Assembly: GCA_905236385.1 (NCBI GenBank)
Contig: CAJOOY010000005.1
Coordinates: 1-35,757, forward strand
DNA: 35,757 bases
Source of the DNA: an uncultured Spirochaetia bacterium
GTDB lineage: Bacteria; Spirochaetota; Spirochaetia; Sphaerochaetales; Sphaerochaetaceae
Direction: 5' to 3'
This document shows, in pieces, positions 1 through 35,757 of the stretch. A program made the translations under genes and the position numbers. Within the stretch, counting starts at the first letter, position 1. Each line of letters begins with the position of its first letter. The notes under the pieces were generated by a model that saw nothing but the letters and a program-made list of their open reading frames with translations, was not told the origin of the DNA and searched no databases.

Positions 1-1269
1 AGCAAAGATGAACATGAGGCCGGTGGAGTTGACGTACTCCTGAGCAACAGGGGTTTCAAAGTCGGGATCCACGACTCTAAGCAGTGAGAGAGCTGTGGGG
101 AGTGTTCCGTTGGCAGTGCCGAAGATCATGAGAAAGCGCATGAATGAGTAGTCTTTGAAGAGGCGCGAGCAGAAGTAAGGGGTTATGAAGCAGGTGATGG
201 CTATTCCAATGGCGGTGAGTCCCACTATGACCAGCCAGTACTGCCTGATGGCTGCGACCTCAATGGCGCCTAAGCAGGCGGCGACAGTTATGTCTACCGC
301 TACTCCGTCAATTCTGTTTAGAGTCTGGTTGTCTATTATGTGGGCGCTGTCCGCCTTGATCAGGATTTTTCTCACCAGAATAGCACACAGCATGCTGATA
401 ACAAAGTTTATGCCCCAGAGACCCTGAACAGCCTCGAGGACCTTTCCGCCAACCGTTACTGCAACCAGCTTTTCAAGGCCGGCGAGAACGAGGAAGCTGA
501 GTAGATAGGTAAAGAGAATGAGGGCAATATGAAGAGTGAAAGTATCCATGGACTCACTCTCAGTTGTCATGAAGCTGGAGGCAACTCTGTCCTTCTGGAG
601 GCGGAAGAAGCCGTTGGAACTCTTTCTGTTACGGAGCTTTTCAACATAGTCGCTACTGAGCCAGCCCTTGGATGCGGCGCGGTTAATCATGATGACACCC
701 ACAACAGAGCCTATTACAAAGCCGATGGCGGCCATACTTAGTCCCACGTCTCCTGCGTTTGCCACAAAATAAGGGGAGCCTTCCCAGACTTTTGCCATGG
801 ATTCTGCCTGGCCGGGACCCAGCTCAAATCCTAGACAGAGGCAAAGTCCTATGGCTACGGATGAGCCGGGGAGGATGTTTTTAAACAGGATAACTGCAGC
901 CAGAAGACCTAAAAAGCACTGGAGACCGTACTCGGCTATGAGAGCGGTTACGTTTGACATAACTGCACCTTTTCTCTGGGCCTTGGGCTTTGGAGCTGGG
1001 ACTCTTAGCTGCATGGCTATGAATGAGATGTTTAACAGATGGAACATGAGCTCTTCAAGAAAGAGTGTTCCGGAGCTGAGGTTAAAATACCCGGCTATAT
1101 AATTATAGAAAAGGAAGAGAAACAGTCCTCCGATCATTGGGGCTGGGATCAGGTACTTGCGCAGGAACGGAATCTTGGACCTGAGGGTTGAGCCGAGCAG
1201 AAGGGCGCAAGAGATTATGCAAAGGTGGATGATTATTGTGAAATCATGTGAGCTGTGAATATAAGTCAT
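1..1269 (-). CDS. gltS: Sodium/glutamate symporter family (GltS/ESS), 3' end off the window
   Basis: Open minus-strand frame beginning with ATG at 1269 and still open at base 1, giving at least 423 residues; the C-terminus lies outside the window. It is a polytopic inner-membrane protein with many hydrophobic segments. The motif IPAPMIGGL near the N-terminus and the glycine-rich stretch LSMAAIGFVIGSVVGVI in mid-protein match what I know of GltS-type sodium:glutamate symporters, which take up glutamate with Na+. E. coli GltS has about 400 residues, so this member is longer. The start overlaps the upstream acyltransferase stop (ATGA at 1266-1269), implying translational coupling. Substrate is inferred from the family, not shown by the sequence. 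Confidence 0.8.
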   Translation of the reverse strand, partial: MTYIHSSHDFTIIIHLCIISCALLLGSTLRSKIPFLRKYLIPAPMIGGLFLFLFYNYIAGYFNLSSGTLFLEELMFHLLNISFIAMQLRVPAPKPKAQRKGAVMSNVTALIAEYGLQCFLGLLAAVILFKNILPGSSVAIGLCLCLGFELGPGQAESMAKVWEGSPYFVANAGDVGLSMAAIGFVIGSVVGVIMINRAASKGWLSSDYVEKLRNRKSSNGFFRLQKDRVASSFMTTESESMDTFTLHIALILFTYLLSFLVLAGLEKLVAVTVGGKVLEAVQGLWGINFVISMLCAILVRKILIKADSAHIIDNQTLNRIDGVAVDITVAACLGAIEVAAIRQYWLVIVGLTAIGIAITCFITPYFCSRLFKDYSFMRFLMIFGTANGTLPTALSLLRVVDPDFETPVAQEYVNSTGLMFIFA

Positions 1270-2429
1270 TTTCTCTCCTGATAGTATTCATGATACTTAA
1301 GTGAGCTGGAATTGGGAAGAAGTCGAATCCTGTATAGAGCCTCTCCACAGAAAAGTTCCATGGTCTGCTTGGCGTTCAGAATGAGGGAGCTGATGGAGGA
1401 AAGGGGGAGAATTATCTCGTTGCCTGTGGCGGCCGTGTTGTCCCGGACCACTATTGCCCCGTCTTTGAGGCACACAGTTATATCTTCGGATATGGTCTCA
1501 AGCTCACCGTTGTTATCCGCATTTCCCTTCTGAAGCAGCACGCCTTTTTCCTCCGGGAAGCCCTCAGCCTTACCTATCTGCCCGGCCTCCCATCTGTGCC
1601 ACTGAGGTAGAGTTTTAAACTCGGTTGTGCTTGATTGTATATTATCCATTTGATCAAGAGTGGCCTCTGCACCACAGGCTGTACACTTTATGGTGTCGCC
1701 ACTGGTAACCATACTGTCAATTGCATTGCACCTAGGGCACAGATAGAGCAGCCGTTGAAGGCCTTCTGCCCTGCCGGGCGATGCATACGTGTAGTTTTCT
1801 CTTCTCTTCCATTTATCATTTGAAAAAGCCAGGTGCTTCTGAAGCCTGTCTTTTAACTCCTCAACAGAGGCGCTCTTTACTTCTTCTTTCGAAATCAGGT
1901 GGACCACCCTTACCGTCACCTTTCCCTTTCTCGGCTTATCTGCCCACCTGGGCTGTTTAGCAAAGCCGCCTTCAAGGTTGATAATGACAACTGGAGCTTT
2001 TAAAAACCTCACCATCTTGGCAAGGGCTTTGAAATCCAGTTCAACCATCTCTCCATCCCAAGTTCTGGTTCCCTCGGGGAAAAGGCCAACATTGTCCCCA
2101 TCTTCTAAAGCCTTCTTCACTGTGCGTAGCATGGACAAGTCTCCTCTGCCTTGCTGCTTTGGGATGGCAGTGCACCAAGCCCCCAGAACCAGCTTCAGGA
2201 ACCTGGTCTTGAACAGGTACGCTCCTGCAACCCACCTGATGTGGCGAGGCATAACTGCTGAAATCATGACCGGATCCATGATTCCCACGTGGTTACTCAG
2301 ATACAGATAAGGGGTTGTTTTGAGGTCTATATTTAGCGGATTTTCCAATTTTACCTGGCCGCCACGGCAGAGTAACCTTGCATAAGTTAATTTTGCAAGC
2401 TTGATGAGAAAAGGGGTTCTGCCGTCCAT
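1266..2429 (-). CDS. PlsC-like 1-acylglycerol-phosphate acyltransferase with C-terminal zinc ribbon
   Basis: Taken from the ATG at 2429 (387 aa). The acyltransferase signature NHVGIMD (N46-D52, the NHx4D catalytic motif) and FPEGTR (117-122) place it with enzymes that acylate lysophosphatidate or related lipids at the membrane. After about residue 210 comes an extra module: CPRC (231-234) and CTAC (249-252) form a four-cysteine zinc ribbon, followed by roughly 130 residues of unrecognised sequence. The same frame extends upstream to an ATG at 2492, adding a 21-residue hydrophobic segment. I prefer 2429 because TATAAT ends exactly 7 bases before it and the ORF residues upstream look like AT-rich promoter DNA. 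It overlaps the downstream symporter by 4 bases. Substrate is unknown. Confidence 0.75.
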   Translation of the reverse strand: MDGRTPFLIKLAKLTYARLLCRGGQVKLENPLNIDLKTTPYLYLSNHVGIMDPVMISAVMPRHIRWVAGAYLFKTRFLKLVLGAWCTAIPKQQGRGDLSMLRTVKKALEDGDNVGLFPEGTRTWDGEMVELDFKALAKMVRFLKAPVVIINLEGGFAKQPRWADKPRKGKVTVRVVHLISKEEVKSASVEELKDRLQKHLAFSNDKWKRRENYTYASPGRAEGLQRLLYLCPRCNAIDSMVTSGDTIKCTACGAEATLDQMDNIQSSTTEFKTLPQWHRWEAGQIGKAEGFPEEKGVLLQKGNADNNGELETISEDITVCLKDGAIVVRDNTAATGNEIILPLSSISSLILNAKQTMELFCGEALYRIRLLPNSSSLKYHEYYQERK

Positions 2430-2465
2430 GAGACTAATTATAAACACAAAATTATGTATTGAAAA
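2430..2465 (-). promoter_or_regulatory. Probable leaderless promoter of the acyltransferase gene
   Basis: Reading the minus strand, a TTTTCA hexamer (2460-2465) lies 17 bases before TATAAT (2437-2442), which lies 7 bases before ATG 2429. Transcription would begin at or next to the start codon. The -35 matches consensus at only four of six bases. A second TATAAT (2504-2509) lies 11 bases before the alternative ATG at 2492, so the longer protein cannot be excluded. Confidence 0.45.
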
Positions 2466-2510
2466 CAAGTTTAAGAATAACAAATGTTTCATTTTGAGAG
2501 CTGATTATAC

Positions 2511-2572
2511 TTGGCACTTCTTTGTTGGAAAGCATGCCAAAATGGCATATCATGTATACTGATGAGTGCCAA
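2511..2572. promoter_or_regulatory. Cluster of TGCCAA/TTGGCA operator-like half-sites
   Basis: The segment holds a perfect palindrome ATGCCA-AAA-TGGCAT (2534-2548). Further copies of the half-site are the inverted TTGGCACTT (2511-2519) and the direct AGTGCCAA (2565-2572), the latter inside the first codons of the HTH remnant. Such arrangements are typical of autoregulatory operators of XRE-type antitoxins. The 2493-2561 interval otherwise holds no gene. Confidence 0.35.
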
Positions 2573-2681
2573 AGATATCAAAACTGCAAGAATTGAAGCT
2601 AACTTGACTCAAGCTGTGGCTGCTTCCTATGTGGGAGTTCCATTGAGAACGTATATTCGTTGTCAACTACCCATCACCTAA
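2562..2681 (+). pseudogene. Truncated XRE-family helix-turn-helix gene (39 codons)
   Basis: An ATG at 2562 opens a 39-residue frame ending at TAA 2679-2681. Its sequence, with IKTARIEANLTQ followed by AASYVGVPLRTYIR, reads as the first half of an XRE/Cro-type helix-turn-helix: helix 1, the LTQ turn residues, then the GV-LRT recognition-helix signature. It stops where a normal domain would continue with the helix 4 region. It resembles the HTH at the C-terminus of the protein encoded at 3722-4372 but is not a copy of it. The 3' end overlaps the convergent gene at 2674-2940. I read it as a remnant of an antitoxin or regulator left by recombination; a functional mini-protein is less likely. Confidence 0.4.
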
Positions 2682-2940
2682 AGGTAATGGGCTTGTAACT
2701 GCCCAGTCGTAGTAACGGCTTATGAATGCAAGAATCCTCGTAGTGCTTTAGAAGATCCTCTTCATTGAATATATTTGGATCATCAGCATCGTCGTTACTA
2801 CATAGAAGCCATGTTGTGGCATTGTCCAAGAACCATGCCTGGTTTTTAAGCCCTAGAATAATCTGTCCAAAATAGCCGAAGTCTGTTGATCGTTCACTTC
2901 CGAGGTATTCAATTCCGTTCTCAGTTTCAATGCGTTTCAT
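2674..2940 (-). CDS. Small hypothetical protein (88 aa)
   Basis: The frame is open from a TTG at 2997, but ATG 2940 is preferred because a GAGAG purine run precedes it and the 2941-2997 stretch looks like promoter DNA (TATACA at about 2965-2970). The product is a soluble, acidic 88-residue protein rich in aromatic residues (two Trp, several Phe/Tyr) with no signal peptide, membrane segment or motif I recognise. It is divergent from the DUF3990 gene and shares its intergenic region, and its 3' end overlaps the HTH remnant. Location inside an accessory island suggests a cargo or module-associated gene. It could also be a degraded fragment of a longer protein. Confidence 0.45.
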   Translation of the reverse strand: MKRIETENGIEYLGSERSTDFGYFGQIILGLKNQAWFLDNATTWLLCSNDDADDPNIFNEEDLLKHYEDSCIHKPLLRLGSYKPITFR

Positions 2941-2989
2941 GTCTCTCTTTTCAAAAATATCAACACTGTATAGTCCTTGCTTTCTTATC

Positions 2990-3040
2990 TTGAGCAACTA
3001 TCATTGTAATGTTATAATAAGAATATATCATTGTAATGAT
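2990..3040 (+). promoter_or_regulatory. Promoter of the DUF3990-HTH pair with two tandem operator-like repeats
   Basis: TTGAGC (2990-2995), a 17-base spacer and TATAAT (3013-3018) form a near-consensus sigma70 promoter. The 13-mer TATCATTGTAATG occurs at 2999-3011, inside the spacer, and again at 3026-3038, downstream of the -10. The second copy extends into the inverted repeat ATCATT-GT-AATGAT. Binding at either copy would block RNA polymerase, so autorepression by the HTH protein at 3722-4372 is the simplest reading. AGGAGG at 3048-3053 provides the ribosome binding site for the first gene. Confidence 0.6.
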
Positions 3041-3057
3041 ACAGCATAGGAGGGCCA

Positions 3058-3756
3058 GTGTCTGAGATAATGCTTTTTCATGGTAGTCAGGGGGAAGTTC
3101 AAGAACCTGATTTCCATTTCTGTAATGACTATAATGATTACGGCCGCGGATTCTATTGCACAGCTTCAGAAGAGCTGGCTATGGAATGGGCATGCAAAAA
3201 AGATGCTAATGGCCTCGTAAACCGCTATCTTCTGAATGACTATGGCCTGAACATTCTGAATCTGACAGACGACAAATACACTGTTCTTAACTGGATAGCA
3301 ATTCTGTTGAAGAACAGGTCCTTTTCACTGGATTCTAGGATTGCCCTTGAGGCTAAAAAGTATCTGATTGAGAATTTTGGTATTGATAAGGACAAGTATG
3401 ATTTGATTATAGGCTACCGTGCCGATGACTCATATTTCAGGTTTGCAGAGTCCTTCTTGCAAAACACCCTGCCACTAAGAAGCCTAAATAAAGCCATGTA
3501 TCTGGGAAAACTGGGGCTTCAGACAGCTCTCGTATCGGAAAAAGCTTTTAAACAGATTCGCTTTATTTCCTCCTCTCCGGTTGATGGAGGTGTGTGGTTC
3601 GCAAGATTCAAAGAGCGTGACTCGGAGGCCAGACGCGCATACAGGGAGGAAATAGCAACAGCAAGATCAGTGAAAGATGATTTGTTCATGATAGACATAA
3701 TGAGAGAGGAGATTGGAAACAATGACCCACGCCTACAGCGAAATGTACTTGGATGA
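3058..3756 (+). CDS. DUF3990 family protein, probable ADP-ribosyltransferase-like toxin
   Basis: A 232-residue soluble protein starting at GTG 3058, four bases after AGGAGG; an in-frame ATG at 3070 is the alternative. The N-terminal FHGSQGEV segment, followed about 25 residues later by DYGRGFYCT, is the pattern I associate with DUF3990, which I recall being grouped with ADP-ribosyltransferase-like folds (the H-G and GxGFY stretches would shape the NAD pocket). The C-terminal half holds EARRAYREE, a charged helix. It overlaps the downstream HTH gene by 35 bases, so the two are co-translated. By analogy with other DUF3990-HTH pairs it is probably the toxin of a type II-like module, here with toxin first. 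Its activity and target are inferred. Confidence 0.65.
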   Translation: MSEIMLFHGSQGEVQEPDFHFCNDYNDYGRGFYCTASEELAMEWACKKDANGLVNRYLLNDYGLNILNLTDDKYTVLNWIAILLKNRSFSLDSRIALEAKKYLIENFGIDKDKYDLIIGYRADDSYFRFAESFLQNTLPLRSLNKAMYLGKLGLQTALVSEKAFKQIRFISSSPVDGGVWFARFKERDSEARRAYREEIATARSVKDDLFMIDIMREEIGNNDPRLQRNVLG

Positions 3757-4372
3757 CGCAAAGGACCTGCTATCCGTCTACTTTGATTACCTGGTCAACG
3801 ATTGCAACTACGACGGCGACTTGGCGGCCACCTATTTCTGGATGTCAGGCTACGCGGAACGGTTCGAAAAAGGCGACCCTGGCGTGTTAGCTGGAATGTC
3901 GGGCATTGAGCTTGCTCGTGCGGTGCACAATGCCACTCACTTCTCTCCTCAGCCCCTTCCGGAGCAACGCTTCACTGGCGTGCGTTCGCCCGAGTACTGG
4001 GCGGGGTGGGCTCTGGCGTGGTACCAATGGCACACAGGGCGAAGGTTCAAGGATATTTTCAATGCTGTTCCGTTCAGTTTCGTTATAGAGATGTATCCGC
4101 TATTTCACGAGATGGATGTTATACAATTCTTCAACGCCATGGACTCCAGAATCGTCTCCATCCCGTTTTCGTCCCGTCTGAAACTTCTACGTGAGAGCAG
4201 AGGCCTCTCCCAAAGCGAGATGGCTGCACAGGCGGGCGTGAACCTTAGATCCATTCAGATGTACGAGCAGGGCGTGAACCATATAAACAAAGCCCAAGCC
4301 ATAACCCTGTTTCGTTTGTCTCGGGTCATTGGCTGCCGAATAGAGGACCTGCTCGAGAATCCGCGAATGTAG
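3722..4372 (+). CDS. HTH-containing probable antitoxin partner of DUF3990
   Basis: The ATG at 3722 is chosen because AGAGGAG ends about 10 bases upstream; a TTG at 3713 in the same frame is too close to it. The 216-residue product has two parts. Residues 1 to about 145 are an uncharacterised alpha-helical domain rich in Trp and Tyr, which I recall seeing beside DUF3990 genes. Residues 153-212 are a clear XRE-type helix-turn-helix (LKLLRESRGLSQSEMAAQAG, then LRSIQMYEQG). It likely binds the toxin with its N-terminal part and the tandem repeats at 2999-3038 with its HTH. By eye it is much richer in G+C than the toxin gene or neighbouring genes, a sign of separate acquisition or a mosaic module. 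Confidence 0.65.
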   Translation: MTHAYSEMYLDDAKDLLSVYFDYLVNDCNYDGDLAATYFWMSGYAERFEKGDPGVLAGMSGIELARAVHNATHFSPQPLPEQRFTGVRSPEYWAGWALAWYQWHTGRRFKDIFNAVPFSFVIEMYPLFHEMDVIQFFNAMDSRIVSIPFSSRLKLLRESRGLSQSEMAAQAGVNLRSIQMYEQGVNHINKAQAITLFRLSRVIGCRIEDLLENPRM

Positions 4373-4406
4373 CGTCTTTTTCCTGTTTTGCCGTTGTTGT
4401 GTGTTC

Positions 4407-4496
4407 TCAGTAGACGCCCTTGAGAGCTAGAGCTTTGCGCGCATCCAGAATCTTGTCTTCAAGAGCATGGATAAAACCCTCAAATCGTGCATACAG
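4407..4496 (-). pseudogene. Possible 3' remnant of an unknown gene
   Basis: On the minus strand an open frame of about 30 codons ends at TGA 4407-4409 and reads ARFEGFIHALEDKIL followed by DARKALALKGVY, which looks like a genuine amphipathic C-terminal helix. Upstream, the frame runs into the terminator hairpin at 4503-4544 with no plausible start. It may be the tail of a gene cut off when the island or the tRNA terminator region rearranged. The family is not recognised, and chance is possible. The rest of 4373-4502 holds nothing else I can support. Confidence 0.25.
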
Positions 4497-4502
4497 AGTG
4501 CA

Positions 4503-4544
4503 AAATAAAGAAAAAGCCCTATTTGACGGTGTGTCAAATAAGGC
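4503..4544 (-). terminator. Rho-independent terminator of the tRNA gene
   Basis: Reading the minus strand, a 12-bp stem (4533-4544 paired with 4516-4527, with one G-T pair) closes a five-base loop and is followed by TTTTTCTTTATTTT. It lies just past the tRNA 3' end and would stop readthrough into the island. Confidence 0.85.
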
Positions 4545-4553
4545 AATTAATTT

Positions 4554-4626
4554 TGGGCCCAGAGAGGTTTGAACTCTCGACCAAAGGATTATGAGTCCTC
4601 TGCTCTAACCGCTGAGCTACAGGCCC
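4554..4626 (-). tRNA. tRNA with CAU anticodon, probably tRNA-Ile2 (lysidine-modified)
   Basis: A 73-nt minus-strand cloverleaf: acceptor GGGCCTG pairs with TGGGCCC, the D-arm is GCTC...GAGC, the anticodon arm is GAGGA-CTCATAA-TCCTT, and the T-arm is GAGAG-TTCAAAC-CTCTC. The discriminator is A and CCA is not encoded. The anticodon CAT fits elongator Met, initiator Met or Ile2. It is not an initiator by acceptor pairing (G1-C72 pairs). The AGCGGTTAGAGCAG and TTTGGTCG stretches resemble E. coli tRNA-Ile2 more than elongator tRNA-Met, so I favour Ile2, which requires TilS to read AUA. Its 3' end faces the accessory island at 2500-4500. Confidence 0.85.
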
Positions 4627-4638
4627 TGAAGCGAATTA

Positions 4639-4667
4639 AAGTTACCACATTCGGCAATCAGTTTCAA
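4639..4667 (-). promoter_or_regulatory. tRNA gene promoter
   Basis: On the minus strand TTGAAA (4662-4667) is separated by 17 bases from TAACTT (4639-4644), about 12 bases before the mature tRNA 5' end. The -35 begins shortly after the UPF0210 stop codon at 4681, so the tRNA has its own promoter directly behind that operon. Confidence 0.55.
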
Positions 4668-4680
4668 TAGTGTTGTGTAC

Positions 4681-6045
4681 TCAGTTTTTCAAAGAGTGGA
4701 GGGGGGATGGGATGCGGCCGCCACGGTTGATCATGACTGAGGCATCTGTCTGTTTGACACTCATGACCGGGCCTTCGCCCATGAGACCGCCGAAAACCAG
4801 GTGTTCTCCTGGTTTGCGCCCTATGGCCGGGATGAGGCGGCAGGCTGTGGTCTTTGTGTTGACCATGCCAATTGCAGCTTCATCGGCAATAATGGCGGAA
4901 ATGGTTTCAGCGGAGGTTTCTCCCGGGATTATGACCATGTCCAGACCAACTGAGCAGACGCAGGTCATGGCTTCAAGCTTCTCAATGGAGAGGACTCCCT
5001 TCTCGGCGGCTGAAATCATGCCGGCATCTTCTGAGACGGGGATGAAGGCGCCGCTTAAGCCACCGACTGAGGAGGAGGCCATGACACCGCCCTTTTTGAC
5101 AGCATCGTTCAGCATGGCGAGGGCTGCGGTGGTGCCGGGTCCTCCGCAGGTTTCCAGACCTATCTCTTCGAGAATGTGCGCAACCGAATCTCCGACTGCC
5201 GGAGTTGGAGCCAGGGAGAGGTCTACTATGCCAAAGGGGACGTTGAGGCGCTCTGAGGCTTGACGGCCAACGAGCTGGCCCATTCGAGTAATTTTAAATG
5301 CAGTCTTCTTGATAATCTCTGCTATCTCATCCATGGAGGCGGATTTGCCGGCCTTGCGTATGGCATTGCGCACAACGCCGGGACCGGAGACGCCTGTGTT
5401 AATCACGCAATCGGGCTCCGAGATGCCGTGGAAGCCTCCTGCCATGAAGGGGTTGTCTTCGACAGCGTTGCAAAAGATGACTAGTTTGGAGCAGGCAATG
5501 CAGTTGCGGTCTCTGGTGAGTGTGGCGCACTCTTTGACTACGCGACCGAGGAGGCTTACCGCATCCATGTTTATACCGGCTTTGCTTGAGCCGACGTTGA
5601 CTGAGGCACAGACTATATCTGTCTCGCTCAGGGCCCGTGGAATGGATAGAATCAGGGCTTTTTCGGCTTCTGTCATACCTTTTTGGACCAGGGCTGAGTA
5701 TCCGCCAATGAAAGAGGCGCCCACTTCTTTTGCCGCCTCATCCAAGGCTTTTGCGTACTTGACGGGGTCTCCGCCTGAGGCTGAGAGCAAGAGCGATATA
5801 GGTGTGACGGTAATTCTCTGGTTGATGATTGGAATTCCGTACTCTTGCTGGATTTCTTTGGCCACGCTGACCAGGTTTTTGGCCTTTTCAGTTATCTTCT
5901 TTTTGATTTTTTGGCAGGAGCGATCTATATCTGAGTCTGCGCAGTCCAGGAGCGAGATTCCCATGGTTATGGTTCTGATGTCGAGGTTTTCCTCTTCTAT
6001 CATTCTTATGGTTTCAAGAATGTTATCTGCGTTTATCTGTCTCAT
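4681..6045 (-). CDS. UPF0210 / PFL family (DUF711) protein
   Basis: A 454-residue cytoplasmic protein of the length usual for UPF0210 (about 445-455). It opens with [21 protein letters not shown] and contains glycine-rich stretches such as [40 protein letters not shown] and [18 protein letters not shown] that are characteristic of this family, which I recall as structurally related to glycyl-radical (PFL-like) folds without an established reaction. It starts 8 bases after the UPF0237 ACT-domain gene ends, the usual two-gene arrangement, so the two probably act together with the ACT protein sensing an amino acid or other ligand. No clear Shine-Dalgarno precedes the ATG, which fits coupling to the upstream gene. 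Confidence 0.85.
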
Positions 6046-6053
6046 AGGCTGTT

Positions 6054-6317
6054 TCAGATGGTGTGCATGGCGTTGAATATGTCTTCATGCATGACGTGGA
6101 TTTTAAGAGCCTGCTGCTCCCCGAGCTGTTCAAGTTCTGTTATGGCTGAGCTGTCCTTATCTTCCGGAATCTCAACAATCATGATCATGGTGAAGAGTTC
6201 CTGAAGGGTTTTCTGGGACACGTCTACTATGTTTATGTTTCTCTTTGCACATTCGGTGGCTACGAATGCAAGAATTCCGGTTCTGTCTTTTCCTACGACT
6301 GATATTACGGCTCTCAT
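6054..6317 (-). CDS. UPF0237 ACT-domain protein
   Basis: An 87-residue single ACT domain from ATG 6317, which sits five bases after GGAGG; the longer frame from 6338 lacks such a site. It begins [20 protein letters not shown], the ACT signature seen in the GcvR/UPF0237 group, and ends [11 protein letters not shown], which is conserved in UPF0237. ACT domains bind small ligands such as amino acids. It is the first gene of a two-gene operon with UPF0210, an association kept in many bacteria. Role inferred: regulatory subunit or sensor for the UPF0210 protein. Confidence 0.88.
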
Positions 6318-6380
6318 CTTCTCCTCCGCTGTGAGCATGATACTTTATTTTGAGAGCAAAAGTACAGCAGTGAAGTAGCG

Positions 6381-6409
6381 TTGAGTTTTATGCTGTAAAT
6401 TGGTAGAAT
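6381..6409 (+). promoter_or_regulatory. Leaderless-type promoter of the 403-aa envelope protein gene
   Basis: TTGAGT (6381-6386), a 17-base spacer and TAGAAT (6404-6409) are followed after only six bases by ATG 6416. The predicted transcription start is at the A of the start codon. No Shine-Dalgarno sequence precedes it. Confidence 0.6.
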
Positions 6410-6415
6410 TCCGCC

Positions 6416-7627
6416 ATGGTTAAGAAAACTATTGTCGTTGTTTTCCTTGTTTTGATCACTGTCACAAGTGTTTTTGGACTCTCTTTGGAGTTTGACACAA
6501 GGATTACAAACGTTCAGATGCATCCTGACTTCTGGATGGGTATATTCCCAACATCTGTCTCTTATGCTGCAGGCACTGAAAGTCTTCAGGTTCTGCCGGA
6601 CAGAAAAACAGATCTGTTTCTTGAGCTGGGAACAGGAACACTTGCCAGAAAGATAACCAGAGACCCGGTTACAGGAGTTCCGCTTCTTCTGTCTGACACT
6701 GACTATGTTTATTATTTTGTAGACTTTCCTGATTATGATGTCATGTATGCAGGCTGGACTCTTGAGTTTTCTCAAGGAATCATTAAACCGAAGGGAACTG
6801 AAAAGGACTATCTGACTGTTTCTCTGGCTCTTGATGGAAAGTGGGAGATTTCTTTAAACCCAATTTTGCAGACTACAAACAGACTTGGTTCTCCGTTTGA
6901 TAACACTCCTTTTTATACAGAAGATGAGACTGTGACTTATGAGATAAACGGAACCCCTGACCTGGCAGGGGACAGAAACCTGGTTTACATGAACTACAGG
7001 GTCTCTGGTGTGATAGATAACCTTCTGTTGATTACAGGTAGCAGAAACGGAATTAAGGCAGAGTTTGAGTTTATCTGGGCTCCTGAGTATCTGAATTTTA
7101 CAAAAAAGACTGGTGGAAAGGCCTCTTTCTACAGATTCTGGGCTTACGCCAACGGTGGAACCATGATCATGCAGAAGAAGGATGAGAATGATAAGAACGT
7201 GGTCTCAGTGGGCTTCTCGTATGATGTAGAGTTCAGGTACCTGGATGGAAAGTATGTTCCTAAGTCAGCCGAAAAGCTCAAGGGTTCTATCTGGTTCTTT
7301 GAGCCTGAAAACATGACGTACCTGATTAGAGGAACGGCAAAGCTGGATCTGTACGGACCACAGTTTATGGGCTCCTGCATACCTCGTGTGTATGGATTCT
7401 TTGATTTCAGCTACGCCTGGGGAAAGTACAACAATGCTTCTTCTATGGAGACGGACTATATAGCCACCGGTAGCTTTGGAATCCACCTTGAGATAAAGCT
7501 CTTTGGGGCCTTGGCTCTGTACTATGAGATGGGAGACGTCTTCCTCCACACTGGAGATGACTCGGCCAGGTACACTGGTCTTAAGCATTCGGATGGGCTG
7601 AAGATAGCCATGGAACTGTCAATCTGA
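6416..7627 (+). CDS. Secreted/outer-membrane protein of unknown family (403 aa)
   Basis: It begins with a Sec signal peptide (MVKKTIVVVFLVLITVTSVFG, probable cleavage before LSLEF). The mature protein alternates short hydrophobic and polar stretches, is rich in Tyr, Phe and Gly, has many turns, and ends with a run of amphipathic strands (YIATGSFGIHLEIKLFGALALYYEMG), all of which suggests a beta-rich periplasmic or outer-membrane barrel protein. I recognise no family. The next gene, clpP-like, follows after 19 bases, so it is probably co-transcribed with clpP and lysS. The start is fixed by the signal peptide and by a promoter whose -10 ends six bases upstream. Confidence 0.7.
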   Translation: MVKKTIVVVFLVLITVTSVFGLSLEFDTRITNVQMHPDFWMGIFPTSVSYAAGTESLQVLPDRKTDLFLELGTGTLARKITRDPVTGVPLLLSDTDYVYYFVDFPDYDVMYAGWTLEFSQGIIKPKGTEKDYLTVSLALDGKWEISLNPILQTTNRLGSPFDNTPFYTEDETVTYEINGTPDLAGDRNLVYMNYRVSGVIDNLLLITGSRNGIKAEFEFIWAPEYLNFTKKTGGKASFYRFWAYANGGTMIMQKKDENDKNVVSVGFSYDVEFRYLDGKYVPKSAEKLKGSIWFFEPENMTYLIRGTAKLDLYGPQFMGSCIPRVYGFFDFSYAWGKYNNASSMETDYIATGSFGIHLEIKLFGALALYYEMGDVFLHTGDDSARYTGLKHSDGLKIAMELSI

Positions 7628-7646
7628 CAGAAAAATAGAGGTTGAA

Positions 7647-8228
7647 ATGATTTACAACGACGAAGAGAAGAAAGAGGAAAAAAAGGCTCCGGCTGCTCCT
7701 AATGAGAAGCTGTTGAAGACACGAAGCATCCTGCTCAGTGGAGAGATCAACAAGGAAAGTGCAGACGCATTTGTCAAGGACTTGCTTGTGCTTGAGAACG
7801 AGAGCAGCGAGCCTGTTAAGGTTTTCATAAATTCGCCTGGGGGCGATGTAGATGCCGGTTTTGCCATCTTTGACATGGTCCGGTTTGTCTCCTGCCCTGT
7901 AACCATGGTGGGTATGGGCTTGGTGGCCAGTGCCGCAGCTCTGATTCTTCTTGCAGTTCCCGCTGAGAGGAGAGTTGGGCTACCAAACTCTTCATACCTC
8001 ATTCACCAGCCTCTGAGCCAGATGAAGGGGAACGCTACAGAGATAGAGATTCACGCAAAGCAGCTTGAGAAGATAAAGGCAAAGATAAACGCTATTATAA
8101 GCGAGCAGACAAACAGAAGTGTTGAGTCGGTTTCCCTTGATACGGACAGGGACTATTGGCTGGATGCTGAAGAGGCAGTTAAGTACGGTCTTATCAGCAG
8201 GATTGTGAAAAATAGAGAAGAAATATAA
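7647..8228 (+). CDS. clpP: ClpP-family serine protease (ClpP2-like paralogue)
   Basis: A 193-residue ClpP: the NSPGGDV oxyanion-side motif (62-68), the catalytic triad Ser95 (in VASAA), His120 (in LIHQP) and Asp165 (in SLDTDRD), and the C-terminal AEEAVKYGLISRI. It forms the proteolytic chamber used with ClpX or ClpA-type unfoldases in the cytoplasm. It differs from the canonical enzyme in having VASAAALIL where ClpP1 usually has AASMGAFLL, and a charged Lys/Glu-rich N-terminal tail (residues 7-13) in place of the typical axial-loop sequence, so I take it as the second paralogue often found in spirochaetes. AGAGG precedes the ATG. It sits 14 bases upstream of lysS. Confidence 0.85.
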   Translation: MIYNDEEKKEEKKAPAAPNEKLLKTRSILLSGEINKESADAFVKDLLVLENESSEPVKVFINSPGGDVDAGFAIFDMVRFVSCPVTMVGMGLVASAAALILLAVPAERRVGLPNSSYLIHQPLSQMKGNATEIEIHAKQLEKIKAKINAIISEQTNRSVESVSLDTDRDYWLDAEEAVKYGLISRIVKNREEI

Positions 8229-8242
8229 TCAGGTGGTGGAAA

Positions 8243-9808
8243 ATGGAACAGTCGGTACATTGGGCGGATATATACGCCGATAAAATCATAAGGGAGAAGG
8301 GTCCGAAGGAGCTCTACACATGTGCTTCAGGAATTACGCCGTCGGGCACCGTGCATATTGGAAATTTCAGAGAGATTATCTCTGTGGATCTGGTTGTCAG
8401 GGCCCTCAGACGCAAGGGCTGCAACGTGCGCTTTATCTACTCGTGGGACAACTATGATGTTTTCAGAAAGGTGCCGAAAAACATGCCTGAGCAGGAGAAG
8501 CTGGCCACCTTCCTGCGTAAGCCCATAACACTTGTGCCGGACACAACCGGCAGGGCTGAGAACTACGCCAGGGGAAATGAACTTGACGTGGAAGAAAAGC
8601 TTCCGCTTGTGGGCATTTACCCAGAGTACCTCTACCAGGCTCAGCGCTACAGAAGCTCGCTGTACGCAGAGCAGATGAAGCTGGCTCTTGAAAAGAAGAG
8701 TGAGATAATTGAGATACTCAACCAGTACAGAACCACACCGCTGGATGATTCCTGGTGGCCAATAGCTGTTTTCAGTTCTTTCACAGATAAGGACAACACC
8801 ACCATTCTTTCATGGGACGGCGAGTACGGAATAACCTACAGGGATAACGACCTGGATAAGGTTGAAACCATAGACATGAGGACTACTCCGTACACAAAGC
8901 TTCACTGGAGAGTTGACTGGCCCATGAGATGGGTTTATGAAGGTGTTGATTTTGAGCCGGCAGGTAAGGACCATCACAGCCAGGGCGGTAGTTTTGACAC
9001 TTCCAGACAGGTTGTCGAGCTCTTCGGCGGACACGCTCCTGTTTCCTTCCAGTATGACTTTATTTCAATCAAGGGCCGCGGTGGAAAGATTTCTTCCTCA
9101 AGCGGAGAGGTTGTCAGCCTTGGGGACGTGCTTGAAGTCTACACACCTGAAATAACCAGATACATGTTTGCTTCAACTAGACCTAACACTGAGTTCTCCA
9201 TCTCCTTTGACCTGGATGTTCTGAAAATCTATGAGGACTACGACAACTGCGAGAGACGCTACTTTGGACTTCTGCCAGTGAACGACAAGAAGAGGGAGCA
9301 GGAGAGAAGGATTTATGAACTAAGCCAGGTTGGTGAGGTCCCGTCTACTCCAAGCTACCAGATTCCGTTCAGGCATTTGTGCAACCTGCTGCAGATAAAC
9401 GGTGGAGATATTGAGGCAGTTATCTCTTCATTTACAGATATCAAGGAAGACCAGGTTGAGAGGCTGAGAACCAGGTGCCGTTGTGCATGGGCCTGGATTA
9501 CTCAATTCAGCCCTGAGGACTTCCGCTTTGCTCTGGCTGGGGATAATGATGAAAAGATCTCTCTCACAGAGGCCGAGAACAAGGGTGTTAAGGCTCTTTG
9601 TAAGAAGGTCAGTGAGTGGGACGGAGAAGATGAGAAAGATCTGGCCCAGAGAATCTATGACAGCGCAGCAGAAGCCGGGATTGAGCCCACTGAGCTCTTC
9701 CCGGCTGTGTACAGGGTTCTGATTGGAAAAGAGAAAGGCCCTAAGCTTGCTCTGTTCATAAAGACGGTTGGAAAAGAGAGAATTTGTAAGATTCTTAGCC
9801 GCTATTAA
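8243..9808 (+). CDS. lysS: Class I lysyl-tRNA synthetase
   Basis: A 521-residue class I LysRS, the type found in archaea, spirochaetes and some alphaproteobacteria, unrelated in fold to the class II enzyme of most bacteria. HIGN (38-41) is the class I nucleotide-binding motif and KISSSSG (282-288) stands in for KMSKS. GRGGK just before it and DPAGKDHH-like FEPAGKDHHSQGG (about 238-249) are characteristic of the family. It charges tRNA-Lys. AGGTGG precedes the ATG, and the close spacing to clpP suggests co-transcription. It converges with era, whose stop lies 11 bases past the lysS stop, and no hairpin terminator is visible between them. Confidence 0.93.
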   Translation: MEQSVHWADIYADKIIREKGPKELYTCASGITPSGTVHIGNFREIISVDLVVRALRRKGCNVRFIYSWDNYDVFRKVPKNMPEQEKLATFLRKPITLVPDTTGRAENYARGNELDVEEKLPLVGIYPEYLYQAQRYRSSLYAEQMKLALEKKSEIIEILNQYRTTPLDDSWWPIAVFSSFTDKDNTTILSWDGEYGITYRDNDLDKVETIDMRTTPYTKLHWRVDWPMRWVYEGVDFEPAGKDHHSQGGSFDTSRQVVELFGGHAPVSFQYDFISIKGRGGKISSSSGEVVSLGDVLEVYTPEITRYMFASTRPNTEFSISFDLDVLKIYEDYDNCERRYFGLLPVNDKKREQERRIYELSQVGEVPSTPSYQIPFRHLCNLLQINGGDIEAVISSFTDIKEDQVERLRTRCRCAWAWITQFSPEDFRFALAGDNDEKISLTEAENKGVKALCKKVSEWDGEDEKDLAQRIYDSAAEAGIEPTELFPAVYRVLIGKEKGPKLALFIKTVGKERICKILSRY

Positions 9809-9819
9809 TTTTTTAGATT

Positions 9820-10716
9820 CTACTCCCGCGTCTCTCTGAAGACGCTCAGGAGTATGCTGTCGTTGCTCTTCCACTTTGAGTTGACTCTGACCCTTAGGTC
9901 CAGCTCAAGAGAGGAAGAGGGGAAAATCCGCCTGATTTCCTTGAAGGATTGAATGCGGATTTTTTTTATGTTCTCTCCGCCTTTTCCAACAAGAATTCCC
10001 TTCTGGCTGTCTCGCTCAACGGTTATGAAGGCTCTTATCCAGACCTTGTTTTCTTCCTTGTTGTACTCTAAGTCCGCCAGTTCCACAAAGATTGAGTGCG
10101 GAATCTCGGCCCTCACCGAGTTCATGGCTTTTTCCCTGATAATCTCTGAGATCCTGAACTCAAGGTTCTGGTCCGTTCTGGCCTCTTCGCCGTAGAGCAT
10201 GGGCCCCTCTGGAGCTGTCTTGAAGAGCTCAATCAGCAGTTCATCTATTCCCTGATCCTCGGAAGCGGAAATCTCAAGGATGGTTCTTCCTCCCATGTTC
10301 TCTTCAAGCCAGGCTCTGGCCTTTTCCTTCTGCCTGTCTGTCAGTATGTCTGTTTTGTTTATGCAGCAGATAACGGGAACCTTGAGGGTGGAGAGCAGGT
10401 CTCTGATAGCGTTCTCCTCGTCTCCGGGGGCGCGGGTTGCGTCCAAGAGGTAAAGTACGCTGTCGCACTCTTCCAGGCTCTCACGAGCAATATCCAACAT
10501 GTGCTTATTAAACTTCTTTTCCGATATGTGGTACCCCGGTGTATCGGTGAAGATAATCTGGCCCCTTGAGTCAGTGTAGATGCCCCTGATTGCGTTTCTG
10601 GTGGTGTTCGGGGTGGGAGAAGTGATAGAAACCTTACTTTCACAGATAGTGTTGATCAAGGTTGATTTTCCCACCGATGGGCGTCCGATTACAGCTGTTG
10701 TTGCGCACTTTGTCAT
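9820..10716 (-). CDS. era: GTPase Era
   Basis: Start set at ATG 10716 (298 aa, the normal Era length); the upstream part of the open frame is low-complexity and would overlap the divergent gene. G1 GRPSVGKST (11-19), G3 DTPG (58-61), G4 NKTD (120-123), and a C-terminal KH domain with GKGG (244-247) identify it. Era binds the 3' end of 16S rRNA and assists 30S maturation at the membrane or cytoplasm. The promoter has its -10 exactly 7 bases before the start codon, so the mRNA is predicted to be leaderless. It is divergent from an EEP-family lipoprotein gene with only 67 bases between the two start codons. Confidence 0.95.
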   Translation of the reverse strand: MTKCATTAVIGRPSVGKSTLINTICESKVSITSPTPNTTRNAIRGIYTDSRGQIIFTDTPGYHISEKKFNKHMLDIARESLEECDSVLYLLDATRAPGDEENAIRDLLSTLKVPVICCINKTDILTDRQKEKARAWLEENMGGRTILEISASEDQGIDELLIELFKTAPEGPMLYGEEARTDQNLEFRISEIIREKAMNSVRAEIPHSIFVELADLEYNKEENKVWIRAFITVERDSQKGILVGKGGENIKKIRIQSFKEIRRIFPSSSLELDLRVRVNSKWKSNDSILLSVFRETRE

Positions 10717-10723
10717 GGCAGAA

Positions 10724-10752
10724 AGTATAACTGTCTGGAGTGAAAAAAACAA
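10724..10752 (-). promoter_or_regulatory. Leaderless-type promoter of era
   Basis: On the minus strand TTGTTT (10747-10752), a 17-base spacer, TATACT (10724-10729), then 7 bases to ATG 10716. Spacing and hexamers are near consensus, and there is no room for a ribosome binding site in the predicted transcript. It lies inside the same 67-bp intergenic region as the signals of the divergent gene. Confidence 0.65.
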
Positions 10753-10762
10753 CGCATGGCCG

Positions 10763-10783
10763 CTTTGCGGCGTCTTTATTAGT
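10763..10783 (+). promoter_or_regulatory. Partial copy (21 bp) of a shared upstream element
   Basis: This stretch matches 19 of 21 bases of the element at 12223-12259 (its positions 16-36), with the shared core TTTGCGGCGTCTT. It abuts ATG 10784 directly. Its left end forms GCCGC-TTT-GCGGC (10759-10771) in this copy only. If CGTCTT acts as a -10, transcription would again start at the ATG, since seven bases separate them. Confidence 0.5.
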
Positions 10784-11695
10784 ATGAAGAAAATATTTGT
10801 TGTGTTTTTGGTTTCATCTTTCCTTTTCACTTCCTGCCCGGTGGACCTATCTTTGTCTGAAAAAGAGGACTCAATAGTCATCTGCTCGTGGAACGTGCAG
10901 AACCTCTTTGACGGGGTGGACAACGGAAACGAGTATGAAGAGTTTCTCACCTCTTCCGGGTGGAATGATAAACAGTACCGTGTGAGGCTTGCCAAGATAG
11001 AGACTGTCTTTGGTTACGGGGAACTTTCTTCTGCCTCTATTGTGGTTCTGAATGAGGTTGAGAATGAGGGCGTGGTTCAGGATATACTCTCTCTTTCTTC
11101 ATTCAAGAAGCGAGGATTCTCCTACTTTGCCTGCGCCGGGGAGGAAGGCGGGGCTATCAGGATAGCAGTCATCAGCCGGTATCCTATAGTCTCTGCCTTT
11201 GTGCACTCATCTGTTGGAATGAGGCCTGTGCTGGAAGTTAATTTTAACTTCTCAGGTCAAAGATTGTGTGTGCTGGCTGTTCATGCTAAGTCGAATCTGG
11301 GGGATCAGGAGGAAAACATCTCCCTCAGGGCAAAAACTGGAGAGATTATCGGGGGCGTGGCCTCCAGCGTGCAATCAGAAGACCCCGGGGCCGTGATTGC
11401 GGTGGCGGGTGACTACAACGAGTGCGCAGGAGATGGCAACGTGCTCAGGGGCGATCAAAGCTGGTACGTTTTCTGGGAGGATCAGTCTTTGTCCCTCTCT
11501 GCGCCGGGCAGCTACAGGTACAACGGGCAGTGGTTCACCTATGACAACATAGCCCTTTCTAGAGCAGCGGTGGACGCGGGCGTGGAAAGTGGTGGGATTT
11601 TGAGCACCATTTACGGGTACCCGGATTCTTTTTCTTCCCGGTTACTTAGTGGGGTTTCGGACCACTTTCCAGTTTGGGTTCGGCTTGAGCTTTAG
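10784..11695 (+). CDS. Lipoprotein of the endonuclease/exonuclease/phosphatase (EEP) family
   Basis: Start at ATG 10784 (303 aa); the longer open frame upstream is antisense to era. Residues 1-18 are a lipoprotein signal peptide with lipobox FTSC (Cys18), so the enzyme is anchored outside the cytoplasm. The EEP fold is shown by SWNVQNLFDG (35-44), VVLNEVEN with the metal-binding Glu, the HAK stretch after LAV, GDYNE (Asp-Asn pair) and SDHFPV near the C-terminus (catalytic Asp-His). Members cleave phosphodiester or phosphate bonds in DNA, RNA, phosphoinositides or sphingolipids. Substrate cannot be told here, but surface location suggests extracellular nucleic acid or host lipid. Its stop overlaps the stop of the convergent 162-aa gene by four bases. 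Confidence 0.85.
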   Translation: MKKIFVVFLVSSFLFTSCPVDLSLSEKEDSIVICSWNVQNLFDGVDNGNEYEEFLTSSGWNDKQYRVRLAKIETVFGYGELSSASIVVLNEVENEGVVQDILSLSSFKKRGFSYFACAGEEGGAIRIAVISRYPIVSAFVHSSVGMRPVLEVNFNFSGQRLCVLAVHAKSNLGDQEENISLRAKTGEIIGGVASSVQSEDPGAVIAVAGDYNECAGDGNVLRGDQSWYVFWEDQSLSLSAPGSYRYNGQWFTYDNIALSRAAVDAGVESGGILSTIYGYPDSFSSRLLSGVSDHFPVWVRLEL

Positions 11696-12180
11696 GCTTC
11701 TTTTAGGTTCCAACCCAGGGCTTTGTAGAGTTCTCTTTTGTGTCTTTTGATGAAAACTGAGGTGAAGGAGGCCTTCTCTTCCCCTGCGTGGAGCGAGAAG
11801 CCTTTTCTCCAGCCTACAACGGTTCCAAAGCCGACGGAGGTGATTTTCTCTATGGGCATGGACCACGCTTTTGAATACTTGCCTTTTACTTTTGTAATCA
11901 AAGTAACTTCTCCGTCAGAGAAGACCAGACGGCCTCTTTGCAAATCTGCTGAGACGTCTGGGAGGACCTTCCCGCAGAAAATATCAAAGTCCGGTTTCTT
12001 TCCCAAAAGGGAAGAGGCCTTCTTCTTGGAAACCCAGTAGGAGGCAACCCACAGCAGGGCCACAAGGACAAACATGAAGAAGTAAGTGCCCCAGTAAAGA
12101 GCGTCAGAAGGGAAGTACTGACGAGCAAATATTACAACTGCAAAAAGTACAAGAATTAGCGTTTTAATGATAGATTCCAT
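11692..12180 (-). CDS. Small membrane protein with a C-terminal PH-like region (162 aa)
   Basis: Two closely spaced hydrophobic helices (about residues 6-22 and 30-49) are followed by a basic KKK stretch and about 110 residues alternating in beta-strand style (GRLVFSDGEVTLITKVKG, IEKITSVGFGTVVGWRKGF), the pattern of bacterial PH-like domains that follow two membrane helices. No family can be named with confidence. The start ATG at 12180 is supported by TTTACA-17-TATCAT-7-ATG, a leaderless promoter. The gene converges on the EEP gene with overlapping stop codons and is divergent from the 652-aa lipoprotein gene. Confidence 0.65.
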   Translation of the reverse strand: MESIIKTLILVLFAVVIFARQYFPSDALYWGTYFFMFVLVALLWVASYWVSKKKASSLLGKKPDFDIFCGKVLPDVSADLQRGRLVFSDGEVTLITKVKGKYSKAWSMPIEKITSVGFGTVVGWRKGFSLHAGEEKASFTSVFIKRHKRELYKALGWNLKEA

Positions 12181-12187
12181 GCTTTTT

Positions 12188-12216
12188 ATGATAAGGAAGG
12201 AACAAAAAACTGTAAA
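12188..12216 (-). promoter_or_regulatory. Leaderless-type promoter of the 162-aa membrane protein gene
   Basis: On the minus strand TTTACA (12211-12216), 17-base spacer, TATCAT (12188-12193), then 7 bases (AAAAAGC) to ATG 12180. Same geometry as era. Confidence 0.6.
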
Positions 12217-12222
12217 GGATTT

Positions 12223-12259
12223 TGCAAGGCTTGGGCACTTTGCGGCGTCTTAATAAGTG
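12223..12259 (+). promoter_or_regulatory. 37-bp shared upstream element, copy A
   Basis: It starts TGCAAGGCTTG, continues GCACTTTG and GCGTCTTA, and ends AAGTG. It is identical at 32 of 37 positions, without gaps, to 33029-33065 on the minus strand upstream of radC. The CACTT and AAGTG parts form an inverted repeat around the GCGTCTTA core. GGAG follows at about 12265 and the ATG is 16 bases past the element. It could be a promoter for an alternative sigma factor or a regulator site. Confidence 0.55.
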
Positions 12260-12275
12260 AAGACGGAGATTTGTT

Positions 12276-14234
12276 ATGAAGCGAGTGTTTCTTTCATGTG
12301 TTTTTGCTTTCAGTTTTTTATTATTTTCATGCGTCCAGGAGGCTGGGACGGCGACCATGCGGATTCTTCTCTATCAGGAAGAGAAGACTTTCAGTGTGAG
12401 CGAAACAGCCTTTGATATAACAAAGTACACCGTCACGGGCTCAGGCCCAGGCGGATCAGCCTTTACTGCTGACACTACCAGTTCCTCTCTTGTGCTTGAG
12501 GGGCTTCAGACTGGTTCGTGGTCTTTAAGTGCCAAAGCCTACAATTCTAAGGGGAAGGTTGTGGCCAGCGGTGAGGCTTCCGCCATTTTGAGTGCGGATA
12601 GCTCAAATGTTTCTCTTCCAGTAGTCCGTGTCTCAGGAACGGGAAAACTGGTACTCACCTTTAAGTGGGATGAGGCAGTTCTGAACCCTATGATTCGGGT
12701 TACTCTTATGCGCCCAGATGGGACTGTGTACGCTGTTTATGATAATTCTTACTCTTCTTATTCCACTACAAGCGGAACCTTTAAGCAGACAGCTTTACAA
12801 AGCGGGTTCTATGTTTTAACAGCAGAATTATTCAGTGGCTCCACCCGTTTGACAGGGGCTGTGGAAGCTGTGCAGATTTCTGGTAGTGAAACTACTGAAG
12901 GAACCATTTCTTTCTGCTCAAAAGACGACTACTCTTCATCTCTTTCTGAACTCTATATAGCTAGAACCGGGGACTCTCCGGTGCGTGGTCAGTTAAGTAG
13001 AACTCCAAGCACTCTCTCTTCGGGAGTTGAACAGTCCGTGTACTTAACTCTAACGGGTTCTTCTTTAACAGATAGAGAGACCTGCATAAGGTGGTACATG
13101 GACGGCTCTCTTATCTCTTCCGGCTCAACTGAAATCAGTTTTGTGCCCACCACTGGGTGGCACATAGTTAACGCTGTGGTGGTCTCTCCAAATGAGGGAC
13201 TGGCGGGCTCTGTCGGGTGGAAGTTCTACGCCCAGGCAGAGGGAACCAGTGGCTCAGTGGTTCTGAACGGGGAAGTTGATAGCTCTGGTTCGAATCTTAA
13301 GTGCTCTTCCACTTCCCTTGTCGGGGCTGTGGGAGAAGACAGGTATATAGTTATCTGCCCGGAGCTTGGAATCCTGCAGGTTGTTAAGGTCTACAACAGC
13401 ACTCTCATGCTGGAGAAGGTGTACAGGGACACGGATGAAGGCTTCTCTTGGCTTGGATTGTCTGATGGCTTGTACAGTAGCTGTGGCATGAATGAGTTTG
13501 CCGTTACGGACAGCGGGAAAAACATAAACCTTCTCTATCTGGACAACGGGGAGGTGAGGATTTGCACAAAAGACGCTGAAGAGATCAGATACAGTGGCTA
13601 CGCTCCTGCCTTCTCTGAAGAAATCCTGTCTTTAGACGTGGGGTGGATAGACCCAACTAATTCAATTATCGGTTTTGCCTGCTTCAAAGAGGCTTTTTTG
13701 GTTCTGAGTTTTGAGAAGGGGGTTCTAGTAAAGCAGAGTAGGTGTATATACCCAAGAAATGAAAAGTCTGTGATTTATGCCTCCAGTTTTGGAAGTGTTG
13801 TTGTCTGTGTCTCAGGCTCGGGGGAGTACTACAGCTGTGCCTACAAGGAAGGGCGGTTCTACGGGGTGTGGAAGAGCTGTGGCGTAAGTCTTACCTACGC
13901 TGAGCCGGTTAAGCTAGTCGGCTCCTCCTCTTTGGCAGAGGCCGGGGAGGGTAAGCTCTCCCTTTGGGTGTGTAGTTCAAGTAGGTGGATTTGCAGAAGC
14001 TCTTCAGATATCTGTCCGCTGTCTCTGGAGCGCAGCGTGGATGGAAAGTACCTGTACGCTTCAGATTTGAGCGGGAAACTGACAACTTACAGCATTTCCG
14101 ACTCTGGAATGAGGAAGATAAGCATTCTGGACACGGGGATGAGCCTGAAAACTCTGGTTGCAGGGAAGCGCGAGGTTCTGGGGCGCAAGGCAAATGGAGA
14201 GATAGTTCTTTTTTCTATAGCGGGAGGTAACTGA
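12276..14234 (+). CDS. Large lipoprotein with beta-sandwich and probable beta-propeller regions (652 aa)
   Basis: Lipoprotein signal peptide with Cys19 in LLFSC. Residues about 25-230 are Ser/Thr/Gly-rich beta-strand sequence resembling two Ig-like or invasin-type sandwiches. Residues about 240-325 (CIRWYMDGSLISSG, then GWHIVNAVVVSPNEG) resemble a PKD/Ig-like domain. Residues 330-650 hold spaced strand motifs ending in YLYASDLSGKLTTYS, suggestive of a propeller. No enzyme motif is visible; a surface or periplasmic binding role is possible. GGAG seven bases before ATG supports the start. It is the first gene of a three-gene unit: the next ATG overlaps its stop by one base. The shared 37-bp element lies directly upstream. 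Confidence 0.65.
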   Translation: MKRVFLSCVFAFSFLLFSCVQEAGTATMRILLYQEEKTFSVSETAFDITKYTVTGSGPGGSAFTADTTSSSLVLEGLQTGSWSLSAKAYNSKGKVVASGEASAILSADSSNVSLPVVRVSGTGKLVLTFKWDEAVLNPMIRVTLMRPDGTVYAVYDNSYSSYSTTSGTFKQTALQSGFYVLTAELFSGSTRLTGAVEAVQISGSETTEGTISFCSKDDYSSSLSELYIARTGDSPVRGQLSRTPSTLSSGVEQSVYLTLTGSSLTDRETCIRWYMDGSLISSGSTEISFVPTTGWHIVNAVVVSPNEGLAGSVGWKFYAQAEGTSGSVVLNGEVDSSGSNLKCSSTSLVGAVGEDRYIVICPELGILQVVKVYNSTLMLEKVYRDTDEGFSWLGLSDGLYSSCGMNEFAVTDSGKNINLLYLDNGEVRICTKDAEEIRYSGYAPAFSEEILSLDVGWIDPTNSIIGFACFKEAFLVLSFEKGVLVKQSRCIYPRNEKSVIYASSFGSVVVCVSGSGEYYSCAYKEGRFYGVWKSCGVSLTYAEPVKLVGSSSLAEAGEGKLSLWVCSSSRWICRSSSDICPLSLERSVDGKYLYASDLSGKLTTYSISDSGMRKISILDTGMSLKTLVAGKREVLGRKANGEIVLFSIAGGN

Positions 14235-14761
14235 TGAGGCGTTTTGTTGTGGCTGCGTTGGTTTTTATTGTTTGTGGTTTTTGGTGCTTTGCTTTTACTC
14301 TGGATCTTTCTTTGGATTCTTTTGTTCTTAAAGATGTGGCTCTGAGAAGCCCGGACTATCAAAGTGGGCTTCAGGTGGCTGTTTTACTTGAGAAGGACTT
14401 TCAGATAAGGGTTCCACTGACAGTTACCTACAAAAAGAATCTTGTGTGTTTTGAGGGAGCCTTAAAGGTTGCTTACTATCCGTTTTCCAAGGGGCTGTTT
14501 CTCTCTCTTTCCATGCTGGATATGGCGTATCTGTACAACATGGGAGAAAGGAGTGCAAGGCAGTACACACTGAATGAGATAGAGGCTGGATGGACGTTTT
14601 TCATAGGTAAGAGGTTCTTCATAGAGCCTTCTGTCTGCTTTAGAGACCCATCGGGAACATTTACTGATGAATATGAAGAGCTTAGGGGATATTTCAACTC
14701 TTATTCAAAAATAAGAATCCGACTTTTGTGCGGATACAGATTATTTGAGGAGGCTCGATGA
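14234..14761 (+). CDS. Small outer-membrane beta-barrel-like protein (175 aa)
   Basis: N-terminal signal peptide (basic MRR, hydrophobic core, cleavage near CFA-FTLD). The mature part of about 155 residues consists of alternating strand-like segments with aromatic girdles (DMAYLYNMGER, WTFFIGKRFFIEPSVCF, YSKIRIRLLCGYRLF), compatible with an eight-stranded barrel. No family recognised. It is translationally coupled on both sides: ATGA-type overlap with the 652-aa lipoprotein gene upstream (GGGAGG precedes the ATG) and TGA/ATG overlap with the 294-aa lipoprotein gene downstream. Together these three likely form an envelope complex. Confidence 0.6.
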   Translation: MRRFVVAALVFIVCGFWCFAFTLDLSLDSFVLKDVALRSPDYQSGLQVAVLLEKDFQIRVPLTVTYKKNLVCFEGALKVAYYPFSKGLFLSLSMLDMAYLYNMGERSARQYTLNEIEAGWTFFIGKRFFIEPSVCFRDPSGTFTDEYEELRGYFNSYSKIRIRLLCGYRLFEEAR

Positions 14762-15642
14762 TGAGTAAGAAAATTAAATTTTGGGTTAATTATTTAACTG
14801 CAGTTATTCTGCTGGTAGCGGTAGTAGGCTGTTCAATGGACCTTAGGCTCTCTTCCCTCTCCGGCTACTCTGCATCTTTGGTAAAAACCAAGGTTGCAAG
14901 TGTAATAGATGAGGAAATGGATACAATTAAGCCACATCTGGATACGGATGTTCAGGGAGAGATAGACAACGTAAAGGGTGGCTCTAGAACCGGAGCTGAG
15001 ATAGTGGATCTGACATGTCTGGAAGAGAACGGAGAAGACTATGTAGATTTGTGTTATGAGGTGGACCTTAGCTCTTCTTCTTACGACTACTCAAGCGTGG
15101 TAGATGTATCCAGACGTGTTCTCACAGATGAGCAGTTTGAAGGTTTGGAGAAGCAGATAGAGGAGACGGAGAAGGCTATCAGGGAGACTTTTGAACCATT
15201 GGCTAAAGATATACCTTTAAGTCAGCAGGAAGAGTTCTACGCTGACTTGGAGTCTTTTGTAGTGCGCTCCGTGGTGCTTCTGGCAGCGAGTGCAGTTTAT
15301 GCGTACATACCTGACACAGTTTTGTGGGGAAAGATTACTGCCGCTGCTGCTGTTGCAGTTGGAGCTGGGCTTGTAGCCATGGTAGCCATGGAAGTTTATA
15401 GAGATGTTAACGGAATAGGGCCCTCCCTGAATCTTGGAAAAGACGCTTCTTTCCAGGATTGGCTAAAAGAGCTGGTGAAGACGCCTCAGGCTGATTATGC
15501 CTTAACTACTGCGGTCACTTCCATAACCACGTCTTTGGGAATGAGCCCTACTGCCACTGCCATTTCTCTTGCTGTCTTCGGAATTTTCAATTCAACGGAC
15601 ATGTTAAAGGAACTTGGGGCCAAGTACGACTTCAATATCTGA
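14758..15642 (+). CDS. Lipoprotein with a central hydrophobic helix (294 aa)
   Basis: Two adjacent ATGs (14758, 14761) follow GAGGAGG. The signal peptide has lipobox VVGC (Cys25). The mature protein is acidic with a possible coiled-coil stretch around residues 128-160 (DEQFEGLEKQIEETEKAI), followed by a strongly hydrophobic Ala/Val segment (about 175-215, AAAAVAVGAGLVAMVAM) that could insert in a membrane, and a second Ala/Thr-rich segment near the C-terminus. No family recognised. It is the last gene of the three-gene envelope unit begun at 12276; 59 bases separate it from pepT. Confidence 0.6.
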   Translation: MMSKKIKFWVNYLTAVILLVAVVGCSMDLRLSSLSGYSASLVKTKVASVIDEEMDTIKPHLDTDVQGEIDNVKGGSRTGAEIVDLTCLEENGEDYVDLCYEVDLSSSSYDYSSVVDVSRRVLTDEQFEGLEKQIEETEKAIRETFEPLAKDIPLSQQEEFYADLESFVVRSVVLLAASAVYAYIPDTVLWGKITAAAAVAVGAGLVAMVAMEVYRDVNGIGPSLNLGKDASFQDWLKELVKTPQADYALTTAVTSITTSLGMSPTATAISLAVFGIFNSTDMLKELGAKYDFNI

Positions 15643-15660
15643 CTTTTATTGTGTTATTAT

Positions 15661-15697
15661 GTCTCCTAGGGCACTTTTTATAGGAGCCTCAGGAGAC
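15661..15697 (+). promoter_or_regulatory. Alternative hairpins around the pepT ribosome binding site
   Basis: GTCTCCT (15661-15667) is complementary to AGGAGAC (15691-15697), which contains the pepT Shine-Dalgarno AGGAG. The overlapping CTCCTA (15663-15668) is instead complementary to TAGGAG (15681-15686). The two pairings exclude each other: the first hides the ribosome binding site and the second frees it. The stems are short (7 and 6 bp), so chance is possible. Confidence 0.3.
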
Positions 15698-15701
15698 AAT
15701 C

Positions 15702-16928
15702 ATGTTTAAAGAAGAAGTTCTTAAGCGCTTTATCAGCTATGCAGTAATAGATACTATGAGTGACCCGTCTAAGGCGGATAAGATTCACCCTTCGACTGAG
15801 GGTCAGTGGAATTTGCTGAGACTTTTGGAGAAGGAGCTCAGGGGACTTGGGTTAGAGGACGTTTCTCTTGATAAATACGGATATTTGCTTGCTAGAGTTT
15901 CTGCCAACACTCAGGGTAAGAGCGCCATAGCTTTCAGCTCCCATGTGGACACCGCTTCAGATGTGATGGGAAACGGAGTAAAACCCAGAGTGGTGAGAAA
16001 CTACGACGGGTCAGATATAAAACTGAACTCAAAGTACACAATTGCCGTGAAGGATAATCCGGAGCTTTGCTCGTACGTGGGGTCGGACATTGTCGTCTCC
16101 GACGGCAACACACTCCTAGGTAGCGATGATAAGTCGGGAATTGCCGAGATTATGACTGCCATCTCATACGTTGTTAAGCACCCGGAGATCAAGCACGGGG
16201 AGATAGAAGTCCTCTTCTCACCAGACGAAGAGACCGGGTTTGGAATGGACTTCTTTGACGTGGACAGGCTTCACTGCAGGGCGCTTTACACCATGGACGG
16301 CGGGGAGCGCTACGAGATAGAGGATGAGTGCTTTAACGCCGCTTCGGTGAAGGTCCGCTTTGAAGGGGTCTCATACCACTTGGGCTCAGCAAGAGGCCGC
16401 ATGGTCAACGCACTTACCATGTGCACGGCCTTCATTAACGCCCTCCCACAGGCCGAGAGCCCTGAAGCCACAGATGGCCGCTACGGCTACTACTGCGCCC
16501 ATGAAGTTAAGGGCAATGTCTCCTCTGTGGACCTGGAAGTCCTCCTCCGTGATTTTGACTACAACTCTCTTGAGCAGAGGATTAAGGCTCTCAAGAGCAT
16601 AGGTAAAACAATTGAGCAGCTCTACAGGGGCGGAAAGGTCACTGTAAAGCCAACAATCAGCTACAGAAACATGGTTGAAGCCTCAAGAAAGGACCCAAAG
16701 GCCCTGGAATCTGTCTACGAAGCTGCCAAGGTTTTGGGCCAGCCAATAGTTAACAGAATAATCCGCGGTGGCACCGACGGGGCTAGAATAGCAGAGAAGG
16801 GTATCTCCTGCCCAAACATCTACGCCGGTGGGCACAACATGCACAGCCGCTTTGAGTGGGTTGGAGTAGACGCCATGAATGATGCTAGTAAATTAATAGT
16901 GGAGATAGTCAAACAGTGGGCAAAATAA
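15702..16928 (+). CDS. pepT: Peptidase T (tripeptide aminopeptidase)
   Basis: A 408-residue M20B metallopeptidase of normal length. The zinc site is visible as SSHVDTA (His and Asp), GSDDKSGIAEIM (bridging Asp), SPDEETGFG (catalytic Glu and ligand Glu), TMDGGE (Asp) and GGHNMHSRFE (His). It removes N-terminal residues from tripeptides in the cytoplasm, finishing protein turnover. AGGAG lies six bases before the ATG and may be hidden by a local hairpin. The last 13 bases overlap the GTG start of the next gene, and downstream lies an M16C oligopeptidase, so the operon may link two peptide-degrading enzymes with two envelope proteins. Confidence 0.92.
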   Translation: MFKEEVLKRFISYAVIDTMSDPSKADKIHPSTEGQWNLLRLLEKELRGLGLEDVSLDKYGYLLARVSANTQGKSAIAFSSHVDTASDVMGNGVKPRVVRNYDGSDIKLNSKYTIAVKDNPELCSYVGSDIVVSDGNTLLGSDDKSGIAEIMTAISYVVKHPEIKHGEIEVLFSPDEETGFGMDFFDVDRLHCRALYTMDGGERYEIEDECFNAASVKVRFEGVSYHLGSARGRMVNALTMCTAFINALPQAESPEATDGRYGYYCAHEVKGNVSSVDLEVLLRDFDYNSLEQRIKALKSIGKTIEQLYRGGKVTVKPTISYRNMVEASRKDPKALESVYEAAKVLGQPIVNRIIRGGTDGARIAEKGISCPNIYAGGHNMHSRFEWVGVDAMNDASKLIVEIVKQWAK

Positions 16929-17566
16929 GAGTTATTCTTTGTTTTTTTCTTCTTGTTTTCCTCTGTTTCCCGCTTTTTGCCTTCTCTGAGCAGTATGTTT
17001 ACGGGGACATGGTCTCTTTTGTCCTTGAAGAAGGTGAGAGCGTAAGAAAGGGCTCTGTTTTTAAAGATCAGAACTCAAATGTTTTCATAGCTTCAAATAT
17101 TCATGAAAATGTGGTGGTTCTTCAGCGCCTCTTTGGAAGCGGTAAGTACACAGTTGGAAGCCCGCTGCAGAAGAGAATGGCGCTCTATTCACTGACCGCA
17201 GTTTCCACGTTTGACTATGGGGCAGTTCTGCTTAGTCGTACAGGGGAACTTTATCCGTTAATTCCATTTTTTGGAGTAAGCTACACTTACAAATACTCAG
17301 AGTTTAACATTTTTGCCGGTTTGAGGACTTCTATTTCCCTCTCTTCTGTTACAGGCTCTTCATTCTTTTTGTTAAAGAATGGGTTTATAGACATAAGTGC
17401 AGGGCTTGGGACTACTTCCAGGTTTTCAGGTGGAAGTCTTCTTACTCTGTTCATGTACAGGTATAATCTTGGTAGGCTCAGTCTGGGCGCAGGAGCCAGT
17501 GCTCTTAAGTCGGAGAATATTACGTTTAAGATAGCACCTGTTGTTAGTTTGGGAGTTACTATTTGA
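16916..17566 (+). CDS. Outer-membrane beta-barrel-like protein (216 aa)
   Basis: GTG start at 16916 inside the pepT 3' end, GGAG 11 bases upstream. The signal peptide ends near FAF-SEQ. The mature protein has regularly spaced amphipathic strands (FFGVSYTYKYSEFNIFAGLR, then FIDISAGLGTTSRF and YNLGRLSLGAGASAL) and ends in VVSLGVTI, without a terminal Phe. No family recognised. Its TGA overlaps the TTG start of the following lipoprotein gene (TTGA at 17563-17566), so expression of the pair is coupled. Confidence 0.6.
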   Translation: MGKIRVILCFFLLVFLCFPLFAFSEQYVYGDMVSFVLEEGESVRKGSVFKDQNSNVFIASNIHENVVVLQRLFGSGKYTVGSPLQKRMALYSLTAVSTFDYGAVLLSRTGELYPLIPFFGVSYTYKYSEFNIFAGLRTSISLSSVTGSSFFLLKNGFIDISAGLGTTSRFSGGSLLTLFMYRYNLGRLSLGAGASALKSENITFKIAPVVSLGVTI

Positions 17567-18996
17567 GAAAGAAGTCTGTAGTTCTTGTTTTAGCTGTTCT
17601 CATTATTTTTGCTCTTACAGGGTGTGCTCAAACAAGAAGCTATATTATGGGCATGATTAAAGATGTGCCCTCTTGGTACTACTACCCACAGTCAAGAATC
17701 GGTAGAAATGAGATTTCTTTCATAGGTGAAGGGCTTTCTGCTGAGAGTGTCAGACAGTCTGAGCTGGTTGCGTACAACAACCTGTTTGAAAAACTTGAAG
17801 AGTATGTTGGAACAGAGCTTGGAAGAGAGTACTACAGAGATTTGATAAACGCTGGAGCCATAGAAGATTTAGCTCTACATGTGGTTGTCACGGATAAGAC
17901 GTATTTGGAAAAGAGCGGTCAGTACAGGACTATTCTTCTCTGCGCAGCCTCTGAAGAGATTATGACCAACCTGAGAACTGAGTCCAGGCAGGAAGAGTAC
18001 AATAGGGAAAAAGAAGTTATAGCCCTGGTTGATGAAGGGGATCAGTGTATAAAAAACAGCCAGGACTTGAAGGCAGTTCGGCTTTATCTGCAGTCCATGA
18101 TTCTCTCCCACGGCCTTGAAAACCTTGAAGATGGCTACGACTACGAGTCCATACTCAAAGAAGTGAAGCAGATACTTTCAACTCTTAGCATGAAGATAGT
18201 CTCTTCAAACCAGGTAGAAGCTTCTTGCTCAGTTTTGGTGGAGAGGCGTGAGACCATCTTGAAAACCAAGGTAGATATGGCAGATGTACTGGCTTCCTAC
18301 ATTTGTGTGGACGGACTAGGTAACTCCTGGGAAGACTCTTACGCCTTTACTTCTGATTCTGACGGAGTTTTCCGCTTCAGGTCTGTAAACTACACTCTAA
18401 CTACTGTTGGGCAGATAGTCTTTACTTTTAATATCTATGATGAGATAAGCGGAATAAGAGCTTTTGACGAGGAGACAGCAGAGGAGCTGAGTAGGTTGGT
18501 TGAAGAGAAGAGGACAGTCTTCTCTTATGACAAAACTCTTAACAGCACTCTTATGGGCCTGGTGGTTTTCACCTACGACTCTTCTTGGAACAGAGAGGAA
18601 AATCAGAATTGGTCAGACTATCTGCAGAACCGCCTTATCTCCGACTCTCTTGCTTCTTTCAAGGTCTCCTATACTGAGCAAGCGGATTTGAATCTGGATG
18701 GGGACTTATCTGATTCTGAGATTCTCTCTTATTTACTGAAGATTGAAGATAGGGATATAGAAACAGCCCTGATACTTAGAATGGGACCTCTAAGGCAGAG
18801 TACAGCTGCCGGTGTCTGTCATACTGTGGTTGAAGGAAAGGCCGTTTTCTACTTTAAACTTGATTCTTCTACTTTTAGAGAAAGCCCGGTACTGAACGTA
18901 AGTGGGTTTGGAGAGACAGCAGAAGAAGCTCTGACGAACGCTTATAAAAACATCTGTAACATAATCTACGACTGGTTAAAGGGAAACTATGTTTAA
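17563..18996 (+). CDS. LPP20-like lipoprotein (477 aa)
   Basis: TTG start at 17563, seven bases after GGGAG. Signal peptide with lipobox LTGC (Cys21). Residues about 35-75 (VPSWYYYPQSRI, FIGEGLSAESVRQSELVAYNNL) follow the pattern of LPP20-type lipoproteins: a Trp-Tyr after Pro, a GxG segment, then a helix with spaced alanines. Two or more similar alpha/beta repeats follow (GFGETAEEALTNAYKNICNIIYDWL near the C-terminus reads like a second such unit). A helical TPR-like stretch (about 150-185) lies between. Function unknown; probably periplasmic face of the outer membrane. It overlaps the protease gene by eight bases. Confidence 0.55.
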   Translation: MRKKSVVLVLAVLIIFALTGCAQTRSYIMGMIKDVPSWYYYPQSRIGRNEISFIGEGLSAESVRQSELVAYNNLFEKLEEYVGTELGREYYRDLINAGAIEDLALHVVVTDKTYLEKSGQYRTILLCAASEEIMTNLRTESRQEEYNREKEVIALVDEGDQCIKNSQDLKAVRLYLQSMILSHGLENLEDGYDYESILKEVKQILSTLSMKIVSSNQVEASCSVLVERRETILKTKVDMADVLASYICVDGLGNSWEDSYAFTSDSDGVFRFRSVNYTLTTVGQIVFTFNIYDEISGIRAFDEETAEELSRLVEEKRTVFSYDKTLNSTLMGLVVFTYDSSWNREENQNWSDYLQNRLISDSLASFKVSYTEQADLNLDGDLSDSEILSYLLKIEDRDIETALILRMGPLRQSTAAGVCHTVVEGKAVFYFKLDSSTFRESPVLNVSGFGETAEEALTNAYKNICNIIYDWLKGNYV

Positions 18997-21871
18997 TTCT
19001 GAAAAGACAGTGGATCTTCCGCTTTACGACGGAAAAGGGACCATGTACGTTCATGACAGGACGGGCATGGAGGTTTTTCATATAAAAAATGAGAGTAGTG
19101 AGCTTAGCTGCTGCTTCATGTTTTCAACCCCTTCTGAGGACAGTATGGGAGTGGCCCATATACTTGAACACACAGTCTTAAGTGGATCAGGGCGCTACCC
19201 GGTAAAAGATCCGTTTAATCTGGCCACCCAGTCCAGTCCTAACACTTTCATGAATGCCATGACCTTTCCGGATAAAACCCTCTATCCGTTTGCTTCTCCT
19301 TTGAAGAAGGACTTTGACAACTTGTTTGATATTTATGCAGACGCAGTCTTTAATCCTCTTCTGAGAAAGACCAGCTTTGAGCAGGAGGGAGTCAGATTCT
19401 TTGATGATAAGTTTGACGGAGTGGTCTTTAATGAGATGAGCGGGGTGAGAGCTTCTGAAGATGAGATAATTCTGCATGCAGCCTACAAGAAGCTCTTTGA
19501 CGGCACGCCCTACTGCTATGATGCAGGAGGAGACCCGTACTACATAGCGGATTTAACCTATGATGAGTATTTAAAGAGATACAGAAAGTGGTACAGCCCT
19601 TCTAACTGCAGACTCTTCCTATTTGGAGACTTAGAGGTTTCAGAGTATCTGGATAAATTAGAAGAGAGGTATTTGTTTGAAGAGAATTTGAGCAAGTGGG
19701 ACAGCTGTAAAATTATACCAAGAGCGGAAATATATCCGTTAAAGAATACAGGTTTTGTCCGAGATTCCAGAAAATGCAGTGCAAAAGATACAAATACTGT
19801 TGTTTTATCCTGGATTACAACAGATGAGTCTGATCCTGTTGAGAGTATGACCACAACCATTCTTGTAGATGTCCTGCTAGGAAACCCAGGAGCCCCACTC
19901 TACAAGGCTATTACTGATTCGGATTTGGGTGAAGATTTAAGTAACTCTTCAGGTGTAGCTTCTGGATTCTCCTACACGCCCTTCACTGTTGGTTTTTCTA
20001 ATGCTTTAAAGGGAAAAGAAGATGAGATAGAGGCTTTTTTGGTCTCTACGCTTAAGAAAATAGCTGAAGAAGGGCTTCCTAAAGATCTGTTAAACGGAAT
20101 AATCAAACGATTAGACTTCTCAAACAGAGAAATTCAGAGCGGAAGTATGCCTTTTGGAATAACGGCAGCTATACGTGCTTCTTCTACATGGCTTAGAGGT
20201 CTCTCTCCCTGCCTTGGGCTTGATAAGGTTGGAACACTGAATGAGATTAAAGAAAGACTAAAAAAAGATGATAGGTACTTTGAAAAGTGGCTTTTAAAAT
20301 ATGTAGTCAACAACCCGAACCGCTGCCTACTTACTGTCTCAGAAGACCCTTCCTGCACTGAAAGCTACAAGGCTTTGATGAATGAGAAGCTTATAAAGAG
20401 AAAGAGCAGGTACTCGGATAAGGATTTACTGGAGCAGAAGAAGGCTTTTGAAGAGTTTGTTTCCACAGAGGATACTGAGGAGCAGATTTCAACTATTAAG
20501 AGAATGAAGATCTCAGACATGCCTGATAGAGTTCCTCTTTTTGATAACCCTCCTTTGGAAGACTCTCCTTTCATAGACAAGGTTTCTATTCACCGTCTGG
20601 TCGAGAGAACAAACGGAATAGTGTACCTGCATATGGGCTTTGACTGTTCGTCACTGACGGACGAAGAGAAGTATCTACTTCCTCTGTTCATAAGGCTTCT
20701 AAATATCTGTAACACCAAGAGCCACAGTTACACAGAGATAGGAACACTGATTAAGAATCACACTGGCAGCCTGTCTATTTCCAATATGTGCGGCTCCTCT
20801 TCTACTGGTGAGACAGTCAGCTTTGTTTATGTTTTCTCTAAGTTTTTAAACGAAGATACTGAGAACGCTATAAAACTAATTCTTGAGATGCTTCAAGAAG
20901 GAGTTCTAAGAGATACAGAGAGAATCAGGGCTTCTATTTCAGATATAGTCTCTGATTTTGACTCTTACTATCTAAGCTACGGAAACTACTTTGCCACTAT
21001 GAGTGCGGCGTCCTTACTAACGGAAGCGCAGAGAGAAAATGAGATAGAAAGCGGAACAAGTAGCTATCTTTACATGAATTCTTTGAGAAACCTTGGAGAT
21101 GATAAGTTAGTAAGTATAGCTGACAAACTAGAGGTAATTAGAGATAAAGTATTTAATAGTAATAAATTAACTGTTGAATACTGCTGTGAAGAGGCAGAGG
21201 TTTCACACATACATGAAGCAGTTTTGGGTATGGTTAATAAGTTAAATGTAAGGCCTCCTTACAAAGGCGTGGCAGTTAGTAAGCCTTCCTTATCCAGAAG
21301 CTGTGATTACAGAATTCTCAAAGTCTCTTCAGGTCCTTCCTTTAACGCTTTAGCTTTCAAGCTTCCTTTCACCGATGAGAGCTTTATGACCAGGGCCACA
21401 GTACTTTCAGCCATTCTCTCCTATGGCTACTTGTGGGATGAAATAAGAGGAAAAGGCGGAGCCTACGGAGTTGAGTGCAGCGCCAACAGCCAGGATAAGA
21501 TCTTCTACTTCTCTTCCTACAGAGACCCGTCTGTTGAAAAGACCTTCTCTGCTTTTGCTAATTCTTTCTCTTCTGAAATCTGCGAGGAAGAGATAGAGAA
21601 TATAGTTGTCACCCTCATTGGAAAAGAGCTTAAGCCCATGACCCCAAATACTAAGAGCTCAGAAGTCTTTAGGCGAATCCTCTTCTCTCTTAGTGATGAT
21701 TTGTACCTACAGCGCAGACAAATAGTTATGAATACAAGCGTAGAGGATTTGAAAAAGGTAGCGTTGGTTCTTGAAAAGGAGTGCAAGAAATCTGCTGTGA
21801 AGGTGTCAGTCAGAAGCTCTCTGCCTGGGGAAAACGAAGGCATAACAGAGGTTGTTGAAGTCCCCGTCTGA
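18989..21871 (+). CDS. M16C family metalloprotease (presequence protease-like)
   Basis: A 960-residue insulinase-superfamily protein with the inverted zinc motif HILEH (57-61: His57, Glu60, His61) and the later VVFNEMSG segment supplying the third ligand, in the M16C arrangement of two fused halves. The C-terminal half has the conserved GGAYGVECS region that closes the chamber. M16C enzymes degrade unfolded oligopeptides. No signal peptide is visible, so it is predicted cytoplasmic, where it would feed tripeptides to PepT. ATG 18989 lies within the 3' end of the lipoprotein gene. The promoter of cdaA is embedded in its last codons. Confidence 0.88.
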   Translation: MFNSEKTVDLPLYDGKGTMYVHDRTGMEVFHIKNESSELSCCFMFSTPSEDSMGVAHILEHTVLSGSGRYPVKDPFNLATQSSPNTFMNAMTFPDKTLYPFASPLKKDFDNLFDIYADAVFNPLLRKTSFEQEGVRFFDDKFDGVVFNEMSGVRASEDEIILHAAYKKLFDGTPYCYDAGGDPYYIADLTYDEYLKRYRKWYSPSNCRLFLFGDLEVSEYLDKLEERYLFEENLSKWDSCKIIPRAEIYPLKNTGFVRDSRKCSAKDTNTVVLSWITTDESDPVESMTTTILVDVLLGNPGAPLYKAITDSDLGEDLSNSSGVASGFSYTPFTVGFSNALKGKEDEIEAFLVSTLKKIAEEGLPKDLLNGIIKRLDFSNREIQSGSMPFGITAAIRASSTWLRGLSPCLGLDKVGTLNEIKERLKKDDRYFEKWLLKYVVNNPNRCLLTVSEDPSCTESYKALMNEKLIKRKSRYSDKDLLEQKKAFEEFVSTEDTEEQISTIKRMKISDMPDRVPLFDNPPLEDSPFIDKVSIHRLVERTNGIVYLHMGFDCSSLTDEEKYLLPLFIRLLNICNTKSHSYTEIGTLIKNHTGSLSISNMCGSSSTGETVSFVYVFSKFLNEDTENAIKLILEMLQEGVLRDTERIRASISDIVSDFDSYYLSYGNYFATMSAASLLTEAQRENEIESGTSSYLYMNSLRNLGDDKLVSIADKLEVIRDKVFNSNKLTVEYCCEEAEVSHIHEAVLGMVNKLNVRPPYKGVAVSKPSLSRSCDYRILKVSSGPSFNALAFKLPFTDESFMTRATVLSAILSYGYLWDEIRGKGGAYGVECSANSQDKIFYFSSYRDPSVEKTFSAFANSFSSEICEEEIENIVVTLIGKELKPMTPNTKSSEVFRRILFSLSDDLYLQRRQIVMNTSVEDLKKVALVLEKECKKSAVKVSVRSSLPGENEGITEVVEVPV

Positions 21872-21880
21872 GGTTATAAT
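21852..21880 (+). promoter_or_regulatory. Promoter of the cdaA operon
   Basis: TTGTTG (21852-21857), 17-base spacer, TATAAT (21875-21880). The -35 is inside the last codons of the protease gene. AGGAGG at 21895-21900 follows as the ribosome binding site. This gives the long housekeeping run its own start independent of the protease operon. Confidence 0.65.
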
Positions 21881-21906
21881 TGTAAAGTTGGGAAAGGAGG
21901 GCCAAG

Positions 21907-22692
21907 GTGGCACTTTTAATAATCAGAGTTGTTGTCCAGATACTGATTCTGACAGCACTCTTCTATTATGTGTATATTTCTCTCTCCAGAGGCGGAGCGG
22001 CCCAGTTTGCTTACGCAATTGCCATTTATATTTTTGCCTATTTGTTGTTTATGGTCACCGGCCTGGAGGTCCTGGTGCGGATTATGAAGGTCTGTGCCCT
22101 TCCCTTTGTGGCTTTTTTGTGCGTTCTTTATCAGATTGAGCTCCGTAGGGCCTTTGTTCAGGGCTTTGGAAGGGGTCTTTTCAAACGCGCGTCCTCTAAA
22201 ACTTCTTCTGAAGAGATAGATGCTATCATTTCTGCGTGTAATACTTTGGTCCAGGCCAAGCGTGGCGCCCTCATTGTTTTCCCAAGACAGGTCCCGATCA
22301 AGAACATAATTGAGACAGGAACAAGGCTGAATGCAGATATTTCCTCGGCTATTATAGTTACTATTTTTGAACATGATACTCCACTACACGATGGAGCGCT
22401 GGTAGTCCAGGACGGACGCATTGTGGCAGCAGGGTGCTACCTTCCTCTGAGCCAGCAGAGAGATATAAGTGCCTCATTCGGTACCAGGCACCGAGCCGCT
22501 TTGGGCTTGGCAGAAGAGTCGGACTCAGTTGTGATGATTGTTTCCGAGGAGACCGGGGCCATTTCACTGGCATACGGTGCAAACCTCTACTACAACCTGG
22601 ACAACCCTTCTCTTAAGTCTACCCTACTGGCCCTGTTCAATAGTTTTGATATGCGCGCTTCTGCCCCGGAGGTGAAAGATGAAGAGAAATAA
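21907..22692 (+). CDS. cdaA: Diadenylate cyclase CdaA
   Basis: A 261-residue membrane enzyme making c-di-AMP from two ATP. Three N-terminal hydrophobic helices (about 4-25, 33-52, 56-76) precede a DAC domain carrying DGA (162-164) and RHR (194-196, in GTRHRAA), the nucleotide-binding and metal-binding motifs. GTG start at 21907 is six bases after AGGAGG. It overlaps the YbbR-domain gene downstream by 14 bases, the classic cdaA-cdaR pairing in which CdaR modulates the cyclase. c-di-AMP controls potassium and osmotic balance and cell-wall state. Confidence 0.94.
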   Translation: MALLIIRVVVQILILTALFYYVYISLSRGGAAQFAYAIAIYIFAYLLFMVTGLEVLVRIMKVCALPFVAFLCVLYQIELRRAFVQGFGRGLFKRASSKTSSEEIDAIISACNTLVQAKRGALIVFPRQVPIKNIIETGTRLNADISSAIIVTIFEHDTPLHDGALVVQDGRIVAAGCYLPLSQQRDISASFGTRHRAALGLAEESDSVVMIVSEETGAISLAYGANLYYNLDNPSLKSTLLALFNSFDMRASAPEVKDEEK

Positions 22693-23086
22693 GTCTACTT
22701 CTAACGACGGCATTTTCAGCAACTGGCAGATAAAGATTCTCTGTTTCATCTTTGCAGTTATAGTTTTTGTAATTGTTTTCTACACCTCTCTTGAGACGAG
22801 AAAGGTCACTCTCCCTCTTCAAGTGATTCTTCCTGAAAGCTACGAACCAACCAGTGTTATTCCAGACTCCGGGACTCTGGTTATTATGGGAGATGAGACA
22901 GAAATTTACTTGATAAGAGCTGATTCTGTAAGACTTTACGCGGATTTCTCTGGTGTAAGCAGTGACGGAATTGCCATAGCTCCAGTGCAGGTTGATTATG
23001 ATGAGCTTGAGGTGTATGTGGATCTCTCTGAAGTCTACTTCAGAAGCTCTCCGCTGTTTGTAAGAATATACTTTGAGGAAAAATAG
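22679..23086 (+). CDS. Short CdaR/YbbR-like protein (135 aa)
   Basis: One N-terminal transmembrane helix (about residues 17-38) followed by a single extracytoplasmic YbbR-like beta domain (VTLPLQVILPESYEPTSVIPDSGTLVIMG, ending SPLFVRIYFEEK). Firmicute CdaR proteins carry several YbbR repeats in about 400 residues, so this is a minimal version. Position and overlap with cdaA indicate that it is the cyclase partner at the membrane. The TAG stop shares a base with the GTG start of acpS. Confidence 0.75.
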   Translation: MKRNKSTSNDGIFSNWQIKILCFIFAVIVFVIVFYTSLETRKVTLPLQVILPESYEPTSVIPDSGTLVIMGDETEIYLIRADSVRLYADFSGVSSDGIAIAPVQVDYDELEVYVDLSEVYFRSSPLFVRIYFEEK

Positions 23087-23466
23087 TGATTTTTGGCATA
23101 GGTACAGATGCTGTTTCTATTGAGAGAGCCGGAAGGCTTAACGGTAGAGCTTTAACCAAAATCTTTAATCCTCGAGAGTTAGAAGAATACAAATCTTTGG
23201 AAAACGCGCACCCAGAGATAAAAGCTCAGTTTCTTGCTTCCCGTTTTGCTGTAAAAGAAGCCTATGCTAAGGCCAGAGGCCTGGGCTTTGGCTCTGAAAT
23301 CTCCCCTTCTGAAATCTGCACATGCAAGGATAAGGACGGAAAGCCTTTTATTGAACTAAGTGGCCACACTCTTGAAAAGAGCCCTGCTCTCATCTGTCAT
23401 GTTTCCATAACTCATGAAATGCCTCTGGCAATTGCATTTGTTGTCCTGGAGACTGTGGAGTCCTGA
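23086..23466 (+). CDS. acpS: Holo-[acyl-carrier-protein] synthase
   Basis: A 126-residue AcpS. GIGTDAVSIERA contains the metal-binding Asp8, and ASRFAVKEAYAKA contains Glu58, the second magnesium ligand, followed by the usual GLGFGSEISPSEI. It transfers 4'-phosphopantetheine from CoA to the serine of acyl carrier protein, activating fatty-acid synthesis. GTG start at 23086 overlaps the previous stop by one base. truA follows after one base. Confidence 0.92.
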   Translation: MIFGIGTDAVSIERAGRLNGRALTKIFNPRELEEYKSLENAHPEIKAQFLASRFAVKEAYAKARGLGFGSEISPSEICTCKDKDGKPFIELSGHTLEKSPALICHVSITHEMPLAIAFVVLETVES

Positions 23467-23467
23467 G

Positions 23468-24322
23468 ATGGCTAGAAGTGACTGGAAGCGCCCCAAAGAG
23501 TTCTCAGCCCCTGAAGGTAGAAGAAGAATAGCTCTGGAAGTGAGCTACGACGGCAGGGCTTTCTGTGGCTGGCAGGCTCAGAAGGACGGAATCTCTGTTC
23601 AAGATACACTGAAAGTTGCTGTACAGCGCCTTACTGGCCAAGAAAACGTAGAAATCTGTGGTAGTGGAAGAACTGACAGCGGGGTTCACGCCTACGGACA
23701 GGTTGCTCATGTGGAGATAGATAACTGCACTATTCCAGCTATTGCCTTCTGTAACGGCTTAAACTCCTTTCTCCCAGTTTCTGTCAGGATTAAAAAGAGC
23801 TGGGATGTGCCCCCAAGCTTCCACGCCCGCTACTCTGCCATGGCCCGTGAGTACCGCTACTTTTTCAAAGAACAGTACGGTAAAGACTGCTTTTCAGACG
23901 GCTTAATTACAAACATTAAAGCTTTCCCAAGTAAGGAATTACTTGACTCTTACGCCCCTGTTCTGATAGGAACTCATGATTTTACAACCTTCACTTCTTC
24001 TGGGGACCTCTCCCCCAGTAAGGTCCGGGATATTTACGAATCTGAGTTTTCATTTACTCAAACAGTTTTCGGAGAGAAGGTTCTTTGCTATAAAATATGT
24101 GGAAACGCCTTTCTCTATCATATGGTCAGATCCGTTACCGGAACCATGATAGAGATGGCAGCTGCAGGAAAGAGTGCGGAGGAGTTCAAGGCTGTATTGG
24201 ATTCCAAAAACAGGGCTGACTGCGGTAAAACTGCTCCGTCAGATGGGCTGTACCTCTGGCGTGTGAGTTATGATGAGAATGAGTATATGTGGTTTGAGGA
24301 GCGTTATGGGCATGAACACTAA
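23468..24322 (+). CDS. truA: tRNA pseudouridine(38-40) synthase TruA
   Basis: Start at ATG 23468 (284 aa); the open frame extends further upstream but only inside acpS. GSGRTDSGVHA contains the catalytic Asp70, and FHARYSAMAREYRYFF and FLYHMVRSVTGTMIEM are standard TruA segments. It converts uridines 38-40 of the anticodon stem to pseudouridine. It begins one base after the acpS stop and its 3' end overlaps the udg start. Confidence 0.94.
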   Translation: MARSDWKRPKEFSAPEGRRRIALEVSYDGRAFCGWQAQKDGISVQDTLKVAVQRLTGQENVEICGSGRTDSGVHAYGQVAHVEIDNCTIPAIAFCNGLNSFLPVSVRIKKSWDVPPSFHARYSAMAREYRYFFKEQYGKDCFSDGLITNIKAFPSKELLDSYAPVLIGTHDFTTFTSSGDLSPSKVRDIYESEFSFTQTVFGEKVLCYKICGNAFLYHMVRSVTGTMIEMAAAGKSAEEFKAVLDSKNRADCGKTAPSDGLYLWRVSYDENEYMWFEERYGHEH

Positions 24323-25085
24323 GAAGGCACTGACAGAGCTGAACAACATAATGGACCTCTATGAGGGCGTTCTCAGAAAAAAGCTCCCTGTAAAACCAAA
24401 GAAAATAGATTTCTCACAGGAAAAAGTCAAAGAAAAAGCTAAAGATACGGCTGTTAAGAAAGAAGAGAGGCATGTACACTCTACTCTAAACACCATTCCT
24501 GAAGATTTTTCACAGATGAGCCTGGAAAAGCTCGGCGCCTATGTAAATTCCTGCACCAGGTGCTCCCTATGCTCTCAGCGAACCCATGCTGTATTTGGGG
24601 AAGGTTGTGCCATACATCCAAAAGTAATGGTTATAGGAGAAGGACCTGGAGAGAAAGAAGATCTGACTGGACGGCCGTTTGTAGGACCAGCAGGAGAGTA
24701 CCTGGATAAGTGGCTGAAGGCCATAGGTCTTTCCAGGGAAACAAATACGTACATAGCAAATGTAGTTAAGTGTAGGCCTCCTCAGAACAGAGACCCGGAA
24801 ATGGGTGAGAAAGAAGCTTGTAAAGTCTTTCTCTATCAGCAGATAGCACTAATCATGCCAACGGCAATTCTCTGCGTTGGAAAGCCCGCCTCTACCCTTC
24901 TGACCGGCTTGGAAGACTCTACTATGGCCTCTCTCAGAGGGAAACTCTTCCTCTTTGATTCAAGTATCCCAGTCATCTGCACCTACCACCCTGCAGCCGT
25001 TCTTAGAAACATGGAACTCAAGCGCCCTGTCTGGGAAGATTTGAAGAGGCTCTCTTCTATAATCAATCCTCAAATCAGAGGCTGA
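24306..25085 (+). CDS. Family 4 (iron-sulfur) uracil-DNA glycosylase
   Basis: Start at ATG 24306 or 24312, both after AGGAG (24297-24301). About 75 lysine-rich, poorly structured residues precede the catalytic domain. CTRCSLC provides clustered cysteines for a 4Fe-4S cluster, with CRPPQNRDP later. GEGPGEKEDLTGRPFVGPAGEYLD is the family 4 motif 1 region, and TYHPAAVLRN holds the conserved His of motif 3. It excises uracil from DNA. Its location ahead of priA and in the same run links it to DNA repair and replication restart. The long N-terminal extension is not typical of thermophile UdgA. Confidence 0.9.
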   Translation: MGMNTKKALTELNNIMDLYEGVLRKKLPVKPKKIDFSQEKVKEKAKDTAVKKEERHVHSTLNTIPEDFSQMSLEKLGAYVNSCTRCSLCSQRTHAVFGEGCAIHPKVMVIGEGPGEKEDLTGRPFVGPAGEYLDKWLKAIGLSRETNTYIANVVKCRPPQNRDPEMGEKEACKVFLYQQIALIMPTAILCVGKPASTLLTGLEDSTMASLRGKLFLFDSSIPVICTYHPAAVLRNMELKRPVWEDLKRLSSIINPQIRG

Positions 25086-25087
25086 AG

Positions 25088-27040
25088 ATGATTAAATACG
25101 CTAAGGTCCTTGTTCCGGTTCCACTGAAAACTGACTTTCTCTACAGTTTTGATGATGAAAAGCTTCAAATCTGCCCTGGAATCCGAGTTATGGTTCCCTT
25201 TGGACGGATGAAGAAGAAAGGTTATGTAATAGAAGTCCTTGAAGAGAAGCCTGAGTGTAATTTTGAAATCAGAGAAATACTTAAGGCTACCGACAAAGAG
25301 CCTCTCTTTGGAGAAAACGAGTATAACCTGGCCCTCTGGATGGAGAAGTTCTACTTCTCTAATAGGGGTGAGATCCTGGATACCATGATCCCAGGAGGTA
25401 AGAAAGATATATCTTTCGGGGCACTGGACACAGAAATGGGAGAGGCCAGGGAGTCTGTCTATCTTACAGATGAGCAGCAGAAGGCAGTTGAGGAGATAAC
25501 TGAGTCAGACTCCTCCCTCTTCTACCTCTACGGAATAACCGGTAGTGGTAAAACAGAAGTGTTTTTAAAGTGCGTGGAGAAGGTGGTTTCTGAAGGCGGA
25601 CAAGTTATCTATCTTGTTCCAGAGATTACACTTACGCATCAGTTAGCTCAGCAGGTAATTAAGAGGTTTAAAGGAAATGTAGCCATTCTTCACTCAGGAC
25701 TTACCGAGTCTCAGAGGATCATGCAGTGGAGAAAGATAAAGAGAGGAGAAGTGAGTTTTGTAATAGGAGCAAGAAGTGCTGTCTTTGCTCCATTTGAAAA
25801 CCTGAAGATGATAATAATAGATGAAGAGCACGAGAATTCCTACAAGAGTTCGAATGCTCCTCGCTACCACGCCCGTCAGGTGGCTCAAAAGCGCTTAAGT
25901 GCTACAGGTGGAAAACTTGTTCTAGGCAGTGCTACCCCTAGCCTTGAGTCCTGGCTTCTTATGGAAAAAGGGAAGATGAAGCGCCTAAATCTTACTAAGC
26001 GTGTAGGAGGGGGAACTCTGCCCCATGTTCAGGTAGTAGATATGAGTAAGGAAAACGGTCTGATCAGTACAGTTCTTCAGAAAGAAATGCACAGAACACT
26101 CTCAGACGGAAAGCAGGTTATTCTCTTTCTGAACAGGCGTGGCTACTCCTACTACTACCACTGTAATAACTGCGGATATGAATTAAAGTGCCCACACTGT
26201 GATGTGGCCATGACCTACCATAAAAACAAGGATGAGATGGTCTGTCACTATTGCGGACACAGAGAAAAACTCAAGCATGTGTGTCCGAATTGTGGTAGTG
26301 TTAACGTCTTGTATTCCGGAGTTGGTACAGAATTTGTTGAAAATGAGATAAAAAGGCTTTTTCCTTCCCACACATGTGCCAGACTTGATACAGATGTAGT
26401 TTCCAAAGACAGAAAGACCATAGAAAAGACTTTAACTGCTTTTGGTTCTGGAGAAATCCAGATACTTCTTGGCACTCAGATGGTTGCTAAGGGGTTAAAC
26501 TTTCCAAATGTAAGACTGGTTGGAATAATCCTGGCCGACAGTGGGCTTCTCATGCCGGACTTCAGAGCTAGTGAGAGAACTTTTGATTTACTTGTGCAGG
26601 TTAGTGGCAGAAGTGGCAGGTCTGATGAAAGCGGGAAGGTAATAATCCAAACCCGCATGCCTGAAAATGACACTATAAGATTAGCCTCTTCTTCTAAGGT
26701 TGAAGAGTTTTCTAAGATTGAATTAAATATCAGGTCTCAGCTCTCCTTCCCACCATACTCAAGACTGATTAATACTGTTTTCAGATCCAAAGATAGGATG
26801 AAGGCTTTTAAGGCTGCTGAAGAGATTGCAAAAAGGCTCAGAAATATAGGCGGCGACTATGAAGTGTTCGGTGCACAGGAGTGCCCGATTGAGAAGGTGA
26901 GGGAGCAGTACAGATTCCAGGTTATCCTCAAATCCACTGATATGAATGGAATGATAAATGCACTCTCTGTGGCTCTTAACAGTTTCAGTCCTTCTTCAGT
27001 TATAGTTGAAGTGGATACGGACCCGCTTGAGATGCTTTGA
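25088..27040 (+). CDS. priA: Primosomal protein N' (PriA helicase)
   Basis: A 650-residue superfamily 2 helicase. Walker A GITGSGKTE (149-157), IIDEEHENSYKS (DEEH box), GSATPSLES, and a zinc-binding insert with CNNCGYELKCPHC and CHYCGHREKLKHVCPNCG, eight cysteines forming two zinc sites. HFLNRRGYS-like LFLNRRGYSYY and LLGTQMVAKGLNFPNV complete the helicase motifs. It restarts collapsed replication forks. It is shorter than E. coli PriA (732 aa), mainly in the N-terminal 3'-DNA-binding part, though the KYAKVLVPVPL opening is present. It starts three bases after the UDG stop. Confidence 0.95.
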   Translation: MIKYAKVLVPVPLKTDFLYSFDDEKLQICPGIRVMVPFGRMKKKGYVIEVLEEKPECNFEIREILKATDKEPLFGENEYNLALWMEKFYFSNRGEILDTMIPGGKKDISFGALDTEMGEARESVYLTDEQQKAVEEITESDSSLFYLYGITGSGKTEVFLKCVEKVVSEGGQVIYLVPEITLTHQLAQQVIKRFKGNVAILHSGLTESQRIMQWRKIKRGEVSFVIGARSAVFAPFENLKMIIIDEEHENSYKSSNAPRYHARQVAQKRLSATGGKLVLGSATPSLESWLLMEKGKMKRLNLTKRVGGGTLPHVQVVDMSKENGLISTVLQKEMHRTLSDGKQVILFLNRRGYSYYYHCNNCGYELKCPHCDVAMTYHKNKDEMVCHYCGHREKLKHVCPNCGSVNVLYSGVGTEFVENEIKRLFPSHTCARLDTDVVSKDRKTIEKTLTAFGSGEIQILLGTQMVAKGLNFPNVRLVGIILADSGLLMPDFRASERTFDLLVQVSGRSGRSDESGKVIIQTRMPENDTIRLASSSKVEEFSKIELNIRSQLSFPPYSRLINTVFRSKDRMKAFKAAEEIAKRLRNIGGDYEVFGAQECPIEKVREQYRFQVILKSTDMNGMINALSVALNSFSPSSVIVEVDTDPLEML

Positions 27041-27055
27041 AAAAGTCTTTACACT
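27027..27055 (+). promoter_or_regulatory. Promoter candidate for def-fmt
   Basis: TTGAGA (27027-27032, inside the priA 3' end), 17 bases, TACACT (27050-27055). The predicted transcript would start about 17 bases before the def ATG, leaving room for the weak AAAGG binding site. Confidence 0.45.
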
Positions 27056-27078
27056 ACAGAAGATAAAAAGGTTTTCAG

Positions 27079-27600
27079 ATGATGGATATTTATAAACTTG
27101 GTGAAGATATTCTCAGTGTAAAATGCACTGAAGTGACAGATTTTGACCGTCCGCTTGAGCTTCTCACAGAGGCCATGTTTGAGACTATGGAAGAGGCTGA
27201 AGGAGTAGGTCTTGCGGCCCCTCAGGTTGGTGTTGACAAACGCCTGTTTGTCATTGGAATTCCCTCAGAAGGAATCAGAAAGGTTTTTGTCAACCCACAG
27301 ATAATTGAAACTTCAGTTGAAGAAGGCCCCTATGAAGAGGGCTGCTTAAGTCTCCCCGGTTTAAGCCATGAGGTTATCAGGCCCCTGGAAGTAACCGTCT
27401 TTGCCCAGGATGTTCACGGAAAAGCCTTCACCATTCACGCCACAGGCCTATTTGCCAGAGCTATTCAGCATGAGTATGACCACCTGGATGGAAAGCTCTA
27501 CATAGACCATCTTTCTCCGTCAGAGAGAAAACATATGGTTGAGCTCTTTGAGAGAAGAGAGAAAAATGAACGCAAAGGAAAGAGAAGAAAGCGTGGCTAA
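27079..27600 (+). CDS. def: Peptide deformylase
   Basis: A 173-residue metallo-deformylase with all three motifs: GVGLAAPQ (42-49), EGCLSLPG (87-94, Cys89 metal ligand) and HEYDH (131-135, two His ligands and the catalytic Glu132). It removes formyl groups from nascent proteins. Two tandem ATGs (27079, 27082) are possible starts. The lysine/arginine-rich tail overlaps the start of fmt, so the enzyme that adds the formyl group to tRNA and the one that removes it are translationally linked. Confidence 0.95.
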   Translation: MMDIYKLGEDILSVKCTEVTDFDRPLELLTEAMFETMEEAEGVGLAAPQVGVDKRLFVIGIPSEGIRKVFVNPQIIETSVEEGPYEEGCLSLPGLSHEVIRPLEVTVFAQDVHGKAFTIHATGLFARAIQHEYDHLDGKLYIDHLSPSERKHMVELFERREKNERKGKRRKRG

Positions 27601-28546
27601 GAAGAAAATCCTCTTTGCTGGAACGCCAGAGATAGCTGTTCCTCTTTTTGAAAAGCTTTGCGAGAAGTTTGATGTGGTTGGTGTTTTAACTTCTCCTGAC
27701 TCTCCTCAGGGCAGGTCTAAAGCACTTGTTCCCTCTCCTGTAAAAGAGGCTGCCATAAAAAGAAAAATACCAGTTCTTCAGTTTGACAGCATAAGAACTG
27801 AAGCGCGAGAGGCCATTAAAGAGCTTAAGCCACAGGTACTGGTTACTTTTGCGTTTGGAAAAATTTTCGGACCAAAGTTTCTCTCTCTTTTTGAAAGCAC
27901 ATTTAATGTTCATCCATCCCTCCTACCTCTTTTCAGAGGAGCTTCTCCTATTCAAAGCACCATCTTAAACGGTCTGAGGGAGTGCACCATTTCCCTTCAA
28001 ACCCTGGGGCTAAAGATGGATGAAGGGGCTATCTGGGCAACCGACACCTTTACCCTTACCGGAACAGAAACTACTGAAACTCTTACAACTCTTGTCTCTG
28101 AAAGGGCTGCAAGCTTTGTTCCTGAGACGCTTGAGAGAGTTTTTAACTCTGAAATAAAAGCAGAAGAGCAGAAGGGGAAAGTTTCCTACTGCTCAAAGAT
28201 AGAGAGGGAGGACTCTCGGCTGGACTTTAACAAGACTGCTCTGGAACTGCACTGTCAGATCAGAGCCCTGTACCCTTGGCCAAAGGCCTATGCTTCGGTG
28301 GATGGAAAAGAAATCTTTATAACCGGTGTTTGGGGCGGTTTTGAGGATTTAGAGAAAGAAGAGAGACTAGAGCCTTCTGTTAAACCTGGAACCGTTGTTA
28401 GTTACAGAAAGGACAGGGGAGTGGGAGTGGCCTGCTCAGATAAAATAATCTGGTTAAACTCTTTCCAGCTGCCAGCCAGAAAAGAGATGGACTTCAAAGC
28501 TTTTGCAAACGGAAACGCTTGGATAAAAACTGCTGTTTTTGACTGA
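27566..28546 (+). CDS. fmt: Methionyl-tRNA formyltransferase
   Basis: ATG 27566 is taken as start (326 aa); GTG 27593, just before KKKILFAGTPE, is an equally plausible start and would give a nine-residue shorter protein. FAGTPEIAVPLFEKL opens the formyl-THF transferase domain; NVHPSLLPLFRGASPIQ carries the catalytic His and the SLLPxxRGxxP signature; LGLKMDEGAI follows. The C-terminal domain contains LHCQIRALYPWPKAYA, which is typical of Fmt. It formylates initiator Met-tRNA. It overlaps def by 35 bases. Confidence 0.94.
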   Translation: MNAKEREESVAKKKILFAGTPEIAVPLFEKLCEKFDVVGVLTSPDSPQGRSKALVPSPVKEAAIKRKIPVLQFDSIRTEAREAIKELKPQVLVTFAFGKIFGPKFLSLFESTFNVHPSLLPLFRGASPIQSTILNGLRECTISLQTLGLKMDEGAIWATDTFTLTGTETTETLTTLVSERAASFVPETLERVFNSEIKAEEQKGKVSYCSKIEREDSRLDFNKTALELHCQIRALYPWPKAYASVDGKEIFITGVWGGFEDLEKEERLEPSVKPGTVVSYRKDRGVGVACSDKIIWLNSFQLPARKEMDFKAFANGNAWIKTAVFD

Positions 28547-28553
28547 GGCTTCC

Positions 28554-29531
28554 ATGGAAAAACCGTACAACAGTTATTCTGATTATTTGAAGACTCACTA
28601 CGGCTACAGAATCTACAGAGTAGGTGTGGACGGTGGTTTTTCATGCCCCCACAGGGACAAGAGCCGCACAAAAGGTGGTTGCATATTCTGTGACAGTCAA
28701 GGAGCTGTTTCTGTCTACCACAGAAAGAGTGAAAGCTCTTTTACCCATGAAAGCGGGTTTGAAAAAGATATAGATAGCACTCTGAAACAGACAATCATGC
28801 CACTTGAGGAGCAGGTGCAGAGAGGTGTGGAGTTTGTCAGAAGAAGATACAAGGCTGAGCACTTTTCTCTCTACTTTCAGTCCTATTCAAATACCTATGC
28901 TCCAACAGAAAAGCTAAAAGAAATATATGACAGTGTGATTGACCTCTATCCGTGGGAGGAGTTTATAGTTTCCACCAGGCCTGATTGCATAGACAGAGAG
29001 AAGGCAGAGCTCCTTTCTTCTTACAAAGAGAAGGTTGGCTCAGTGTGTGTGGAGTTGGGGCTTCAGAGTGGAAGTGACAAGATTCTAAAAGCTATGAGGC
29101 GCGGCCACACCGTGGAGTGTTTTCTGGGTGCTGCCACAATTATTAAAGAGCAAAAATTAAATCTATGCGTTCATGTTCTCACGGGGTTTCCAGGGGAAGG
29201 GAAGGCTGAACTGGATGAGACAATTAATGTGATCAGGAAAATTCATCCAGAGGCTGTGAAAGTGCATAATTTGAACATTGCCTCCGGCACAGGGCTTTTT
29301 GAGAGCTATCTTGAGGGAGAGGTTCACGTGCCGAGCACCAGGCGCCATATTCAGAGCACGGCCTATTTTCTCAGGCGCATCCCTAAAGATATAATAATTG
29401 AGAGGCTCATCTGCGAGACTCCGGCCCACAGGCTGGCTGGCCCCAGAGCGTTTGCGGATAAAAACAGTTTTTTGCGTGCCCTAGAGGCCTACATGATAAA
29501 AAATAATTTTAACCAGGGAGATTTAGCATGA
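28554..29531 (+). CDS. Radical SAM protein, YhcC/TIGR01212 type
   Basis: ATG 28554 follows GAGG by six bases (325 aa). DGGFSCPHRDKSRTKGG and CIFCD provide the cluster cysteines C31, C43 and C46 in the CX11CX2C spacing that I associate with the YhcC group rather than the standard CX3CX2C. SLYFQSYSNTYAP, STRPDCID, ELGLQSGSDKIL and HVLTGFPGEG are radical SAM core strands. The substrate is not established to my knowledge; RNA or peptide modification is possible. It lies seven bases after fmt, and its last four bases overlap the FKBP gene. Confidence 0.88.
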   Translation: MEKPYNSYSDYLKTHYGYRIYRVGVDGGFSCPHRDKSRTKGGCIFCDSQGAVSVYHRKSESSFTHESGFEKDIDSTLKQTIMPLEEQVQRGVEFVRRRYKAEHFSLYFQSYSNTYAPTEKLKEIYDSVIDLYPWEEFIVSTRPDCIDREKAELLSSYKEKVGSVCVELGLQSGSDKILKAMRRGHTVECFLGAATIIKEQKLNLCVHVLTGFPGEGKAELDETINVIRKIHPEAVKVHNLNIASGTGLFESYLEGEVHVPSTRRHIQSTAYFLRRIPKDIIIERLICETPAHRLAGPRAFADKNSFLRALEAYMIKNNFNQGDLA

Positions 29532-30238
29532 AAAAAACGCTTACTGTTATGATAATTCTTGTCACTGCATTTGCAGTTTCTGCTTCAGGTGTGGCTGAAA
29601 AGGCGGACACGGAAGTAGTTGAAACAAAGAGCACATACACAGCTCAAACGGTGCCTGAGAAGTTCTTCTGGGCACTTGGGTACTACACAAACTACTCAAA
29701 CCAGGAGCAGTATTTGAATATGGACGCCAGGGCCTTTGCTGAGGGCGCCATGGCCTACGCTGAGGGCACAGTTGTCAGTGACGAAGAGTTTAACAGGATA
29801 GTTGAAGACTACAGAGCTTACCTCACTTCATACGTTGAGGATCTTGGATCTGAAAACCTGGAGGCGGCAGAGGCTTTTTTGGCTCAGAACGCTAAAGAAG
29901 AGGGAGTGATTACAACAAGTAGTGGCCTGCAGTACAAGGTTCTTCAGGAGGGTACAGGGGCTGTTCCAACAGCTTCAGATACTGTAGACGTTGACTATAC
30001 ACTAACGCTCTTAGATGGCAGTGTTGTGGACTCTTCAATTGTGAGAGGCACAAGTTCTCAGTTCTCTTTAACTCAGGTAATAGAGGGCTTCTCAGAAGGC
30101 ATCTGCCTGATGAAAGAAGGTAGTAGCTACAGATTCTGGATCCATCCGTCTTTGGGCTACGGAGAGAATGGAACTTCTAGCATTGAGCCAAACTCTCTGC
30201 TGATCTTTGACGTTACACTTTACTCAATAGTAAAATAA
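29528..30238 (+). CDS. Exported FKBP-type peptidyl-prolyl isomerase (Mip-like)
   Basis: A signal peptide (MKKTLTVMIILVTAFAVSA) is followed by an alpha-helical dimerisation region (residues about 40-125; FWALGYYTNYSNQEQ, FAEGAMAYAEG, EEFNRIVEDYRAYL) and an FKBP domain from about 130 (GLQYKVLQEGTGAVPTASD, DVDYTLTLLDGSVVDSS, IEGFSEGICLMKEGSSYRFWI, LGYGENG). This is the Mip/FkpA layout of periplasmic folding catalysts. A few active-site aromatic residues are changed (WIHPSLGYG in place of the usual IPPELAYG), so catalytic strength is uncertain. ATGA overlap with the radical SAM gene. Confidence 0.88.
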   Translation: MKKTLTVMIILVTAFAVSASGVAEKADTEVVETKSTYTAQTVPEKFFWALGYYTNYSNQEQYLNMDARAFAEGAMAYAEGTVVSDEEFNRIVEDYRAYLTSYVEDLGSENLEAAEAFLAQNAKEEGVITTSSGLQYKVLQEGTGAVPTASDTVDVDYTLTLLDGSVVDSSIVRGTSSQFSLTQVIEGFSEGICLMKEGSSYRFWIHPSLGYGENGTSSIEPNSLLIFDVTLYSIVK

Positions 30239-30278
30239 AGGCTCTTGTATTATACTGCCTTATATTGGAGATAGATAA

Positions 30279-31187
30279 ATGAAACCAACATTAGTAGTTC
30301 TTGCTGCAGGCATGGGCTCAAGATACGGCGGAATAAAGCAGATTGACCCCGTTGGAGCACATGGAGAGACCCTTCTTGATTACAGCTGTTTTGATGCTAA
30401 GGAGCACGGTTATGATAAAGTTGTTTTTATCATCCGTCCTGATATTGAGAAAGATTTCAGAGAGCGTCTTTTTGACAGGATTGCTCGTAACATGAACGCA
30501 GAGTATGTGTTCCAGACAAAGCAGAGTCTGCTGGACGCTGCCCAGATTGAGGCTTCCAAGAACAGGGAAAAGCCTTGGGGAACCATCCACGCCGTCCTGT
30601 GCGCAAAAGATGCCGTCAAGACCCCGTTTACCATCATTAACGCAGACGACTACTACGGCAAAGAGGCCTATGGAATTCTTGGCTCCTACCTGAGCACACT
30701 TGAAAACTCAAGCACCGCCCACGCCATGGTCGGCTACATTCTTAAAAACACCATGAGCCCGGTCGGCTCGGTCTCCCGCGGAGTTTGTAACGTCAAAGAC
30801 GGCTTTCTGACCGGCATGAGAGAGAACACAAAGATTGAGTTTGACGCACAGGGGATAGTTAGCCACCTGCCTGAAGGCGATGCTCGCCTCACTGGTGATG
30901 AAATAGTCTCCATGAATTTCTTCGGCTTCACTCCTGCAGCCTTTGACTACATGCAGCTCTACTGGGAGCGCTTCATCAAGGACAACATTTCTGAACCAAA
31001 GACTGAGGTTCTTCTTCCAAACTGCGCCGGCGAGATTGTTGCCACCGGAAACGGAACCATGAAGGTCTTCTCAACAGAGGACAGATGGTTTGGAATGACA
31101 TACAAGGAAGACCGCGAGACTGTCAGACAGAACCTTGCTGAAAAGACAAAGATGGGCCTCTACCCTGAAAAGCTGTGGGAAAAATAA
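30279..31187 (+). CDS. Sugar-phosphate nucleotidyltransferase-like protein (302 aa)
   Basis: VVLAAGMGSRYGGIKQIDPVG is the GxGxR nucleotide-binding loop of the NTP-transferase fold, and INADDYYGKEAYGIL holds the metal-binding Asp pair. Such enzymes couple NTP to sugar or choline phosphates. The substrate is not deducible; the close relatives I recall are simply called nucleotidyltransferases. GGAG lies nine bases upstream of the ATG and a TATACT-like -10 at 30251-30256 suggests a local promoter with a poor -35. Its TAA overlaps the start of the next gene by one base, so the two are coupled. Confidence 0.8.
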   Translation: MKPTLVVLAAGMGSRYGGIKQIDPVGAHGETLLDYSCFDAKEHGYDKVVFIIRPDIEKDFRERLFDRIARNMNAEYVFQTKQSLLDAAQIEASKNREKPWGTIHAVLCAKDAVKTPFTIINADDYYGKEAYGILGSYLSTLENSSTAHAMVGYILKNTMSPVGSVSRGVCNVKDGFLTGMRENTKIEFDAQGIVSHLPEGDARLTGDEIVSMNFFGFTPAAFDYMQLYWERFIKDNISEPKTEVLLPNCAGEIVATGNGTMKVFSTEDRWFGMTYKEDRETVRQNLAEKTKMGLYPEKLWEK

Positions 31188-31747
31188 TGAAGAAAATTCT
31201 TATTTTTACTCTTATGATTCTCTGTCTCTCTGCCCTCTACGCAGGAGACGGGGAGCATGTGCTCACCAGAGAGGAGCCTTCAAACTTCCTAATAGATTTA
31301 GGCCTGGCAGTAGTCACCCCTCAAGATTCTGAAGATGTAAGGGTTGGGCTTGTTACAGGCGTGACCTTCACACCTGCTGTTATCTGGGAACTGGCCATAG
31401 GTGTTAAAGTTCAGTTTGCTGTTACTGCAAACCCTAGTGAGCTAATTAAGCACGAGGAAGGGATTCTTAAAACTCTGGACATGTCCGCTACCGGCCTTCT
31501 CTGTGGCAAATACCGCTGGAAGAAGTCTTTTGAACTGTACGGTGCCCTTGGGGCCAGGTATGACGCTTTTGATTTTGAAAGCTTCTCTGACCTGGATCAG
31601 CGCTGGGGCTTGGTAGTCCAGGGTGGTGCTCACGGAAGACAGACTGACAGCCTGGGAGTAGGAGTTGAGATAGAGTACTACAAGACCATGACAAAGAATG
31701 CTAGCGACGAGCTTGGTGTCAGGGCCTACTTAAGTTATGAAATATAA
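31187..31747 (+). CDS. Outer-membrane beta-barrel-like protein (186 aa)
   Basis: Start ATG 31187 (after the NTase stop, one-base overlap). Signal peptide MKKILIFTLMILCLSALYA, cleavage before GDG. The mature part shows repeated strands with Gly-Tyr turns (LYGALGARYDAFDF, WGLVVQGGAHG, LGVGVEIEYYKTM, LGVRAYLSYEI), typical of small eight-stranded barrels. No family recognised. Confidence 0.6.
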   Translation: MKKILIFTLMILCLSALYAGDGEHVLTREEPSNFLIDLGLAVVTPQDSEDVRVGLVTGVTFTPAVIWELAIGVKVQFAVTANPSELIKHEEGILKTLDMSATGLLCGKYRWKKSFELYGALGARYDAFDFESFSDLDQRWGLVVQGGAHGRQTDSLGVGVEIEYYKTMTKNASDELGVRAYLSYEI

Positions 31748-31761
31748 TCCAGGAGGAAAAA

Positions 31762-32316
31762 ATGGATAAGAAAAGCAAAATTGGACTACTAGTCCTTAGT
31801 TTGATTATGGTTGCTGCTGGTATCCTGATACTCGGCCATAAAGATGTTTTTGTTAAAGTTATTGTGATTACAGCTGGTGTCTACTCTCTGGCAGTTGGTT
31901 TCTACACCCTGTTCAACATAAGCTCATGGCACTTTGTAAGAGTTACAAAGACCATGGCTATAGTAAAGAGTATTCTTTCAATTGTTGTCGGTCTTGCTGC
32001 AGTGATTGCTCCAATTACCATTGCTGAGATTTCTCTGTCAGCCATACAGATCTTTGTGGCAGTCATCCTCTGCTTTGAGGCTGTTGTTGCAGTTCAGAAC
32101 GCCATCATGTGCAGAAGAATAGACAAGAGAATCAACCTCAGCTCCTTTGCTTGGGAAGCTCTTGTTGACGCCGTTCTGGCCTTCATCCTCTTCTCAAATC
32201 CGGATAAGGCTCTTCCTGCAGTTGTCACTGTTGCCGGAATAGCTATCCTTGCTCTTGGCGCCATCTGCCTTATTATTACCATCTTCTCAATGGTAAAGAG
32301 CAAAAAGGCTGAGTGA
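31762..32316 (+). CDS. HdeD/DUF308-like membrane protein
   Basis: A 184-residue integral membrane protein with about six hydrophobic helices in three pairs (starting near residues 7, 31, 62, 85, 127 and 151) and short polar loops, the DUF308/HdeD plan linked in other bacteria to acid or envelope stress. AGGAGG lies six bases before the ATG. Its stop codon directly abuts the stop of the convergent radC with no bases between. Confidence 0.7.
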   Translation: MDKKSKIGLLVLSLIMVAAGILILGHKDVFVKVIVITAGVYSLAVGFYTLFNISSWHFVRVTKTMAIVKSILSIVVGLAAVIAPITIAEISLSAIQIFVAVILCFEAVVAVQNAIMCRRIDKRINLSSFAWEALVDAVLAFILFSNPDKALPAVVTVAGIAILALGAICLIITIFSMVKSKKAE

Positions 32317-33015
32317 TCAGCTGAACCTATAATCGCCGTTTTCAAACATGGAACGGTATGAGTCCTGGCAGAATATTATGTGATCCATTAGGCGGATTCC
32401 TAATATTCTGCCAGCTTTTTCTATGGATTCCGTTACTTCTAAATCATTTAAACTAGGCTCCAGGCTCCCGCTTGGATGGTTGTGAGCCAGTATGATTGAG
32501 CTAGCTCTCAACGCCACAGCATCTGCAAAAACTTCTCTTGGATGGCACACCGTCCTGTTTATAAGCCCCACGGTAATGACCTTTACCGAGAGCAGCTCCA
32601 AAGCTCCATTGAGCATTATGCATAGAAGGTGCTCCTGCATCCTGTCTCCGTAGTGTCTCAGATGGTCAAAGATATCCGCAGGCCTTGAGAGATTCTTTCT
32701 TCTGCAGGAAAGGAACCTTCTCCCAAGCTCAAGGCTTGCGCAGAGCAGGGCCGAGTTTGCTTCCCCCAGTCCTTTGACCTGGGCCAGATCCTGAGGACTG
32801 AGGTTCGATATGTTCAGTGATGCTATGGTGTGCAGAAAATCTTCTGCTATATCCTGAACCGGTCTTCCTTTCTGTCCTTTTCCAATGAGGGAACACACCA
32901 GCTCAAGGTCACTGAGGGCAGAGACACCCTGATTTCTCATCTTCTCTCTTGGTCGTGATTCCTGTGGAATCTCCTTGATTGACTTGAACTCAATAGGTCT
33001 TGAAATGTACTGCAT
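32317..33015 (-). CDS. radC: RadC family JAMM-domain protein
   Basis: Start at ATG 33015, preceded by AGGAGG; the frame extends further upstream without such a site. 232 residues: an N-terminal helix-hairpin-helix region (LAQVKGLGEANSALL) and the MPN/JAMM zinc motif HNHPSGSLEPSLND, plus TGLI-like VITVGLINRTVCHPREVF. RadC proteins are common but their cellular role is unsettled; many ride on mobile elements, this one looks chromosomal. The 37-bp shared element lies 13 bases upstream. Confidence 0.93.
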   Translation of the reverse strand: MQYISRPIEFKSIKEIPQESRPREKMRNQGVSALSDLELVCSLIGKGQKGRPVQDIAEDFLHTIASLNISNLSPQDLAQVKGLGEANSALLCASLELGRRFLSCRRKNLSRPADIFDHLRHYGDRMQEHLLCIMLNGALELLSVKVITVGLINRTVCHPREVFADAVALRASSIILAHNHPSGSLEPSLNDLEVTESIEKAGRILGIRLMDHIIFCQDSYRSMFENGDYRFS

Positions 33016-33028
33016 ATGGCCTCCTGTA

Positions 33029-33065
33029 CACTTTATAAGACGCTTCAAAGTGCTCAAGCCTTGCA
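33029..33065 (-). promoter_or_regulatory. 37-bp shared upstream element, copy B
   Basis: Minus-strand copy of the element at 12223-12259, 32 of 37 positions identical without gaps. In this copy the CACTTT/AAAGTG inverted repeat is 6 bp. TATAAA at element positions 29-34 and GGCTTG 17 bases before it could serve as -10 and a poor -35. The radC ribosome binding site follows directly. Confidence 0.55.
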
Positions 33066-33071
33066 TTTTAA

Positions 33072-33111
33072 ACAGAAAGAAAAAGGCCTCCCGGTTTTTC
33101 CGAAAGGCCTT
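33072..33111 (-). terminator. Rho-independent terminator of the InlB-repeat gene
   Basis: Stem AAGGCCT (33083-33089) with AGGCCTT (33105-33111), extended by CGG/CCG around a five-base loop. On the minus strand it is followed by a T-rich tract (complement of 33072-33084). It separates the InlB-repeat unit from radC. Confidence 0.8.
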
Positions 33112-33127
33112 CTCTTAATCTGATTGA

Positions 33128-34922
33128 TTATGTTGAAGGAGATATCTTCATGTATTTATATCTGGTGTTTGTATCAGTTTTTTCTTTTGCATCAGCAGAA
33201 GATGTACCACCAACTAGCTTCATTCCTGAATCAATTATCAGAGTTCCGTGTGATGAACTACCGTTTCCTGCTCCGATTCCGGTACCGGCAACAGCAAAAT
33301 ACGTACTAGCCGAGCCTCCAGTTGCAGTTACTGTTCCGCCGTTGATAGTAACTGTTCCGCCAGCACCGTAAACACCTCCGCCGATTCCGGCAGCATTTAC
33401 TCCACCTGTTGCAGTTACAGTTCCATCATTGATGATGACAGTTCCGCCGATTATTCCATCATAAACACCGCCGATTCCGGCCATAAGACTAGAACCAGTA
33501 GCAATCAGAGAACCCTTACCATTGATTGTAAGTGAGTTAGTACCTGTAACTGTAATTCCACTAGAAGCTGTAAGGGTCTTGTCTTTCGGAAGAATGAGAG
33601 TAACGCTTCCTGTGACAGTGATACGATCCGAGATGGGCACATCGGCGGACATTGAATAGACATTTCCATTAGTCCAACTGGTCTTTGAAAGTGTTGTGGT
33701 AGCCAAATCAATTGCCCACTGGGCATACAGGTCAAGGTTCGCAGTCAGCGTGACCTTCTGCTCGTCGGAATACGCAGTACCGGTTCCGTCTTTAGCAGTG
33801 TTCCAACCAATGAATACATAATTATCGATGGAGAATGTGTTCTTGGTCAGAGCCGTCTCTGTATTGAACTGAATCAGCTGTGTTGTCGTGGATTCAGGAG
33901 TGACTCCGTCATTCTTGTGGAATGTAACGGTTGCTTCTTCAGACCACTGGGCATACAGTGTTGCCGTTGCTCCGTCCGTTGTGGTGAGGTTGCTTACGCT
34001 TGCTCCGTCTGCATAAGAAGTTCCCTGTCCGTCGTCGCTGGTGTTCCATCCTGTAAATGAGTGGCTTTCCCACGAGTATGCATTGGCAGTGAGGTTCTGT
34101 GCCTCAGCATATTTGAAACTCTGGTTTGCCATTGTTCCTGTAGCTTCGTCGCTGTTCTTGTTGAATTCAACGGAATAGGAGATGGGCTCGGCGTTGGCCG
34201 TGTAGGCAATGTTCTGTGTCCCCATTTCGAAGCTGTATGCCTTTGTCGTTGAAACATCGGCTCCACCTGTTGTCTGGGTCCATTTATATCCATCAGACAT
34301 TGTGGCATCGAGGCTGACGGTAGCTCCCGGTGCATATGAACCGGCGCCTGTTACTTCACTGATTCCTGTTCCATTAGTTAAAGAAACATTGGAGTTGCTA
34401 GTCCAGATTGCGTACAATACCAAATTGGACTCAAGAGTTACAGTTGCACCGTCTGCATACTCGCTTGATTGGGCATCAGGATCAGTGTTCCAGTGTGCAA
34501 AATAGAATCCACTTTTCTCGAATGTATTTGTATCCAAAGCTGTTGCCACACCTTTTCCGACTTTCTGAGTTTTGGTTTCCGGAGTTTCTGAACCATCGTT
34601 GGCATTGAAGGTAATTGTCAGTTCTTCAATCCACTGGGCATACAGGGTAGTATTGCCTTCAAACTTTACTTCAGCCTCATCTGAGTAAGCCGTTCCGCTT
34701 CCGTCCTTGGCAGTATTCCAGTTTGAGAAGACGTAGCCATCTCTTGTGAAGGTATTAGGATTCAACTCTCCTCCGGAAGTGCTCATTTTCTGTGGCTCCA
34801 TCTTTCCCTGTCCGCCGTTGGCATCAAAGGCCGAGCATATCCGCAAACACATCACCGTTACACGCAGCGAATATACCAAGGATGATAACTGTCAAAAGGA
34901 TGGAAATAATTGATTTCTTCAT
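33128..34922 (-). pseudogene. InlB-repeat (Listeria-Bacteroides repeat) lipoprotein, frameshifted after the signal peptide
   Basis: ATG 34922, five bases after AGAGGAG, encodes a lipoprotein signal peptide with lipobox FAAC (Cys21), but the frame stops at 34824-34826. The remaining 570 or so residues continue in another frame that has only a TTG to start with. That part holds four InlB-type units, each with a strand, GWNT or HWNT, an AYSDGA-type turn and LYAQW or LYAIW at the end, with a divergent insert between units 2 and 3. It ends in a Gly/Thr-rich region with repeated GTVTINGGTVTATGG, probably a beta-helix. It would be a surface adhesin-like protein. One indel between about 34830 and 34860 explains everything; a sequencing error is an alternative. 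Confidence 0.75.
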
Positions 34923-34933
34923 GTTGACTCCTC

Positions 34934-35470
34934 TCAGAACTCAAAACTTGCACCCATCAGGGGAAGGATTCTGTAGTTTACATAGTTGATTGCATCTTTC
35001 TGTGAAAAGCCGAATGTGCCTTCACATCCAATGTGGATGCTGTCAGTGATTGCAAGAGATGCATTGAGACCGGACTTGAGAGTAACAGTCTCAGATACCT
35101 TACCATTGTAGAACAGAGTGTCTGCTGCTACATCTGCGTTTACAGAACAGGCAAGTTTGTCACTGAGATTAAGCTTGTAACCAACACCTGCAAAGGCAAG
35201 AAGGTTTGTGAATGCAGGCTTTCCGTCTCTCATAAGGAATGTGTTCCAGCCAAGACCTGCTTCTGCAAAGAAACCTTTGGAGAGCTTTCTCTGATAAGTT
35301 GCTTCAAAACCGATTCCATATCTGGAATAGACAGCATCCTGTCCTTCGGCTGAAGAAGTTGAGATCTGGAATCCATAAGGGATTACAGAAGCCTTAATAG
35401 AATTGTCGGCTGCAAAGGCTGCACTAAGGCAGAGCAGGGCAACCAAAACCATAATTACTGATTTCTTCAA
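34934..35470 (-). CDS. Outer-membrane beta-barrel-like protein (178 aa)
   Basis: TTG start at 35470 gives a complete signal peptide (MKKSVIMVLVALLCLSAAFA, cleavage before ADN); the next Met at 35452 would lose the basic N-region. The mature protein has spaced strands (YGIGFEATYQRKLS, FFAEAGLGWNTF, LLAFAGVGYKLNL, SHIG-type IHIGCEGTFGFS) and ends in Phe (LMGASFEF), the usual barrel C-terminal signal for BAM insertion. Eleven bases separate it from the InlB-repeat gene, so the two form one unit. Its promoter uses a -35 that lies within an IS-like end. Confidence 0.7.
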   Translation of the reverse strand: MKKSVIMVLVALLCLSAAFAADNSIKASVIPYGFQISTSSAEGQDAVYSRYGIGFEATYQRKLSKGFFAEAGLGWNTFLMRDGKPAFTNLLAFAGVGYKLNLSDKLACSVNADVAADTLFYNGKVSETVTLKSGLNASLAITDSIHIGCEGTFGFSQKDAINYVNYRILPLMGASFEF

Positions 35471-35514
35471 GGTAGTGCTCTTTTAAGTAAATTCTTTACG
35501 AAATTTATTATGGA

Positions 35515-35543
35515 ATTATATTGAGGGCGATATTCTTGTGCAA
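35515..35543 (-). promoter_or_regulatory. Hybrid promoter of the 178-aa barrel gene
   Basis: On the minus strand TTGCAC (35538-35543), 17 bases, TATAAT (35515-35520). The -35 falls inside the IS-like terminus that begins at 35537, while the -10 lies in chromosomal DNA. The predicted leader is about 38 bases. Confidence 0.55.
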
Positions 35544-35562
35544 CGACACCAAAAGTTGGACA
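35537..35562 (+). mobile_element. Insertion-sequence-like terminus
   Basis: TGTGCAACGACACC followed by AAAAGTTGGACA has the TG...outer end and the CCAAAAGTTGGACA inner part that I associate with IS3-family (IS150 group) terminal inverted repeats. The outer TG lies to the left, so the element would extend to the right. No orfA follows at the expected place, so it is probably a truncated or solo end. Confidence 0.4.
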
Positions 35563-35577
35563 GATTATTAGTTTTTA

Positions 35578-35627
35578 GACATCATTACTACGCACTCGGA
35601 GTGCCACGAGGTAGTAGAAATGATGTC
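35578..35627. repeat. Long imperfect hairpin with nested small hairpin
   Basis: GACATCATT (35578-35586) pairs perfectly with AATGATGTC (35619-35627). Inside, CTAC pairs with GTAG, and GCACTC-G-GAGTGC (35592-35604) forms a nested hairpin. It lies between the IS-like end and the direct repeats. There is no T tract, so it is not a terminator. Confidence 0.6.
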
Positions 35628-35639
35628 ATAATACAACAA

Positions 35640-35699
35640 GTCCGTATGCGGGTAAAAGTCAAAGATTTCCGTCCGTATGTGGGTAAAAGTCAAACATTT
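35640..35699. repeat. Two 29-bp direct repeats, IS21-like end candidate
   Basis: Copies at 35640-35668 and 35671-35699 share 27 of 29 bases (cores GTCCGTATG and GGGTAAAAGTCAAA), spaced 31 bases start to start. Closely spaced multiple terminal repeats of this style are a known feature of IS21-family ends. The stretch 35471-35733 contains no gene that I can support. Confidence 0.5.
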
Positions 35700-35733
35700 T
35701 TATTTTTTGTGTAATAGGCACCTTGTGCAAAAA

Positions 35734-35757
35734 ATGTTAACCGTAAGAATGCGATGC
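35734..35757 (+). CDS. Possible start of a transposase-type gene, cut by the window edge
   Basis: ATG 35734 opens a frame reading MLTVRMRC to the last base. Position just inside the repeated ends would suit an IstA-type transposase, but eight codons cannot show this, and no good ribosome binding site is seen. Confidence 0.15.

Follow-up and report, generated by a model that had tools for sequence, protein, structure and literature searches.

The locus and its reading frames

The DNA analysed here, referred to as the window, is a stretch of 35,757 nucleotides and is the complete contig C5. The draft genome to which it belongs totals 1,398,974 bases on 92 contigs, with a completeness of 96.19%. 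Towards the end of the window two genes lie one behind the other on the reverse strand. The first, at 34934..35470 (−), encodes an OMP-like protein of 178 aa with a signal peptide recognizable by eye; its frame (35470-34934) is itself open and starts with TTG. Use of TTG rather than ATG is the apparent start of several genes of this family (34934-35470, L036, L037, L045 and L051). Upstream of the OMP-like gene is a sigma-70-like promoter match (TGCACA, 16 nt, TATAAT; 35515..35542, reverse strand), scored 10/12 by a consensus scan only; the same kind of scan found four sites of this sort within 35400-35757, where shuffled sequence averages 1.2. A 31-bp unit in ∼2 copies lies close to the contig end, at 35640-35699, and no further copy of it was found in the same genome with up to two mismatches allowed.

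The stop codon of the OMP-like gene is separated by 11 nt from the ATG of a lipoprotein leader at 34922. The leader ORF (34824..34922, −) has the Shine-Dalgarno sequence AGGAG at 34928..34932 (−), the ribosome site and start together being TGAGAGGAGTCAAC-ATG; it begins with MKK, carries a lipobox with its cysteine (GIFAAC, by eye), and ends after 32 codons in CTT TGA. The second ORF, 34879-33128, has 583 codons, is +1 relative to the leader frame, and encodes an InlB/List-Bact-repeat body with a beta-helix repeat (33128..34828, −), as delimited by the ORF, domain searches and a codon-usage score. An intrinsic-terminator-like hairpin of 15 pairs and a loop of 5 lies 3′ of the body at 33080..33114 (−); this one hairpin was found where shuffled sequence gave a mean of 0.3.

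The frame break between leader and InlB body is confirmed. The codon-usage score, for which 14 window genes (6479 codons) served as training set and which was applied in steps of 12 codons, placed the leader frame top in every step from codon 1 through the step at 34859, with scores that are low in absolute terms and a small margin at 34859, and placed the +1 frame top from 34850 onward. Together with the ORFs, this bears out the first-pass annotation, which had described a lipoprotein signal peptide with a perfect ribosome binding site that ends after 32 codons and an InlB-repeat body in a different frame. Its statement that the junction has no homopolymer or short tandem repeat was likewise reproduced: there is no homopolymer of at least 5 in 34780-34930, and the tandem repeat scan of 33100-35757 reported only 35640-35699, so none lies at the joint. 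Slip-strand phase variation at the joint, already judged unlikely for want of such a repeat, was rejected, since neither the break nor the promoter has a simple repeat. Stop/start coupling through the overlapping TGATG was also rejected, because its ATG, by eye, sits in the third frame.

The annotation had also held that the body lacks a proper start, and here the outcome is divided. The body is not in frame with the lipobox signal that would mark it as a bacterial lipoprotein, the leader stopping at 34824, and to that extent the claim stands. Internal starts do exist in the body frame, namely ATG at 34801 after CAGGGAAAG and TTG at 34765 after CCGGAGGAGAG, both Shine-Dalgarno-like strings; initiation at either would yield an N-terminally cut protein with no signal.

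The body matches PF09479 in four stretches (E 4.6e-37, 126.4 bits against a cut-off of 27) and TIGR02543 with 43.5 bits against a cut-off of 20.95, and also matches PF18998 and PF18889, a divergent InlB repeat and a beta-helix repeat. With PF09479 and TIGR02543 both above cut-off, its predicted product is an InlB/List-Bact repeat protein, with the first InlB domain at body residues 18-82 and a short internal repeat at 33716-33805. The word adhesin, used in the first-pass annotation, is a guess based on the type of repeat. Among four genomes of the genus searched with blastn, the closest pair is that at G003:C80 (73% identical, query 1-635 = 35470-34836), and the DNA similarity spans the OMP-like gene, the gap and the leader through codon 29. 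The first PF09479 match starts at body residue 18, that is at 34828, at profile position 5, whereas in the intact N-termini of two InlB relatives (L002 and L006) it starts at profile position 2, a shortfall in the window of about three positions. Seven bases separate the end of the leader homology (34836) from the start of the InlB match (34828). Since the two meet in this way, the break falls where two modules join, and the change of frame can be located to about 34829-34835. The joint is ∼920 bases from the contig end.

Relatives of the OMP-like gene, the leader and the body

The window OMP-like protein is 60-66% identical to OMP-like proteins at 4 other places. Against the NCBIfam TDE1717 beta-barrel family it gave a match below cut-off (E 0.0074, 16.2 bits versus 135), a Pfam search gave no match and PDB sequence searches gave nothing useful; a single-sequence fold (pLDDT 40.5) was too poor for use. 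The match below cut-off, taken with a class I lysyl-tRNA synthetase, suggests that the source is a spirochaete near Treponema. Matches to it were present in 13 of 139 genomes of the family at E ≤ 1e-5, and in 9/61 genomes of a wider sample at E ≤ 1e-3. Besides the window there are nine full-length OMPs of at least 44% identity, and all of them have a lipoprotein leader 11-17 nt downstream. This count leaves aside matches of at least 44% cut by contig ends (G064:C46, G066:C149, G066:C67 and G011:C53, the last followed by a lipoprotein of the small type) and two full-length OMPs at 43% and 40% (G064:C54), which stand in tandem with no lipoprotein directly after them. Judged by homology and by the 11 nt gap, the window OMP and leader belong to this family of OMP-like + lipoprotein pairs.

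The partner bodies of the nine OMPs are of 133-159 aa in seven cases and 305-309 aa in two, and none gave a PF09479 match. Bodies positive for PF09479 were found behind distant OMPs (18% identity for L002, 17% for L006, 30% for L060, 29% for L063 and 24% for L048/L008), and three other large partner lipoproteins (L053, L065 and L047) had no PF09479 match in the sequenced part examined. The nine close OMPs thus all have non-InlB partners, and those InlB bodies that were found behind an OMP stand behind distant ones, a distribution from which a body swap is suggested. The swap may have been out of frame from the outset, or broken later at the joint. The only candidate donor for the body in the same genome is at C15 and is 48% identical, so that none is close.

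Within this family, the OMP gene at G001:C116 (L039 659-1201), one of the nine, has one in-frame TAG while the frame of its partner lipoprotein is open. An intact orphan lipoprotein of the small partner type lies in the genome of the window (L073 1501-1917, G000:C44), 55 bases after a tRNA-Cys gene and with no OMP directly before it. The idea that the usual small partner lipoprotein of the window survives as a split remnant was rejected, the copy at C44 being an intact orphan instead; no leaderless partner remnant was found in the same genome, where all nine matches at E ≤ 10 start at profile position 1. In a search for sister strains, other genome contigs gave one weak Clostridiaceae match and viral contigs none. 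Titles and abstract openings in the literature showed no OMP + InlB-lipoprotein pair among the matches listed.

The body query was run against 61 genomes, and 31 other genomes had a match. We examined 30 InlB loci, comprising 29 best matches from these 31 genomes and the C15 locus of the same genome; many of the genomes behind them are drafts too. In 9/30 the InlB frame runs off the locus. A script found an in-frame signal and lipobox in 16 of the remaining 21, although it is loose, hydrophobicity alone having also passed the leaderless body of the window. Three more have a signal by eye (L017, L030, which is without a lipobox, and L034), and two (L021 and L033) have no in-frame signal. In L021 1380-1475 (G010:C29), where an InlB-repeat gene has its frame off, the signal-peptide stretch contains a run of eight C and a tandem duplication of 16 bp.

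Continuous InlB relatives are found at C15 of the same genome (L002, its 3′ end cut by the contig) and in G027 (L006). Like the window gene, these two lipoproteins have PF09479 and TIGR02543 repeats and a lipobox leader, and stand behind an OMP-like gene. Unlike the window gene, they are in one continuous frame, and their OMPs have only 18% and 17% identity with that of the window.

By ungapped count, the window leader has 17/31 residues in common with that of G003:C80 and 18/31 with that of G028:C8, compared with 7/31 and 10/31 for the InlB leaders of L002 and L006. For non-InlB leaders as a whole the count runs from 4 to 18 of 31, and for those besides the nearest two from 4 to 14. Because the InlB values of 7 and 10 fall within the non-InlB range, leader likeness does not separate cleanly by body type. 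In a profile search of its own genome the leader gave a match at positions 1-29 (E 3.7e-7). Its final residues, ADMLG, resemble the InlB linkers AEAFG (L002) and DDAFG (L006), a likeness from which the combination of leader and InlB body may be old and formerly in frame, rather than a swap. An out-of-frame body swap and an older in-frame fusion whose frame was later broken at the joint both fit.

Interpretation of the frame break

We consider it likely that the lipoprotein half of this OMP-like + lipoprotein pair is a real broken, loss-of-function allele. On the lineage of the window, an InlB body would have replaced the usual partner-lipoprotein body behind the OMP and leader, and the joint would have been out of frame from the start, or a small change at that point would have cost it its frame. 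Translation from the good ribosome site would then yield nothing beyond a lipopeptide precursor of 32 residues. Any synthesis of the body would have to begin at the internal starts, and the protein, having no signal, would be left in the cytoplasm; from its reading frame, the InlB body is probably not exported. That the 583 body codons contain no further stop would fit either a sufficiently recent break or a sufficiently useful body.

Inactivation and assembly error, the two options put forward by the first-pass annotation, are also the two leading ones here, the latter with a distinctly lower standing. The main rival is that the draft misrepresents the joint, through a mixed-strain consensus or a misjoin near the contig end, and that the real gene is continuous. 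We regard this as rather improbable, even though the genome is a draft of 92 contigs at 96.19% completeness, the contig ends ∼920 bases from the joint, and many apparent pseudogenes in public genomes are assembly errors (PMC11017572, whose authors state that metagenome assemblies were outside their assessment). Such an artefact would have had to arise at a place with neither a homopolymer nor a tandem repeat. When the DNA of 34600-35470 was searched against its own genome, no other place spanned the joint, the matches besides itself being C34 (the OMP part) and the internal repeat at 33716-33805, and the final 278 bases of the contig have no match elsewhere in the genome. The InlB domain match is, moreover, short at its start relative to intact relatives, so that a one-base slip alone would be insufficient. 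The window gene resembles the frameshift pseudogenes described for GeneTack in having a single frame transition in a gene that is otherwise open; it differs from the pseudogene clusters of that work in that the break is at a module joint and no orthologue was found to cluster (PMC3711429).

That the joint is instead a recoding gate seems to us very unlikely. Here a programmed +1 frameshift of the RF2 type, a slip on CTT TGA, would join the lipoprotein anchor to the InlB body and give a low level of full-length lipoprotein. The leader does end in CTT TGA in phase, with the body at +1, as in the prfB frameshift. The genome's own prfB has TGG AGG GGA CTT TGA CCC at codons 20-25 (L085 1467-1550, G000:C6), an in-frame CTT TGA C behind GGAGGGGA that forms an RF2-type +1 site, and the genome thus seems to use this mechanism. 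Of 24 distinct InlB-like domain starts in the loci examined (found by pattern, whichever the repeat), none has CTTTGA at the same place. The RF2 signal is described as CTT TGA C preceded by a stimulator of the Shine-Dalgarno type (PMC3711429). Unlike prfB, the window site is GCTCGGC CTT TGA T, with T after TGA, no Shine-Dalgarno-like stimulator upstream and no conservation seen; lacking both the stimulator and the following C, it is a poor candidate for recoding. The CTT TGA string is not rare, as it is the ordinary end of 1/25 listed window genes (25088-27040), and its TTTGA is accounted for by the TTT GAT codons with which the domain begins. The first InlB domain of a shifted product would remain short. 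The same break was seen in no relative, and no orthologue with the window combination of leader and body was seen among loci from the 139 (OMP) and 61 (body) genomes searched. Were a slip on CTT TGA nonetheless to occur with no usual stimulator, surface display of the InlB protein would be low, tied to the supply of release factor, and higher when release factor 2 is scarce.

Slighter still, in our view, is the chance that leader and body each function as a gene in its own right, the leader giving a short lipopeptide and the body an InlB-repeat protein that starts internally and is cytoplasmic. The ATG at 34801 and the TTG at 34765 follow the Shine-Dalgarno-like strings given above (CAGGGAAAG and CCGGAGGAGAG), but both starts are within the first InlB domain (residues 18-82) and the strings themselves encode domain residues. 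An export signal is present in 19/21 InlB relatives with a visible start, three of these by eye, which also speaks against a cytoplasmic protein.

Poly-G/C tracts upstream of related pairs

If the lipoprotein half is a loss-of-function allele, or if it is misassembled, this single gene is of little weight. The pairs to which it belongs, with a conserved front, differing bodies and, in some, poly-G/C tracts, may suggest how such little-known bacteria vary their surface, and the break would mark the joint where bodies may be exchanged. The tpr genes of T. pallidum are phase-variable treponeme outer-membrane genes with poly-G tracts. Like these, the window has a surface gene that is off frame, and some related pairs have an upstream poly-G/C tract; unlike them, the window has no tract in the gene or upstream of the pair, the longest C/G run within 200 nt upstream being 3.

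C/G runs of 8-10 lie within 200 nt upstream of 4/26 other OMP loci (L058, L053, L060 and L002), the gene start being approximate for L040, L059, L063 and L002, and the remaining 22/26 have no such run. Their coordinates are 591-599 in L002 (C15), 2071-2080 in L053 (C54), 1458-1467 in L058 and 1938-1945 in L060. In the 268,021 bases of loci, overlaps included, there are six distinct C/G runs of at least 7, the other two being in L021 (in the signal stretch) and L017. In L058 a promoter-like site has the G10 run within its spacer of 18 nt, and the run of L053 lies, by eye, between TTGACT and TATACT, which are 19 nt apart; the promoter scan of L053, limited to spacers of 16-18 nt, reported none. 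The position of these upstream tracts suggests that some pairs have phase-variable promoters, a type of mechanism already known.

The whole genome of the window has G/C runs of at least 9 at three places: ahead of the C15 pair, ahead of the C54 pair and ahead of a gene on C67. The C67 gene (L090 783-1499) encodes a protein with a signal peptide by eye, and the nine-G run one base ahead of the ATG may be a ribosome site that varies.
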